Shown piece after piece: positions 1-58,650 of a DNA stretch of 58,650 nucleotides; the stretch's first letter is position 1, and every line of letters begins with the position of its first letter. The DNA lies in contig CACVAY010000149.1 in NCBI GenBank assembly GCA_902727985.1, forward strand, positions 1 through 58,650. Reading direction: 5' to 3'. The notes below the pieces were generated by a model that worked only from the letters and a program-made list of their open reading frames with translations, was not told the origin of the DNA and did not search any database. The position numbers were made by a program, and so were the translations under genes. Origin of the DNA: an uncultured Thiotrichaceae bacterium. GTDB lineage: Bacteria; Pseudomonadota; Gammaproteobacteria; Thiotrichales; Thiotrichaceae.

Positions 1-266
1 CATAACGAATAGATTATTAGTCACATCTATGTTACGCCGATAAAAATGACTGTATAAGAACACAGCTATTTATTGACGTTAGCACTAATCCAAAATAATG
101 TAAAACACTCTTGATATAGATTAATAACAACCACATAAAATACTGAAAAACAAAGGTATTTTTTTTGAACATTAAATGAACAGTCAGAAAAAAAACCCAT
201 TCACATAAACATATGTTATAGACAAAACTGAAATAGCAAGATCGGCTAAGAAGCTCTTAAACTCGC
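1..266. other. AT-rich non-coding left edge
   Basis: No convincing gene, RNA or terminator is seen here. The stretch is very AT-rich, with several A and T runs. It lies downstream of the polysaccharide lyase gene that is transcribed toward the left edge. Confidence 0.5.
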
Positions 267-1181
267 CTAATCCATATAGAAAATAGCTGTTCTAGACACA
301 CTCATGTCATCGAAATAGATATGCTGATCAGAAGAAGGTGCCCAATCTGCCCCGTACCCCCCAAAGAAAAAAGCAAATAATAATCGGTTAATCGCCAAAT
401 CTTCAGTTTTTCGAAACTGCATATTCTTGCGGTCGATCACGACTGTCCCATTAATCCAAGTTTTAATCACACCGTCTTTTTTACCCAGAGTATTCATGAC
501 GACTTTCGTTTGAATGGTCATCCATTCATCAAGCATAACAGGTATTTTTGTATCCATAATATCGCCATACTTACCCGGTTGATCTGGATGGTAAACATAT
601 TGCACGAGCTTAGCATCATGATCCCACATCATACGCACACTCCAGCCATCATACCCGGTCGGAATATTACCATTACTGTTTGACTCCCCTCCCCCAATCC
701 CAGGAAGCTTACCCCCTTTTACAAATTCGAAATCTTCAGGGAATCTAACCCGATAGCCATAATATAAGGCATCAAAATCACCGCCCAATGAAGGCTTCCA
801 ATTCACACACGTTGTTTCTGAAGTACAACTAGACACGCCCTTTGGGTACTCTATACGCAGTGATTTCCCTGAATAAGCTTCTTCTCCATCAATCACCGAG
901 AGTAAATTCAAGCCCATCTTCCAATCAGGACAGCGCCAATCGGTTCGCCAATCATTATCCTCATACTTGCCTACGGGCAAATGATCAAAATTAATCCGCC
1001 AGGGCTTAGCGAAAGAAAGCGGTGTCGTGCCATCGCAAGAGACTTGATGAAAACGACTCAACACGCCATTGGAAGCTGTATTTCCCAATACACTAGATGG
1101 AGACGCAGTTAATGAGCCCGAAAAGAAACTCAGACAAAAAGCTAGCATCCCGCAAACAACTTTTAACATTATTGTATTCAT
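267..1181 (-). CDS. exported polysaccharide lyase, PL14-like
   Basis: Probable secreted lyase of the PL14 type, a family that cleaves alginate or other polyuronates by beta-elimination. Residues 1-27 form a Sec signal peptide ending near SLTAS. The mature part is a beta-rich single domain. It shows the family-like blocks KLPGIGGG (158-165), WSVRMMW (180-186), YVYH (195-198) and, near the C-terminus, GGYGADWAPSSDQ (274-286) followed by an aromatic/acidic YFDD. Several cysteines in the mature part could form disulfides, which fits export. The start is an ATG at 1181. It lies 51 nt downstream of the SH3-domain gene on the same strand, so the two may be cotranscribed. The family call rests on motif recall. 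The substrate (alginate, glucuronan or other) cannot be told from the sequence. Confidence 0.7.
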   Translation of the reverse strand: MNTIMLKVVCGMLAFCLSFFSGSLTASPSSVLGNTASNGVLSRFHQVSCDGTTPLSFAKPWRINFDHLPVGKYEDNDWRTDWRCPDWKMGLNLLSVIDGEEAYSGKSLRIEYPKGVSSCTSETTCVNWKPSLGGDFDALYYGYRVRFPEDFEFVKGGKLPGIGGGESNSNGNIPTGYDGWSVRMMWDHDAKLVQYVYHPDQPGKYGDIMDTKIPVMLDEWMTIQTKVVMNTLGKKDGVIKTWINGTVVIDRKNMQFRKTEDLAINRLLFAFFFGGYGADWAPSSDQHIYFDDMSVSRTAIFYMD

Positions 1182-1232
1182 ATCGATTGTTTACAATGCA
1201 TACAACAAGACCTTTCCCCCGACACCTAAGCA

Positions 1233-1907
1233 TTAAGGCCTCATGCATTGTTTTCGTTTTTGGTTTAACCAATCTGTTTGCGATTTATCGTAGCGTAAAA
1301 ATGCTTTGTTAAGCCAGCCATTTTGCCCATTCCAACGCGCATACATCCAATATTCACCAACTTTGGAACGGCGCTCCTTACCTAAATGCGTGATCCAGCG
1401 ACCATTATGTGGAATCGCTACAATCGTTTGTCCATTGACATTACTTGGATGCGAACGCAATGCTAATGTATTTCCCTCATTGACTGCCTGCACCGCAAAC
1501 GCTTTAATGGCCCGAAAACGCTTTTTGGCTTGCCTATCTGGGAAACCGCAGCAGAATTTAGCCGTTTGTTTGGGATCACTCATGCACATCTTACGCCGCT
1601 TTATTACCCATGCTGCGCGTTCATCAACCGCCAGAAAATGTGCATTTACCCAACCCTCTACATTCTGCCAGCGGACTAGTTGCCATGTTGCCGCACCAAC
1701 CTTTCTGCTTTTTTGTATTTTCAGCAACCATGAAGCATTATGAGGAATAGCCAGCTTGATGCGACTTCTAGGACTTGGATAAGCTCGAAGGTTCAAGCTC
1801 TGACCAGATTCCACATTAACCACTTTCATCACATCTTGTGCATTTGCAACACCTGACATCCCCCCTGCACAGCAAATAATAAATACCCCGATAAGCCCTT
1901 TAAGCAC
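1233..1907 (-). CDS. exported protein with two bacterial SH3-like domains
   Basis: A 224-residue protein with an N-terminal signal peptide (about residues 1-23, ending ANA). Two SH3b-type repeats follow. The first has NLRAYPS (39-45) and closes with GWVNAHFL (85-92). The second has ALRSHPS (149-155) and closes with GWLNKAFL (197-204). Such domains usually bind peptidoglycan or proteins in the envelope, and no catalytic domain is present. The start is GTG at 1907, preceded on the minus strand by a GAGGGG ribosome-binding site eight bases upstream. It sits directly upstream of the PL14-like lyase and may be in one transcript with it. The conserved cysteines between and after the repeats suggest a disulfide-stabilised periplasmic protein. 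Function unknown beyond probable binding. Confidence 0.75.
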   Translation of the reverse strand: MLKGLIGVFIICCAGGMSGVANAQDVMKVVNVESGQSLNLRAYPSPRSRIKLAIPHNASWLLKIQKSRKVGAATWQLVRWQNVEGWVNAHFLAVDERAAWVIKRRKMCMSDPKQTAKFCCGFPDRQAKKRFRAIKAFAVQAVNEGNTLALRSHPSNVNGQTIVAIPHNGRWITHLGKERRSKVGEYWMYARWNGQNGWLNKAFLRYDKSQTDWLNQKRKQCMRP

Positions 1908-2044
1908 GAATAAGCCCCTCTTTTATTATGAAATAAAAGTGAGTATAAAGTACTGAGAAAATGCCTGCTGGATAAGGAGATGAGGGGGATAAGGGGATAA
2001 TCTAATAAACCTTCGAACCCCAAAAAACTGAGATAAAGACTGGG

Positions 2045-2362
2045 TTAGTTATGCCCACTAATCTTTGCATGTACTGGCTTGGTCTCTGCAAACTTCCGCA
2101 TCTGCTCATCAGTCGCTTTCGTTTGGTATTTCTCCTTCCAGTCACTAATTGGCATACCATAAACTGCTTCACATGCTTCACTATATTCCATATCCAAGCC
2201 CGCATCTTTAGCTGCCTGCAAATACCATTTACTCATACAGTTACGGCAAAAACCGGCAAGATTCATCAAATCAATATTCTGCACATCTGTACGTTCTTGC
2301 AAATGTGCCACAAGACCTCTGAAAGCAGCGGCTTCTAATTCTGTTTGTGTTTTTTTATCCAT
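2045..2362 (-). CDS. DUF1244 family small protein
   Basis: A 105-residue soluble protein that matches the DUF1244 family as I recall it, including AAAFRGLVAHLQERTDVQN near the N-terminus and the strongly conserved NLAGFCRNCMSKWY block with its CxxC pair. The family is widespread in Proteobacteria and has no established function; the CxxC could bind metal or be redox active. The ATG at 2362 (MDKKTQ) is preferred to an in-frame TTG six bases earlier because an AGAG element lies about ten bases upstream of the ATG. It is divergent from the FUN14 gene and stands alone. Confidence 0.85.
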   Translation of the reverse strand: MDKKTQTELEAAAFRGLVAHLQERTDVQNIDLMNLAGFCRNCMSKWYLQAAKDAGLDMEYSEACEAVYGMPISDWKEKYQTKATDEQMRKFAETKPVHAKISGHN

Positions 2363-2449
2363 AATCAATCTACTCTTTTCGTCAAAAATGTTGGTTTGAT
2401 ACTAACAAAGTTTCTGTATAGTTCACACCATAAGGCTACAGGTAAAACT

Positions 2450-2791
2450 ATGAACGAAGACACACAGAACACCTTCCTGTCGGAAGGCACACAGAACTTT
2501 CTACTGACAAATGTAGGTGCCCCCTTTCTTATCGGCCTTGCGGTGGGTTACTTTGCGAAAAAAGCGGCGAAGATTGCCCTTTTTGTTGCAGGCGCGGGTA
2601 TCGTTTTATTATTCGTCACTGAATACTACGGCTTTACAACCATTAGCGATGAAGGCTTGAAAAACACAACCGACCTCGTTACCAATGGGGTCAAAACATT
2701 TGGTGGATTCTTGATTGAACGTCTCTCACAAATCAGTAGTAAGGGGCTAAGCGCAGTTGCAGGCTTCTTTACTGGCCTAAAATTCGGCTAA
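2450..2791 (+). CDS. FUN14 domain membrane protein
   Basis: A 113-residue protein with the FUN14 fold. It has a glycine-rich hydrophobic segment (GAPFLIGLAVGYFAKKAAK), a second transmembrane segment (ALFVAGAGIVLLFV) and a C-terminal amphipathic or hydrophobic stretch ending SAVAGFFTGLKFG. Bacterial FUN14 proteins are small inner-membrane proteins of unknown role; the eukaryotic homologue is a mitochondrial outer-membrane protein. The frame is open upstream to 2345, but the ATG at 2450 begins the conserved part and follows GGTAAAACT. It is divergent from DUF1244 and convergent with the 1,220-aa gene, with a hairpin between. Confidence 0.8.
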   Translation: MNEDTQNTFLSEGTQNFLLTNVGAPFLIGLAVGYFAKKAAKIALFVAGAGIVLLFVTEYYGFTTISDEGLKNTTDLVTNGVKTFGGFLIERLSQISSKGLSAVAGFFTGLKFG

Positions 2792-2803
2792 TCAGCGATA
2801 ACA

Positions 2804-2828
2804 ACCATTGCTCATGATGAGCAATGGT
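2804..2828. terminator. hairpin between convergent genes
   Basis: A perfect inverted repeat, ACCATTGCTCAT (2804-2815) against ATGAGCAATGGT (2817-2828), lies between the ends of the FUN14 gene and the 1,220-aa gene. It has no T-run on either side, so it is a terminator-like or mRNA-end-protecting hairpin rather than a textbook intrinsic terminator. Confidence 0.5.
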
Positions 2829-2832
2829 GTGA

Positions 2833-5800
2833 CTACTCGTCAGTAATCACCACTTTTTCAATACAGGTTTCAATATGATCTAATGTGCGCATAATATTGA
2901 TTTCATCACGATCCTCTGCATACTCGCCATCTAGCCAACGGATCAGATCCGAATAGACGCCGATCGCACCTGTCTTTCCCTTAAAACGCATAATGTAATC
3001 ACTACGTCCTGGTAATTTATTCATGGAAACAGATTCAATAGAGTGCGCTTTACCAGCGGCTGTCATGAGTTTCTTACAATGTTGCTCATGCTGACTAATA
3101 CTCTTTTCCAGCCAGCGGTCTTCCATAATCCGAAGTTCCAAGCTCACATCATAATCATCACTATCACTGACTTGATCAAGACATTGAGGGGTAAAGAGTA
3201 TCTCAGTACGATCGACCATAAAATCTTCAAAAATAGCCTCCTGATAATCAAACACCCCATCAATATGTTTTTTTCTCAGCGTCGTATTTTTATCGACACT
3301 CAGAAAGAACAGAATATCTCCCCACCCATCGGTTAAAAACGCTTCTAACTTAATGCCCTGCGAGTGCATATGCTCAATGTGCATTTCTAAAGCCGCAGAT
3401 TTGAGATGTGGATGGCTATCACTGATAGCACGCAGAAGACGATACAATATATCCAAACGCATGCTACGTCGTTGTAACGATAATGACAGCAGCGCAAAGA
3501 CATTATCATGATCATTAGATTGGCCCAGAATTTGTAGTGGCAGTGTTATTTCTCGACGATTAAAATGCGGTGGGAAAGCTTCTTTATAAACATGTTGCTC
3601 CCGCTGAACATCAGACAAAAATCGCGGCAACGGGCATTTACAGGGCAAACGCACCGAGGTTTTAGAAATGGCAGAGAAACGTCCCAAAGTAACCCAACTC
3701 TTCGTTTTAAAAGCAGCGTCTGCATGGACCAAACAGCCCTTATGTTGAATATCTTTATTCTCCCATGGTTTTTTTTGTAAGATATCTGCCAATAACTGTC
3801 CATTACGATTTTCGAAAGGACTCTTGAGCTTTTGTTGCAAAGTACGCCCCATCGGGTCTGGCACTGGGTAATAATTGGTAATTGAATGCCGATGAATCAT
3901 CACACTGTACATCCGCTTGGGCAAAAAACAATCTAATAATGCGCCTTTATTAACGGTCTGGAATTCTTTTTTCTTGTCTGGACTGATATCACCAAAAGCA
4001 TGCAGCATTTCATTATAAAACCCCGCTTTTGCCTGTCCTCTCGCATGCTGCTTCGGGTTTCGCCGAATGGACAAAAACTGTATCAGGGCTGTTAATAAAA
4101 CATCTGTTTTTTCATCAAGCATATTATCTTTCGTCAAATCTAAAAGAATATCTAACAAACGCTGTAGCTTCCTCCCTGCAAGCTGTTCAAGTTTCCGCAT
4201 ATTATGCGACTCATGCTTACGGATTTCAGAAAACACGGTATTAATTTTCGTTGCCGAAATATCATCTATACGATCACAAAGCCGCATATAGGAATCACGT
4301 AAAAATACTTTTTTATTGAAGTCACGTTCATATCCACTCCCTCGTACCCAGTTCTCCAGGATATTAGCCAAAGGCATATTTCCCTTACCGCTTTTTTGGC
4401 TTAGAGAAAAATAAAGAAACACCACCTGGTTGATACATAGGGATAAGCGATGCTCTGGTGATTCGATTTCACGTGCGTAAAACTCCAAGGCTAAGGCAAA
4501 CAAACCTCTACCCAACTCAACATCCCAGTGCATTTCATAAAATAAGGCTTTAGGATTCAAAGCATGGTGGAGCATATCAATGCTGCGCAAGAGGGAAGAC
4601 TGATAAGGAATATCATACATATGACGGAACAAATGCTTGGGATGACGCAAGAAATTCCCTGGCGCATTTGGAATAGGCACGGCCTCAATCTCGAGTGGGT
4701 AGAGTTCGTTAAAAGCCTCCTCTAATTGATGCTCCTGATAACGCCCTAATGGCTTATTCGCGACACGTTTTTGCACCAACAACTCACGAAATAAAAAATT
4801 CTGGAGACGAATATTCAAACGACGCGTAGAGCGCGGAAACTGCTTCTTCCCTTCTTTTTTACAGCCTTCAAACCAATAATCCCTGCCTCGTTCATAGCGC
4901 CATTTACTGGTCTTTTTCGTGACCGAAGATTTACTGATAATTGTTACCAGGCTATTACACAATTCAATCCAGACAACCCCTGTCGAGATACGATTCTGCT
5001 GCTTGTGATCAATCAGGAAATCCAGCAGATTCTGAGTAACCGTTTCAACACCGTTAATCAGCATCTCATCTAACTCCGACACTTCCTCAGCCTTATTGCT
5101 TGCCCTAACCCAGCTTGCCGTTAAACGCAGGCGCAGATACCAGGCAATTTGCTCGTCAAATGGTGCTGTTCCCTGCTCTAGCGCTTCTACCATATCCAGC
5201 TTAACGGTACCACCAACATCCAGTTGGTTTTCTAAACCATCCCCAATACGCAATAAATATAAAGCATATAAATACGATGTTCCTTTCACCGAAGCCGCTA
5301 AAAAGTCACTCGCTATTTCTCGTATAAAATGCGTACTCTTTTCTCGGAAAGCTTGTATTTCACTATGTTGAGCCGCCCACTCAGAAAGCTCACGCTTTAT
5401 CTTTACCAATAAGCCGGTGAAATCATCAGAGTGATCAGAAAGAGCCACATCATCCAACTCTTGAAAGACATTATTAATAATCGTTTTTGCAATAGGGTTC
5501 GCAATAATAGGCTGTAAATCAGGGCGATCTGGCGTCCAGAAACTTGTATTTACATACCCCACATGCTGCTGTTTACGCTTTTTCTCGCCGACATGGGTTT
5601 CATTAAATAACTGATTCACTTTATCGAACATCTGCACATTTGATACACGCTCATCATGCGACCAACCATGAAATAACAACATGGTATGTTTATTCATATC
5701 CTCAGGCTGATCAAAATGTGTGAGTAAATGCAGAATATCTCGCTGAATATCGTTGGAACGATTCGCCAGAAAATCCATGAAAATCCCCAAGTCGCGGCGT

Positions 5801-6495
5801 CGGACGGTACTGGGAGCAGGATTTCTATCAATCCCAAATTCAATCGACTCTGCCATTTGCTGTTTATGATTTTTCAGGATGGATACATAGCGTGCTATAT
5901 GATGCAAAACACCTTGTCGGAGAATCATAAAAGCAGATTTATCGAGACTCCCTCGATTCACCCCTTCCTTAGTCAACCTTGCTTGCAAAGCACTGCGAGA
6001 AAGTGCCAATTTATCCCGCATTATTTGCTGTTTGAGAATTTGTAAAGCATATAAAGCATGATACTGACGGCGTTGCTGTCTAGCCCAGTTGTCTCCTGCC
6101 CAAATCATGCCAACAATATGATGAACACGCGCTTTGATTTCCGATTTCTCAACGTTTTCTTCTTCTCGGATATATTCGCTATTCTCTTTTTCATTTTGCG
6201 TATTATAAAAACGCATGGCCAAATCAGGTGTCGGGTAACGAATAATCCAATCTTTTAACAATCGAATATCATCTGTACTATCTTTCGAATGCGTTACCGT
6301 CTCATGCCAATCTTGTCCAAACAGGTAGGGCTCCTCATAACGCAACGGTAAATACAGAGCGGGAGCGCGTAAACTATGGATAATGTTTTGCTGCAAATGG
6401 CGAATCTCCAGCAATAAAATATCCAGTCGATCAACGACATCTAAAAAAGACAAGAGATAGAGTGCATCTTCTGGCTTTGGTGAATTGGATGACAT
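2833..6495 (-). CDS. unrecognised 1,220-residue soluble protein
   Basis: I do not recognise this protein. It is large, alpha-helical in character, charged, and has no signal peptide or clear membrane segment, so it is probably cytoplasmic. No Walker, kinase or nuclease motif was found. The C-terminal fifth carries two similar blocks: GWGDILFFL (about residue 1057) followed by an acidic helix and EILFT, and GRSDYIMRF (about residue 1163) followed by a helix and INIMRTLDHIET. The G-x-(G/S)-D-hydrophobic pattern resembles the start of a ferredoxin-like strand-helix-strand domain and may mark a tandem repeat. The frame extends upstream to 6576, but the ATG at 6495 lies four bases after the stop of the upstream membrane-protein gene and avoids overlap. 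The two genes look like a translationally coupled pair. Confidence 0.75.
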   Translation of the reverse strand: MSSNSPKPEDALYLLSFLDVVDRLDILLLEIRHLQQNIIHSLRAPALYLPLRYEEPYLFGQDWHETVTHSKDSTDDIRLLKDWIIRYPTPDLAMRFYNTQNEKENSEYIREEENVEKSEIKARVHHIVGMIWAGDNWARQQRRQYHALYALQILKQQIMRDKLALSRSALQARLTKEGVNRGSLDKSAFMILRQGVLHHIARYVSILKNHKQQMAESIEFGIDRNPAPSTVRRRDLGIFMDFLANRSNDIQRDILHLLTHFDQPEDMNKHTMLLFHGWSHDERVSNVQMFDKVNQLFNETHVGEKKRKQQHVGYVNTSFWTPDRPDLQPIIANPIAKTIINNVFQELDDVALSDHSDDFTGLLVKIKRELSEWAAQHSEIQAFREKSTHFIREIASDFLAASVKGTSYLYALYLLRIGDGLENQLDVGGTVKLDMVEALEQGTAPFDEQIAWYLRLRLTASWVRASNKAEEVSELDEMLINGVETVTQNLLDFLIDHKQQNRISTGVVWIELCNSLVTIISKSSVTKKTSKWRYERGRDYWFEGCKKEGKKQFPRSTRRLNIRLQNFLFRELLVQKRVANKPLGRYQEHQLEEAFNELYPLEIEAVPIPNAPGNFLRHPKHLFRHMYDIPYQSSLLRSIDMLHHALNPKALFYEMHWDVELGRGLFALALEFYAREIESPEHRLSLCINQVVFLYFSLSQKSGKGNMPLANILENWVRGSGYERDFNKKVFLRDSYMRLCDRIDDISATKINTVFSEIRKHESHNMRKLEQLAGRKLQRLLDILLDLTKDNMLDEKTDVLLTALIQFLSIRRNPKQHARGQAKAGFYNEMLHAFGDISPDKKKEFQTVNKGALLDCFLPKRMYSVMIHRHSITNYYPVPDPMGRTLQQKLKSPFENRNGQLLADILQKKPWENKDIQHKGCLVHADAAFKTKSWVTLGRFSAISKTSVRLPCKCPLPRFLSDVQREQHVYKEAFPPHFNRREITLPLQILGQSNDHDNVFALLSLSLQRRSMRLDILYRLLRAISDSHPHLKSAALEMHIEHMHSQGIKLEAFLTDGWGDILFFLSVDKNTTLRKKHIDGVFDYQEAIFEDFMVDRTEILFTPQCLDQVSDSDDYDVSLELRIMEDRWLEKSISQHEQHCKKLMTAAGKAHSIESVSMNKLPGRSDYIMRFKGKTGAIGVYSDLIRWLDGEYAEDRDEINIMRTLDHIETCIEKVVITDE

Positions 6496-6499
6496 ATAA

Positions 6500-7786
6500 C
6501 TAAGCTCCTGGTATTCCACCACCGATAACTTCCAGCATCGCCAAGAACACAACCACAGCGACACCTCCCATGACATTTAGCATGACTCTCAACTGCTTAA
6601 TAGCAAGTTGGATTTGTCGGGATGTAGGGATATCCGTCAGCGCACCTAATATTTGCTGAGGGACGAGATCAAAATGTGATTGATAATAGCCAGAGGCAAT
6701 TTTGCCTCTCATTTCGTTGAGGTCTTTGAACAGCTTCGTCATATACATAATGCTGATCAAAAACCAACAAATCAGAGCGGGAATAAAAGCATAAGGGTAT
6801 TTCAACACCATGCTATCCACATCCGCATGCTGCGAATAAAATACCAAAAAAAATATTGCAGAGATAAGCAAGAACAGATAGTTCCCCCATACCGGAGATA
6901 ATAAAAACCAAAATGCATGATTGACGTTAATCGTCTGTGGACTTTTGGTGACTGACATACCATTTTTCTGATGGTTTTTTTTATTAAAAAACATCTCAAA
7001 AAAGGCCATATCCAAAATCACTTCCTGTAAACTTTTAGAACCTTTTGCATATTCAGTTGACTGCCTTGCCCGCCATGCTTGCTTATCCGGTCGCCAAAAA
7101 ATATGCAGATCCTTATCTGCGGTTTTTACTTTATCTTTAGCTTTTAACTCAATGAGGTGTGGCACACTTAAAAACTGACGATATGCCGTTAAAGGCCACA
7201 AGCGCCAAACATCATTTAACACAGGAGGCATGAAGTAATATACGACGCGATAGAAGCCGTAACTGAAGCCCGTAAACAACAGAAAATAGAAAAGATAGTT
7301 TTCTAAACAGGTTCCCTCCTGTCCATTTGCACTATGGCAAAACATGGGCTTTTTTAGTGATATACCAAAGATCTTCTTTGCACCTTCCCCTTCTGAAGCA
7401 AAGAAAATAGACCAATGCCCTACCGAAAAATACTCCTTCTTTGAACCTATCGGCTTATCGAAACCAATCGTGGGTAATAACATAAAGGCGGCCATCAAAG
7501 CGTAGGCTATTAACCATAGACGCACTTTCCCTGTCATCAGATAAAGGCCGTACTGATGTTTAGTTTCATGACCATCTTCAGGGGTATTTTTACCTGGCGG
7601 CACGCCATAGCCAGGTGGGGGATAATAAGAGCCCGCAAAACGGCTCTTATGATGTTTGGATAAACTGGAGATGCGCAATACAAAATCGGTTCTGGTACGA
7701 AGAAAATCGAATCGCAATAAGAAACGACGCGGCTTTTTTAACCATAACTTACATCGGTTCTTTAGTTTTACATAACGCATGAGCAA
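6500..7786 (-). CDS. unrecognised membrane protein paired with the 1,220-aa gene
   Basis: A 428-residue protein that I do not recognise. The N-terminal 50 residues are strongly basic. A proline/glycine-rich linker (YYPPPGYGVPPGK, about 54-66) follows. Hydrophobic segments lie around residues 87-106, 164-187, 303-322, 333-353 and 401-422, giving about five membrane spans. A soluble loop of roughly 110 residues separates spans two and three. It ends four bases before the ATG of the 1,220-aa protein, so the two are almost surely cotranscribed. The soluble partner may bind its cytoplasmic loop, which is inference only. A second methionine two codons in could be the true start. Confidence 0.7.
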   Translation of the reverse strand: MLMRYVKLKNRCKLWLKKPRRFLLRFDFLRTRTDFVLRISSLSKHHKSRFAGSYYPPPGYGVPPGKNTPEDGHETKHQYGLYLMTGKVRLWLIAYALMAAFMLLPTIGFDKPIGSKKEYFSVGHWSIFFASEGEGAKKIFGISLKKPMFCHSANGQEGTCLENYLFYFLLFTGFSYGFYRVVYYFMPPVLNDVWRLWPLTAYRQFLSVPHLIELKAKDKVKTADKDLHIFWRPDKQAWRARQSTEYAKGSKSLQEVILDMAFFEMFFNKKNHQKNGMSVTKSPQTINVNHAFWFLLSPVWGNYLFLLISAIFFLVFYSQHADVDSMVLKYPYAFIPALICWFLISIMYMTKLFKDLNEMRGKIASGYYQSHFDLVPQQILGALTDIPTSRQIQLAIKQLRVMLNVMGGVAVVVFLAMLEVIGGGIPGA

Positions 7787-8063
7787 CCGTTTTCAGTGAA
7801 ATAGACAAAACCGCTACATAACATCCTGAGATACTATGTATTGGCGTTAAAACATTGTTCGGTTGTTGTTTTTGATGTTGCTGATTGCTGCATTTTCCCA
7901 GAACACAGTAATCGATATTATGAGAGAAGAAATACCAACTTATTGTTGGCCTGACTTTTTGTTAAGCCCCCATTAATAATTTAATACTAACCATAAACTG
8001 ATAAAATAGCTAGCATGACGAGCCATCATTTTCTTTTATCAGGAAAGTATGTGTATAGACGGA

Positions 8064-9209
8064 CTATTTCAAAATAACCTTAAACTCCTTCTGCTCATTA
8101 CCACGAATCACCACAAGCTGGACACTATCCTTAGGTTTCTTACGATCCATTAATAGTTTTAAATCTGTCATATTCATGATAATTCCACCATCAATACTAA
8201 CAATCTTATCCTTTGCTTTAATGCCAGCGGCAGCTGCTGCACCCTCTCCTGAAACACGTGTTATTTTCACATGATCTTCAAGTGTCTCAAGCCATACCCC
8301 CATCATGCCTTTTTTCGGTAACAAGACTTCATCTGATTGCAATATATATTCACCAATGACAGGGACATCACCTTTTTCATTTTCGGTCATTACTCGTGCA
8401 TAAGTTTCATTGGGCATTAAACGTGCAAAGTCTCTTGGGATCCCCGCATCATGACTAATATGACCAATACCAGAAAAAACCACCATTTGTGCCTCCGGGT
8501 TGGCCTGAAGGAAATCAACGGTATTACTCGCCATCGTCTCATCCCATACCCGTTGCACAGTGATAAAGCGCTCTATCTGGTCTTTAGGCAGATCATGCAT
8601 CGCAAAAACTTTATCCAACTGTTTTTTATATTCTGCTGTCGGAGGACTAATCTCTTTGGGCAGTTTCAAGCGATCTTCTTTGGACAAGCCATCCAAGCCC
8701 TTTTCACTGACTTTTCTGGTCACTTCGACAGGAGCATTCAGCGCAATAACCGGTAGTTGATTAGCACGCGCATAATTCATAATGGGGCGGTATAATCGGT
8801 AGTCGAACTTCCAGCGTTCATAGTATTCAGTTCGACGTAACATCTCGGTTTCATCAATTTTACCTAAGACAAAATCATCCAATACCCCCTGAAAGCCTTG
8901 TTGAAACCATTCAACACCAATGCCTATTTTGGGGTTTCTGGCATGCATTTCTTTTAAGATAGTCAACTGAGTAAGATGATGATCCATTCGGGTGTGTTGC
9001 TCACCAACAAATACCACACGACGCTTCGCCAGATCCTTAATCATATCGGTGTAACCGATCTTTTCACCACTGCCGCTCTTAATTTGTTTAATTGTGTCAC
9101 TATGTGTCGCTAACACAGGTTCCTTTTCAACGGCGGCATAGCCAATCGTCAGCAATAAAACTGTCAAAAACCCACCTGCCGATAACATCAATGTCTGTGA
9201 AAATTTCAT
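8064..9209 (-). CDS. ChaN-like haem-binding domain protein fused to PDZ
   Basis: A 381-residue exported protein. Residues 1-25 form a hydrophobic signal or anchor. The central part is a ChaN/DUF399 domain (Tiki-like fold) with VVFVGEQHTRMDHHLTQL near residue 50, GIGVEWFQQGFQ, the YERWKFDYRLYRPIMNYAR helix and VVFSGIGHISHDAGIPR. ChaN proteins have been linked to haem binding and iron uptake. The last 85 residues form a PDZ domain with EGAAAAAGIKAKDKIVSIDG, which suggests peptide binding or partner recruitment. It is divergent from the M1-type peptidase gene, and a regulatory region of about 145 bases is shared. Domain calls are confident; the biological role is not established by the sequence. 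Confidence 0.8.
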   Translation of the reverse strand: MKFSQTLMLSAGGFLTVLLLTIGYAAVEKEPVLATHSDTIKQIKSGSGEKIGYTDMIKDLAKRRVVFVGEQHTRMDHHLTQLTILKEMHARNPKIGIGVEWFQQGFQGVLDDFVLGKIDETEMLRRTEYYERWKFDYRLYRPIMNYARANQLPVIALNAPVEVTRKVSEKGLDGLSKEDRLKLPKEISPPTAEYKKQLDKVFAMHDLPKDQIERFITVQRVWDETMASNTVDFLQANPEAQMVVFSGIGHISHDAGIPRDFARLMPNETYARVMTENEKGDVPVIGEYILQSDEVLLPKKGMMGVWLETLEDHVKITRVSGEGAAAAAGIKAKDKIVSIDGGIIMNMTDLKLLMDRKKPKDSVQLVVIRGNEQKEFKVILK

Positions 9210-9355
9210 GGTGATTCGGATCTCAAATAATAGAAGTTATAATATCTTTATAAAAAATTGTTCTGATTTACAAATTTATCAAAGTCATGCAGATTTACAC
9301 ACTTATAATAATTGTACGTCAAATCGGACTCAACCACAGTGACACTGAAAATAAT

Positions 9356-11365
9356 ATGCCTATATCCAAAGCACCGTTCATACATTTATTCGTCTGGGTT
9401 TTCTGCCTGGTATCTGGCTACGCCTTTGCTCAAACAAATGTCATTCATCATGAACTGACCATAACCCCAGAAATATCAGAAGGGAAGCTCACCGTTGATG
9501 ACAAAATCACAATTCCCGATCAACTCACCTCTCATCACTTTGATTTTGCGCTCAACAAAAACTTCAGCGTTCATTACCAGGGAAAACCACTAACACCCTA
9601 TCGTAAAACGCGTTCTCATACGCACTATCGCGTTCGCATGGCACCAGAACAAAAACAAATAGCACTGAACTACTCTGGCGATATTCCCTCAACCCCACAA
9701 TGCCAATGGACTAGGGAAACCTGCTCCCTACTCAATAAAGACGGTATTTTCCTAGGCCCGGGTTTAGCTTGGTATCCCATTCATCATAGCGGTTTGCAGA
9801 CCTTCAACTTACATGTTGCTTTGCCTGAAAAATGGCGCAGTCTTTCGCAAGGCATGGAAACCTCACCCAATCATTGGCAAGCCGATAAACCACAAGATGC
9901 CATCTATCTGCTGGCGGGTAAATTCCATGTTTATGAAAAACCCGGCAAGACCGCCAAAGCCATGGTGTACTTACTCTCGGACGATGAAGCACTTGCTCAG
10001 AAATATCTAAATGCTACCGAACAATACCTCAGTAGCTACTCGGAGCAATTAGGCGCATACCCGTATGGAAAATTTGCCACTGTCGAAAGCTTCTGGGAAA
10101 GTGGTTGGGGCATGCCCTCGTTTACCTTGCTCGGTTCACGAGTATTGCGTCTGCCCTTTATACTCTATACCTCGTTCCCACATGAAATTTTGCATAACTG
10201 GTGGGGCAATGGCGTGTATATCGATTCTGCACAAGGCAACTGGTCAGAAGGGCTTACAGCTTATCTAGCAGACCATGCTCTCAAAGAACAACGAGGCAAA
10301 GGCGCAGAATATCGTCGTGATGCCTTACAAAAATACGCAACCTTCGCCAAGCAGGATAACGACTTTCCCATCAGCGAATTCCGTTCCCGTCATAACAATG
10401 TCACGCAAGCTGTTGGTTACAGTAAATTGCTGATGGTGTATCACATGATTCGTAAAGACATGGGCGACGAGGCTTTCTTTCAAGGCTTGCAAAACTTCTT
10501 CAAACAATACCAATTTCAATACGCCACCATGAATGAGTTATTGGCAACGCTCTCGCAAGTGGCCAAAAAGGATTTGCTCTCAGAATATGCGCAATGGCTC
10601 ACGCAAACCGATGCGCCGACTCTTAGTATCAACACTTGGAAACAGATTGATAAAAATGAAATCGAGCTAAACTTGGCGCAACGATCCTCGCAATCGCCTT
10701 TCAAACTCTCCGTGCCTGTGCATTTCTATCAGGACGATGCCTTGTTAGAAACTCAGCAATTGAAATTAGACAAGGCAGAACAAGGCTACACGCTCACATT
10801 CCCAAAGAACACAACACGCCTAGCCATTGACCCTGAGTTTGATGTGCTTCGCAAACCTTCCGCACAAGAAATTCCTGCATCCTTGCATCGCTTTCGTGAT
10901 CGCACCGCAAAAGCCATTAGCATTACGCCAAATGCTGAGAATAAGGATATGTGGAAAAAACTGGGGGAAGAACTTACGCGCAATAATAAACGATACTATT
11001 CGCTAAAAGAAGGCCAAACAGCAGATACAGAACATGTCATTTTCCAACTCGGTTTAGCAACAAACGCTACAGCTAAACACGGCAAACTCCAGATCACAGA
11101 AACAGAGTACCAACTCGGAGACCAAAACTACGCTCGTAATAAACATAGCCTGATTTTCATAGATCATAAACCCGAACACGCTGCCAACATCGCCATCGAA
11201 GCCCCTGATGAGCAACAAGCCAGAACACTCTTTCGCAAAGCAGTTCACTATGGAAAATACAGTTATCTCATATTCGATGAAAACGGTAAAAATGTCGCAA
11301 AAGGACAGTGGGACATCAGTAATAGCCCTCTACAAATCAACCTGAAAACAGGAGCCGTGGACTAG
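9356..11365 (+). CDS. M1-like (gluzincin) exported metallopeptidase
   Basis: A 669-residue exported protein with a signal peptide (IHLFVWVFCLVSGYAFA). An N-terminal beta domain is followed by a gluzincin catalytic domain. The zinc motif HEILH begins at residue 276 and the third ligand glutamate lies in WSEGLTAYL, with 17 residues between, one fewer than classical M1 enzymes. It probably trims peptides in the periplasm. The frame opens at 9287, but the ATG at 9356 gives a clean signal peptide. The gene is divergent from the ChaN-PDZ gene. Its last codons (Gly-Ala-Val-Asp-stop) lie inside a REP palindrome, so the natural C-terminus may have been replaced by insertion of the REP sequence. Confidence 0.8.
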   Translation: MPISKAPFIHLFVWVFCLVSGYAFAQTNVIHHELTITPEISEGKLTVDDKITIPDQLTSHHFDFALNKNFSVHYQGKPLTPYRKTRSHTHYRVRMAPEQKQIALNYSGDIPSTPQCQWTRETCSLLNKDGIFLGPGLAWYPIHHSGLQTFNLHVALPEKWRSLSQGMETSPNHWQADKPQDAIYLLAGKFHVYEKPGKTAKAMVYLLSDDEALAQKYLNATEQYLSSYSEQLGAYPYGKFATVESFWESGWGMPSFTLLGSRVLRLPFILYTSFPHEILHNWWGNGVYIDSAQGNWSEGLTAYLADHALKEQRGKGAEYRRDALQKYATFAKQDNDFPISEFRSRHNNVTQAVGYSKLLMVYHMIRKDMGDEAFFQGLQNFFKQYQFQYATMNELLATLSQVAKKDLLSEYAQWLTQTDAPTLSINTWKQIDKNEIELNLAQRSSQSPFKLSVPVHFYQDDALLETQQLKLDKAEQGYTLTFPKNTTRLAIDPEFDVLRKPSAQEIPASLHRFRDRTAKAISITPNAENKDMWKKLGEELTRNNKRYYSLKEGQTADTEHVIFQLGLATNATAKHGKLQITETEYQLGDQNYARNKHSLIFIDHKPEHAANIAIEAPDEQQARTLFRKAVHYGKYSYLIFDENGKNVAKGQWDISNSPLQINLKTGAVD

Positions 11366-11372
11366 TCCACGG
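11350..11372 (+). repeat. REP palindrome, left pair, forward copy
   Basis: The head AGGAG leads into a perfect 18-bp palindrome, CCGTGGACTAGTCCACGG (11355-11372). It contains the stop codon (TAG) of the upstream peptidase. The same head-plus-palindrome design occurs in three further copies around the RAYT gene. Confidence 0.8.
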
Positions 11373-11445
11373 ATAAAACCTCTAAATGTTCATAATAAAG
11401 CCTGACACTTTTATAGCAATCAACCATATAACTACTAGAAATTTT

Positions 11446-11467
11446 CGCAGACAAGTCTGCGATTCCT
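11446..11467 (-). repeat. REP palindrome, left pair, inverted copy
   Basis: CGCAGAC-AA-GTCTGCG (11446-11461) is followed by ATTCCT. On the minus strand this reads AGGAAT and then the palindrome, so it is an inverted copy relative to the one at 11350. It ends three bases before the ATG of the RAYT gene and could affect its translation. Confidence 0.8.
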
Positions 11468-11470
11468 GCT

Positions 11471-12007
11471 ATGAACATATCTCGACATGTCAATCACCCC
11501 ACACACATCTACATAGATAATACTAACTACTTCATAAGCGCGGCCATTTTCGAACACAAAAAGCTCTTAAGCGATAATCTCAAATCATTGCTTGTAAAAT
11601 TATTTCATGAGGTATTTGCAGAATATGAATGGTCTTTAGATGCATGGGTGGTTTTAGATAATCACTATCACCTTTTGTGCAAAAGCAAACGGGGTAAAGA
11701 TATGAGCCGTATTATTGCCAAAATCCATAACCAATCAGCACAAGCCATCAAAGCAGAGCATTCTATAAATACAAAAGTTTGGGCTAATTATTGGGATTAT
11801 TGCCTGCGCAACGATAAGGAGTACCACGTTCGATTATGCTATTTGCTCAATAACCCGTATAAACACGGCTATGTCAGCGATTTACATGATTGGGAATGGT
11901 CAAGCTTTCATAAATACTACGAAGACTTGGGAGGCAAACAGCTTCGTAAACAATTCCATGAGCATTCTGATTACAGAAATTTAGACTTAGAAGGAACGGT
12001 AGACTAA
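11471..12007 (+). CDS. REP-associated tyrosine transposase (RAYT)
   Basis: A 178-residue Y1/HUH transposase of the RAYT group, related to IS200/IS605 TnpA. The metal-binding HUH motif is H65-Y66-H67 in LDNHYHLL. The candidate catalytic tyrosine is Y124 in RLCYLLNNPYKHG, a block typical of RAYTs (Y-hydrophobic-x-N-P), followed by WEWSSF (141-146). RAYTs are usually single-copy domesticated transposases that act on REP palindromes. Here a REP pair lies on each side, which strongly supports the call. Its own last codons (Gly-Thr-Val-Asp-stop) are inside the first right-hand REP. The start ATG at 11471 has no evident ribosome-binding site because the REP hairpin occupies that position, so expression may be low or structure-controlled. 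Confidence 0.9.
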   Translation: MNISRHVNHPTHIYIDNTNYFISAAIFEHKKLLSDNLKSLLVKLFHEVFAEYEWSLDAWVVLDNHYHLLCKSKRGKDMSRIIAKIHNQSAQAIKAEHSINTKVWANYWDYCLRNDKEYHVRLCYLLNNPYKHGYVSDLHDWEWSSFHKYYEDLGGKQLRKQFHEHSDYRNLDLEGTVD

Positions 12008-12014
12008 TCTACGG
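11992..12014 (+). repeat. REP palindrome, right pair, forward copy
   Basis: The head AGGAACG is followed by GTAGA-CTAA-TCTAC and CGG, matching the design of the 11350 copy (AGGAGCCG, then GTGGACTAGTCCAC and CGG). The stop codon TAA of the RAYT gene is inside it, at the same position as the TAG in the left copy. Confidence 0.8.
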
Positions 12015-12034
12015 AATCATCGTCACTGATTCTT

Positions 12035-12056
12035 CGCAGCTCAAGCTGCGGCTCCT
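12035..12056 (-). repeat. REP palindrome, right pair, inverted copy
   Basis: CGCAGCT-CA-AGCTGCG (12035-12050) is followed by GCTCCT. On the minus strand it reads AGGAGC and then the palindrome, the mirror arrangement of the left pair. It ends four bases before the ATG of the cupin gene. Confidence 0.8.
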
Positions 12057-12060
12057 AATT

Positions 12061-12393
12061 ATGAATAATATTTTCACCAGCATCCCAGATAATTTACCTG
12101 CTGAGCTATTCGAAACATTAGCTTCATCAGAAACGATAAAAATCGAACGCATCGTTTCCCGTGGACATATAACACCTGAAGGCGAATGGTACGATCAGGA
12201 GTGGCATGAGTGGGTGGTATTACTTGAAGGTGAGGCTCGATTGGATTTTGCTGATCAGGATGAGGAGTTGTTAGTTAGCCAAGGTGATTATGTCCTGATT
12301 CCTGCACATCAGAAGCACCGTGTTGTTTTTACTTCCAAGAATGAAGATACGATTTGGTTAGCGGTGCATTTTAAGGGTGAAATCACGTCTTAG
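12061..12393 (+). CDS. small cupin-domain protein
   Basis: A 110-residue single-domain cupin. The first metal-site motif is degenerate or incomplete (EWHEWVVLLEGEARL, about 55-69), and the second is GDYVLIPAHQKHRV (about 83-96) with the usual glycine and histidines. Small cupins of this kind bind a metal and small ligands; the substrate is unknown. The start lies four bases downstream of a REP hairpin with no visible Shine-Dalgarno sequence. It is convergent with the zinc protease gene. Family assignment is fairly sure, function is not. Confidence 0.75.
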   Translation: MNNIFTSIPDNLPAELFETLASSETIKIERIVSRGHITPEGEWYDQEWHEWVVLLEGEARLDFADQDEELLVSQGDYVLIPAHQKHRVVFTSKNEDTIWLAVHFKGEITS

Positions 12394-12406
12394 TGTTAGC
12401 TAAGGA

Positions 12407-13087
12407 CTAGCGACGTAATAAAGAAATCCAACGCCATACGTTGAGCAAACTAGTGAGTGATGCTGCCACATAGGTTAATGCCGCCGCTTTTAGGATACTT
12501 TCCACCGCTTGATGATCCTCTTCATGGATATAGCCTGTTTTGAGAATAGGCAATGCTTTACCAAAACTGGCATCCCATTCAACAGGCAGCGTGACTAAAT
12601 GCACCAAGGTCGCTCCTGCAATACTCACAAATCCACCGAGCATAAATAATAAACCCACGACTGGACTGCGAGAAACCACAGCCATAACGGGCATCGCTAT
12701 CATCAAGGCTGAACCTAATTTCTCGGATTTTTGCGCAATTCTAACAAGCTTACTGCGTAACAATAATTTACTTTCTTTACGTTGGTGTTGAATAGCATGC
12801 CCCACTTCATGGGCTGCAACCGCTACTGCTGTTAGTGAATTATCCCGATAGTTATTCGGCGATAAACGAACCACTCTTTCATCGGGGTCATAATGATCGC
12901 CTTGCTCTGTTTCTTCGACGGGCACATCTTGCATATCGTATTTATCAAGCAGATGACGCGCGAGCTCACCTCCCGTTCCAGGGATATGTGATTGTTTATG
13001 CGCATGCTTTTTGAAGGTGCGTTTCGCCCACCATTGTGGCCCATATACCACGACTAGAAACAATACGATGATAAGAATAATATGCAT
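12407..13087 (-). CDS. YugP-type membrane zinc metallopeptidase
   Basis: A 226-residue membrane protein of the neutral zinc metallopeptidase group (YugP-like). It has an N-terminal membrane anchor (IILIIVLFLVVVYG) and a middle part with LARHLLDKYDMQDVPVEE. The zinc-binding AVAAHEVGHAIQHQ motif (HEVGH) is followed by two or three more membrane segments (LMIAMPVMAVVS, GLLFMLGGFVSIAGATLV). An arginine/tryptophan-rich tail (VWRWISLLRR) closes the protein. The family is common in bacteria, and its physiological substrate is poorly known. It stands alone, convergent with the cupin gene and upstream of the NTF2-like gene in the same direction, with about 80 bases between. Confidence 0.85.
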   Translation of the reverse strand: MHIILIIVLFLVVVYGPQWWAKRTFKKHAHKQSHIPGTGGELARHLLDKYDMQDVPVEETEQGDHYDPDERVVRLSPNNYRDNSLTAVAVAAHEVGHAIQHQRKESKLLLRSKLVRIAQKSEKLGSALMIAMPVMAVVSRSPVVGLLFMLGGFVSIAGATLVHLVTLPVEWDASFGKALPILKTGYIHEEDHQAVESILKAAALTYVAASLTSLLNVWRWISLLRR

Positions 13088-13165
13088 ACGTGGAGCTTAC
13101 GCTTTCGTCTATTGCGATAACAGTATCATGAGTAAATATACGTTTATCTAATCAAGGAGTTTTCC

Positions 13166-13600
13166 CTAGGTTGATGCCATTTTACTTTTGAGAAAGCGCG
13201 CAGCAGAGCCAATCAGCGGCAATGATTCGTAAATAGACTCCGCCGGATCCCAGTAATCAATATGCTCTATGGCTAAGCCATTGTCATCAAACATCACCTT
13301 GCTACTACCTTGCCACTCAAAGGCTTGTCCACGTTTGGTTTTAAAGGAGAAATCCCAAACCAAGAGCAATACATCCTCTTCAGTGCTTTCGGTTTGCGCT
13401 GCATGCCGGACAACAAATTGTGGGTTCATTGTGGTTTCAAACATATGTTCAAAAATGTTCTGAATTTTTTGCGAACCAATCACGTCATTGAAGGGGTCTT
13501 TGAATCTCGCATCTACAGCAAAGAGTTCAGGAATCTTTGATAAGTGTTCTGCTTTTAGTTGTACGAAGTAGGCAATATAGTCTTTATGGTGTGGTTTCAT
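13166..13600 (-). CDS. NTF2-like (SnoaL-type) protein
   Basis: A 144-residue single-domain protein of the nuclear transport factor 2-like superfamily. It shows an N-terminal helix (YIAYFVQLKAEHLSKIPELF), the typical ARFKDPFNDVIG strand-turn, VWDFSFKTKRG and a final EHIDYWDPAESIYE strand. Members may be isomerases, ligand binders or structural proteins; here the function is unknown. The ATG at 13600 (MKPHHKDY) is preferred to a TTG four codons earlier. Neighbours give no pathway clue. Confidence 0.75.
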   Translation of the reverse strand: MKPHHKDYIAYFVQLKAEHLSKIPELFAVDARFKDPFNDVIGSQKIQNIFEHMFETTMNPQFVVRHAAQTESTEEDVLLLVWDFSFKTKRGQAFEWQGSSKVMFDDNGLAIEHIDYWDPAESIYESLPLIGSAARFLKSKMAST

Positions 13601-13829
13601 AATGGGTATCAAACAGATAAGAATAACGTAATAATGGTAGTTTCTATATACAGCGAAAACATGCTTTAGCTGTTCAATTGTAGTTTGCTTTCAGTAATCA
13701 CGCTATTAAGCGCTCATTACTTGTTGCTTACATCTTTATAAAGCTTATTGATCACTAAAGGTATTTATTCGCTTTTTGCTAATAACTGCTAAACTCTGCG
13801 CCATTATTCAATAAAAACATGGAATCCTC

Positions 13830-14540
13830 ATGAAGAAATCCTATCTCGCGGTAAGCCTTATTGCGGCACTTTCACTCTCAGCTTGTAACGATGATGGTGG
13901 AACTAGCTCAGCTGATACAAAACTCGAAACTACAGTACAAAAAGTCAGCTACGGCATTGCTCACAACTTTACTTCCAATATCAAAGAAGAAGGTTTGAAC
14001 CTAGATATGGCGGCTTTCCAGAAAGGGATCGATGATGGCAAAGCAAGCAAGCCATCTGCCATTACGGATGAAGAATTAATGGAAGCTATGCAAGCTTTTG
14101 AAGCAGAATTAAAAAAGAAAGACGAAGCTCTTGAGGCAAAAGCTTCAGCTGAAAACATGACGGCTGGTGCAAACTACCTTGCTGAGCATGCTAAAAAAGA
14201 AGGCGTGAAAGTAACCGAGTCTGGCATTCAGTACAAAGTGCTTACCGCATCAGGTTCTGGCAAAAAGCCTACAGCAACCGATACCGTTGAAGTCCACTAT
14301 CGCGGCACATTAATCAGCGGCAAAGAGTTTGATAGCTCATACTCTCGTAACAAACCCACCTCATTCCCTGTTAATCAGGTCATTCCTGGTTGGACTGAAA
14401 TGCTGCAACTCATGGATGTGGGCGATAAAGTTGAAGTGGTTATCCCCTCTGACAAAGCGTACGGCAAACAAGGCGCAGGGGCAGATATCGGCCCGAATGA
14501 GACATTGATTTTTGAAATCGAGCTTCTTGCTATCAAATAA
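13830..14540 (+). CDS. FKBP-type peptidyl-prolyl isomerase lipoprotein
   Basis: A 236-residue FkpA/Mip-type isomerase that helps fold periplasmic or outer-membrane proteins. A lipoprotein signal (SLIAALSLSAC, lipid on Cys19) is followed by a dimerisation domain with the long helix rich in EAMQAFEAELKKKDEALEAK. The FKBP catalytic domain runs from about residue 140 to the end, with VEVHYRGTLISGKEFDSSY, QVIPGWTEMLQLM, VVIPSDKAYG and NETLIFEIELL. The start is the ATG at 13830, after an AATCCTC-type region with only a weak ribosome-binding site. It is convergent with the LysR gene, and a strong hairpin follows its stop. Confidence 0.92.
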   Translation: MKKSYLAVSLIAALSLSACNDDGGTSSADTKLETTVQKVSYGIAHNFTSNIKEEGLNLDMAAFQKGIDDGKASKPSAITDEELMEAMQAFEAELKKKDEALEAKASAENMTAGANYLAEHAKKEGVKVTESGIQYKVLTASGSGKKPTATDTVEVHYRGTLISGKEFDSSYSRNKPTSFPVNQVIPGWTEMLQLMDVGDKVEVVIPSDKAYGKQGAGADIGPNETLIFEIELLAIK

Positions 14541-14552
14541 ATCCTTACCCTT

Positions 14553-14580
14553 TTCCCTGATCACTCTTGTGATCAGGGAA
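14553..14580. terminator. strong hairpin between convergent genes
   Basis: A perfect 12-bp stem, TTCCCTGATCAC (14553-14564) paired with GTGATCAGGGAA (14569-14580), has a TCTT loop and lies just after the FKBP stop and just before the LysR stop. No T-run follows on either strand, so the efficiency of termination is uncertain. Confidence 0.55.
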
Positions 14581-14589
14581 ATTACCTCC

Positions 14590-15495
14590 TCAATAATTAT
14601 CCCACTCCGGCTGTTCGCCAATTTCTTCTTTTAGAAAATCAATAAACGTCCTTACCTTCGCCGACAAATAGCGTCGTGATGGGTAGATTGCGTAAATGCC
14701 TAATGCTGGTGGAGAATAATCAGTCAGAATTTCTTGTAACTTTCCTGATTTTAACGCTGCACCAGCGATAAAAGTTGGTGACAAAGTAATCCCTAGACCA
14801 GCCACTGTTGCGGCATGCAAAATCTCCCCATTATCCGAAATCAAGCTACCATTTACTTTGACCAATTCTGTACCTTTTTCTCCAGAAACAGTCCATTGAT
14901 TGGGGGATCTGACGTTACTGTATATCAAACAGTTATGGTCTTTCAGGTCGCTAGGAAATTGTGGTTCTCCATGAATTTTTAAATATTCTGGTGAGGCACA
15001 AAACACGGCGCGTGAAGGGGCGATTTTACGCGCAATCAAACTGGAATCCTCCATTGGCGCGATACGAATCACTAAATCGTAACCTTCTGCCACAATATCA
15101 ATGATTCGATCAGCCAACTGAATATCGACTTGTACCTTCGGGTACCGCTTCAAGAACTTTGGCAGCAGACGATTCAGATGCAAAATGCCGAATGATGTGG
15201 GAGCACCAATAAAAAGCGTTCCCTCAGGCTCAGAAGTTTGTCGCGCGGTAAGGTTTTCAATTTCAGCCATGTCTTCTAGCACAACTTTACAGCGTTCGTA
15301 GTAAGTTCTACCCACTTCAGACAGACTCACTTTGCGTGTTGTTCGATTCAGAAGTCGCGCTTTGAAATGCGTTTCCAGCTGAGCAATCGCTTTGCTCACC
15401 TGTCCTCGAGAAAGATTCATACGCTCAGCCGCCCCCGTAAAACTTCCGCGTTCTGCGACCTCGACAAAGATATGCATATTGCCTAAAACATCCAT
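14590..15495 (-). CDS. LysR-type transcriptional regulator
   Basis: A 301-residue LysR-family regulator. The winged helix-turn-helix lies at residues 1-60 (GSFTGAAERMNLSRGQVSKA), followed by the linker helix and a periplasmic-binding-protein-like effector domain (FIGAPTSFGILHL, GYDLVIRI, CASPEYL). It belongs to the AaeR/DsdC-like single-gene group that commonly sits divergently from its target. Here the target is probably the cytochrome b561-yceI pair, because a near-perfect palindrome with a T-N11-A core lies in the shared promoter. The effector is unknown. Confidence 0.9.
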   Translation of the reverse strand: MDVLGNMHIFVEVAERGSFTGAAERMNLSRGQVSKAIAQLETHFKARLLNRTTRKVSLSEVGRTYYERCKVVLEDMAEIENLTARQTSEPEGTLFIGAPTSFGILHLNRLLPKFLKRYPKVQVDIQLADRIIDIVAEGYDLVIRIAPMEDSSLIARKIAPSRAVFCASPEYLKIHGEPQFPSDLKDHNCLIYSNVRSPNQWTVSGEKGTELVKVNGSLISDNGEILHAATVAGLGITLSPTFIAGAALKSGKLQEILTDYSPPALGIYAIYPSRRYLSAKVRTFIDFLKEEIGEQPEWDNY

Positions 15496-15505
15496 ATTGA
15501 TTCCT

Positions 15506-15530
15506 AATGTGAAACAGTCTGTCTCACATT
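15506..15530. promoter_or_regulatory. LysR-type operator in divergent promoter
   Basis: A 25-bp near-perfect palindrome: AATGTGA (15506-15512) pairs with TCACATT (15524-15530), and ACAG pairs with CTGT around a central T, with one mismatch. It contains TGA-N11-TCA, the T-N11-A pattern of LysR-family binding sites. It lies 11 bases before the LysR start and about 70 before the cytochrome b561 start. Confidence 0.7.
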
Positions 15531-15599
15531 ATGCTATTTATTCATCCATAAGAGAACAATACACTCTAGACATCATAACTAAAGGTATTGGCTATTCGT

Positions 15600-16151
15600 A
15601 TGAGATTAGGCAACACAACAAACCACTTTGGCTGGATAAGCATATTGCTACATTGGATACTTGCCCCATTGTTAATCGGTATGTTTCTCCTAGGTGATTA
15701 CATGGTTGATCTTGATTATTACCACCCTTGGTACCACGATAGCTTGCAATGGCATAAAGCCCTTGGGGTTATAATCATGACCATCATGTTATTGCGGTTT
15801 ATCTGGAATCGCCTTCAAGCGAAACCAAAACCACTACAAACCGACCATCTATTACAAAACCGTTTAGCCACCCTTGGACATTGGTCACTCTATTTATTGA
15901 TTTTTGCACTGGGTATCAGCGGTTATTTGATTTCAACAGCCAAAGGACAAGGCATTGATATATTCAGCTTCTTCGAACTACCCGCCCTACTTCCTGACAA
16001 TGCCGAACGCGGGGAATTAGCCGGTAAAATACATGAAGTGATTGCCATCAGTTTCATAGGCTTAGTCATTATCCATGCACTTGCAGCATTCATTCACCAT
16101 TTCTACTATAAAGATAACACGCTAAAACGTATGTTAGGACGCACCTCATAA
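15600..16151 (+). CDS. cytochrome b561 (di-haem inner-membrane)
   Basis: A 183-residue four-helix membrane cytochrome b of the bacterial CybB/YodB type, which passes electrons between quinone and a periplasmic acceptor. Likely haem-ligand histidines occur in ISILLHWILAP, SLQWHKALG, GHWSLYLLIF and IGLVIIHALAAFIHHF. The ATG at 15600 (MRLGNTTNHFG) is chosen over an in-frame TTG at 15588, although the AAAGG element fits either only roughly. It is followed after 60 bases by yceI, a very common pairing. It is probably controlled by the divergent LysR protein. Confidence 0.88.
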   Translation: MRLGNTTNHFGWISILLHWILAPLLIGMFLLGDYMVDLDYYHPWYHDSLQWHKALGVIIMTIMLLRFIWNRLQAKPKPLQTDHLLQNRLATLGHWSLYLLIFALGISGYLISTAKGQGIDIFSFFELPALLPDNAERGELAGKIHEVIAISFIGLVIIHALAAFIHHFYYKDNTLKRMLGRTS

Positions 16152-16211
16152 ACAGCGTGCATGAATGAATTGTCGTGACCTTACACTTATTGAAATAACT
16201 CGGAGAACCTT

Positions 16212-16793
16212 ATGAAAATAAAAACACTCGCCACTACCCTCTTACTTAGCAGTAGCTTGTTAACAACGTCGATGGTACAAGCAGCTGATTACATTCTGGA
16301 TACGAAAGGCATGCATGCCTTTGTCCAATTCCGTGTTCAACACCTTGGTTATAGCTGGCTCTACGGACGTTTTAACGAGTTCGATGGGAAATTTAGCTAC
16401 AACGAAAAAGCCCCTGAGAAAGCGACGGTTAGCGTTACCATTAACACAGCTAGCGTAGATTCAAATCATGCTGAAAGAGACAAACATTTACGCAGTGATG
16501 ATTTTTTAAATGTTGAAAAGCATCCAAAAGCCACTTTCGAGAGTACTAGTTATAAGCCTAATGGTGATGGTACTGCAACGCTTGAAGGGAACTTAACATT
16601 AAACGGTGTGACTAAACCTCTGTCACTTGCGGTATCAGAGATTGGTGCAGGCGATGACCCATGGGGTGGTTATCGACGTGGTTTTGAAGCAACAACTAGC
16701 TTCAAGATGGCTGATTTCGATATAACGAAAAACCTAGGTCCTGCTTCGACAGATGTTGAAATGACATTATCTATCGAAGGCATTAGGCAGTAA
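16212..16793 (+). CDS. YceI family periplasmic lipid-binding protein
   Basis: A 193-residue exported protein with a signal peptide (about 1-24, ending VQAA). It has the YceI lipocalin-like barrel: [56 protein letters not shown] and HPKATFEST. Family members bind isoprenoid quinone-like lipids in the periplasm. Its position after cytochrome b561 suggests a shared role in quinone redox chemistry or stress response. A classic terminator follows the stop. The ribosome-binding site is CGGAG eight bases before ATG. Confidence 0.92.
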
Positions 16794-16829
16794 CTCCATA
16801 AAAAAAGCCCCATCCTCCCTGTGAGATTT

Positions 16830-16855
16830 GCCCGAATTTATTCGGGCATTTTTTT
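16830..16855 (+). terminator. intrinsic terminator after yceI
   Basis: The stem GCCCGAA (16830-16836) and TTCGGGC (16841-16847) with a TTTA loop is followed by an A and seven Ts. It ends the cytochrome b561-yceI transcript. Confidence 0.9.
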
Positions 16856-17014
16856 GCTTGCCTACTGTCTCCTAATCAACTGACAAAGCCCTGCAAAATA
16901 TTCAGGTAAATGACGGCAGAATCTACTGTGCTAATCTTAGACAACTCTCCTGTGCCTGTTTGCAGGCTTTATCCTAGCTGCAAAAGAGCACTTATCTACA
17001 ACAAGGAAATCAAC

Positions 17015-17461
17015 ATGCTGAAATGGAACGATGTTCTAGCCTTCGCAGAGAAAGGCAATCCGACGCCAGACCGTACTATTACTAAAACAGAAGAAGAATG
17101 GAAGGCACAGCTCACTGAAGAGGAATATTATGTTACTCGGCAAAAAGGCACAGAACGCGCTTTTAGCTCAGAGATGTGTAGCTTATTTCAAGCAGGTAGA
17201 TATGCCTGTGTTTGTTGTGACACTGAGCTTTTTAATTCTGGAGAAAAATTCGAATCGGGTACAGGCTGGCCATCCTTCACACAACCTGAAAAAGAGAATG
17301 CGGTTGCCTATAATGCTGACCACTCACATGGTATGACTCGCGTTGAAACTGTCTGTAATACCTGCGACGCCCATCTTGGGCATGTATTTCCTGATGGACC
17401 AAAACCTAGTGGCTTACGCTACTGCATCAATGCAGTATCTCTAAAGAAAATTAGTGATTAA
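17015..17461 (+). CDS. msrB: peptide-methionine (R)-S-oxide reductase MsrB
   Basis: A 148-residue MsrB that reduces methionine-R-sulfoxide in proteins. The zinc-binding CxxC pairs are CVCC and CNTC. The substrate block FESGTGWPSF is present, as is the catalytic cysteine in LRYCINAVSL; DAHLGHVFPDGP is typical. The frame is open from 16910, but the ATG at 17015 follows AAGGAAATCAAC, a good ribosome-binding site, and begins the conserved domain. No signal peptide, so cytoplasmic. It stands as a single gene. Confidence 0.95.
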   Translation: MLKWNDVLAFAEKGNPTPDRTITKTEEEWKAQLTEEEYYVTRQKGTERAFSSEMCSLFQAGRYACVCCDTELFNSGEKFESGTGWPSFTQPEKENAVAYNADHSHGMTRVETVCNTCDAHLGHVFPDGPKPSGLRYCINAVSLKKISD

Positions 17462-17474
17462 CATCTATGTATAA

Positions 17475-17509
17475 AGAAGGATGGAAAGAACCGGGCTTTC
17501 CACCCTTCT
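17475..17509. terminator. long hairpin between msrB and rhodanese gene
   Basis: An inverted repeat of about 13 bp with one mismatch (AGAAGG-A-TGGAAAG against CTTTCCA-C-CCTTCT) has an AACCGGG loop. It lies between convergent genes. There is no clear T-run. Confidence 0.55.
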
Positions 17510-17527
17510 CACCATCACGCTATGGAC

Positions 17528-17992
17528 TTACTTTACGACGGCTCGCCCTTGCCGAATCCAACCTGTAATACCATGCTTCACGTTATAAACGTTTTTATAA
17601 CCTAACTGCTGAACCAACGCTTGGCTAGCCGCTTTTGTTCGACTACCTGTACGACAAATCAATGCCACTTTATCGCCCGGCTTCACTAACGATGTAAACT
17701 CAGGCACGAATGATTGATTTAGTGCGCCACTTTGGAGGAAGAACGTGATTTTTTTACTCCCTTCTACAACCCCTGTTGATGCCCACTCTTCAGGGCGACG
17801 AATATCAATTAATGTAACGCCCTCTTTAACCATTTGTTCAAGGGTTGCATTATTAATATTATTGTACCCCCCCTTTTGTGGCACCGGCGCTTCAACCTGT
17901 TCATTTGATGTTGCTTTATCTTCTCCACAACCCACCATCGTTAGGCCTAACATTAGCATTGCTGATGCCAACAAAATATTCGTCTTTTTCAT
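17528..17992 (-). CDS. rhodanese-domain lipoprotein
   Basis: A 154-residue exported protein with one rhodanese domain. The N-terminus (MKKTNILLASAMLMLGLTMVGC) is a lipoprotein signal with lipid on the cysteine of MVGC. The domain has VTLIDIRRPEEWASTG and the active loop ICRTGSR with the catalytic cysteine, so it could carry persulfide sulfur, which fits a sulfur-oxidising host. The ATG at 17992 is preferred to a longer frame from 18043 because AAGGA lies seven bases before it. It is convergent with msrB. Confidence 0.85.
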   Translation of the reverse strand: MKKTNILLASAMLMLGLTMVGCGEDKATSNEQVEAPVPQKGGYNNINNATLEQMVKEGVTLIDIRRPEEWASTGVVEGSKKITFFLQSGALNQSFVPEFTSLVKPGDKVALICRTGSRTKAASQALVQQLGYKNVYNVKHGITGWIRQGRAVVK

Positions 17993-18110
17993 AATGGTTC
18001 CTTCAATATATTTATATAAAGTCATTTGAGAATTTTGCTTCATTCACATTCGCCCCTAGAGAATGTAATAAGCGATTTATCTAATACGATTGCACTAGAA
18101 ATCAGGATTC

Positions 18111-18142
18111 AAAAAAAACGCCACTAAATGCGGCGTTTTTTT
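18111..18142 (-). terminator. intrinsic terminator after ilvH
   Basis: Eight As, CGCC, a short loop region, then GGCG and seven Ts. On the minus strand this gives a stem with a U-run just downstream of the ilvH stop. Confidence 0.8.
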
Positions 18143-18193
18143 ACATTTTATATCATTAAGCAATGATGCCTAACGATATACATCACATAAAGG

Positions 18194-18691
18194 CTAAAGT
18201 TTCAAAGCCGTCATACCGCGTGCGATACCTAAGGCACCAGAGCGTACAACTTCCATCACGTTATGAGACTCCATCGCATGCAGGAAAGCTTTGACCTTAC
18301 CTTGATCACCTGTCACTTCAACGGTGTAAGTCGTTTTGCTTGAATCAATAATACGCGCACGATAAATATCGACAACGCGCTTGATTGTTTCAAATTCAAC
18401 ACTGTTTTCCGCTTTGACTTTAACTAATAACAGCTCACGCTCAACGCTATCATGCTCAGCCAGATCCATAATCTTAACCACTTCAATCAGCTTGTTTAAC
18501 TGCTTTTTGATTTGATCAATGATTTGCTCATTGCCACGTGTCACAAGTGTCATACGCGATAGCGTTGGATCATCAGTGGCAGCAACGCTCAGTGACTCAA
18601 TATTATAACCACGTGCTGAAAATAAGCCTGCTACTCGAGACAAGGCACCTGATTCATTCTCCAGAAGAATTGAAATAGTATGTCGCATCAT
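18194..18691 (-). CDS. ilvH: acetolactate synthase small (regulatory) subunit
   Basis: A 165-residue regulatory subunit that activates the large subunit and gives valine feedback control. The N-terminal ACT domain has HTISILLENESGALSRVAGLF and RGYNIESLSVAATDD; a second ACT-like domain follows, with ELLLVKVKAENS and TYTVEVTGD. The length matches the IlvH type rather than the short IlvN. It lies three bases downstream of the large-subunit gene and is the last gene of the operon, followed by a terminator. Confidence 0.95.
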   Translation of the reverse strand: MMRHTISILLENESGALSRVAGLFSARGYNIESLSVAATDDPTLSRMTLVTRGNEQIIDQIKKQLNKLIEVVKIMDLAEHDSVERELLLVKVKAENSVEFETIKRVVDIYRARIIDSSKTTYTVEVTGDQGKVKAFLHAMESHNVMEVVRSGALGIARGMTALKL

Positions 18692-18694
18692 TTA

Positions 18695-20395
18695 TTACAC
18701 CAAAATCATTTCGTTCTGCCCTGCGCCGGCAGGGATCATTGGATATACATTACCTTCTTTTTTAGTAATGAAGTCCATAAATACCAAGCGATCTTTCAAT
18801 GCCAGTGCTTCTTTTAAAGCGCCTTCAACATCGCTCGGCTTCTCAATACGCATACCAACATGACCGTAAGCTTCTGCTAACTTCACGAAATCCGGCAATG
18901 CATCCATGTATGATGAGGCATAACGCTTCTGATAGAAGAATTCCTGCCACTGACGCACCATACCTAAATAACCATTATTTAGATTGATTACCTTGATTGG
19001 CAATTGGTATTGGGTACAGGTTGCAAGCTCCTGAATACACATCTGGATACTGCCATCACCTGTGACACAGGCAACCGTTTCATCAGGATGTGCAAGCTGT
19101 ACACCCATCGCAGATGGTAAGCCGAAGCCCATCGTGCCAAGGCCACCCGAGTTAATCCAGCGGTTTGGCTTATCAAAACTGTAATATTGCGCAGCCCACA
19201 TTTGGTGCTGTCCAACATCAGAAGTTACAAATGCATCACCAGCAGTTAGCTCCCAAAGCTTCTGAACAACATATTGTGCTTTGATTTCTTTATCGTCTTG
19301 CTCGAACTTCAAACAATCCATTGCACGCCATTCATCGATCTGTTTCCACCACTCTGCTAAAGCATCTGCATCTGGCTGTGTTCCACGCGCTTTAATTTCA
19401 TCTATCAAAGCAGGTAGAATATTTTTGATTTCGCCCACAATAGGCACATCAACAAAAACATTCTTTGAGATTGAGGATGGGTCGATATCCATATGGATAA
19501 TTTTTGCATCCGGACAGAATTTCTCAATATTACCTGTTACTCGGTCATCAAAACGAGCACCAATCGCAACCACAAGATCAGACTTGTTCATCGTAAGGTT
19601 TGCTTCGTAAGTACCATGCATACCTAGCATGCCGATAAATTGCTTATCAGATGCAGGATAACCACCGAGCCCCATTAATGTATTGGTGACAGGGTATCCC
19701 AACAGGCGTGAGAACTCAGTCAACTCGTTCGCTGCATTCGAGAGAATAACGCCACCACCGGTATAGATAACCGGCTTCTTTGCTGCTAACAACAAATCGA
19801 CTGCATCTTTAATCTGCTGCGGCTCGCCTACAACGACAGGGTTGTATGAGCGAATATGCACCTTTTCCGGATAGGAAAACTCTGCTTTCTGTGCCGTAAT
19901 ATCCTTAGGAATATCAACTAATACAGGGCCAGGACGCCCCGTCGTTGCAATATAAAATGCCTTTTTGATGGTTTCAGCAATATCTTCAACACGCTTTACG
20001 AGGAAGTTATGCTTTACACAGGGACGAGTGATACCAACAATATCAACCTCTTGAAATGCATCATTACCAATAAGCTCCAGGGGAACCTGTCCCGTAATAA
20101 CAACCAGAGGGACTGAATCAAGATATGCATCCGCAATACCTGTGACAGCATTTGTTGCACCGGGACCTGATGTCACGAGTGCTACTCCTGGTTTACCTGT
20201 TGATTTTGCATAGCCTTCAGCTGCGTGTAGTGCACCTTGTTCATGGCGTGCGAGGATATGAGTGAGTTCACCACTCTCATCTTTCTCTAACGCATCATAA
20301 ATATGCAATACTGCTCCACCTGGATAACCAAAAATAGTATCCACGTTTTCAGCTTTCAGCGATTCAACGAAAATATCGGCGCCGGTCAATTCCAC
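18695..20395 (-). CDS. ilvI: acetolactate synthase large subunit
   Basis: A 566-residue thiamine-diphosphate enzyme that makes acetolactate or acetohydroxybutyrate in valine, isoleucine and leucine synthesis. It has the N-terminal Pyr domain (GYPGGAVLHIYDAL, ARHEQGALHAAEGYA with the catalytic Glu), the central FAD domain (GLGGYPASD, ARFDDRVTGN) and the C-terminal PP domain with the GDGSIQM...NN cofactor motif. The start is GTG at 20395 with AGGAG seven bases upstream. It is named ilvI because its partner is IlvH-like; other annotations may use ilvB. It is divergent from the beta-CASP gene across a 296-base AT-rich spacer in which no leader-peptide attenuator was seen. Confidence 0.95.
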   Translation of the reverse strand: MELTGADIFVESLKAENVDTIFGYPGGAVLHIYDALEKDESGELTHILARHEQGALHAAEGYAKSTGKPGVALVTSGPGATNAVTGIADAYLDSVPLVVITGQVPLELIGNDAFQEVDIVGITRPCVKHNFLVKRVEDIAETIKKAFYIATTGRPGPVLVDIPKDITAQKAEFSYPEKVHIRSYNPVVVGEPQQIKDAVDLLLAAKKPVIYTGGGVILSNAANELTEFSRLLGYPVTNTLMGLGGYPASDKQFIGMLGMHGTYEANLTMNKSDLVVAIGARFDDRVTGNIEKFCPDAKIIHMDIDPSSISKNVFVDVPIVGEIKNILPALIDEIKARGTQPDADALAEWWKQIDEWRAMDCLKFEQDDKEIKAQYVVQKLWELTAGDAFVTSDVGQHQMWAAQYYSFDKPNRWINSGGLGTMGFGLPSAMGVQLAHPDETVACVTGDGSIQMCIQELATCTQYQLPIKVINLNNGYLGMVRQWQEFFYQKRYASSYMDALPDFVKLAEAYGHVGMRIEKPSDVEGALKEALALKDRLVFMDFITKKEGNVYPMIPAGAGQNEMILV

Positions 20396-20691
20396 TGCTT
20401 ACTCCTGTTCGACCCAAAAGTCACGAAACCCCGCATCTTAATACGATTTCAATACGAATTCATCATAAAGTTGTAATATTCCAATCAATTAATACACTCT
20501 CAGCATTAAGGCCAATTTTTTTAATAAAATTAATCACCTATACATTCAGTCTCAAACCTCTCCCTTCAAACTGTAAAAACCCTAAATCCACAGAGAAAGT
20601 TGGTGTATAGCCATTTATCAGGTTTTCTTTGTCCATTCTTAATACTGTGCATTTCCTGTATGATGCACACATTACCCATCAATAATAAACT

Positions 20692-22068
20692 ATGAATTAT
20701 CCACAGATCTCTCACCACGGTGCAGTAACAGGCGTTACAGGCTCATGCCATGAACTTAAACTAACGACAAATGAAAGCGTTTTGATTGATTGCGGTATCT
20801 TTCAAGGTTCGGACTATTCGCCACACGGAAAAGCCGACGCTCATCATCTTGAATTAGATTTTCCAATCGACAATGTTAAAGCCTTGATTCTTACACATTG
20901 TCACATTGATCATGCAGGACGTATTCCCTGGCTGATTGCAGCAGGTTTCGATGGGCCGATTTATTGTAGCCACCCCACCTCAAAACTTCTCCCCGTGATG
21001 CTTGCTGATGCAGCTAAAATAGGGATCACTCGTGATAACCGCATCATTGAAAAGTTGATCGACCGCGTGGAATCACTCGTCCAACCTATCAACTTCAACA
21101 CTTGGCTATCTATCACCGAAAGTTTGAGAATCAGGCTCCAACGCGCTGGACATATTCTTGGCTCGGCTTACGTAGAATGTGAAGTTAATAACGATGCCGA
21201 TAAACGCATCATCTTTTCAGGAGACTTAGGCGCACCTCATGCGCCGTTACTACCCGCAGCCAAATCCCCACAACAGTGCCATACCTTAGTCATTGAAAGC
21301 ACTTACGGACATAAGCGACATGACGACAGAACAAAAAGACAAGAACGATTACGCAATGTCATCGAACACTGCTTCAGAAATCAAGGTGCGGTACTCATCC
21401 CTGCATTTAGTTTGGGCCGTACTCAAGAGTTGATGTATGAATTTGAACAAATCATTCATGAGAATACTGAACAATGGCATAACATCGATATTGTTCTCGA
21501 CTCGCCACTTGCCGGGCGTATCACCAACGTTTACCGCGAACTACGCCCTTACTGGGACGATGAGGCACAAGATACACTTGCAGAAGGCCGCTACCCTTTA
21601 ACTTATAAGCAGGTGATCTGTGTCGAAACCCATGACCAACATAAAAAGATGGTCAAATTCCTTTCTAAAACTGCACGCCCAACCGTTGTGATTTCTGCTA
21701 GCGGCATGTGTAATGGTGGACGTATTACCGACTATTTGAAAACGCTACTACCTGATAAACGCACTGATATTATCTTCACTGGCTATCAGGCTCGCGGTAG
21801 TATCGGCAGGCAAATACTAAAATACGGCCCAAAACATGGTTTCGTAGAAATTGATGAGGAGCGAATTTCGATTAATGCCAATGTTCACCTCATCGGAGGG
21901 TATTCCGCTCATGCAGACCAACAGGATCTCTTAGATTTCGCAATGAATATCGGTCAAGGCCCGAATGATATTCGCATTGTCCATGGCGACGATGATGCCA
22001 AACAAACCCTCAAACAAAAAATGGAAGATGAAGTTCCTTCAGCTACTGTTAGCATTCCAAGAAAGTAA
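20692..22068 (+). CDS. beta-CASP metallo-beta-lactamase RNA exonuclease family protein
   Basis: A 458-residue protein of the MBL-beta-CASP-RMMBL family related to CPSF73 and bacterial YSH1-like exonucleases. The first metal motif is THCHIDHAGR (HxHxDH). Other motifs are FSGDLGAP and ESTYGHKRHDDR, then the beta-CASP core (PAFSLGRTQELMY), SASGMCNGGR and HLIGGYSAHADQQDL. It is predicted to act on RNA in the cytoplasm; the substrate is unknown. It is transcribed alone and ends at a strong bidirectional terminator. Confidence 0.88.
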   Translation: MNYPQISHHGAVTGVTGSCHELKLTTNESVLIDCGIFQGSDYSPHGKADAHHLELDFPIDNVKALILTHCHIDHAGRIPWLIAAGFDGPIYCSHPTSKLLPVMLADAAKIGITRDNRIIEKLIDRVESLVQPINFNTWLSITESLRIRLQRAGHILGSAYVECEVNNDADKRIIFSGDLGAPHAPLLPAAKSPQQCHTLVIESTYGHKRHDDRTKRQERLRNVIEHCFRNQGAVLIPAFSLGRTQELMYEFEQIIHENTEQWHNIDIVLDSPLAGRITNVYRELRPYWDDEAQDTLAEGRYPLTYKQVICVETHDQHKKMVKFLSKTARPTVVISASGMCNGGRITDYLKTLLPDKRTDIIFTGYQARGSIGRQILKYGPKHGFVEIDEERISINANVHLIGGYSAHADQQDLLDFAMNIGQGPNDIRIVHGDDDAKQTLKQKMEDEVPSATVSIPRK

Positions 22069-22110
22069 ACCGTTATAACGCAAGTAACTCACATTGATTT
22101 TTACCAAAAA

Positions 22111-22138
22111 AAACGGGATCACTTAGGTGATCCCGTTT
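22111..22138. terminator. bidirectional intrinsic terminator
   Basis: A perfect 12-bp stem, AAACGGGATCAC (22111-22122) paired with GTGATCCCGTTT (22127-22138), has a TTAG loop. An A-run on one side and Ts on the other serve both the exonuclease gene and fccB. Confidence 0.9.
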
Positions 22139-22164
22139 TAATCAATACAAATATCGTTCAGCGC

Positions 22165-23463
22165 TTAACTGCCAAAGATATCTGCTGTGATGTTATGCAA
22201 CCAGCTGTGTGCATACGCTACTTCACGCTTACGCTGTTCAGCAGATGCATCACTAGGTGTTAAACCGCCTGCAACCTTAACGATCTTAGAACCATCTTTT
22301 GCTAGACGATATACAGCAGCCACTGAAATACCATAGTCTTTACCAACTACTGAGTAACACGTGTTGACGTAAGAAGGTGTACCTGGCTCTTTACCGTTAA
22401 GTAACGCAGCGATTGCAGCAGCACATACTTTCGCTTCAGAGTTCGCGGCATATCCAGACTTAGGAAGACCTTTAGCAATTGCCGCATCACCAAGAACGTG
22501 AACGTTTTTATGAATCGTAGATTCAAATGTATCCAAAGCAATTGGACACCAACCCATGTCATCAGTAAGGCCCGCATCTATTGCAATCTGACCAGCTTTC
22601 TGAGCAGGTATCACGTTTAATACATCACCTTTAACTTCTTCACCGAATGCAGTTGTTACAGAATTTGCACCTGCATCAACTTTAACAACACCCGCTTCTT
22701 CAGCTTCACCGTGCCATTCGATCATTGAGTTATCAGTTTCATAACCATAAAGATCTTTCCAGCCTTGAGTGAATAAGCCCATCTTCGAGAACTTAGGCTT
22801 AGGGTCAAGAATGATGATCTTTGACTTAGGCTTTTCACGCTTTAAGTAATCAGCAATCTGAGAGGCACGCTCGTATGGACCAGGAGGACAACGGAAAGGA
22901 TTGGGTGGTGGCGCCATAACGACTGTTCCACCATCTTTCATTGCCTCTAGTTGGCTACGTAGTGTCGTTGTCTGTGTACCAGCTTTCCACGCATGTGGAA
23001 TTTTTTCAGCAACCTCAGCATCATAACCTTCGATAGTGTCATAATTAAAGCTGATACCAGGAGCTACGATACAACGATCGTAGTCAAATGATTCACCACC
23101 TTTAGTAGTTACTTTCTTAGCAGCTGCATCGATACCAGTAACCATGTCTTTAACAACATTAACACCAGCAGATTTAAGACCTGCATAACCGAACTTGATA
23201 GAATCAATCTCACGGTTACCACCAATTACTTCGTTACTTAGGTAACAGGTATAGTAGTGTTCATTTGGCTCAATAACCGTTACATCAATGCCTTCATCAG
23301 CAAGCTTTAAGTAACGTGCAGCTGTAGCACCAGCAGTACCACCACCAACGATAACAACTTTCTTAGACGCGCCTAACACAAGAGAAGGTGCACCAAGAGC
23401 TCCAGCTGCGGTAGCTACGCCAACGCCCTGAACAAATTTTCTACGACTAATATTTGTACTCAT
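22165..23463 (-). CDS. fccB: flavocytochrome c sulfide dehydrogenase, flavoprotein subunit
   Basis: A 432-residue periplasmic flavoprotein that oxidises sulfide and passes electrons to the haem subunit FccA. A twin-arginine signal (SRRKFVQ at 6-12, cleavage near GAS) indicates Tat export with bound FAD. The dinucleotide motif is [14 protein letters not shown] (36-49). The covalent-FAD cysteine is C73 in [10 protein letters not shown]. The redox-active disulfide pair is C192 ([12 protein letters not shown]) and C369 (NTCYS). By memory it follows the Allochromatium FccB along its whole length. GGAGGAG upstream of the ATG is a strong ribosome-binding site. It lies 18 bases downstream of fccA and forms an operon with it. 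Confidence 0.95.
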
Positions 23464-23481
23464 CTTGATTATCTCCTCCGA

Positions 23482-24099
23482 TTACTTGGCATAGAAAGCA
23501 AGTAGATCTTTCAACCCTTCTTCGCCTTCCTTGTCCATCATTGTCTTTAACTTTTTAGCCATTTTCTTTGGCATCTCACGATCGCCAGAGGTAAAATCAG
23601 CTAGGGTCGCAGCAAGGTATGGAGACCATTGTCCTGTCAAGATACCTGAGTCATCGTCGGCGAGTGTTCCGCCTTCAGAGTGACACTTCTCACAATACTT
23701 TTCGTGGTGTTTTGCACCTTTATCAGCATCGCCTTCTACTTTTTGACTGGTAGCAGCAACAAACTTTTGACCGGCAAAGTATTCAGCCATCTGCTCAAAT
23801 TCTTCAGTAGAGTAGCCAGTAGCGATACGGTTCATGATAGTACCTTTGGTATCACCACTCTTGTATGCTTCCATGACTTCTATGAAGTATTCAGGAGAAA
23901 GACCTCCGATAGTCGGTGTTGCAGGACCTTTACTAGATCCATCAGGGCCATGACAGCCAGCGCATGTATAAGCCAACATCTCTGTTGTCGCACCAGTTAA
24001 CAACTCTGGCCCTTCTTTTTTTTCTTCAGCAATAGCTGCTTGTGAAATACATAAAGCCAATCCCATTATCAGGGTTGCTCCTTTACGGAAACTACTCAC
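23482..24099 (-). CDS. fccA: flavocytochrome c, di-haem cytochrome subunit
   Basis: A 205-residue periplasmic di-haem cytochrome c, the electron-accepting partner of FccB. It has a Sec signal peptide (cleavage near AIA, residue 24) and two haem motifs, C46AGCH50 and C136EKCH140, spaced as in the 21-kDa di-haem FccA type. The start is GTG at 24099: GGAGG lies eight bases before it, and the later ATG at residue 12 would lose the basic start of the signal peptide. It is the first gene of the fccAB operon. An inverted repeat upstream may be an operator. Electrons from sulfide likely continue to a small cytochrome c. Confidence 0.93.
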   Translation of the reverse strand: MSSFRKGATLIMGLALCISQAAIAEEKKEGPELLTGATTEMLAYTCAGCHGPDGSSKGPATPTIGGLSPEYFIEVMEAYKSGDTKGTIMNRIATGYSTEEFEQMAEYFAGQKFVAATSQKVEGDADKGAKHHEKYCEKCHSEGGTLADDDSGILTGQWSPYLAATLADFTSGDREMPKKMAKKLKTMMDKEGEEGLKDLLAFYAK

Positions 24100-24460
24100 G
24101 ATATGATCCTCCTCATTCGGTAGTTAGAAACTTACTTAAGTTTAGAAATTTGGTTAGGACATACATAGATTTAGTAAGCCCCGTCATTGACCAAAATCAA
24201 GAACATAGTATCCAAAAAGCCACACTATGTATAGTCGGCAGAAAAAATAATTCACAAAATGATGTTTTTTTAATTAATTTCTTTTATCCTCACAACCAAC
24301 CTCCTGAACGAAAAAAATCACACCCAACTTATTAATTTTTATCATATATTGCAATTCTCAAAAAATCATATCAGCTGACAAAAACGTTTTTTCTTACCTA
24401 ACATCTCTTGATTGTATTTTTACAACATAAGCTTAACTTATAGACCTATTAATCAAATCT
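24100..24460. other. AT-rich region upstream of fccAB
   Basis: This stretch of 361 bases holds the fccAB promoter region and the 3' end of the ExbD-like operon. Apart from the inverted repeat at 24128, no gene, RNA or clear terminator is seen. Confidence 0.4.
24128..24143 (-). promoter_or_regulatory. inverted repeat upstream of fccA
   Basis: AAACTT (24128-24133) and AAGTTT (24138-24143) are separated by ACTT, about 30-45 bases before the fccA start. The position suits an operator for the sulfide-oxidation operon, but no regulator was identified and the repeat is short and AT-rich. Confidence 0.25.
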
Positions 24461-25441
24461 TCACTCATCATCGTAGTAATAATCATAGGCATTAAGCATC
24501 TCTGACGTAAACTTCCAAGCGTCATCCTGAGACAAACCACTATTCTTAGGGAAAACAATCTTCACATATAAATCTGCTTTGTATTGCTTCTTTAATGCAT
24601 TTAGTCTTTGTTTCAACTGACTTTTTGTGAAAGCTTTAAAAGCTTTTTTCCCTGGTTCCTGCAAACGATAAGTCTTTCTTCCCGACACCTGCGAAAACTC
24701 GACCTTGACAACCTGCTTGTTCTTTTCAGATCTCGCTGGTCGTAAGAGCTTTTGATATTTGGTATCCAATTCATCAAACTCCCCCTGCAAACTAGCCAAT
24801 TGCTCATGCCCATCTTGCTCCTTCTCCCTGAGCCTCTGAATCGTTTTCTCATGTTCTGCTAGTTGCTCAGCTGTTTCCATCTTTTCTTTGGATAGTTTCG
24901 CTATTGATACAGAAGAAGCTTGGAATTCACTTTCTTTGGTGTGTAGCTGCTGCTTGACGGAATCCAATTCAGTTTGCTGATCCGTTAACTGCTGAGTTGT
25001 TGTCTTCATACTACTAGTCACAGCGTTTAAACGCTGTGTCACATCAGATACTTGCTGTCTCTGATTCTGTAATTGTGCATTAGTCTGCGTTAATTCAGTC
25101 TGCACCGTTTGATATTGTTCTCTTGATGATTCCAACTCGGCCGTTTGTTTAGCTATAAATGCTTCTAAACGCGCTAAACGTTGCTCTAGGGTTTCATTTT
25201 CCCGTTTCTTATTTTGCAGAACTTGTAGTGCCGACTGTGCCTCACTTGAGGCCTGCTGCTCAGCCTCCATACTCACGCGTAGATTATTCATTAATTGCCA
25301 GTTATTAAGAATAACAGCTACTGCAATAAGCAGAAAGGTCATAACAATGACCATCATAATATCGGTAAATGAAGGCCAAAAACTTTCCTCACCACCCTGC
25401 TCTTGGTAAATGTCCGTATTGGGAAAGCCGTAGGAATTCAT
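24461..25441 (-). CDS. MotB/ExbD-like protein with long coiled coil
   Basis: A 326-residue inner-membrane protein. A short cytoplasmic N-terminus leads into FWPSFTDIMM with Asp27 at the start of a single membrane span (about 28-46), the arrangement of MotB, ExbD and TolR, where this aspartate carries protons or sodium. A periplasmic coiled coil of about 170 residues (55-225), rich in Q, E, L and A, follows. A small C-terminal domain (about 240-326) ends in an acidic, tyrosine-rich tail (YDYYYDDE). No OmpA peptidoglycan-binding motif was recognised. Its ATG overlaps the stop of the ExbB-like gene by four bases, so the two are coupled. It is the last gene of a possible rmuC operon. Confidence 0.75.
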   Translation of the reverse strand: MNSYGFPNTDIYQEQGGEESFWPSFTDIMMVIVMTFLLIAVAVILNNWQLMNNLRVSMEAEQQASSEAQSALQVLQNKKRENETLEQRLARLEAFIAKQTAELESSREQYQTVQTELTQTNAQLQNQRQQVSDVTQRLNAVTSSMKTTTQQLTDQQTELDSVKQQLHTKESEFQASSVSIAKLSKEKMETAEQLAEHEKTIQRLREKEQDGHEQLASLQGEFDELDTKYQKLLRPARSEKNKQVVKVEFSQVSGRKTYRLQEPGKKAFKAFTKSQLKQRLNALKKQYKADLYVKIVFPKNSGLSQDDAWKFTSEMLNAYDYYYDDE

Positions 25442-26388
25442 GACTCACTCTTTTCATCAGGTAGACGGAAGCCTTTACGTACTAATTCTTTTATCTCATG
25501 CATATTGTCATCTACCCGATTCACCTGACCATGCATACTTGCAACCGCATTTTGCAAACCCTGTCCCGCATCAATAAATTGTTTTTCAACTATCTGTAAT
25601 TGATCCGCCGCTTCACGCAAAGCAATCGTCAACTTTGCCACATCTCTAACAATCGACTGCTCTGTATAAGTGATTTGCGGCAAAATATAGAGACTCGTTA
25701 CTTCTTCAATATTACTTAGCAACTTGATTTTGACGTCATTTAAACGCAGGAAAAAATAGGCGTAAGCGATATAACAAACAATAGCCGTTATCGTGGTACT
25801 CAGAGCTGTTGACATCCCCCCGATAATAACACTCATTTGACTCATACTTTCCGGTGAGTCCAAGATCCCCGACGCCCCTACCAGAGCAATAGATAGCGAA
25901 ACAACCGTTCCAAATACCCCGGTTAAGATGAGTATATTGTTCACAAAACGAATCAAGGTAAGACGAGAACTTTCACTGGCATTCAAACTAGCCGCAAGCG
26001 CTGCTTGATTGATGGGGGCGTTTTGCTGATTGATCCAACGAATCTTTTCATAACGTACGACAGCTAATGCTGAACCAGGTAACGAAGAAGCGGGACGAGT
26101 GACTTTATCCCGTAAATTTTCTGTTAGCTGATTAATAATTTCTTGCTCTCTGGCATAGCGCATCAACACCATCATGATGCGAAACAGTCCAAAGACAAAG
26201 AGCGTAAGAATAAGGCCATTGAGCATAATACCCATGCGTGACAACTCACCTGCCTCGTATAAACTAAATAAACTCTTCTTCTGCATGAGCAACAAGGTTG
26301 CAACCAGTAGAACAAAGATGAGCATTTGAAAGAGTACGCTACGTACGCCAGCGCTACCTAAAACTTTATGTGATGATGCTTTATACAT
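25438..26388 (-). CDS. MotA/TolQ/ExbB-family ion channel subunit
   Basis: A 316-residue membrane protein. Spans lie near residues 18-36, 53-76, 148-171 (FVNNILILTGVFGTVVSLS) and 186-213 (VIIGGMSTALSTTITAIVCY). The last two match the MotA/TolQ/ExbB channel core with its conserved glycines and small polar residues. Such subunits form a pentamer around a dimer of the MotB/ExbD partner and turn ion flow into movement. The C-terminal 95 residues are soluble and helical. It is coupled to the downstream ExbD-like gene by an ATGA overlap. It lies 90 bases after rmuC on the same strand. No TonB, TolA or flagellar gene is nearby, so its load is unknown. Confidence 0.8.
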   Translation of the reverse strand: MYKASSHKVLGSAGVRSVLFQMLIFVLLVATLLLMQKKSLFSLYEAGELSRMGIMLNGLILTLFVFGLFRIMMVLMRYAREQEIINQLTENLRDKVTRPASSLPGSALAVVRYEKIRWINQQNAPINQAALAASLNASESSRLTLIRFVNNILILTGVFGTVVSLSIALVGASGILDSPESMSQMSVIIGGMSTALSTTITAIVCYIAYAYFFLRLNDVKIKLLSNIEEVTSLYILPQITYTEQSIVRDVAKLTIALREAADQLQIVEKQFIDAGQGLQNAVASMHGQVNRVDDNMHEIKELVRKGFRLPDEKSES

Positions 26389-26478
26389 GTTATTAACTCA
26401 TTAGAGAGAGTAGTTATGAAACCAAAAGAGAGCCCACCTCTAGTATCAGAAGTGTTCAGTAAAACCCATTTTACACGA

Positions 26479-27771
26479 TTAAGGTGATGTCCTTTTTAGA
26501 GGCTCCCTTGCATGTATTTCTACAGGGTTCATCACTTCCAACGATTTACTATCTTGAATCCCCAGTTCTGTGAACCTCTTCACTCCAGGAAGAACTGATC
26601 GTTCCAACGAGCCCAAGGTCTTATTATAGTTTTCAGACGTACTATTGATGCTCTTCCCTAATCGAGCCATATGCTCAGTTAGGGTAGCCATCCGTTTGTA
26701 GATATCTTCACCCAAACGCTGAATATGCTGTGCATTTTTTGAAAGAGCAACCTGCTTCCAGCCAAATGACACCGAACGTAACAAAGCAATCAAGGTAGAA
26801 GGTGATGCTAAAATAACTTTTTTATCCATTGCCTCTTCAAGCAGTTTTTTATCATATTCCAGAGCCGCACCTAGAAACTGTTCACCTGGCACAAACAACA
26901 CCACAAAATCTGGAGATTGCTTGAACTGCTCCCAGTATTTTTTTGCAGACAACTCATTAACATGGTCGCGTACAATTTTGGCATGACGTTTATATTCTTT
27001 CAGTCTGTGATCAGCATCATCAGTCTGCGTTGCTTCCAGATAGGCATCTAGAGGTGTTTTCGCATCCACAATTAATACCCGATCATCTGGCATAGTTACC
27101 ACAAGATCGGGGCGAATCACTCGATTATTGCTATTATCATGAGCTTGCTCAACAAAATCACATTGCTCAACCATACCCGCCATTTCTACTAGGCGTTTAA
27201 GTGTAATCTCCCCCCATTGCCCTCGTACTTCTGGGCGTTTTAAGGCAGAAACCAAACGATGAGTTTGATCGCGTAATTGTACCTGCTCTTCAGATACTGC
27301 GCGCATTTGTTCACTCACACGACCAAAGCTTTCCTGCCGATCTTTCTCAATATCGAAAACCTGTTTACGCGATGCATCAAGTGCGTGCTGCAAAGGTTGT
27401 ATCATTTCACGAATGGAATGTTCTTTGCCCTCCAGTTCATGCTGAGCATGATTGTGAAAACGCAACAAGGTCTCTTGTGCTAACTGCAAAAACTGTGAAT
27501 TATTTTCTCTGAGCGCATGCTGGGAAAGTGCTGCGAAAGAATTCTGCATTTGCGCAATAGTTTGTTCATGCAGCTTAGTCTGCTCTTCATTAACACGCCT
27601 TTCCGCCTCCGACTCTACAGTCAAGAACCGTAACCGCTCTCTTGCTGTGCTCAAAGGTACGGCATATAGCAACCATGCTATTGCAAACCCAAGCAAAAAC
27701 ATGATGACAGCTACAATAATGACAAAGGAATCATTATTGATAGTCACTGGCTGAACGACCATGGGATCCAT
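26479..27771 (-). CDS. rmuC: RmuC family DNA recombination protein
   Basis: A 430-residue RmuC. One N-terminal membrane segment (FVIIVAVIMFLLGFAIAWLLY) is followed by a coiled coil and the RmuC nuclease-like domain of restriction-endonuclease fold: RPEVRGQWGEITLKRLVE, DLVVTMPDDRVLIVDAKTPL (the D...DAK active site), FVLFVPGEQFLGAAL and KKVILASPSTLIALLR. RmuC limits certain recombination events such as inversions at short repeats, by an unsettled mechanism. The start is the ATG at 27771. It may head an operon with the ExbB/ExbD-like pair downstream. Confidence 0.93.
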   Translation of the reverse strand: MDPMVVQPVTINNDSFVIIVAVIMFLLGFAIAWLLYAVPLSTARERLRFLTVESEAERRVNEEQTKLHEQTIAQMQNSFAALSQHALRENNSQFLQLAQETLLRFHNHAQHELEGKEHSIREMIQPLQHALDASRKQVFDIEKDRQESFGRVSEQMRAVSEEQVQLRDQTHRLVSALKRPEVRGQWGEITLKRLVEMAGMVEQCDFVEQAHDNSNNRVIRPDLVVTMPDDRVLIVDAKTPLDAYLEATQTDDADHRLKEYKRHAKIVRDHVNELSAKKYWEQFKQSPDFVVLFVPGEQFLGAALEYDKKLLEEAMDKKVILASPSTLIALLRSVSFGWKQVALSKNAQHIQRLGEDIYKRMATLTEHMARLGKSINSTSENYNKTLGSLERSVLPGVKRFTELGIQDSKSLEVMNPVEIHAREPLKRTSP

Positions 27772-28242
27772 ATAATTTCCTTATGATACTATTCAATAGG
27801 ATATAATCTATTGTTAATAATTTACTTTAAGTAATACTAGCATAATCGTCTATTAACACCCATTCATCCACTTATCGCTAGAAAATCGCGCAGAAAAGGT
27901 CAATAGTTAGAAAAATAGGCAATAATATTTTTCGTTTTGTTCATATTGATCAAACTCAAAGCAACGGTTGCGCTAGACGAAAATGAATAGCTGCCACCGC
28001 TTATTCTATAGTTCATACATGTTTAAGAAGAATTATATATAGTAATAACGAATGATAAAGCACCAACCCTGAGGAACTGCTAACGTATTCGTGACTCATT
28101 ACTTGAGGTTCAGGAAAAATTATAGAGATTCCTTGATATAAAACGTAGATGTTTAAAAAAATAGAGACGTTTCAAAGAGAAGCTTAGCTCCTGAAGCAAG
28201 CACTATCTACTCCATCAAACGGCTACTATTAATAACAAGAGT
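27772..28242. other. non-coding spacer between rmuC and the NodB-like gene
   Basis: This 471-base AT-rich stretch separates divergent genes. It holds a small stem, CAATAG (27794-27799) with CTATTG (27808-27813), around a TATAAT-like box. No gene, RNA or terminator can be supported. Confidence 0.4.
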
Positions 28243-29082
28243 GTGAAAAATAACATAATGATTTTTACCAGCAACATTACCGACTGGCAGCATTCTATGC
28301 TTGATCAAACCCAGCCAGTATCCAGACATGTCTGGAATCACACCTTATCCCTACTTGAAATTATCGATTTTCATGAGATAACAGGTACGTTCTTCATTGC
28401 AACAAATGTCGCAGAAAAATACCCGGTTCTCGTCAGAAAAATTTCTGCACGTGGACACGAGGTAGCCCCTTATTTTGAATATCCCATTGGCGCTGGTTCT
28501 TTTGCAAAACTGGCTGAAAGATCAATACATACCATTGAAGACATTACAGGAACAAAAACCATTGGTGCAAGAACGAGAAACCTGGAAATAGAAAGTCTAA
28601 ACTTCTATTGCAAAGTGCTAAATCACCATGGCATCAAATACGACTCTTCTCTATATCTAGCAAAACCTGTTAGCAAACTCATTCACAAACATACCGAATT
28701 GGAAGCTTTCGCAGCCAATAACATTTCAGAATACCATCTACCAACATTACCCCTTTTAGGGAAACGACTATCGTTATTTGGAAGCCAGTCGTTCCGACTC
28801 TTACCTTATGCCCTCTCTCATTACGCAGGCTCATTACTACCTAGAGAAAAGACCGTATTCTGTATACAAAGCTTTGATTTAGGGCTAGATGAAAACAATG
28901 ACATCAGCAAAAAACACAGTATCCCATTAGATCGGCGTCAAGATTTTATTGGACGTAAAAAAGTGTCATTGAAACTGCAAAAACTCCTCAGGGACTTCCC
29001 CTTCCTATCATTTCGTGATGCTTATTACTTTTGTGATGGCTCATCACCACAATATCAGCCTGAAAAACTGTATTATACTTAG
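28243..29082 (+). CDS. NodB-type polysaccharide deacetylase homologue, degenerate active site
   Basis: A 279-residue protein with the fold of exopolysaccharide deacetylases found in PEP-CTERM-type loci: GTFFIATNVAEKYPVLVRKI, RGHEV, then HHGIKYDSSLY. The usual DVED motif is NITD (11-14). The metal-binding SHGYxH after GHEV is PYFEYP (76-81), with both histidines lost. The GYRAPSF motif is GARTRNL. It therefore probably lacks metal-dependent activity and may bind glycans or have a new role. The start is a GTG at 28243; an ATG at 28258 is possible. It lies 70 bases before the LplT-Aas gene on the same strand. Confidence 0.65.
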   Translation: MKNNIMIFTSNITDWQHSMLDQTQPVSRHVWNHTLSLLEIIDFHEITGTFFIATNVAEKYPVLVRKISARGHEVAPYFEYPIGAGSFAKLAERSIHTIEDITGTKTIGARTRNLEIESLNFYCKVLNHHGIKYDSSLYLAKPVSKLIHKHTELEAFAANNISEYHLPTLPLLGKRLSLFGSQSFRLLPYALSHYAGSLLPREKTVFCIQSFDLGLDENNDISKKHSIPLDRRQDFIGRKKVSLKLQKLLRDFPFLSFRDAYYFCDGSSPQYQPEKLYYT

Positions 29083-29152
29083 CATACTAAATGTCGCTGA
29101 TCCTATCAGATTGGCCGACTGCACATTGAACAACCTCCAAACAGGAAGTTAA

Positions 29153-32100
29153 ATGCAGAATTCTATTTATAAGATAACGGGCTTTATCACTTTTCTTACT
29201 GTTCTATTTCTTAACGCCTTCGTGGATTTAGGACATAAGATTATCATTCAGAATACCGTATTTAAAACCTATGACGGCGGGCAACAAATTGCTCTCACCG
29301 CATTGGTTAATGCGCTTATCCTCCTGCCCTTCATTCTGCTATTCACACCCTCAGGCTACCTGTCAGACAAACACCCTAAAAACCACATCATGAGAATTAG
29401 CGCCTTTGCTGCTGTACTCATTACCTTACTAATAACGCTGAGCTATTACCAAGGGTGGTTTTGGATTAGCTTTGGATTAACCTTTTTGCTTGCCATCCAA
29501 TCAGCCCTCTATTCACCCGCGAAATATGGTTTTATCCGCGAACTTGTGGGTGAAAAACATCTAGCCGAAGGCAATGGTATTGTACAAGCGACCACCATGG
29601 TCGCCATTTTAGGAGGCACCTTCTTTTTCTCTATATTCTTCCAACAACTACTGCCTGAAAATATAGAAAACAATCCAACAGAAATTCTGCACCACATTGC
29701 CCCACTCGGCTGGGCTCTCGTTGCCTTCTCGATGCTGGAACTATTTTTTGCTTTCAAAGTTCCTCAAAAAACATCAACGGATACCTCGATGAATTTTCAA
29801 TGGAACGATTATGTTAGCGGTAGAACCCAGCGTAAAAATTTATCCCTCGTTAAAAAGAACCAATTCATTTGGCTATCAATTGTTGGTTTGTCGGTTTTCT
29901 GGGCTGTCGCCCAAGTTGTCATCGCCACATACCCGGCCTATGCCAAAGAGCATTTAGATATTACTAGAGTCGATCTATTACAAGGCATCCTTGCTTGTAC
30001 GGGTATTGGCATAATGATTGGGGCCTACACGGCTGGAAAAATTTCTCGCAATCACATCGAGAGCGGTTTGGTTCCGGTTGGCGCGATAGGTTTAGCTATC
30101 GCTATTTCACTTATCACCTATTTTGATTCTCTAGTGCTACAAGCTGTCAATTTCATTTTCCTTGGCATCATGGGTGGTTTCTTTGTTGTGCCACTCAATG
30201 CTTACATGCAGTTTCATGCTGAGAAAAACCAATTAGGACGGGTACTCGCTGCTTACAACTTCATACATCATGGCGTGATGCTGGTCTTTTTGGTAATCAC
30301 CGCTTATCTTGCTCACAATAATCTGGATGGTGTGTACTTCTTTTATGCGATGACAGCGATCGTTGTAGCTGGTGCTATCTATACGATTTACCAACTCCCT
30401 CAGTCCTTATTACGCTTCATTGTCAGTCGCCTTTTTTCAGCGCGCTACAGCATCAATGTTGAAGGCTTCCAAAACATACCTTCCTCTGGGGGAGCATTAC
30501 TCTTAGGTAATCATATTAGCTGGGTGGATTGGGCATTAGTACAAATTGCCACACCGCGAACTTTACACTTCGTCATGGAACGCGGATATTACGAGCGCTG
30601 GTATCTCAACTGGTTCTTAAAAATGTTCGGTGTTGTGCCCATATCAGCTCGCAGTAGCGCCTCTTCATTAAAAGTCATAACTGATCTACTCAATGATGGC
30701 AAAGCCGTGTGCTTATTCCCAGAAGGAACCATTAGTCGAACTGGACAACTGTCTGAATTCAAAAAGGGTTATGAGAAAGCGATTGAAGACACTGATGCCG
30801 TCATCATTCCTTTCTACCTACATGGATTGTGGGGAAGTCGTTGGTCTCGCTCTAGTGGTTTTCTCAAAGAAAATCGTCAGTCAGGATTCAAGCGTGACAT
30901 TATTGTTGCATTTGGCGAACCACTTCCGGCTAATACAAAAGCAGACACACTCAAACGCCGCGTTTTCGATCTATCCGTTACTTCATGGCACGATTACGCA
31001 GAAAAACTCCCTCCTATTCCTGTCCAATGGTTACAAGCAGCCAAGCGCATGGGATTCCGCATGGCCAGTACCGATGTCACTGGAGAGCCACTAAGTAATC
31101 ATAAATTCATTACGGCTGTTTTTCGCTTTGCCAAACTCATTAAGAAAAATAGCCCTGAACAAAACATCGGTCTCATGGTTCCGACCAGCACAGGTGGGGC
31201 AATTGCCAATATGGCAGTGATGACGCTTGGCAAGACCATTGTTAATTTAAATTTCACGGCCAGCGAAACAGCATTACGCGCGGCAGTAAAGAAAGCGAAT
31301 ATCTCAACGATTTATACTTCCACGAAATTTCTTAAGAAACTTGAGCAACGTGGTATTCACGTGAAAGAAATCTTCCCCGATACTCGATTGCTTTATCTTG
31401 AGGATCTCAAAACGCAAATATCAAAAGCCAACATGTTGGGCACTTTACTCATGGTTATGATTTTGCCCACTCGAATACTACGCACCTTATTTTTGAGTTC
31501 TGTAAAACCTAATTACACCGCCGCCATTTTGTTTTCCAGTGGCAGTGAAGGCGAACCTAAGGGCATTGAGCTTAGCCACATCAACCTTTCAGCCAATGCA
31601 CGCCAAGTCGCTGATACACTCAACACGCGTGAAAATGATGTCATCATGTCGACCTTGCCAACTTTCCATGCTTTTGGCTTATTAGCATCGACCTTAATGC
31701 CATTGAGTGAAGGCATTCCCATCGTTTGTCATCCAGACCCCACAGACGTGGTTAACATTGCTAAAGGCGCTTCAAAGTTCCAAGGCACGGTCATGTTCGG
31801 CACCTCGACTTTCCTACGCTTATATGTCCGGAATAATCGTGTGCATCCATTGATGCTGAAGTCACTACGCTTAGTTATTGCGGGCGCCGAAAAGCTCAAC
31901 CCCGACATTCGGGAAGCCTTCAACCTAAAATTCAAAAAAGACGTTCTTGAAGGCTTTGGTGCAACAGAAACCTCACCGGTTGCCAGCGTAAACGTACCCG
32001 ATGAATTAGATAGTACATTCTGGAAAACACAAGTAGGCAACAAAGTTGGCACGGTGGGCATGCCTCTACCCGGTACAAGCTTTCGTATTGTCGATCCTAC

Positions 32101-32605
32101 AATCATGGAGGAATTGGCAACGGGAGAAGATGGCTTAATTCTGATTGCAGGCCCACAGGTCATGAAAGGCTATCTTTCAGACCCCAGCAAAACAGCTGAA
32201 GTCATCTCTGAGTTCAATCAACAACGTTGGTATAAAACAGGCGACAAAGGGCACCTAGATAAGGATGGCTTCTTAACGATTGTTGATCGTTACTCTCGCT
32301 TTGCCAAGCTTGGAGGCGAAATGGTAAGCCTGACAGGCGTTGAAGAAGAAATCCGTATAGCCATGCAAAACCCTGAATTAGAATTAGTGGCGGTCAACAC
32401 CCCTGATACCAAAAAAGGAGAAAAGATCACGATTCTCATTGCGGATGAAACACCAGAAAAACACATCAAACAGATATTAATTGATGCAAAAATGAATCCA
32501 TTGATGATCCCCAGTGAGTTTATTCAGGTCGATGAGATACCTAAGCTAGGGAGTGGAAAAACGGATTTCAATACTTCTCGTAAATTAGTCTTAGGAAGTA
32601 TTTAA
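29153..32605 (+). CDS. aas: fused lysophospholipid transporter / acyltransferase / acyl-ACP synthetase (LplT-Aas)
   Basis: A 1,150-residue inner-membrane fusion. Residues 1-420 are an MFS transporter with about 12 spans, similar to LplT, which flips lysophospholipids inward. Residues about 430-620 are a PlsC acyltransferase with the HX4D motif NHISWVD (H454, D459) and FPEGTISRTG. Residues about 650-1150 are an AMP-forming acyl ligase with FSSGSEGEPKG (about 794-804), GFGATETSP and YKTGDKGHLD. Together they re-acylate lysophosphatidylethanolamine with fatty acid loaded on ACP. The three-part fusion is known in many Gram-negatives. The ribosome-binding site is AGGAAG. It ends 10 bases before the convergent pectate lyase gene. 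Confidence 0.92.
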   Translation: MQNSIYKITGFITFLTVLFLNAFVDLGHKIIIQNTVFKTYDGGQQIALTALVNALILLPFILLFTPSGYLSDKHPKNHIMRISAFAAVLITLLITLSYYQGWFWISFGLTFLLAIQSALYSPAKYGFIRELVGEKHLAEGNGIVQATTMVAILGGTFFFSIFFQQLLPENIENNPTEILHHIAPLGWALVAFSMLELFFAFKVPQKTSTDTSMNFQWNDYVSGRTQRKNLSLVKKNQFIWLSIVGLSVFWAVAQVVIATYPAYAKEHLDITRVDLLQGILACTGIGIMIGAYTAGKISRNHIESGLVPVGAIGLAIAISLITYFDSLVLQAVNFIFLGIMGGFFVVPLNAYMQFHAEKNQLGRVLAAYNFIHHGVMLVFLVITAYLAHNNLDGVYFFYAMTAIVVAGAIYTIYQLPQSLLRFIVSRLFSARYSINVEGFQNIPSSGGALLLGNHISWVDWALVQIATPRTLHFVMERGYYERWYLNWFLKMFGVVPISARSSASSLKVITDLLNDGKAVCLFPEGTISRTGQLSEFKKGYEKAIEDTDAVIIPFYLHGLWGSRWSRSSGFLKENRQSGFKRDIIVAFGEPLPANTKADTLKRRVFDLSVTSWHDYAEKLPPIPVQWLQAAKRMGFRMASTDVTGEPLSNHKFITAVFRFAKLIKKNSPEQNIGLMVPTSTGGAIANMAVMTLGKTIVNLNFTASETALRAAVKKANISTIYTSTKFLKKLEQRGIHVKEIFPDTRLLYLEDLKTQISKANMLGTLLMVMILPTRILRTLFLSSVKPNYTAAILFSSGSEGEPKGIELSHINLSANARQVADTLNTRENDVIMSTLPTFHAFGLLASTLMPLSEGIPIVCHPDPTDVVNIAKGASKFQGTVMFGTSTFLRLYVRNNRVHPLMLKSLRLVIAGAEKLNPDIREAFNLKFKKDVLEGFGATETSPVASVNVPDELDSTFWKTQVGNKVGTVGMPLPGTSFRIVDPTIMEELATGEDGLILIAGPQVMKGYLSDPSKTAEVISEFNQQRWYKTGDKGHLDKDGFLTIVDRYSRFAKLGGEMVSLTGVEEEIRIAMQNPELELVAVNTPDTKKGEKITILIADETPEKHIKQILIDAKMNPLMIPSEFIQVDEIPKLGSGKTDFNTSRKLVLGSI

Positions 32606-32615
32606 GACAATCGCA

Positions 32616-33701
32616 TCACCACTGTGGGTTAGGCGACCACCCTGCTTTTTTTTGTAATATATTAACGAGCTTCAATGAAGGCGTAAACAACTGGTAGTCG
32701 TAGAAAGACCTAGGATCAAACGTTTGTTCAATGGAAACCAATTCTCCCTTTACCTGCTTAGATTTTTTCTTATCGAGGAATACATCGTTCCTTGATGAAA
32801 TATATCCGCGTTTGGGCGAGTATTCATTGGGTAGACTCTTAAAAGCAGGAGGTGAACTCGAACTACGCCCCATCCCAAACACATTATTTTCAGATACCAG
32901 CTTCCCGCCCTGAGCCATCCTCACCGCTAACCACCCCCAATGAGTCAAGTAATTATTATAAAAATGCACTTTACCTGAACGTGCCTGGGGAGATCTCCCT
33001 TTCACCCTTAAAAAATAGTTATGATGGATAGTTACCCGCATATTACGATCTATTTCTTCATCCTTAGGGCCATCCCAACTTAATAGTATCGCTTTATTTG
33101 TATCTGTAAATTTATTCCAGGACAGGGTGATATCTGAAGCCCCCTTTCCCACTGAGAACGACTCGTCACCATTCCACGAGAACGTAACATGATCAACCCA
33201 CACATCCTTTGCCCCCCAGGCAATCCCTAATCCTTGCCCACAATCATCACCAGTGCCAACCTTATGGATTTTTATATTGTGTACGATCAAGTTCCTTTTC
33301 TCGGGTATTTTCTTCCAATCCTTATTCAGCTTCCAAAAACGAATCTCATCACAATCTCCAGGAGAAGTTAGCGTTATATCGGCACCACGCCCATCAATAG
33401 TAGTATGAGAGCCGATATACAAATGGCCCTTCACCTCAATACTTCCTTTCAAACCTTCTTTGAAACGTATCCAGGTTGGTGCATCACTCTCCACAGCCTG
33501 CTTAAATTTCTCATAATCCAAAGAGTCAAGCACAATAAGCTTTCCTCCCGCTCCTCCAGTCACATTTCTCCCAAACCCCTCTCGATGTTGCAGTAAGTTT
33601 TCATAAGCTTGTGTGCTAGGATTCTGCGCATAAACAACATGACTAAAAAATATCAAACACAACAAAACTATTGATGAGGAGAAAGAAATCATTCGATTCA
33701 T
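32616..33701 (-). CDS. exported pectate lyase-like protein (PL1)
   Basis: A 361-residue exported right-handed beta-helix lyase of family PL1. The signal peptide is SFSSSIVLLCLIFFSHVVYA. Family motifs: GFGRNVTGGAGG near the N-terminus, TTIDGRGADITL, VWVDHVTFSWNGDES (calcium-binding aspartates and the WIDH-type block), NKAILLSWDG and VKGRSPQARSG with the likely catalytic arginine. It should cleave pectate-like polyuronates by calcium-dependent beta-elimination outside the cell. The ATG at 33701 is chosen over a TTG six codons earlier; a further ATG three codons on is possible. It is convergent with aas and not linked to other pectin genes here. Confidence 0.85.
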   Translation of the reverse strand: MNRMISFSSSIVLLCLIFFSHVVYAQNPSTQAYENLLQHREGFGRNVTGGAGGKLIVLDSLDYEKFKQAVESDAPTWIRFKEGLKGSIEVKGHLYIGSHTTIDGRGADITLTSPGDCDEIRFWKLNKDWKKIPEKRNLIVHNIKIHKVGTGDDCGQGLGIAWGAKDVWVDHVTFSWNGDESFSVGKGASDITLSWNKFTDTNKAILLSWDGPKDEEIDRNMRVTIHHNYFLRVKGRSPQARSGKVHFYNNYLTHWGWLAVRMAQGGKLVSENNVFGMGRSSSSPPAFKSLPNEYSPKRGYISSRNDVFLDKKKSKQVKGELVSIEQTFDPRSFYDYQLFTPSLKLVNILQKKAGWSPNPQW

Positions 33702-33794
33702 GGATATGTACACTCGCAATACAACGGAAAACCTTTTCTTAAAAGACGAAAAGGAAAACTGCGGAAAGTCTATTTTTATCTAAAAAGAGAGCCC

Positions 33795-33821
33795 GCCCTT
33801 CAAACAAGAACGATGAAGGGC
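33795..33821 (-). terminator. probable terminator after argH
   Basis: GCCCTTCA (33795-33802) pairs with TGAAGGGC (33814-33821). On the minus strand it lies about 20 bases after the argH stop and is followed within about a dozen bases by five Ts. Confidence 0.55.
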
Positions 33822-33842
33822 ATCTAACTTAAACAAACACTT

Positions 33843-35234
33843 TTACAATAACAATTTCTTTCTAGCCGATTCAACTTGTAACAATACTTGCTTAGGAGCC
33901 GTTCCACATAAGTGGTTTCGTGCTGAAACGGAGCCTTCCAAAGAAAGTATATTAAAAACATCTTTCTCTATGGCAGATGAAAACTGCTGGAGTTCCGTCA
34001 AATTCATCTCACTTAAGTCTTTTTGCTTTTCTACACCGTAAGCTACTGCCTTACCGACTACCTCATGCGCGTCTCTGAATGGCAAATTTTTACCAACCAG
34101 ATAATCAGCCAAATCCGTAGCTGTTGAGAATCCCTGCATAGCAGCTTCTCTCATCGCATCTGCATTGACCGTGATATTAGGCACCATATCGGCATAAGCA
34201 CGTAAACTTCCCAACAAAGTATCTACCGTATCAAAAAGTGGCTCTTTATCTTCCTGATTATCTTTGTTGTAAGCTAAGGGCTGGCTTTTCATCAACATAA
34301 GCAAGGTAATCAAACTCCCTGTTACCCGCCCTGTTTTACCGCGCACTAATTCTGGTACATCCGGGTTTTTCTTCTGCGGCATGATAGATGAGCCGGTACA
34401 GAAACGATCTGGCAAATTGATAAAATTAAACTGCGCTGACGTCCACAGTACCAACTCTTCAGAGAAACGAGACAAATGCATCATGATAATCGAAGCAGTG
34501 GCACAGAATTCGATAGCAAAATCACGATCACTGACAGCATCTAATGAGTTGTTCGCGGGATGGTCAAAACCAAGTAGTTCTGCGGTATATTCACGATCAA
34601 TCGGATAAGTAGTGCCCGCCAAGGCAGCAGCACCCAGCGGCATACGATTGACACGCTTTCGACAATCCATCAAACGCTCAGAGTCACGCACTAACATCTC
34701 ATACCACGCCATCATATGGTGACCAAAAGTAATCGGCTGTGCTACCTGTAAATGTGTAAAGCCTGGAAGAATTGTAGCCGCTTCACGCTCAGCCAAATCA
34801 ACCAACCCTTTCTGTAATCGAAGGAGCTCTTCATTAATAAAATCGATATGCTCACGCAACCACAAACGGATATCTGTTGCCACCTGATCATTTCTGGAAC
34901 GACCGGTATGAAGCTTCTTGCCAGTGATACCAATACGATCTGTCAAACGTGCTTCTATGTTCATATGCACATCTTCAAGCGACACAGACCAACCTAGCTT
35001 GCCTGCTTCAATATCTTGTTGAATGGCATCTAAGCCTTCGTGGATTGACTGTTTTTCTTCCTCGGTAAGAATACCAACTTTTGTGAGCATGGATGCATGT
35101 GCCTTTGATCCAGCGATATCCTGCTTATACATACGTTGGTCAAAATCTATCGATGCGGTGAACTCTTCCACAAATGCATCTGTTGCTTCACTAAAACGTC
35201 CACCCCAAGGTTTCTCTGCTGATTCTTTACTCAT
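33843..35234 (-). CDS. argH: argininosuccinate lyase
   Basis: A 463-residue member of the fumarase/aspartase superfamily that splits argininosuccinate to arginine and fumarate, the last step of arginine synthesis. Conserved blocks: [46 protein letters not shown], the catalytic-loop signature [12 protein letters not shown], and [18 protein letters not shown] near the C-terminus. The ATG at 35234 (MSKESAEKP) is preferred to an in-frame start eight codons upstream because it fits the family length. It is a single gene with its own terminator. Confidence 0.96.
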
Positions 35235-35375
35235 AGTGCACTCTATAATATCAATCAATTTAATGAAGACAGGAACATATCATACCTATTTCAGGCATAC
35301 CTCTATTTCTTTTGCTTAAAACTAAAACAGTCGCTGAAAATGGTAAATCTTGTGGGATTCTTCACAAAAAAGGCA

Positions 35376-36494
35376 CTAGCAGGTCAGACGATTCGCCGTA
35401 TGCATAGCCAATAAACGACTCAATGTTCGTTTAAACGCGAATTGCAAACGATGTCCCTGATAAAGCTGATCCAATGCGACATCTGCTGAAAAAATAAAAC
35501 GTACTCGCCGATCATACAGCTCATCAACTAAATAGAAGAAACGCCGCGCAGCCTGATCTCGATCGTCGTCCATCACAGGAACCCCTGAAATCATCACAAC
35601 CTGATAATGCTCGGTTAACCAAATGTAATCACGGGTTGTACGTGCTGTCTCACATAACTCGACAAAATCAAACCAAACAATATTGTCGCACGTTTTCCAG
35701 GCCTGCACCTCTCGGTCATAGATATTCAAACAGTGTTTGTCAATCACAGTCCCTTTCCCTAACTGCTCAAAGCACTGTTTCATATCGGCCTCTTGACGGG
35801 CAAAGATAGATAGGCTGTTACCAAAAACATGCTCTGTTCTCCAACGTCGATAATCAATACCATTATCGAGATTGATAACATGCATATGAGACATAAGGAA
35901 TTTAGTGGATTTATGAAAGCGCTCCGCTTGTATACTCCCCTGATACAACTCTGCCGGATGACGGTTTGAGGTCGTAACGATCATCACACCTAAGTTCATC
36001 AAGTGCTCCAAAACAGGATACAACAAGACTGCATTAGCAACCTCGGTTAAATGCACCTCATCTACACACAGCAAACGCATCTTTTTTGCCCATTCTTGCG
36101 CAATCACTTCCAAAGGGTCTTCCTGTTCCGGGTGCTGCTTAAGTGCACAATGGAGATCAAGCATAAACCGATTGAAATGATAACGACGCTTTTTCTCCAT
36201 ATTGACGCTATTATAAAATTGATCCATCAGCCACGTTTTCCCCCGACCCACTCCTCCCCATAAATACATACTTTTATGCAATACCAGCTCTGGCCCTGAA
36301 GATATGCCAAAGAGTCTCTCAAAAAAACCTCTCTTATTTTCCACAATCACTACAGGCTCAGTTTCATCATCAGCCTCACCCGCTTCCAAAAATTGCTGAA
36401 CTTCGAATAATAGCTCCACGGCTTGTGCCTGAATCGGATCGGGTTCAATTAACCCCTCAACTATTTTTTGTTGGAAAATTTCACGGATGGACAT
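35376..36494 (-). CDS. zapE: cell division ATPase ZapE (AFG1-like)
   Basis: A 372-residue AFG1-type ATPase that acts on the Z-ring late in division. Walker A is GGVGRGKTWLMDQFY (about 80-94). Walker B is RLLCVDEVHLTEVANAVLL, and the sensor block IVTTSNRHPAELYQG is typical. The C-terminal DDDRDQAARRFFYLVDELYDRRVRF is also family-like. Residues 50-65 contain an extra acidic/polar stretch. The start ATG at 36494 has no strong ribosome-binding site. It is about 140 bases upstream of argH in the same direction; cotranscription is uncertain. Confidence 0.92.
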   Translation of the reverse strand: MSIREIFQQKIVEGLIEPDPIQAQAVELLFEVQQFLEAGEADDETEPVVIVENKRGFFERLFGISSGPELVLHKSMYLWGGVGRGKTWLMDQFYNSVNMEKKRRYHFNRFMLDLHCALKQHPEQEDPLEVIAQEWAKKMRLLCVDEVHLTEVANAVLLYPVLEHLMNLGVMIVTTSNRHPAELYQGSIQAERFHKSTKFLMSHMHVINLDNGIDYRRWRTEHVFGNSLSIFARQEADMKQCFEQLGKGTVIDKHCLNIYDREVQAWKTCDNIVWFDFVELCETARTTRDYIWLTEHYQVVMISGVPVMDDDRDQAARRFFYLVDELYDRRVRFIFSADVALDQLYQGHRLQFAFKRTLSRLLAMHTANRLTC

Positions 36495-36884
36495 GTAGGT
36501 AACTCAATAATGATTACAACGGAGCATAGCAGTAAAGTCAGCGTTTTTTTCTTATAGTTATCAATACAAACAGTCACCTAAAACGCTCAAGGTTTCATAC
36601 TTGGATACATGTTCTTGATTACACACTAAACAAAAACACCACCATCATCGCAGTAAGCTATCAATTGACAAGCTCCTCACATTAAAAACTCTAAAGTACG
36701 CTTAATCTGAGGTTCTTAACCGTTGATTCAGGAAACTGGTGATATTATCGTTTTTGTTTGGTGGTCTGAATTTTTGACCTCGCTCATCACAACACTATGA
36801 ATAACAATAATAATAAATGAAAGGATACGGGGTTTTTCATTCTCTAGCGCTCTCGCTACTTAGGCGTGATCAACCAAAAACAAG
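36495..36884. other. divergent promoter region between zapE and the sensor kinase
   Basis: This 390-base AT-rich stretch has no gene. A TTGACA at 36665-36670 could be a -35 box for the kinase operon, but no convincing -10 box sits at the right distance. Nothing else is supported. Confidence 0.35.
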
Positions 36885-37928
36885 ATGTCCAATATGACAA
36901 CCAAAACATTCGGCTTTTTGCCCAATCTCTGTGTGCCTCTGTCTGTTTTTAGACTAACGTTGGCAGCAGAAGTATTGGCTATTATTCTTGCATTAGCAGC
37001 GGCTGATGATATTCGCTCTTTTGCCATAAAGCTCGGGCTCAATACGCTATTCGTTCAGTGGGTAGTATTAATGTCTGTCTTTGCTATTTGCATCGCGTCT
37101 CGCCTCTCACGGCGCAACACCGTCAAAAAGTCCATCTTAACAATCCTTGGCATCACCGTCTTTTTTACTATTGCGGCCTCAATATTAGGATTGATCACAA
37201 CAAGCTATGGCTCCAGCGAAGGAACACAATATTGGGACACTTTATTCGTCTTCAAAGCTATCTTTATTAGCATTGTGATAACGCTACTGGCATTGCGATA
37301 CTTCTACATACAAAACGAATGGGAACAACATCTTAAGTCTGACTCAGAGGCAAAATACGATGCACTGCAATCACGAATGCGTCCGCATTTTTTGTTCAAT
37401 AGTTTAAACACGATTGCTCAGTTAACATCAGTTGATCCTGAGAAAGCAGAAGACGCTCTACTCGACCTTGCTGATATTTTCCGCTCAACCTTAGACACGC
37501 GAAACCGTGTAAGCCTAAATGAGGAGCTAGATGTCACGATCCGTTATTTGCGCATGGAAGGATTGCGCTTGGGTAAGCGTCGTCTATCCGTTGTATGGGA
37601 CATGGATAGGAACTCACTACCGTTTGAAATGGAAATTCCGCCGTTACTCATTCAGCCCTTGATAGAAAACGCCATATACCATGGTATTCAGCCAAGAAAA
37701 GACGGTGGCACACTTGGTATTAGCTTATACGATGCTGGAGAGTATCTGGAAATCTCTGTCAGTAATCCCATTCCTCCTGAAGGTACATCTGCTCACTCAA
37801 AGGGCAATCACATCGCTCAGGAGAACCTTAAGAACCGCTTACAATTAGCCTATGGCGACCGTGCAAAATTATCGATAACAAAAAGCGCACATCAATACAG
37901 GGTCGCCTTTCGCATCCCTAAGGAGTAA
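36885..37928 (+). CDS. algZ: LytS/AlgZ-type sensor histidine kinase
   Basis: A 347-residue membrane kinase. About four membrane segments fill residues 15-145 (VFRLTLAAEVLAIILALA, LFVQWVVLMSVFAICIA, ILTILGITVFFTIAASILGL, VFKAIFISIVITLLALRYF). The His_kinase domain follows, with the phospho-acceptor H168 in RPHFLFNSLNT. The ATP-binding part has LLIQPLIENAIYHGIQP and a degenerate glycine loop (NHIAQENLKNRL). It pairs with the LytTR regulator seven bases downstream, the arrangement of AlgZ(FimS)/AlgR. The signal is unknown; no alginate biosynthesis genes are in the window. Confidence 0.85.
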   Translation: MSNMTTKTFGFLPNLCVPLSVFRLTLAAEVLAIILALAAADDIRSFAIKLGLNTLFVQWVVLMSVFAICIASRLSRRNTVKKSILTILGITVFFTIAASILGLITTSYGSSEGTQYWDTLFVFKAIFISIVITLLALRYFYIQNEWEQHLKSDSEAKYDALQSRMRPHFLFNSLNTIAQLTSVDPEKAEDALLDLADIFRSTLDTRNRVSLNEELDVTIRYLRMEGLRLGKRRLSVVWDMDRNSLPFEMEIPPLLIQPLIENAIYHGIQPRKDGGTLGISLYDAGEYLEISVSNPIPPEGTSAHSKGNHIAQENLKNRLQLAYGDRAKLSITKSAHQYRVAFRIPKE

Positions 37929-37934
37929 TGATTT

Positions 37935-38678
37935 ATGAGCATCCGTATACTCGTCGTTGACGATGAAGAACTCGCAAGAGAAAGAATAAAAAAACTTTTA
38001 AGCGAAACCGACGAATACAATATTTGTGCTGAAGCCGAAAACGGGGCTGAAGCATTAATGATGGTGGAAAGACACCAGCCAGATTTGGTACTTCTTGATA
38101 TCTCCATGCCTGTCATGGATGGTCTTGAGGTCGCTAAACATTTGGCTGGTATTGACTCACCGCCAGCCGTCATATTCACCACAGCGTATGGTGAATATGC
38201 ACTAGAAGCATTTTCAACTAAAGCAACGGGGTATCTGATGAAACCGATAAGACAAGAACAATTATTACAAAGTCTTGCGCATGCTCGCTCACTTAACCGT
38301 GTACAGCGTTCTGAAATCTTAGAAAAAACTGGCGATAACGCCAATTCACGCAAGCACATCTGTGCACGCATGCGTGGCAACCTGGAATTAATTCCTATTG
38401 AAGACATTTACTACTTCCAAGCGGATCAGAAGTACGTAACGGTAAAGCATAAAAAAGGCGAAGTAATCATTGAAGAATCATTGAAATCTCTTGAAACAGA
38501 CCTCAGTGACCGCTTTATTCGCATTCATCGTAATGCATTAGTCGCTAAAAGCCGTATCACCGGTCTTAGCAAAACTGACATCGGCCGCATTCGTGTAACG
38601 ATGGATAAAATTGAGGATGAGCTAGAAGTTAGCCGTCGTCATGTGGCTGAGATTCGTCGTTTTGTTCGTGAACGTTAA
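37935..38678 (+). CDS. algR: LytTR response regulator, AlgR-type
   Basis: A 247-residue response regulator. The receiver domain (1-120) has the phosphorylated D55 in LVLLDISMPVMDG, acidic D9-D10 and a conserved lysine in TGYLMKPIRQ. The LytTR DNA-binding domain (about 140-245) has ELIPIEDIYYFQADQKYVTV and DRFIRIHRNALVAKSRI. It is cotranscribed with the upstream LytS-type kinase, which should phosphorylate it. AlgR-type proteins control alginate, pili and virulence in pseudomonads; the regulon here is unknown. Confidence 0.9.
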   Translation: MSIRILVVDDEELARERIKKLLSETDEYNICAEAENGAEALMMVERHQPDLVLLDISMPVMDGLEVAKHLAGIDSPPAVIFTTAYGEYALEAFSTKATGYLMKPIRQEQLLQSLAHARSLNRVQRSEILEKTGDNANSRKHICARMRGNLELIPIEDIYYFQADQKYVTVKHKKGEVIIEESLKSLETDLSDRFIRIHRNALVAKSRITGLSKTDIGRIRVTMDKIEDELEVSRRHVAEIRRFVRER

Positions 38679-38802
38679 TAACAAGTAACAAAAGTTCACG
38701 AAAACCGTACTGAATGAGGTCAGCACTTAGCCACGTCGAGCTGACTAAATACTGATCTGAAAGTTACGGAAGGTAGCTCCTACTACCCATCCTTCATTAC
38801 TT

Positions 38803-38822
38803 GGCTCTGATTTATCAGAGCC
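38803..38822. terminator. hairpin between algR and the thioredoxin-like gene
   Basis: GGCTCTGA (38803-38810) pairs with TCAGAGCC (38815-38822) around TTTA, between convergent genes. A short T-rich tract follows only after about 14 bases. Confidence 0.5.
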
Positions 38823-38847
38823 TTGCTAATTCTGTCTTTTTCCAACA

Positions 38848-39351
38848 TTACCCGCGTATTTTCTTTACCGCTTTATCGACAGCATCATCAATATAACCAC
38901 CAAAGAGACTCGGTGTATTAATCCCCAAAATACGCTCCGCGATTTCATTGCCGTTTTTATCCAAAAATACCATCGTCGGTGTCATCTGCACATTATATCG
39001 TGCAGCAAAGTCTTCAGCCGCAATCTTCTGACCATCAAAATCAATGATTTTTTGATAGGAGCCAACATCCAGTTTACGAATGATAACCTTCGTTTGATCC
39101 TCTTTATTCAACTGCATCGGCTTTAGAAAATCTCTCTCAAGCTGACGACAATAAGCACAATGTTCAGCGTGAAATTCAAGGAGCAAGACCTTCTTCGAAC
39201 TTTCCATCAACGCTGCAACCGCTGAGAAATTGGACGCTTCAACCACCTTATTTGCATTCGCCTTACCATCTGCACAAGCGGTCATAAACGGGAATAACAT
39301 TAGCGCTAAAAGCCCCGTTTGCAGTGTCAATTTCTTCAGTATTATCATCAT
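38848..39351 (-). CDS. exported thioredoxin-fold protein
   Basis: A 167-residue exported protein with a signal peptide and a possible lipobox (PFMTAC). The thioredoxin-like domain carries the active-site pair C-A-Y-C in EFHAEHCAYCRQLERDF and the cis-proline in VQMTPTMVFLDKNG. It could reduce or carry disulfides in the periplasm, like SoxW/DsbE-type proteins. The ATG at 39351 is chosen because AGGAG lies six bases before it; the ATG two codons earlier would have no spacing from that site. It is convergent with algR. Function beyond redox activity is not known. Confidence 0.8.
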   Translation of the reverse strand: MMIILKKLTLQTGLLALMLFPFMTACADGKANANKVVEASNFSAVAALMESSKKVLLLEFHAEHCAYCRQLERDFLKPMQLNKEDQTKVIIRKLDVGSYQKIIDFDGQKIAAEDFAARYNVQMTPTMVFLDKNGNEIAERILGINTPSLFGGYIDDAVDKAVKKIRG

Positions 39352-39633
39352 AAACATCTCCTGACTATCACAATAAATTTTTATTTTTTAAAGTACTTAA
39401 GTTTACGCTCAGCAAAATATCACATCCCCCCAATTTTCCAAACCAAGCATAAAGGGACGATAAGGATAGTGCATTCACACTCTTAAAATGAATAGCCATA
39501 TAAGCTTACCGAAGGATTCTGGATGCAACCATTAGGTGATTCTGTGGGAAAACTTGGTAAATACCGCCACGTGGTAGTTGAGTATCATTGAACAACCACT
39601 ATAATTCGCCTTTTTCTCGGCTCTAGCTATACA

Positions 39634-40464
39634 ATGAACCTTCAAGAATTCCAGGAACATTTTATTCGATTGCGTAACAACAAAATATTTGAATCCGTTG
39701 TTATTGCGATTATTATCATTTCCGCCCTATTAATCGGTGCGAAAACCTACGATATTCCCGACTGGGCAATACAAAGCATTAAAGTCCTAGACTGGGCAAT
39801 CACCATCTTCTTCCTCATAGAAATCTCAATTAGGATGATGGCTGCCAAAAATTTAAAAAGCTTCTTTACCGACGGCTGGAATGTTTTCGACTTCATTATT
39901 GTCGTTGCCAGCATTGTTCCGTTTGCTGGCAGCGATAGCGCACTCTTGGGACGCCTACTGCGTGTCTTTCGCGTATTACGCCTAGTAGCGGTCATTCCCG
40001 AGTTACGTGTATTGCTGAACGCATTCATGACAGCCATTCCGCGTATGGGCTATGTCTCTTTGCTGATGTTTATTATCTTCTACATCTACGCAGCCATGGG
40101 AGCCATCTTCTTTTCCAATATCAACCCTGTGCTTTGGGAAAACATCACCATATCCATGCTCACCTTATTTCGTGTTGCAACCTTTGAGGATTGGACAGAT
40201 GTAATGTACGAAACGATGGATGTCTATCCTCTGAGCTGGATCTATTATCTGTCTTTTATCTTCATTGTCGCTTTCGTATTCCTAAATATGATGATCGGTA
40301 TTGTGCTTGAAACCTTACAATCGGAACATCAGAAACACGACCTAGAAGAAGGCACGGGTGAAATAGGAGAAATTCGCTGGATCAAAGAACATACCGCTGA
40401 AATGGAACAACGACTCATTCGGATTGAAGCCCTGCTCACCGAAAAAAATAAACCACCCAAATAA
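39634..40464 (+). CDS. voltage-gated cation channel (BacNav type), calcium-like filter
   Basis: A 276-residue six-span channel subunit that would assemble as a tetramer. S1-S3 lie at about 20-95; S4 has arginines every third residue (R107, R110, R113, R116 in LGRLLRVFRVLRL); S5 and S6 flank the pore at about 138-160 and 205-228. The selectivity filter is T183-F-E-D-W-T-D189. Compared with the NavAb filter TLESWSM it has aspartate at the two positions changed in the calcium-selective CavAb mutant, so calcium permeation is likely. The C-terminal helix (HTAEMEQRLIRIEALLTEK) fits the usual coiled-coil bundle. It is followed, after a structured spacer, by a calcium/cation antiporter gene. Confidence 0.88.
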   Translation: MNLQEFQEHFIRLRNNKIFESVVIAIIIISALLIGAKTYDIPDWAIQSIKVLDWAITIFFLIEISIRMMAAKNLKSFFTDGWNVFDFIIVVASIVPFAGSDSALLGRLLRVFRVLRLVAVIPELRVLLNAFMTAIPRMGYVSLLMFIIFYIYAAMGAIFFSNINPVLWENITISMLTLFRVATFEDWTDVMYETMDVYPLSWIYYLSFIFIVAFVFLNMMIGIVLETLQSEHQKHDLEEGTGEIGEIRWIKEHTAEMEQRLIRIEALLTEKNKPPK

Positions 40465-41003
40465 CTCAGTAGTTGAACCAATGGGTTAGCTAACTTTCAC
40501 AGATAGCTAACCCCTTCCAACAAAAACTGACAACTCACCCTCTCAATACTTCGCATTTATCGATCATTTCACTCCAATTATTCTGTTTTACCCGAAAATA
40601 TAGCTATGTGAGAATTCATACATGCCAACAATACACAACAGAATTTTATTTGTATGCAGCAACATTACGGAGGAGAAAGACCTAATGAAAAGATAGTAAA
40701 ACTAGCGGCCAGAAACTTCCTTTCACTTTCTGATATCACACAAATGAAGAATGGGAATACGAATCCTTTCAATCCTCAAAAGATTCATTCCTCCTACACG
40801 CTCATTCATCATCAGCGTTTGATGAGCGAGAGGAAGTTTCTAGCCGCTAATCAACCACTTCTAATCAGATTAATACAACTAGTCATACATTCCCTCCCCC
40901 TATTCCTTTCAATCAACTATGCTCTATGATTGTTAACTACCATCTCGGTAAACCTTTTCTTCAATAAAAATGCAGATGCTTGTCTTCTAAGGAACATCCT
41001 TCC
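40465..41003. other. spacer with inverted-repeat element
   Basis: A 539-base spacer between the channel and antiporter genes. Most of its structure is the 147-bp inverted-repeat element at 40703-40849. The rest is AT-rich, with GGAGGAG at 40669-40675 but no convincing gene after it. Confidence 0.5.
40703..40849. repeat. 147-bp element with 19-bp terminal inverted repeats
   Basis: The left arm (40703-40721, starting TAGCGGCCAGAAAC) and right arm (40831-40849, ending TAGCCGCTA) pair over 19 bases with one G-T type mismatch. Inside are two further hairpins: GGAAT-AC-GAATC with GATTC-ATTCC (about 40755-40792), and CGCTCAT (40799-40805) with ATGAGCG (40822-40828). The whole could fold into a branched structure. 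It may be a small non-autonomous mobile element or a structured RNA. No second copy is in the window. Confidence 0.65.
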
Positions 41004-41978
41004 ATGCTTATAATATTCAGTGCACTTCTCATTGGTATGCTCGTACTCATCTGGAGTGCTGATAAATTTGTGGATGGGGCCGCAGGTTTAGCCCGCCATA
41101 TGGGGATATCTCCACTATTGGTTGGCATGTTAGTCGTGGGTTTTGGCACATCCGCGCCTGAAATGCTGGTTTCAACAGTAGCAGCTTTGCAAGGCAGTCC
41201 CGGCTTAGGGATCGGCAATGCAATTGGCTCGAACATCACGAATATCGGTTTAGTACTTGGCGTAACAGCGATTATTGTTAATCTGCCTATTTACTCTCGT
41301 GTCCTAAAAATTGAACTACCCATCATTTTATTTTCAGGTATTGCTGTCTATTTCTTGATGATAAATGGCGATGGACTTTCTCAACTCGATGGCTGGATTT
41401 TAGCAACCAGTCTCGTTGTAACCATGAGCATCCTAACCTATCTTTCGGTAAACTCCCCAGCCCCTATTCTTGCGGCTGAAGCTTGTGCAGAACTACCTAA
41501 GGTACTACCCTTAAAATCATCAATACTTTGGACACTCGCTGGCTTAGTCCTATTAATCACAAGCTCCAAAATGCTCGTGTGGTCTGCAACTCAAATCGCA
41601 CACATGCTTGGTGTCAGCGATCTCGTTATTGGCCTTACCATTGTAGCCATTGGAACCAGCTTGCCAGAACTTGCAGCCGCCATCACCAGCGCCTTAAAGA
41701 AAGAAACAGATTTTGCTGTTGGTACAATCATTGGCTCAAACATTTTCAACACACTCGGTGTATTAGCCATTCCCGCTATTATCGGTGTTTCACACATTCC
41801 CGAGGGAGTGATGGATAGAGACATGCCAATTATGCTGGGAATCACCGCCCTATTATTACTGTTAAGTATCGGGTTCTGGCAGCGTTTCAAAATCACTCGT
41901 AAAGAAGGAGTGATTTTGCTTGGATGCTTTATTGGCTACCAAGTCCTTCTTTACAAGCAGACCATTGGAACAGCTTAG
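41004..41978 (+). CDS. CaCA-family calcium/sodium antiporter
   Basis: A 324-residue inner-membrane antiporter of the YrbG type, which expels calcium in exchange for sodium or protons. Two inverted alpha-repeats are clear: GFGTSAPEMLVSTVAALQG with GNAIGSNITNIGLVLG, and AIGTSLPELAAAITSALKK with GTIIGSNIFNTLGVLA, both with the conserved acidic residue. About ten membrane spans. The ATG at 41004 is preferred to a TTG eight codons upstream because AAGGA precedes it by ten bases. It overlaps the convergent nhaA by four bases at the 3' end. With the upstream channel it may form a calcium entry/exit pair. Confidence 0.92.
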   Translation: MLIIFSALLIGMLVLIWSADKFVDGAAGLARHMGISPLLVGMLVVGFGTSAPEMLVSTVAALQGSPGLGIGNAIGSNITNIGLVLGVTAIIVNLPIYSRVLKIELPIILFSGIAVYFLMINGDGLSQLDGWILATSLVVTMSILTYLSVNSPAPILAAEACAELPKVLPLKSSILWTLAGLVLLITSSKMLVWSATQIAHMLGVSDLVIGLTIVAIGTSLPELAAAITSALKKETDFAVGTIIGSNIFNTLGVLAIPAIIGVSHIPEGVMDRDMPIMLGITALLLLLSIGFWQRFKITRKEGVILLGCFIGYQVLLYKQTIGTA

Positions 41979-43327
41979 TTGGCCGTTGGCGCAGGTTTCT
42001 TAGAGTTCAGCAGCAACCAAAGATACCCCGAGACTCCAGCAATCAATGACGCAAATAGGATTCCGGTCTTCGCCATCAGCAAATCTTCAGGACTATTTGC
42101 AAAGCCTAACTCTGCAATAAAGATCGACATAGTGAAGCCAATTCCACCTAACAAACTCACACCAATAATATGCTTCATATTGAGTTGAGCAGGTAACACA
42201 CCGATTCCCACTTTCAAGGCAAGCCATACAAAACCGGCAATACCCAATAACTTACCCAACACCAAACCACTGACTACCCCCATAGAAACAGGATTCGTAA
42301 TCGTGTTACCTAATTCAGACCACTCTATAGGAACACCTGCGTTCGCCAGTGCAAAGATAGGGATAATAAAATAAGCCGTTGGAATGTGCATATTATGTTC
42401 CAACACTTGCGCTGGAGCTTGTACGCGATGAATACCTGTTTCTAAAGCACGCACTTTGGCACGCATTTTGTAGTTCTTGATAATATTTGGCTCGGCTCGA
42501 AAGTTCTCACCGATCTCCTTTAATAACTCATTAGCACGTCTCAGAAAACGCTCAGGCTCATACTTGGGTCTAATGGGAATAATAAATGCCAGAAACACAC
42601 CAGCCAACGTCGCATGCACACCGCTTTTCAACGTCGCAAACCAAAGCAGCAAACCGAGCAATACATAAGGCAACGGTTTCCTCACCCCCCCTAGATTCAG
42701 ACTGGCAAGCAATAACAAAACCGCACCCGCGGCAATTAATGCCGTGAAATTCAACTGTTCCGTATAAAAAATAGCAATTACTAACACTGCACCTAAATCA
42801 TCAACAATGGCAAGTGCTACCAGAAAGCCCAGCAAAACCTTAGGCACACGATTACCTAGCAAAGCCAATACACCAAGCGCAAACGCAATATCTGTGGCCA
42901 TAGGAATCCCCCAGCCATCCGCTCTATCCCCTGTAGGATTTAAGCTGAAATAGATGAGAGCTGGAACAACCATCCCCCCAATTGCTGCAACAATTGGCAA
43001 CATAGCAGCTTTCAAGTTCGATAACTCACCGACCAGTAATTCGCGCTTGAGTTCCAAACCCACAACAAAGAAAAAAAGCGCCATCAGTCCATCATTAATC
43101 CAATGATGCAAACTCATGGACAACTTCCATTCACCCACACCAATCGAGATATACGTTTTTAGAAAATAATGATATCCCTCTGCCCATTGGCTATTCGCCA
43201 GCACTAAAGCAGTCACTGCACACAGCATCAACAAGATGCCACTCGTAGTTTGCCGATGAATAAACTCTTCAATAGGCGTCAATATGCGCTCAAAAGCTTG
43301 TTCCCAAGGGGCTATATATTCTTTCAT
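41975..43327 (-). CDS. nhaA: Na+/H+ antiporter NhaA
   Basis: A 450-residue NhaA that expels sodium using the proton gradient. The key aspartates are D146 in GIPMATDIAFALGVLALLG and D176-D177 in ALAIVDDLGAVLV, equivalent to E. coli D133 and D163-D164. FFFVVGLELKRELLVGEL and LLGGIGFTMSIFIAEL are also typical. It is longer than the E. coli protein because of a hydrophilic loop of about 60 residues (near 262-318) rich in charged residues and a short C-terminal tail. It is divergent from nhaR, the expected activator gene. Confidence 0.95.
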   Translation of the reverse strand: MKEYIAPWEQAFERILTPIEEFIHRQTTSGILLMLCAVTALVLANSQWAEGYHYFLKTYISIGVGEWKLSMSLHHWINDGLMALFFFVVGLELKRELLVGELSNLKAAMLPIVAAIGGMVVPALIYFSLNPTGDRADGWGIPMATDIAFALGVLALLGNRVPKVLLGFLVALAIVDDLGAVLVIAIFYTEQLNFTALIAAGAVLLLLASLNLGGVRKPLPYVLLGLLLWFATLKSGVHATLAGVFLAFIIPIRPKYEPERFLRRANELLKEIGENFRAEPNIIKNYKMRAKVRALETGIHRVQAPAQVLEHNMHIPTAYFIIPIFALANAGVPIEWSELGNTITNPVSMGVVSGLVLGKLLGIAGFVWLALKVGIGVLPAQLNMKHIIGVSLLGGIGFTMSIFIAELGFANSPEDLLMAKTGILFASLIAGVSGYLWLLLNSKKPAPTAN

Positions 43328-43358
43328 GAGTGTTTCTTTAGTTTGTAATTTTAAAAGG

Positions 43359-43401
43359 ACTCTAAAATAGAGTATAACAGTGAGTAATTATATATATAAT
43401 T
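43359..43401. promoter_or_regulatory. palindromes in the nhaA-nhaR intergenic region
   Basis: ACTCTA-AAA-TAGAGT (43359-43373) and the 16-bp palindrome AATTATATATATAATT (43386-43401) lie in the 116-base divergent promoter. Either could be the NhaR site. The second is AT-only and could equally be just promoter DNA. Confidence 0.4.
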
Positions 43402-43443
43402 CGAATCAATATATAATATATATCGTAAATACCGAGGTTCCCC

Positions 43444-44355
43444 ATGATCAATTACAAGCATCTACGTTATTTCTGGATGGTCGCTAAAGAAGGCAGCATT
43501 GCAAAAGCTAGCAAGCTGTTATTTTTAACACCACAAACCATCAGCGGCCAGCTATCACTGCTTGAAGACCAATTAGGAACCCGCTTGTTCAAACGTGTAG
43601 GGCGAAATTTACAACTCACAGAAGAAGGCAAGGTAGTGCAAAGCTACGCCAATGATATTTTTTCGCTAGGCAATGAACTCCAGGAAGTACTCAAAAATCA
43701 AACGGGAAATATCCGCCAACCCTTGATTGCAGGAATCGCCAACTCGATTCCAAAATCTATCGCCTACCATTTGCTTGAACCTTCGCTTTCCCTTGATGAA
43801 CCCGTGCAACTCATTTGTCGTGAGGATAACCTGACTATGCTCCTCACCGAACTAGCAGCCCATAAACTCGATATCGTCATCTCTGATCGCCCCCTACCCG
43901 ATACGATAAGTGTGAAATGTTTCAACCATCGTTTAGGACAATGTGGTATGAGCTTTTTTGGCACGCGTCAGTTAGTTGAAAAAAAACAGGGAGACTTTCC
44001 ACAGTGTCTAGATACTATGCCAATCCTCTTACCTGGCTCGGCATCTTCGATCAAGAACAAGCTACTGCAATGGTTTGAACGCCATAACATTGCACCTGAA
44101 ATAGTTGCCGAATTTGATGATGGCGCACTGATGAAAGCCTTTGGCAAAAAAGGGGTTGGTGTATTTGCAGCTCCCTCCGCAACAGCCCAAGAAGTAAAAG
44201 AAGACTATAACGTAGAAATTCTAGGAGAGACGAATGAGGTAACAGAGTCTTTCTACGCTATCTCTATCGAACGTAAAATTAAGCACCCTGGCGTGGTTGC
44301 CATCCTCAACGAAGCGAGAGAGCATCTATTTATGAAAGATGTTTTACTCGAGTAG
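43444..44355 (+). CDS. nhaR: LysR-type activator NhaR
   Basis: A 303-residue LysR protein with the NhaR N-terminus MINYKHLRYFWMVAKEGS, the HTH KASKLLFLTPQTISGQLSLLEDQLG, and FKRVGRNLQLTEEG. The effector domain has ITNIDIVISDRP-like LAAHKLDIVISDRPLP. NhaR activates nhaA in response to sodium. The divergent position next to nhaA supports the call. The ribosome-binding site is CCGAGG nine bases before the ATG. Confidence 0.93.
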   Translation: MINYKHLRYFWMVAKEGSIAKASKLLFLTPQTISGQLSLLEDQLGTRLFKRVGRNLQLTEEGKVVQSYANDIFSLGNELQEVLKNQTGNIRQPLIAGIANSIPKSIAYHLLEPSLSLDEPVQLICREDNLTMLLTELAAHKLDIVISDRPLPDTISVKCFNHRLGQCGMSFFGTRQLVEKKQGDFPQCLDTMPILLPGSASSIKNKLLQWFERHNIAPEIVAEFDDGALMKAFGKKGVGVFAAPSATAQEVKEDYNVEILGETNEVTESFYAISIERKIKHPGVVAILNEAREHLFMKDVLLE

Positions 44356-44535
44356 ATCTGCCATATGATTTAATGACACAAACAATGAAACATCGACTTT
44401 TCCGAACTAAATGACTTTTAAATTCTGTTTTTCTGTAAATGACTTATGCAACATACTTGTATTAGAAATACATTAACCTTGACACGGTTGTATGGAATAC
44501 CAATACCCAAGAAAAACGTAGATAAAGGATTTAAG

Positions 44536-45033
44536 ATGATTTCAAGTAAGACTTTTTATGCGATTGCTGCAATGGTACATGTATCAGAAAAAAGCGGTGA
44601 ATCACCAGTCAACCTTTTAGAAATTTCTCAGAAGCTAGATATTTCTACCTCCTATTTGGAACAAATATTTAACCAACTTCGAAATCATGGACTTGTTGAG
44701 GGAGTTCGTGGTCCAGGGGGTGGATATCGTATTTCAAAACCTTCTTTTCAAATTAGTATTGCGGATATTGTCGATGCGTTTGAGGTATACCCCCAAAAAC
44801 CAAAACGCTCCAAACGTCCCAGTTCGGGAAGCAAAGATGCCGTTTTATCCTCTATGCTATGGGATGAAGTAAGCTCTCGACTTTACCAATTCTTATCCAC
44901 CATTACGCTCGCAAACTATACTCACAACTTCAATAGATCCTCACTCATTCCAGATAACTGTACTACTTACAAAATAGCAACCATGTTCCCTGCTCGACAA
45001 ACTGCGACCGTTGAAGCAAGAGCAAATAGTTAA
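44536..45033 (+). CDS. Rrf2 family regulator without iron-sulfur cysteines
   Basis: A 165-residue Rrf2/IscR-like DNA-binding protein. The winged HTH is clear: NLLEISQKLDISTSYLEQIFNQLR and LVEGVRGPGGGYRISKP (53-69). The segment that in IscR holds three cluster-binding cysteines is here YPQKPKRSKRPSSGSKDAVLS (85-105) with none; the only cysteine is C142. It therefore cannot sense through an IscR-type Fe-S cluster. The ATG at 44536 follows AAGGA by eight bases; the frame is open from 44446. TTGACA at 44479 may belong to its promoter. The target is unknown; it is convergent with the CBS-PII-DUF1538 operon. Confidence 0.82.
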   Translation: MISSKTFYAIAAMVHVSEKSGESPVNLLEISQKLDISTSYLEQIFNQLRNHGLVEGVRGPGGGYRISKPSFQISIADIVDAFEVYPQKPKRSKRPSSGSKDAVLSSMLWDEVSSRLYQFLSTITLANYTHNFNRSSLIPDNCTTYKIATMFPARQTATVEARANS

Positions 45034-45095
45034 ACGATTAACACCTTAATTATCATCCTAAAATACGTAAGCTTTCCTAAGAAAGTATTTGTAGG

Positions 45096-45128
45096 ACAAA
45101 GTAAGCCGCACATGGCGGTTTACTTTGT
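45096..45128. terminator. strong hairpin between convergent genes
   Basis: ACAAAGTAAGCCGC (45096-45109) pairs with GCGGTTTACTTTGT (45115-45128) over 14 bp with one G-T pair and an ACATG loop. It lies between the Rrf2 gene and the CBS gene. No T-run of note follows. Confidence 0.6.
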
Positions 45129-45147
45129 TGTGAAAAATAAGTCTACA

Positions 45148-45552
45148 TCAAGAAGCCACTAAACCATTAAGCACAATATCGTTGTAACTAACCGTACCCA
45201 TCAATTCACCATGCTCATCTTCGACAGGCGCGACATTTAAACCAAAACTATTGAATAACCGAGCACAATAACGAATGTCCATATCCCCCCTCACACTCAC
45301 GACAGGCTTTGACATAATTTCGTAGATATTAACGCGTTCGGGGGAACGATTTTTTGCGATGACTTTCTTGGCGATGTCTGCCAATAAAACGATGCCATAC
45401 TCGTCATCATCATCACGTTTATTCACAATCAGTGCATGCGTTTGATCGCTAACAATCTTGCCTAAAGCGGATTGAACCGTATCGATCCCATCCACCCTAT
45501 GCAGTTGATTCTTCATCACATCACTCACTCGAACTACCTTTGGCTTATCCAT
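45148..45552 (-). CDS. two-CBS-domain protein
   Basis: A 134-residue cytoplasmic protein made of a tandem CBS pair (VSDVMKNQLHRVDGIDTVQSAL with LADIAKKVI, and IYEIMSKPVVSVRGDMDIRYC with GTVSYNDIVL). Such pairs bind adenine nucleotides and regulate transporters or enzymes. It is the last gene of an operon with the PII-like protein and two DUF1538 proteins; its ATG overlaps the PII-like stop by one base. It probably senses cell energy state for this transport system, which is inference from context. Confidence 0.88.
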   Translation of the reverse strand: MDKPKVVRVSDVMKNQLHRVDGIDTVQSALGKIVSDQTHALIVNKRDDDDEYGIVLLADIAKKVIAKNRSPERVNIYEIMSKPVVSVRGDMDIRYCARLFNSFGLNVAPVEDEHGELMGTVSYNDIVLNGLVAS

Positions 45553-45902
45553 TACAGTACCTCCTCAACGGTTTCTGACAATTTTTTAATTTGATGGGTA
45601 ATCCCAACCACATCCTCTACATCCACCTGAAAAGCCATTCCCGCGCCTTTCTGGGTATCGAATTCTCCAGCTTCACTGATGGTTTCCAAAATATGTCGAC
45701 TGAGATGTTCTTCAACCAACATCAATAAAACATTTCGCTGTGTTTCCAACGTCAGACCAAAGAATGTCGTACTTCCTTCAATCCCCTCGCCACTGGCATT
45801 CGTAATAACCGTTGTGCCTGTCGCCCCCGCTTCACGCGCTGCCTCAATGACAACATCAGTATTTGAATCCTCAACCAATGCAACCAGTAATTTGAAATGC
45901 AT
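45552..45902 (-). CDS. PII-like signalling protein
   Basis: A 116-residue protein of the PII superfamily: MHFKLLVALVEDSNTDVVIEAAREAGATGTTVI at the N-terminus and MAFQVDVEDVVGITHQI at the C-terminus. It lacks the classical T-loop RGAEY uridylylation site, instead having GEGIEGSTTFFGL, so it is a PII-like protein rather than GlnB/GlnK. PII-like proteins often control membrane transporters in response to nucleotides or metabolites. It is encoded five bases after DUF1538-B and overlaps the CBS gene, so control of the DUF1538 proteins is a reasonable guess. Confidence 0.85.
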   Translation of the reverse strand: MHFKLLVALVEDSNTDVVIEAAREAGATGTTVITNASGEGIEGSTTFFGLTLETQRNVLLMLVEEHLSRHILETISEAGEFDTQKGAGMAFQVDVEDVVGITHQIKKLSETVEEVL

Positions 45903-45907
45903 GTTAC

Positions 45908-46729
45908 TTACCTCTCACTCTTTTCAAGTTCAGCTGCTTTCGCTTTTCGGGCAGCCCGTAAATTCTTAAACTCAGCAATCTGCGCATACGCCATCACCGA
46001 CATAATAGGAAACAAACTAGCAAAGGCGATCAAACCAAAACCATCCATCAATGGGTTACGCCCAGGAACCGTTTCTGCCAGCCCTAAACCTAATGCCGCA
46101 ACCAAAGGAACCGTTACCGTAGAAGTCGTTACTCCCCCTGAGTCATAGGCCAAAGGCACAATAAGTTTTGGGGAGAAAAAAGTCTGAATCACTACGACAA
46201 AATAGCCCGCAATGATGAACCAGTGGAGTGGATACCCAGTCACAATCCGATAGGCCCCTAACCCCAAACCAAGCGCAACACCAATCGCAACCGCAATTCG
46301 TAAACCCCAAATGCCAATTGAGCCACCAGAAACGCGATTCGCCTTCATCGCCACTGCCATTAAAGAAGGCTCAGCAATCGTGGTACTAAAGCCAATGGCA
46401 ATCGCAAATAAATACACCCAATAGTAGTCAGCCCAATGTGCGACGTCTTTCACACTTTCCAAACTGCCATAAATGAAAACGGGATCAGTTAACTGTTCAG
46501 CCATGAGACGACCCAGTGGGAAAAGCGCTTGCTCCAAACCTTGCAGGAAAAGCGCAAGACCAATTAAGACATACACAAAACCCATAATGACACGACGTAG
46601 ATTCGCAATAGGACGACGCAGAACGAAAATCTGAAAACCAAAAAGAATAATCACTATCGGCAACACATCACGCATAGTTCCCAATAACACGCCACCAAAG
46701 TCGACAAACCACTGTAATATTGCAGCCAT
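45908..46729 (-). CDS. DUF1538 membrane protein B
   Basis: A 273-residue membrane protein of about seven spans. It is the paralogue of the upstream gene: both contain [11 protein letters not shown], a TVPLV or similar segment and GRNPxxDGFGLIA. It has TMRDVLPIVIILFGFQIFVL at the N-terminus and a basic C-terminal tail (NLRAARKAKAAELEKSER). DUF1538 proteins look like transporters or channels of unknown substrate. The conserved DSGGVTTST motif is a possible substrate or ion site. Its ATG overlaps the stop of DUF1538-A by one base (TAATG). Confidence 0.85.
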   Translation of the reverse strand: MAAILQWFVDFGGVLLGTMRDVLPIVIILFGFQIFVLRRPIANLRRVIMGFVYVLIGLALFLQGLEQALFPLGRLMAEQLTDPVFIYGSLESVKDVAHWADYYWVYLFAIAIGFSTTIAEPSLMAVAMKANRVSGGSIGIWGLRIAVAIGVALGLGLGAYRIVTGYPLHWFIIAGYFVVVIQTFFSPKLIVPLAYDSGGVTTSTVTVPLVAALGLGLAETVPGRNPLMDGFGLIAFASLFPIMSVMAYAQIAEFKNLRAARKAKAAELEKSER

Positions 46730-47463
46730 TAGATAAGCATCCCGTAACCCATTACAAACACAATCGGCGTTAATGACGCCAAGGCGATCAAACCAAAACC
46801 ATCCACCATCGGGTTTCGCCCTTTGATACTACTTGCCAGACCAACACCTAATGCGGTCACTAGCGGTACCGTAATGGTCGAAGTCGTCACCCCGCCAGAG
46901 TCATAGGCAATCCCGATAATGTATTCAGGGGCGAGCGGTGTCATAACCATGACACCAATGTAACCACCAATAATGAGATATTGGATGGGCCAGCCCTTAA
47001 GAATGCGTAACACACCAATAAGGATGGCAAGACCGACAGAAAGCGCAACGGTTAAGCGTAGACCTGTTGCATAATTTCCCATGGAATCAATATTATTTGG
47101 AATGACGCCCCCTTCAGCGGCAATCGTCGCAGACTCGGCAGCCACCGCAATTAAGGCGGGTTCCGCGACAGTGGTACCAAACCCCAAAGCGAAGGCAAAA
47201 ATAAGCAACCAAACCACACTGCCTTTTTGAGCAAAGGCATGCGCCATGGACTCCCCTATAGGGAATAAGCCCATCTCCAAACCAAAGATAAAGAAGGTAA
47301 GCCCGAACAACACCAGAATAACCCCGAGAATCAAACCAATAAGATCAGGGATTGGCTGTTGCAGGACAATAATTTGAAAAAACGCAATCACTACGATGAT
47401 CGGGGTCAGATCACGCATACTTCCCATTAGGGAAACGAAGAGTGCTTTAATTGCATCGGCCAT
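46729..47463 (-). CDS. DUF1538 membrane protein A
   Basis: A 244-residue membrane protein, first gene of the operon. It has [51 protein letters not shown] and the DUF1538 signature [21 protein letters not shown] followed by [20 protein letters not shown]. The ATG at 47463 ([10 protein letters not shown]) has GGA eight bases upstream; a GTG 17 codons earlier lacks a ribosome-binding site and would add a non-conserved tail. Two such half-transporters in tandem suggest a heterodimer. The cofactor or substrate is unknown. Confidence 0.82.
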
Positions 47464-48132
47464 GTAGTAGTTCCAAGCGTGGTCAGTAGGGGAACAAGTA
47501 AACAGAGCTTTCACAACAGAAAATATGATGAGAGAGTCCTACGACTAATCTGCTAGCAAACGTTTTTTTTTACATTGACCTCTATCAATGGATAGAGGTC
47601 ATTATATTTTTATTACTATTTACAAAAGGTTGAAACGAAAATAATTCAGCTAGGAATCGACTGTTACAGACTGATGGTAAAACCTACTTACATCAAGTCA
47701 CAGGGAGTAATGTAACTAAAAACCCACTAACAACAGCTGCCTTCCCTCCCCCACGTCAATGTTTCATGAAACTTTCTTATCCCTTTAACGCGGTGCGATG
47801 TTGATCGCCACTTTTACTTGAGTGCACAGTAAGTAAGTGACCAATTGCAACAGATGCAAAGACAATAAATACCAAAATTGTTGTTTTTTTCGCCAAACAC
47901 TCGGCATCACCCCTCAAAATGCCCGCAAAGACCCTATGTTTTCAGGCAAGCCACAGTAAAAATCGACCATAATAATCTGTAGCTCTATTCATATCAGGTC
48001 AGATGAGAGTAAGATGTTGACATTCAGACTTTAAACATAGTGAGATTGCATCTTTGCGCCAAGGCAAACAAGCCTTTATCTGATTCACCAGTGAAAGAAC
48101 TCCCAGTTATCAGTAACCACGAGAAAGGTTAA
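47464..48132. other. large non-coding region between DUF1538 operon and RND genes
   Basis: A 669-base spacer between divergent operons. Besides the hairpin at 47577-47600 nothing specific is seen. It is large enough to hold both promoters and an unrecognised small RNA. Confidence 0.4.
47577..47600. promoter_or_regulatory. perfect hairpin upstream of DUF1538 operon
   Basis: GACCTCTATC (47577-47586) pairs perfectly with GATAGAGGTC (47591-47600) around AATG. It lies 114 bases before the DUF1538-A start. Downstream on the plus strand is ATTATATTTTTATT, so it could be an orphan terminator of a small plus-strand RNA or an operator for the operon. Confidence 0.5.
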
Positions 48133-49218
48133 ATGAAACGCTACACTCTACTGTTTTGGCTATTCTTGGTCAGTCTCCCAGCATCGGCAGAAAAACCCAA
48201 GAAGTTAAGTCTAGTAACAACCGAACAGGTTATTTCCAAACCGCTACAAGAAGTATTACCACTCTCTGGAACGACCGAGGCGCTGCGCGAATCAGGCTTA
48301 TCACCCCGTATTGATGGACTAGTCGCCAAGCTCCATGTACAAGAGGGGGACTGGATCACCGCAGGCCAACCCTTGCTTGAGCTGGATAGCGCCATCGCAA
48401 AAACGCAGGTAGCGTCGGCACAAGCACGGCTTGAAGAGGCACAGACTCGCTACAAAGAGGCACAACGACAACGAAAAGAGTTTCAGACACTACGCAAACA
48501 ACTGCATGCTACTAGCAACACCGTAGAATCAGCCATTGCTGATGAAAATGCCGCAAAAGCGACAGTTGCAGCACAACGCGCCGACCTTCAACGACTGCAA
48601 GTGTTATTCTCAAGACATACCTTAAAAGCCCCGTTCTCTGGACTCATTGCCGAAAAGCACACAGAAGTGGGACAGTGGGTAAAAGCTGATTCACCGGTAC
48701 TGAAACTGGTTGCTCTGGATACCATTCGCGTACGTGCATCCTTACCTCAACGTTACTACCAGCACCTCGCGCAAAACGCTGGCATTAGAATCAGCTTCGA
48801 TGCCCTTCCCGAAAAAAGCTACAGAGGAAAGCTCTCCAGCCTGATGTCCGTTGGCAATCAAAGCACGCGCAGTTTTCCACTGTTTATCAATATCGACAAT
48901 CCTAAACGCACCATTGCCCCTGGTATGTCGGCACAGGTCTTTGTGGAATTGAGAAGCAACACGGCTAAAGCACTGCTGGTGCCTCGGGATGCGGTTGTGC
49001 TGCGCGCTGATGGGAGTCGTCTGGTATGGCGCGTCATCGAAGGCAAGGAAGGTCAACACACGGTGCAAGCAGTTAAAGTCTTGTTAGGGCGTGCCGAGCA
49101 AGAATTACTCGAAGTGCTGGATAGCTCCCTACAGGAGGGTGACCGTATTGTGATGTTAGGCAATGAAAGTCTCCGACCAGGCCAAGGCATTCGCATCAAT
49201 CAAGCCAATAAGGAATAA
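48133..49218 (+). CDS. RND efflux periplasmic adaptor (HlyD/MFP family)
   Basis: A 361-residue membrane-fusion protein. It has a signal peptide (1-19, ending ASA). The biotinyl-lipoyl-like halves are GLVAKLHVQEGDWITAGQPLLELD and HTLKAPFSGLIAEKHTEVGQWV, separated by an alpha-hairpin coiled coil (about 95-155). A beta-barrel (TIRVRASLPQRYYQHL) and a membrane-proximal domain follow. It links the inner-membrane pump to an outer-membrane channel; no TolC gene is adjacent. The pump gene starts eight bases downstream. The ribosome-binding site is GAAAGG. Confidence 0.92.
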   Translation: MKRYTLLFWLFLVSLPASAEKPKKLSLVTTEQVISKPLQEVLPLSGTTEALRESGLSPRIDGLVAKLHVQEGDWITAGQPLLELDSAIAKTQVASAQARLEEAQTRYKEAQRQRKEFQTLRKQLHATSNTVESAIADENAAKATVAAQRADLQRLQVLFSRHTLKAPFSGLIAEKHTEVGQWVKADSPVLKLVALDTIRVRASLPQRYYQHLAQNAGIRISFDALPEKSYRGKLSSLMSVGNQSTRSFPLFINIDNPKRTIAPGMSAQVFVELRSNTAKALLVPRDAVVLRADGSRLVWRVIEGKEGQHTVQAVKVLLGRAEQELLEVLDSSLQEGDRIVMLGNESLRPGQGIRINQANKE

Positions 49219-49226
49219 GATTAATT

Positions 49227-52200
49227 ATGTTCCGCTTTGCCATCCAACGCCCCATCATCCTCACTGTTGCTATCTTGATACTCACGTTGTTTGGCATTCT
49301 GGCTATCTTTAGTGTGCCGATCCAAATGATCCCCGACCTCGATGCAAGACTGATTAAAGTCTCTACCAGCTGGCCCGGCGCATCACCGCAGGATGTAGAA
49401 AAAGAAATTGTCATCGAACAGGAAAAATACCTGACACGCATTCCCGGATTGGAACGACTCGTCTCCACATCGAGTACAGGGGAGGCAGAAATTGAACTGG
49501 AATTCCCTTATTCCATTACCATCGAAGAAGCTCTGCTGAATGTGAATAATGCCTTATCTCAGGCCTCGAGTTATCCTGAAAACGTACAGGAACCCAGCAT
49601 TCGCGCAGAGTCTTTCTCCTCCAACTCGTTTATGTATTATCGACTATCTCCCATCAGCGGAGATTTTTCGGAAGAAGAAGTCATTGCCTTGCGCGACTGG
49701 GCAGAAGAGTACGTGCAAAGCACCATGGAACGCGTACCTGGCGTTTCTAGCATCAGGCTGGTTGGCGGTGCAGAACGGCAAATACGCATTCATATTGACC
49801 CGGCGAAGCTGGCAGAGCGCAGTATTCGTCTGCTGGATGTGCGTAACGCCATTCGTGAGCGCAACCGTGACGTTTCAGGGGGTGATCTCGACAGTGGCAA
49901 GCGCCGCTATTTACTGCGAACAATCGGGCGTTTTCAGACCGTTGAGCAGCTTAACGATCTCGTGATTGCTGAGCGTGATGGTATTTTCGTACGTTTGCGG
50001 GATATCGGGCATGCCACACTGGGTTATGCCGAAGTACGTAATTTCGCCTACGGGGCAGGTAAACCTCAGTTATTACTGGCGGTAAATCGTCAACTGGGTA
50101 CGAATGTTATCGAGATCAAGGAGGACATGGTCGCCACTGTCGCTGACCTCAATAAGAACTTACTGCAAGAAAAAGGCCTGGAACTCGTACTCAACGCGGA
50201 TGATGTGGTGTACGTAACCGATGCTGTCAATGTCGTTAAACGTAATCTGGCTATTGGAGCAGCCTTGGCCATACTCGTGTTATTCCTGTTTCTGCGTTCC
50301 CCATCAGGCACACTGATTGGTGCCATTGGTATCCCAATCTGTACCGTGGCGGCGTTTCTCGGCTTGCTCATTGCAGGTCGCACCATCAATGTCATATCGC
50401 TGGCAGGTGTCGCCTTCGCCATTGGTATGACTCTGGATAACAATATCGTGGTGGCGGAGAATATCTATCGGCATCTCGGCATGGGTAAAAAACGCCTGGA
50501 TGCAGCCTTGGACGGTGTCAAAGAGGTCTGGCCCGCAGTGCTGGCATCAACACTCACCACCGTCTGCGTATTCTTGCCAGTGGTGTTTATCAAGGAAGAA
50601 GCTGGGCAGCTTTATTCGGATATCGCCATTGCCATTTCAGCCTCGATTCTGATGTCTATGCTCGTAGCAATCACCTTAGTCCCAGCCGCCAGTGGTCGCT
50701 TCCTCAAACTGCCCCCCTCCTCCCCAAACCGTCAACCACTACTGGATCGTTTGGGTGGTGCAGTGGCGCGCGGCATGTTGGCAAGCATTCATTGGCTAAG
50801 CGCAGGCATTGTAAAACCCTTAAGTGTGATTATCGTGGTACTGGCCGCAGCCGGCGCAATTTTGTATTACCTGACGCCCAAGGCAGAGTATCTACCAGAA
50901 GGTGAGGAAGCCAAGGTGTTTACCATTATGTTTGCCCCGCCAGGCTACAATATAGACACCATGCGCAAGAATTATTTTACGGTAGAAAATCAACTTCTAC
51001 CCTCTGTAGGCGCAGAGGCAAAACCACTCACCGAAGAGGCAGACGTGCCTGCCATGGACTTTACTGTGGGCTTCGTCAACAGTAGCAGAGCCTTCGCTGT
51101 GCGCGGGGTAACGGAAGGCAATCAAACGGATGATTTGTTAAACAAAGCCACTGAGCTGACGGCCGAAATACCGGGATTGCGTTCCTTCTCTTCCCGTGGC
51201 TCGATTTTCTCCGGCAACTTTGGCGGTACACGCAGCATCAATGTTGATATTAGTGGCCCAGACTTGCCAACACTGTTCGATGCCGGATTCAAGGTCTTCC
51301 TCAAATCGAAGCAAGTGTTTGATAACCCACGCGTCAGACCAACACCTTCAAATCTCACCATGGGTCAGCCCATGCTCGAAGTCCACCCCGACTGGGAACG
51401 CGCCGCAGAATTAGGCATTGATGTACAAAATCTCGGTTATACCATCTGGGCATTTTCCGATGGAGCCTACGTCGATGATTTTTTTCTGGACGACGATGAA
51501 ATCAAGATGTTCCTGTACTCCACTGAGGGCAATATCGAAAGGCCGCAAGACCTGGAATCGCTCATGTTATACGCGGCTAATCGTGGCGTGATTCCGCTCA
51601 GCTCGGTGGCACGTCTGGAAGAAACCGTCAACACCGAAACCATTCGCCGCGTTGATGGTGATCGAACCATCACCCTAAGCATTATTCCGCCGCAGAATAT
51701 CCCACTGGAAACCGGCGTTCAGACCGTCACCGAAGAAATTATTCAGGGCATGAAAGCCTCTGGCGAATTACCCCCCGAAATTAACCTGGAAATCAGTGGT
51801 GCCAGTGACCGCCTAGCCGCAACACGCGATGCATTGCTCAAAAACTTTCTAATAGCCGTCATCATTTCCTATTTGCTGATGGTCGCGGTATTTTCACATT
51901 GGGGCTATCCATTATTGATACTGACCAGTTTACCAGTGGGTATTAGTGGTGGCATCGCTGGCTTGTATCTGCTGAATCTAGCAGGTGGTAATCTGGACAA
52001 AATCGGCATGCACCCAATCAGTCAACCCTTTGACATGATCACCATGCTCGGCTTTCTGGTGCTGATCGGCACCGTGGTCAACAACCCGATACTCATCGTT
52101 GAACGCGCAGCCAGCAATGTGAAAAAACGCGGTATGGAAATTGCTGAAGCCGTGACCGAAGCCGTTAAGGTGCGCTTGCGCCCCATCATGATGTCTACCA

Positions 52201-52406
52201 TCACCACGGTCGCCGGACTCTCACCGCTGGTATTCAACCCAGGGGCAGGTACGGAACTCTATCGTGGGCTGGGCGCGATCGTGTTGTTTGGCTTGCTGTT
52301 TTCCACACTGGTGACACTGACCTTTATGCCTGCATTGCTATCGCTGGTGTTTCGAATTTTTGTCAAAACCGATAAGGCAGAAATGAAGCATGAGGAAACT
52401 AAATAA
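49227..52406 (+). CDS. RND efflux pump permease
   Basis: A 1,059-residue inner-membrane RND pump with 12 predicted spans and two large periplasmic loops. N-terminus FRFAIQRPIILTVAILILTLFGILAIF and the first-loop block STSWPGASPQDVEKEI are typical. In TM4 the motif is GMTLDNNIVVAENIY: D404 matches AcrB D407, but AcrB D408 is N405. In TM10 GTVVNNPILIVERA puts N952 where AcrB has K940. TM11 keeps RLRPIM. The proton relay therefore differs from AcrB, so coupling may resemble that of single-aspartate pumps. It forms an operon with the adaptor; the substrate is not known. Confidence 0.9.
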   Translation: MFRFAIQRPIILTVAILILTLFGILAIFSVPIQMIPDLDARLIKVSTSWPGASPQDVEKEIVIEQEKYLTRIPGLERLVSTSSTGEAEIELEFPYSITIEEALLNVNNALSQASSYPENVQEPSIRAESFSSNSFMYYRLSPISGDFSEEEVIALRDWAEEYVQSTMERVPGVSSIRLVGGAERQIRIHIDPAKLAERSIRLLDVRNAIRERNRDVSGGDLDSGKRRYLLRTIGRFQTVEQLNDLVIAERDGIFVRLRDIGHATLGYAEVRNFAYGAGKPQLLLAVNRQLGTNVIEIKEDMVATVADLNKNLLQEKGLELVLNADDVVYVTDAVNVVKRNLAIGAALAILVLFLFLRSPSGTLIGAIGIPICTVAAFLGLLIAGRTINVISLAGVAFAIGMTLDNNIVVAENIYRHLGMGKKRLDAALDGVKEVWPAVLASTLTTVCVFLPVVFIKEEAGQLYSDIAIAISASILMSMLVAITLVPAASGRFLKLPPSSPNRQPLLDRLGGAVARGMLASIHWLSAGIVKPLSVIIVVLAAAGAILYYLTPKAEYLPEGEEAKVFTIMFAPPGYNIDTMRKNYFTVENQLLPSVGAEAKPLTEEADVPAMDFTVGFVNSSRAFAVRGVTEGNQTDDLLNKATELTAEIPGLRSFSSRGSIFSGNFGGTRSINVDISGPDLPTLFDAGFKVFLKSKQVFDNPRVRPTPSNLTMGQPMLEVHPDWERAAELGIDVQNLGYTIWAFSDGAYVDDFFLDDDEIKMFLYSTEGNIERPQDLESLMLYAANRGVIPLSSVARLEETVNTETIRRVDGDRTITLSIIPPQNIPLETGVQTVTEEIIQGMKASGELPPEINLEISGASDRLAATRDALLKNFLIAVIISYLLMVAVFSHWGYPLLILTSLPVGISGGIAGLYLLNLAGGNLDKIGMHPISQPFDMITMLGFLVLIGTVVNNPILIVERAASNVKKRGMEIAEAVTEAVKVRLRPIMMSTITTVAGLSPLVFNPGAGTELYRGLGAIVLFGLLFSTLVTLTFMPALLSLVFRIFVKTDKAEMKHEETK

Positions 52407-52430
52407 TTTTAACTTTTTTGTAAGACTTCA

Positions 52431-55400
52431 TTACAAATCACAGCCACCGCTAAGCACAAATTTTTGCAGCAACTTATCCACTTTCACATTCACTTTAAAC
52501 ACAGAAATACTTTCACCTTCCAGTGCTTCAAAGTAGGACTTCGCTTTGGCCTTATCAACGCAGTTTTTCAAGGCATCAAAACGACCAAATTCATTGATAT
52601 TGGCTTCGGTCATCTCAACATTCATCAACTTGTTCAACTGACGGTTAAACGCCTCTACCTGGCTGCTATCCTCTTTACCAAGCAGATTGATCAGCGTAGT
52701 GATTTGCGCTTGCTTAGCATTAGCCTGATATTCACTAATGTATTGCCTGAACATTTTTCCGGCCTTCGGTATCACATCACCGCGCTGCACATCGTTTAGG
52801 AATTGATTAGCAACCTTTTGCTCTTCCTGGCTTAACGTGGCAAACGATTTATGAAGCTCGTTAAGCGTTTGTTTCAGCAAGTCGCTATCACTATCATTTT
52901 GCCCAGCTGTCTTCAGGTATTTTTCAAAGCGGGAATTCATATAATCCGCGTCGATTTTCCCCGTGTCTATCTCGGTTAAATGCCCCGATAAGTCAAACGG
53001 CACATCATCGCTACGACCACTACCGCCTTCACTATCACTCGATAACTCCCTGTAACGCAGCACCAAAGTCAAATAAGTATTTTCATCGAACAGTAGTGTG
53101 AGCGTTCGCTGGCCTTTTTCGTCATCAAACGGGTAACAGAGTTCTCCCCATGTAAACCCTTGGATTTTTGCCGCTTCCAAATGCTCATTGAAATCTTTAA
53201 ACAACTTAGCAAACTGCCCACATACTGCAGAATCAGCAGGGAGTTTTTCAAAGTTAGCCTCCCCTGCATGAGCAAATAATTCGCCTACTTCTTCAAAGAG
53301 CCTGTTCATCGTATTGAGGTTTTTTTCCAGCTTATCGACAAACAACCCCGTCGGCGTATCACCGGAGTACAGCTTCACCGCGTCCTCAATATTGCGCTGC
53401 ATGGTGTGTGGGTAGCGGTAGTAACGTATCGTGCCAAAGGGCTTTTCGCTTTCGATATACAGGCGATTGGTGCGCGAAAAGGCCTGGATGATGTTTTCGT
53501 ACTTCAGCACCTTGTCTAAATACAAGGTATTCAGCCATTTAGAATCGAACCCCGTGAGCATTTGATCAACTACAATCAGCAGGTCGATTTGCTGCTCTGG
53601 CGTACTATTAATGTATAAATACGGTTTTTTATGCGCCAACCTAGCAGCAATATTCTTTTTAAATTGAGCGTGATTCGCCAGCGAAAAATCTTGCCCGTAT
53701 TGAGCGTTATAGTCCTCCAACACCTCAATCAGGCCTGCTTGTTTGAATGCACTGTCAGCGGGCTCGCTGCCTTCATCAATATGCGGGTCAAACAAGGCGC
53801 TTATTTTTAGTGTTGGTGCGGCTTGTTTAATACGACGATAATATTGAATAGACTCAGGAATACTGCTGGTAGCAAAAATGGCATGAAATTTACTGTTCTG
53901 GCTAAGGTAGGTCCATCGCTTTAAAATGTCTTTAACGACCATTTTTTGATGCTCTTCGCCTTGATATTCCGAGGTCGGTATTTCGTCTTCGATACCTTTA
54001 ACATACTCACCATCAACTTTTTTGTGGCCTGCCATATTCACATCACGCATATAGCGATTGAATACTTTCTTTTTCTTCGGGTCAGCCAAGGCATCATTTT
54101 CAGTCTCCGCTTTGGCCTTATGAAGTGCGACCTTAAGCCTGACATCCATATCTTCAAAGGTCAGCACCTTGTAAGGATCAAAACCCAGTACATTCTTATC
54201 GCGAATGCCATCCGCAATACTGTAGCGGTGAAGCTCATCCCCAAAAATAGTTGAAGTGGTACTCTTTTTCTTCTGGTTTTCGTCCTGAATTGGTGTGCCA
54301 GTAAAGCCAAAAAACACCGCTGCGGGGAAGGTCTGTTTAATGGTGGTAAGCATGTCACCAAACGTTGAGCGGTGTGCTTCATCGACGATAAACACCAAAC
54401 GCTTATCGTTAATCAAGGCGATATCATGGCTTTGCAGACTAATACCTTCATCATTCACTGCCTCCGAGATATTGCTCATTTTTTGAATCGAACTAACAAT
54501 TAAGATTTTTGCCGGATCAGTACTTTTGAGTTTAGTAATCAGTTCGTGCGTGCTTGTGGTCTCTTGAACATCTCCTTTGTCATCGGCGAAGCCTTGGTAC
54601 TCTGTTAATGACTGCATACCCAGCTCAACGCGATCCATGAGAAAAACCACCTTATCAGCATCTTTCGATTGTGCGATTAACTGCGCCGATTTAAAACTGG
54701 TCATGGTTTTACCCGAGCCAGTGGTGTGCCAGATATACCCCCCCAAACGTTCTTTGGCTGTCCAGTTGGTTTTTGCCACCTTGTCGGAGATAGCATTAGC
54801 GGCATAGTATTGGTAGCTACGCATGACTTTTAACACCTCATCTGTGTCATCGGCGACGGTATAAAAACCAATCAACTGATGCGCCATCGGAATCGACAAC
54901 AAGCGCGAGGCGATGCTTCTCCAATCGTTGACGGGTTCGTTATCAAAATCCGCCCAATGAAAGTAATAGTCCTTATTAAAGCGTCCAGCCATCCCAGGAT
55001 TAGCGAAGTACACCGTTTCATCGGGATTCATGGCGACGAAGACTTGTACCAAGGCGAATAAACCGGTGAATACACCTTCTCTGGAATATGTCTCGATCTG
55101 ACCATAAGCCTTGCTAACGGGGACTTTGCTGCGCTTTAGCTCGATATGAATCACTGGCATCCCGTTAATGAGCAGCATCACATCGCCACGGCGATCGTGT
55201 TGTATTTTCGATGTTTTGGCAAAACGCGGTTGTTGCACTATTTGGTAACGGCTTGTGCCTTTAGCGATTTCGTGACGGTCGTAAATGTGCAGACTGATCT
55301 CTATGCCGAGATGGGCTTTATCCTCTGGGTTGTCGCGGGTGATGGCAACGGTTTTACCGTTAATAAAACCGTTGAGTTTAAGCGGGGTTTTTAACTCGCG

Positions 55401-55613
55401 GATTTGCTCGACGATTTGCTGCATTTCGGTGTCGGTTAACGGCGCGTCGTTTAGGCGGTCTTGCGTATTGTTATTTTGGTATAGAATATCCGCCCAGTTG
55501 CGTAATAGATCAGCTTCGGTGGGGCTTTTGAGGACTTCGGTTTCCCAGCCTTTATTGGTGACTAAAGACTCGATTAAGGCGGCTTCAAATTGAGCTTCGC
55601 TGGTAAAGGTCAT
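52431..55613 (-). CDS. hsdR: type I restriction enzyme R subunit
   Basis: A 1,060-residue HsdR, the motor and nuclease of a type I restriction system. The N-terminal PD-(D/E)XK nuclease has D144, E158-L-K160 (VIHIELKRS) and Q172xxxY (QIETY). The SF2 translocase has Walker A TTGSGKT (K301), D410-EAHR, FFGFTGTPI and the helicase C-lobe with LLIVVDQMLTGFDSKWLNTL and IIQAFSRTNRLY. The C-terminal helical part should bind the methylase core. Its ATG immediately follows the stop codon of the upstream AAA/nuclease gene (TAA-ATG), so the two are translationally coupled. hsdM is not in the window. Confidence 0.95.
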   Translation of the reverse strand: MTFTSEAQFEAALIESLVTNKGWETEVLKSPTEADLLRNWADILYQNNNTQDRLNDAPLTDTEMQQIVEQIRELKTPLKLNGFINGKTVAITRDNPEDKAHLGIEISLHIYDRHEIAKGTSRYQIVQQPRFAKTSKIQHDRRGDVMLLINGMPVIHIELKRSKVPVSKAYGQIETYSREGVFTGLFALVQVFVAMNPDETVYFANPGMAGRFNKDYYFHWADFDNEPVNDWRSIASRLLSIPMAHQLIGFYTVADDTDEVLKVMRSYQYYAANAISDKVAKTNWTAKERLGGYIWHTTGSGKTMTSFKSAQLIAQSKDADKVVFLMDRVELGMQSLTEYQGFADDKGDVQETTSTHELITKLKSTDPAKILIVSSIQKMSNISEAVNDEGISLQSHDIALINDKRLVFIVDEAHRSTFGDMLTTIKQTFPAAVFFGFTGTPIQDENQKKKSTTSTIFGDELHRYSIADGIRDKNVLGFDPYKVLTFEDMDVRLKVALHKAKAETENDALADPKKKKVFNRYMRDVNMAGHKKVDGEYVKGIEDEIPTSEYQGEEHQKMVVKDILKRWTYLSQNSKFHAIFATSSIPESIQYYRRIKQAAPTLKISALFDPHIDEGSEPADSAFKQAGLIEVLEDYNAQYGQDFSLANHAQFKKNIAARLAHKKPYLYINSTPEQQIDLLIVVDQMLTGFDSKWLNTLYLDKVLKYENIIQAFSRTNRLYIESEKPFGTIRYYRYPHTMQRNIEDAVKLYSGDTPTGLFVDKLEKNLNTMNRLFEEVGELFAHAGEANFEKLPADSAVCGQFAKLFKDFNEHLEAAKIQGFTWGELCYPFDDEKGQRTLTLLFDENTYLTLVLRYRELSSDSEGGSGRSDDVPFDLSGHLTEIDTGKIDADYMNSRFEKYLKTAGQNDSDSDLLKQTLNELHKSFATLSQEEQKVANQFLNDVQRGDVIPKAGKMFRQYISEYQANAKQAQITTLINLLGKEDSSQVEAFNRQLNKLMNVEMTEANINEFGRFDALKNCVDKAKAKSYFEALEGESISVFKVNVKVDKLLQKFVLSGGCDL

Positions 55614-57158
55614 TTATGCCGTTTCCACATCAAACGCTACAATATTACGCTCATCTTTGCTGAACTCCACCCCGATTAGGGTGATAGGTTGCTGCAACTC
55701 ACGGTATTTTTCAGCATACCCCTTATCCTTGATCTGCTGTAAAGCACTGCCTTTTGGTAAAAATTCCACCACTTTAAACTCAAAAATATAGATCCGCTGT
55801 TGAAACTTCAGCGTCATATCAATGCGGCCCTGATTAGTGGCATCTTCCACGGTAACATTCAGGCCCAGCGCGGCGAAATAGGAATAAAACACTGAAGCAT
55901 AGTAGCCTTCGTATTGTTGAATACTGTTATTGCTGTACCAGTGGTAGGGGATGCTGGCAAAGAAAGCGTGAAATAAATCTTTAAGTCCGGCTAAATCATT
56001 GGCTTGCAAGCATTTATACAGGCGACTCTGATGAACAACCTGACTGGATTTATCTTGTACCAAACGCGACAACAAACTTTCATTCAGGCTTTGGTAAACC
56101 TCACGGTTCGGATAGCTCAGGGTATAAAAAATCTGCCCGCCCAAGTCTTCAGTGTGTTTAATAGTGAGATAACCTGTTTGAAATAACAGTGCCTCCGTGG
56201 TGATGTCATTCACATCAAAACTGGATAACATGCTGCTGCTACTGAGCATACTATTGAGCTGAATAGCACTGACCTGACGTTTTATCAGTAAGTCTATTAA
56301 AAAAGTCGGTGTACCCGTCTCAAACCAGTAATTATTGAACTCACGGATATCAAATAACTTGAGCACATCATACGGGTTGTAAACCCCTTCGCCGAGCCAG
56401 CGATAACCGTTATACCATTCCCTGATTTGCCCACGATCCAACTCAAACAGCTCTGGAACAAATACGGTATCAATGTCATTGTCCGTATAACCGCATAAGG
56501 TCGAATAACGCTTATCCAGTGTGATGTCGGTGAGGTTGTTTAAGCCGGAGAAAATATTCACCTTGGAAAATTTACTGACCCCCGTAAAGAATGAAAATCG
56601 CACCGATGCATCATTGTCTTTCACTGTGCCGTAGAAACCACTGAGTAAATCACGGTTGGCTCGCGCCAGATCGGGTGTATTAATCGCATCCAGCATGGGT
56701 TTATCATACTCATCGACCAGCACAACAACGGGTAACCCGGTTTGTTTTTTTAGGTGGTGAAGCAAATAGTGGAAACGTTCGGAGCAAGTGGTATAGCCTG
56801 AGTTTGAACCTGCTTCTTGTTCCAATCGATCCAACTGCGCCATCAGACTATTCTCTAAATTGCCGGCCTGCCTAAAGTTACCTGTACCAAAACTAAAGCG
56901 CAGCACCGGATATTTCACTGACCAGTCCCATTGGTCATGGATGGCTAAGCCTTTGAATAAAGTTTCATTGCCCTCAAATAGTTCTTTCAGGGTATCGAGA
57001 AACAGGCTTTTACCGAAACGACGCGGACGGGAGAGGAAGTAGTGCGTGCCTTCGTTGATCAGGTTGTGAGCCAGTGCTGTTTTGTCCACGTAGTAATAAT
57101 CATCACTTCTGATTTTTGCGAATGTCTGGATTCCTAAGGGGAGTTTGCGTCGTTTCAT
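55614..57158 (-). CDS. AAA-ATPase-like / PD-(D/E)XK nuclease-like protein
   Basis: A 514-residue protein of the AAA-ATPase-like plus DUF1703 group. The N-terminus PLGIQTFAKIRSDDYYYVDKT is diagnostic. The P-loop is RPRRFGKS (44-51), VVLVDEYDKPMLDA is the Walker B region, and the last 130 residues form a PD-(D/E)XK-like domain with GRIDMTLKF...YIFEFKV. Such proteins are abundant in some bacteria and their role is unclear; many are thought to be mobile or defence-related. It abuts hsdR with no gap, so here it is part of the restriction operon. Confidence 0.88.
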   Translation of the reverse strand: MKRRKLPLGIQTFAKIRSDDYYYVDKTALAHNLINEGTHYFLSRPRRFGKSLFLDTLKELFEGNETLFKGLAIHDQWDWSVKYPVLRFSFGTGNFRQAGNLENSLMAQLDRLEQEAGSNSGYTTCSERFHYLLHHLKKQTGLPVVVLVDEYDKPMLDAINTPDLARANRDLLSGFYGTVKDNDASVRFSFFTGVSKFSKVNIFSGLNNLTDITLDKRYSTLCGYTDNDIDTVFVPELFELDRGQIREWYNGYRWLGEGVYNPYDVLKLFDIREFNNYWFETGTPTFLIDLLIKRQVSAIQLNSMLSSSSMLSSFDVNDITTEALLFQTGYLTIKHTEDLGGQIFYTLSYPNREVYQSLNESLLSRLVQDKSSQVVHQSRLYKCLQANDLAGLKDLFHAFFASIPYHWYSNNSIQQYEGYYASVFYSYFAALGLNVTVEDATNQGRIDMTLKFQQRIYIFEFKVVEFLPKGSALQQIKDKGYAEKYRELQQPITLIGVEFSKDERNIVAFDVETA

Positions 57159-57235
57159 GGTCTCATCATTACGGCTTGGTCTGTAGTAGAGCTAGCTTAG
57201 CATAGCGGGCAGAATACCCTCCCGGACAATCTTGT

Positions 57236-57850
57236 TCAGCCTTCACCCAAATCATCAGTTTTATACAGGGTGTAGCCTTCATAGTAATAACTCGTATCAA
57301 TACCTTTCATATACAAAGCACGGTCATCAACCTGGTCGGTGAGCGCCTGTTTGAGTAAAACTTTTATCTCCACGTCTTTCACCGGGCTGCGTTCCATTGC
57401 CAGCAGGTAATCGTCTTTATCGACGTTGCTCCAGTCTACAACTTGATGAAGTTCATGTTTTAAGATGTGATCCAGCCAAATGCGGGTGCTGCGGCCATTG
57501 CCTTCTCTGAAAGGGTGGGCGACGTTCATTTCTACGTACTTTTCAATGATCTCATCGACACTGGATTGTGGCATGGTGGTGATGTTTTTTAATGCAGCTT
57601 CGAGGTACATGACGGGGGCGAAGCGGAAGTTGCCTTTGGCGATGTTTTCTTTGCGGACTTTGCCTGCGAAGGGGTAGATGTCTTCGAATAGGTATTCGTG
57701 GATGGCGGCGAGGGTTTGGAAGCTGCCTGCTTCCAGGTTGGCTAAGAAGTCAGTGTCGAAGAGTTGGCGGGCTTTGATTTTACTGAGTTTTTCTTCTATT
57801 CGGGCGAGTTCTACGGCGTCAGTGAGGTTGAGTTTGTTGTCCGGGATCAT
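57236..57850 (-). CDS. fic: Fic-domain AMP-transferase, class III (C-terminal self-inhibition)
   Basis: A 204-residue Fic protein that would transfer AMP from ATP to a target hydroxyl. The active motif is H112-PFREGNGRSTR (canonical HxFx(D/E)GNGRxxR). Near the C-terminus is the inhibitory motif S187-YYY-E191-G. The 75-residue spacing between H112 and S187 equals that of the Neisseria NmFic protein (H107, S182) as I recall it, so it is a class III enzyme kept inactive by its own C-terminal helix. It lies 15 bases after hsdS and 77 before the AAA/nuclease gene, inside a type I restriction operon, a known genomic setting for Fic genes. Confidence 0.9.
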   Translation of the reverse strand: MIPDNKLNLTDAVELARIEEKLSKIKARQLFDTDFLANLEAGSFQTLAAIHEYLFEDIYPFAGKVRKENIAKGNFRFAPVMYLEAALKNITTMPQSSVDEIIEKYVEMNVAHPFREGNGRSTRIWLDHILKHELHQVVDWSNVDKDDYLLAMERSPVKDVEIKVLLKQALTDQVDDRALYMKGIDTSYYYEGYTLYKTDDLGEG

Positions 57851-57865
57851 TGGGTTCCGCGCTCC

Positions 57866-58650
57866 TTATACGAATAGTTTAGCCAGGCAGGCTTGTTTGA
57901 TGTGGGTGAGTTTGTTGAGTTGGGTTTGGTGTTGGGTGATTAGGGTGTCTAGTTGTTGGAAGAGCTTGCCGATTTTGGTTTGTTCACTTTCACTTACTGG
58001 AAAACTCAATTTTAAACCATTTAATTCACTTGCCTTAATAAGTGGTTGCCCCGTGCCAAAGGATAATTTTTTCAGATCGTAGTTTTTTAATAAAAAATAG
58101 ATAAAACTCAGGTTCTGGCCCTTGATAAATACCGTGTTGTCAGTAATCTTTACTTTTCCTGTATATCTATATAGCTGACCTGCATTTTCTCCAACCCTAG
58201 CTGTAAGTACAAAATCACCCGAATAATCAAAGTCACAGTCATGGCCTATTATGCTTCGAGAGCCAAGTATTGCATATGGGTTTGCCTCATCTTTTTCTTT
58301 TTTTGTAGTGAAAAAACTTTTTCCTGTTCCAATAGAGTCAATTTTACTCCCTAACACCTTCTCCTCCCAAACCCCACTAAACCCCTTAAACCGAATAGCT
58401 GGTTCATCCGTGCCTTGTTTGGGAAACATTTTTTCGAGCAGGGATTTTTTAAGGTTTAACAGCTTGTCGTGCTTTTGCTGATGTTGGGCGATCAGGGTAT
58501 CGAGTTGTTGGAAATACTGGCCGATTTTGGTTTGTTCTTTTTGGCATGGCAGGTCAATTTTTGTATTGAGAATATTCCTGTTGTATAGGTGTTTAATCGT
58601 GCTTCCTTCTATCCCTGACCATTCCACGAATGAGTAAAACTGTTTAAGAA
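57866..58650 (-). CDS. hsdS: type I restriction specificity subunit HsdS (partial, N-terminus outside)
   Basis: The C-terminal part (over 260 residues) of HsdS, which recognises the DNA target. The frame is still open at the right edge, so the start lies outside. It shows the end of the first recognition domain, a central conserved helix (QTKIGQYFQQLDTLIAQHQQ), the second recognition domain (RFKGFSGVWEEKVLGSKI, ending ASELNGLKLSFPV) and the C-terminal copy of the helix (QTKIGKLFQQLDTLITQHQ). The two helix copies are also similar at DNA level (57938-57985 and 58490-58537), a possible recombination site for swapping domains. An hsdM gene is expected just beyond the edge. Confidence 0.93.
   Translation of the reverse strand, partial: LKQFYSFVEWSGIEGSTIKHLYNRNILNTKIDLPCQKEQTKIGQYFQQLDTLIAQHQQKHDKLLNLKKSLLEKMFPKQGTDEPAIRFKGFSGVWEEKVLGSKIDSIGTGKSFFTTKKEKDEANPYAILGSRSIIGHDCDFDYSGDFVLTARVGENAGQLYRYTGKVKITDNTVFIKGQNLSFIYFLLKNYDLKKLSFGTGQPLIKASELNGLKLSFPVSESEQTKIGKLFQQLDTLITQHQTQLNKLTHIKQACLAKLFV
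57938..57985. repeat. direct repeat in hsdS, copy 1
   Basis: By eye 41 of 48 bases match the copy at 58490-58537. It encodes the C-terminal copy of the HsdS conserved helix. Confidence 0.6.
58490..58537. repeat. direct repeat in hsdS, copy 2
   Basis: Partner of the repeat at 57938-57985. It encodes the central conserved helix of HsdS and lies between the two target-recognition domains. Confidence 0.6.

Follow-up and report, generated by a model that had tools for sequence, protein, structure and literature searches.

The systems described closest to the locus analyzed here are found in PMC2817692, PMC3733652 and PMC6006769, whose lead authors we take to be Nunvar (2010), Di Nocera (2013) and Quentin (2018), respectively. 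In passages of the first, REP-associated tyrosine transposases (RAYTs) are located between inverted REPs with GT(A/G)G heads, often directly behind the stop codon or at a very short distance from it (Nunvar 2010, PMC2817692). Passages of the second state that the termini of GTAG REPs often give TAG stops to flanking ORFs and, in the legend of Figure 8 (5'ov/3'ov), that flanking repeats may overlap the ends of the transposase gene (Di Nocera 2013, PMC3733652). Passages of the third describe 2.6 and 3 TnpAY1 as lacking GT[AG]G REPs and 2.8 as possessing HYH, a proline-rich N-terminus and GT[AG]G REPs, and they cite Liang 2015 on REPs and translation (Quentin 2018, PMC6006769). Further, passages on E. 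coli TnpAREP report that its C-terminal tail contacts the head (G160, E161) and that its last 13 residues restrain activity (PMC8266576, 2021). The part of PMC5009743 that was covered contains no passage on REPs. As far as these passages extend, REP-supplied stop codons and REPs touching the ends of RAYT genes are already in print, and the central idea of an earlier note on our locus, namely that REPs have set the boundaries of the genes around them, is largely known. Judged by the same passages, the less familiar parts are a lineage of RAYTs with GGAG-headed REPs and the replacement of a RAYT tail.

A RAYT between two inverted REP pairs

The locus lies in a stretch of 58,650 nucleotides (hereafter the window; GC content 43%) from an uncultured Thiotrichaceae bacterium, the genome of which comprises 3.54 Mb in 152 contigs. 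A RAYT gene is placed between an M1 peptidase gene and a cupin gene, with two inverted REP pairs around it. Inspection of the sequence confirmed the earlier reading of the four palindromes as one forward/inverted pair on each side of the RAYT gene. In the features below, the covariance model E values of REPs A to D (3.3e-10 to 2.8e-7 genome-wide) hold by construction, since the model was built on nine genomic copies that included these four.

9287..11365, + strand: M1-family metallopeptidase gene, 692 aa (PF01433, 9.5e-14, and homologues)
11350..11373, + strand: REP A, forward (sequence; covariance model match, E 3.3e-10)
11444..11467, - strand: REP B, inverted (sequence; covariance model match, E 3.2e-9)
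11350..11467, no strand: left inverted REP pair, REPIN-like unit, 118 bp (sequence, pattern search, covariance model)
11471..12007, + strand: RAYT gene, 178 aa (NF047646, 93.9 bits)
11992..12015, + strand: REP C, forward (sequence; covariance model match, E 2.8e-7)
12033..12056, - strand: REP D, inverted (sequence; covariance model match, E 4.2e-9)
11992..12056, no strand: right inverted REP pair, REPIN-like unit, 65 bp (sequence, pattern search, covariance model)
12061..12393, + strand: cupin protein gene, 110 aa, downstream neighbour (PF07883, 8.7e-10)

The window RAYT was assigned to the Y1_Tnp / REP_Tyr_transpos family (PF01797, 2.2e-9; NF047646, for which the cut-off is 80 bits). It contains HYH at residues 65-67, and Tyr 124 was assigned as the catalytic residue by alignment. 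HYH was present in all 35 aligned rows, and Y124 as well as N128 and P129, four and five residues after it, were invariant; the distance from the second His to the Tyr was 57 in the window, 57-59 in 34 rows and 83 in one. The AlphaFold model of the protein (mean pLDDT 92.4) had TnpAREP as its best PDB match (4er8; Foldseek E 1.1e-10). The window RAYT resembles this E. coli protein in its fold, in the HuH and Tyr motifs, in the N four residues after the Tyr and, at positions compared with 4er8, in W94 (kept in 35/35 rows) and R104 (31/35). In contrast, Q95 was replaced by W, Y, A, S or F in 35/35 rows, E100 by D in 34/35 and H101 by Y in 32/35, and the window lineage has a C-terminal tip of its own. 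Passages of Quentin 2018 (PMC6006769) list these residues for recognition of the GTAG guide and describe the part played by W94 as unclear.

Among the TnpAY1 classes of those passages, subclass 2.6 (RAYT group 5) differs from the window RAYT in the distance between HuH and Tyr (median 82 versus 57, although the published measure may differ), and class 3 differs in the Q after the Tyr, which belongs to its Y-motif signature and is absent from the window protein; the lack of GT[AG]G REPs is shared with both. By description, HYH is common to the window RAYT and subclass 2.8, but the heads in the window lineage are GGAG and not GT[AG]G. As in the REPtrons in passages of Nunvar 2010 (PMC2817692), inverted REPs surround the RAYT, a REP lies at or just past the stop, copies are located elsewhere in the genome and the palindromes vary by RAYT. 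Unlike those REPtrons, in which all heads are GT(A/G)G and more than 100 copies are usual, the window has two GGAG and two GGAA heads (the latter in REPs B and C) and the genome at least nine strong copies. By head, and by copy number as far as this lower bound extends, these REPs differ from the GTAG REP superfamily. The gene itself has the setting by which a RAYT is recognized, with inverted REPs on both sides and further copies of them at other places in the genome.

Gene ends inside the forward REPs

The peptidase gene ends in GGA GCC GTG GAC TAG, the TAG of which (11363-11365) lies in the palindrome centre of REP A, AGGAGCCGTGGACTAGTCCACGGA, and the RAYT gene ends in GGA ACG GTA GAC TAA, the TAA of which (12005-12007) lies in the palindrome centre of REP C, AGGAACGGTAGACTAATCTACGGA. 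The last four peptidase residues, GAVD, and the stop codon are encoded by REP A, and the RAYT tail GTVD by REP C. It had been claimed that the forward copies hold the stop codons of the genes upstream at the same REP position, and this was confirmed for both, the frame being the same as well. A stop triplet occurs in only one forward frame of REP A and in two of REP C, which leaves few possible end points for a gene ending inside, and the shared stop position of the two genes is therefore less telling than it appears.

We compared the C-terminus of the peptidase with those of eight M1 peptidase homologues, seven of which were aligned (30-44% identity; L019 only in the last part) and the eighth, L022, read separately. 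The core was common through QWxxxxxPL and was followed by unrelated tails of varying length; the window tail consists of KT and the REP-coded GAVD, which was present in 0/8 homologues. RAYT tails were analyzed in 38 of 44 loci (the short or weak matches L116-L121 were not included), and the 34 with a frame of 165-210 aa were taken as intact-length. A D-[DNS]-[FY] C-terminus was found in 29 of these 34 relatives (L078-L113), whereas the window RAYT ends in LDLEGTVD. The five exceptions were L081, L086 and L088, which form one clade and end in DED or EED, and L089 and L106. The RAYT of L089 keeps DDF and continues for 17 more residues into an inverted REP, where a TGA in the REP centre is the stop. 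These comparisons support the earlier claim that REPs supply the 3' ends of both the peptidase and the RAYT, and no homologue examined had the same C-terminal residues without a REP.

Judged from the alignments, the REP has evidently replaced the lineage's usual C-terminal tip in the window RAYT. Residues 174-178 had a pLDDT below 50 in the AlphaFold model, and the change in the tail therefore lies outside the modelled fold. The D-[DNS]-[FY] tip of the RAYTs is acidic with a terminal aromatic residue and resembles the tip of single-strand binding protein. More distant RAYTs mostly gave no clear frame and were dropped as evidence on the acidic tip.

Among 127 REP-like elements in 38 loci, seven overlapped a stop codon, three by the REP centre and four by the head, against 9.8 expected under uniform intergenic placement (the window was left out, ORF calls were crude, a further 61 REP-like hits falling within ORFs were removed, and the near-duplicates L081/L086, L103/L104 and L090/L097 were kept as separate loci). 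Stop capture as a favoured outcome was rejected on this count. Further, 26 of the 127 elements were located within 15 nt of a stop, versus 15.2 expected. REPs thus favour gene ends somewhat without capturing stops beyond the placement expectation, and the near-stop excess may be a real preference for gene ends.

In the related methanotrophs L081 and L086, an upstream frame of 824/825 aa ends G-V-Q-T-stop inside the centre of the REP beside the RAYT. Head-type stops, TAG|GAG, were found in L082, L099 and L105 and in the C98 copy in the window's own genome. At C98 (L002, G000:C98; 1501-1524 and 1523-2959), a single REP is located between a csm5-like gene (29.3 bits, short of the 38.3 cut-off), to which the REP head gives the TAG stop, and a csx16 gene (99.8 bits, cut-off 46.35); the locus is apparently type III CRISPR. 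Unlike the window, the C98 copy has a stop like the terminus-type stops in passages of Di Nocera 2013 (PMC3733652). The window REPs resemble the GTAG REPs of those passages in that they overlap a gene end and supply the stop, but the stop is located in the centre of the palindrome, in a REP of the GGAG type, and not in a GTAG terminus.

REP copies and the GGAG head

The palindromes recur in the genome, as the REP reading of the earlier note implied. A pattern search with one mismatch allowed gave 15 matches, nine of which had the REP form and were used for the covariance model. In the whole-genome covariance search, scores were obtained for 150 of 194 first-look candidates, which makes the copy counts lower bounds; at least nine strong copies were located at five sites, namely the two window pairs, a pair at C30, a pair at C129 and the single copy at C98. 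Outside the window, the only matches below E 1e-6 among the candidates scored were these five copies at three sites, which the pattern search had found before the covariance model, and the two methods agree. Three weaker full-length candidates (E 0.005 to 0.085) may be degenerate copies. In 9000-14500, Rfam yielded nothing at E <= 1.

One RAYT of the window's kind was found in the genome. A second RAYT, L016 (G000:C4; 1361-2065), is of the classical kind and is flanked by GTAG-headed palindromes (GTAGGTCGG...); two REP systems therefore coexist in this genome. The C4 RAYT is also flanked by two similar ORFs, by eye of the formylglycine-generating-enzyme (SUMF1) type. In five same-genus genomes, one of them 69% complete and two with 150 candidates scored, no match to the window REPs was obtained at E <= 0.001. 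When 38 related genomes (39 including the window's own) were scanned, matches at E <= 0.001 were found in four, none of the same genus; by eye, L153 and L154 are GGAG-headed palindromes and three of the match places look like chance.

We also scanned for palindromes within 300 nt of 39 RAYTs (arm of at least 7, loop up to 4) without presupposing a head. The 142 flanking palindromes had the heads GGAG (121), GTAG (2) and GTGG (5) among others. GGAG was present in 34/39 loci, the exceptions being L086, L102, L109, L110 and L111, and a laxer detector found a GGAG palindrome in four of these five, not in L111. By name, the closest RAYT relatives come from Thiotrichaceae metagenome genomes. Among the named hosts of the lineage are Pseudomonadota, Chloroflexota, Thermodesulfobacteriota and Bacteroidota as well as candidate phyla; since many of these hosts are metagenome bins, individual placements may be wrong. 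Sequence comparison thus places the window RAYT, as we read it, in a multi-phylum lineage whose REPs carry a GGAG head instead of GTAG or GTGG and whose head-contact residues are changed. Among the REP- or RAYT-related papers listed in a search of openly available main texts, no word beginning with GGAG was found. In Desulfonema magnum (L091), seven inverted REPs form a regular 37-bp ladder upstream of the RAYT (2220-2466), and five more REPs lie within 300 nt downstream of it.

Gene starts and the origin of the arrangement

REP B ends 3 bases before the RAYT ATG (11471) and REP D 4 bases before the cupin ATG (12061), in agreement with the description of the inverted copies as ending 3-4 bases 5' of the next start codon. 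The accompanying claim that REPs have set these 5' boundaries found no support. Both of the nearest RAYT orthologues begin at the residue at which the window RAYT begins, and four cupin homologues align from window residue 1-3, which is an alignment position and not their own start codons. In the wider RAYT set, starts had been picked nearest the expected place and provide no independent start test.

It seems rather unlikely to us that the arrangement serves translation control, in which ribosomes would stall at REP hairpins on the stop codons, or be passed on to trans-translation there, and inverted REPs would limit initiation, tuning the output of the peptidase, RAYT and cupin. The REPs do lie at stops and 3-4 nt before starts. 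Work by Liang from 2015 is said to show that REPs stall translation of the upstream gene, and the position in the window, with the stop inside the REP, fits. REPs near stops are in excess, as described above, in 33/39 loci a REP was located upstream of the RAYT start at a distance of at most 50 nt (some REP lay within 300 nt in 38/39), and passages of Di Nocera 2013 (PMC3733652) proposed that REP hairpins lower RAYT expression. The window RAYT leader folds better than its shuffles do (z -2.95), and the prediction puts the AUG within a 9-bp stem that surrounds REP B; this stem, with the window RAYT start, could be a control element according to the fold. The start itself is on the closed side (unpaired 0.32 versus 0.53 in shuffles, 10% of which were as low). 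However, the start-proximal REPs in the 33 loci were inverted in 15, forward in 14 and two-headed in 4, with gaps of 1-50 nt, and RAYT starts in 35 loci were not more paired than shuffles (mean unpaired 0.53 versus 0.48, p 0.06, the sign being opposite to sequestration). The right (cupin) leader folded little better than chance (z -1.19). In a crude test, a Shine-Dalgarno match was absent at the first ATG in 26 of 48 window genes and at every one of the first starts, up to six per gene, in 9 of 48, cupin included; its absence at the window leader is therefore weak evidence, and a missing Shine-Dalgarno was not upheld as a special feature. Thus, hairpin control of translation, which the earlier note had considered, was rejected as a conserved trait after the 35 leaders had been folded; it is possible in the window but not a rule.

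We also regard as unlikely that the left pair, the RAYT and the right pair arrived as one transposon-like block, with the REP ends as termini and stop capture as the insertion footprint. The RAYT and its REPs do form one block behind a divergent pair of ChaN/Tiki-PDZ and M1 peptidase genes (window 8064-11365), an arrangement that is kept in 8/8 relative loci and therefore suggests a functional pair. No RAYT match was found in these eight loci, of which about 1.5 kb past the gene was covered, and no REP copies of the window family were seen in the five same-genus genomes. Against this stand the single RAYT of its kind in the genome, the lack of IS-like multicopy mobility of RAYTs in passages of Nunvar 2010 (PMC2817692), and the search for an empty site or a target duplication, which found neither; there was no cupin match in the eight chaN-peptidase loci and no peptidase match in four cupin loci, so that the two genes do not adjoin each other in these relatives and no empty site was obtained. 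Hairpins are common at gene ends, but the probability that the palindromes are chance hairpins or terminators is negligible given the shared head and register, the at least nine strong genomic copies, the RAYT in between and the absence of a T-run after REP A.

We consider it likely that the locus is a REPtron, one RAYT between two inverted pairs of its own low-copy REP family, in which stop capture was tolerated and not selected. By homology with TnpAREP on GTAG REPs, the RAYT would most likely bind the single-stranded palindrome and cut near the GGAG-type head. REP A may have landed in the dispensable last codons of the peptidase gene and REP C in those of the RAYT gene, either by insertion or by a small deletion joining the gene end to the REP, and the in-frame CTAG or CTAA in the REP centre would then have served as the stop. 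Such captures would have been tolerated given the variable peptidase tail and the disordered RAYT tail, and selection for a boundary or a translation switch would not have been involved. By the REP C event, the window RAYT would have lost its D-[DNS]-[FY] tip. Points against this reading are the excess of REPs near stops, the predicted stem at the window RAYT start, the two GGAA heads in the window and the search for an empty site, which found none.

A bolder proposal, which we hold to be quite improbable, is that GGAG REPs and their RAYTs form a separate recognition lineage over several phyla, in which the conserved acidic-Phe tip regulates the enzyme or docks a partner, and that a REP capturing the RAYT stop removes or masks this tip (replaced in the window, extended in L089) and alters the activity of its own transposase. 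If the REPtron reading favoured above is right, the GT[AG]G head of the literature passages would not be universal for RAYT-linked REPs of the proteobacterial type. The lineage would offer natural RAYT/hairpin pairs for the reading of the head, in which TnpAREP positions 95, 100 and 101 differ while 94 and mostly 104 are kept, and the RAYTs of the window and L089 would be natural experiments on the C-terminal tail.
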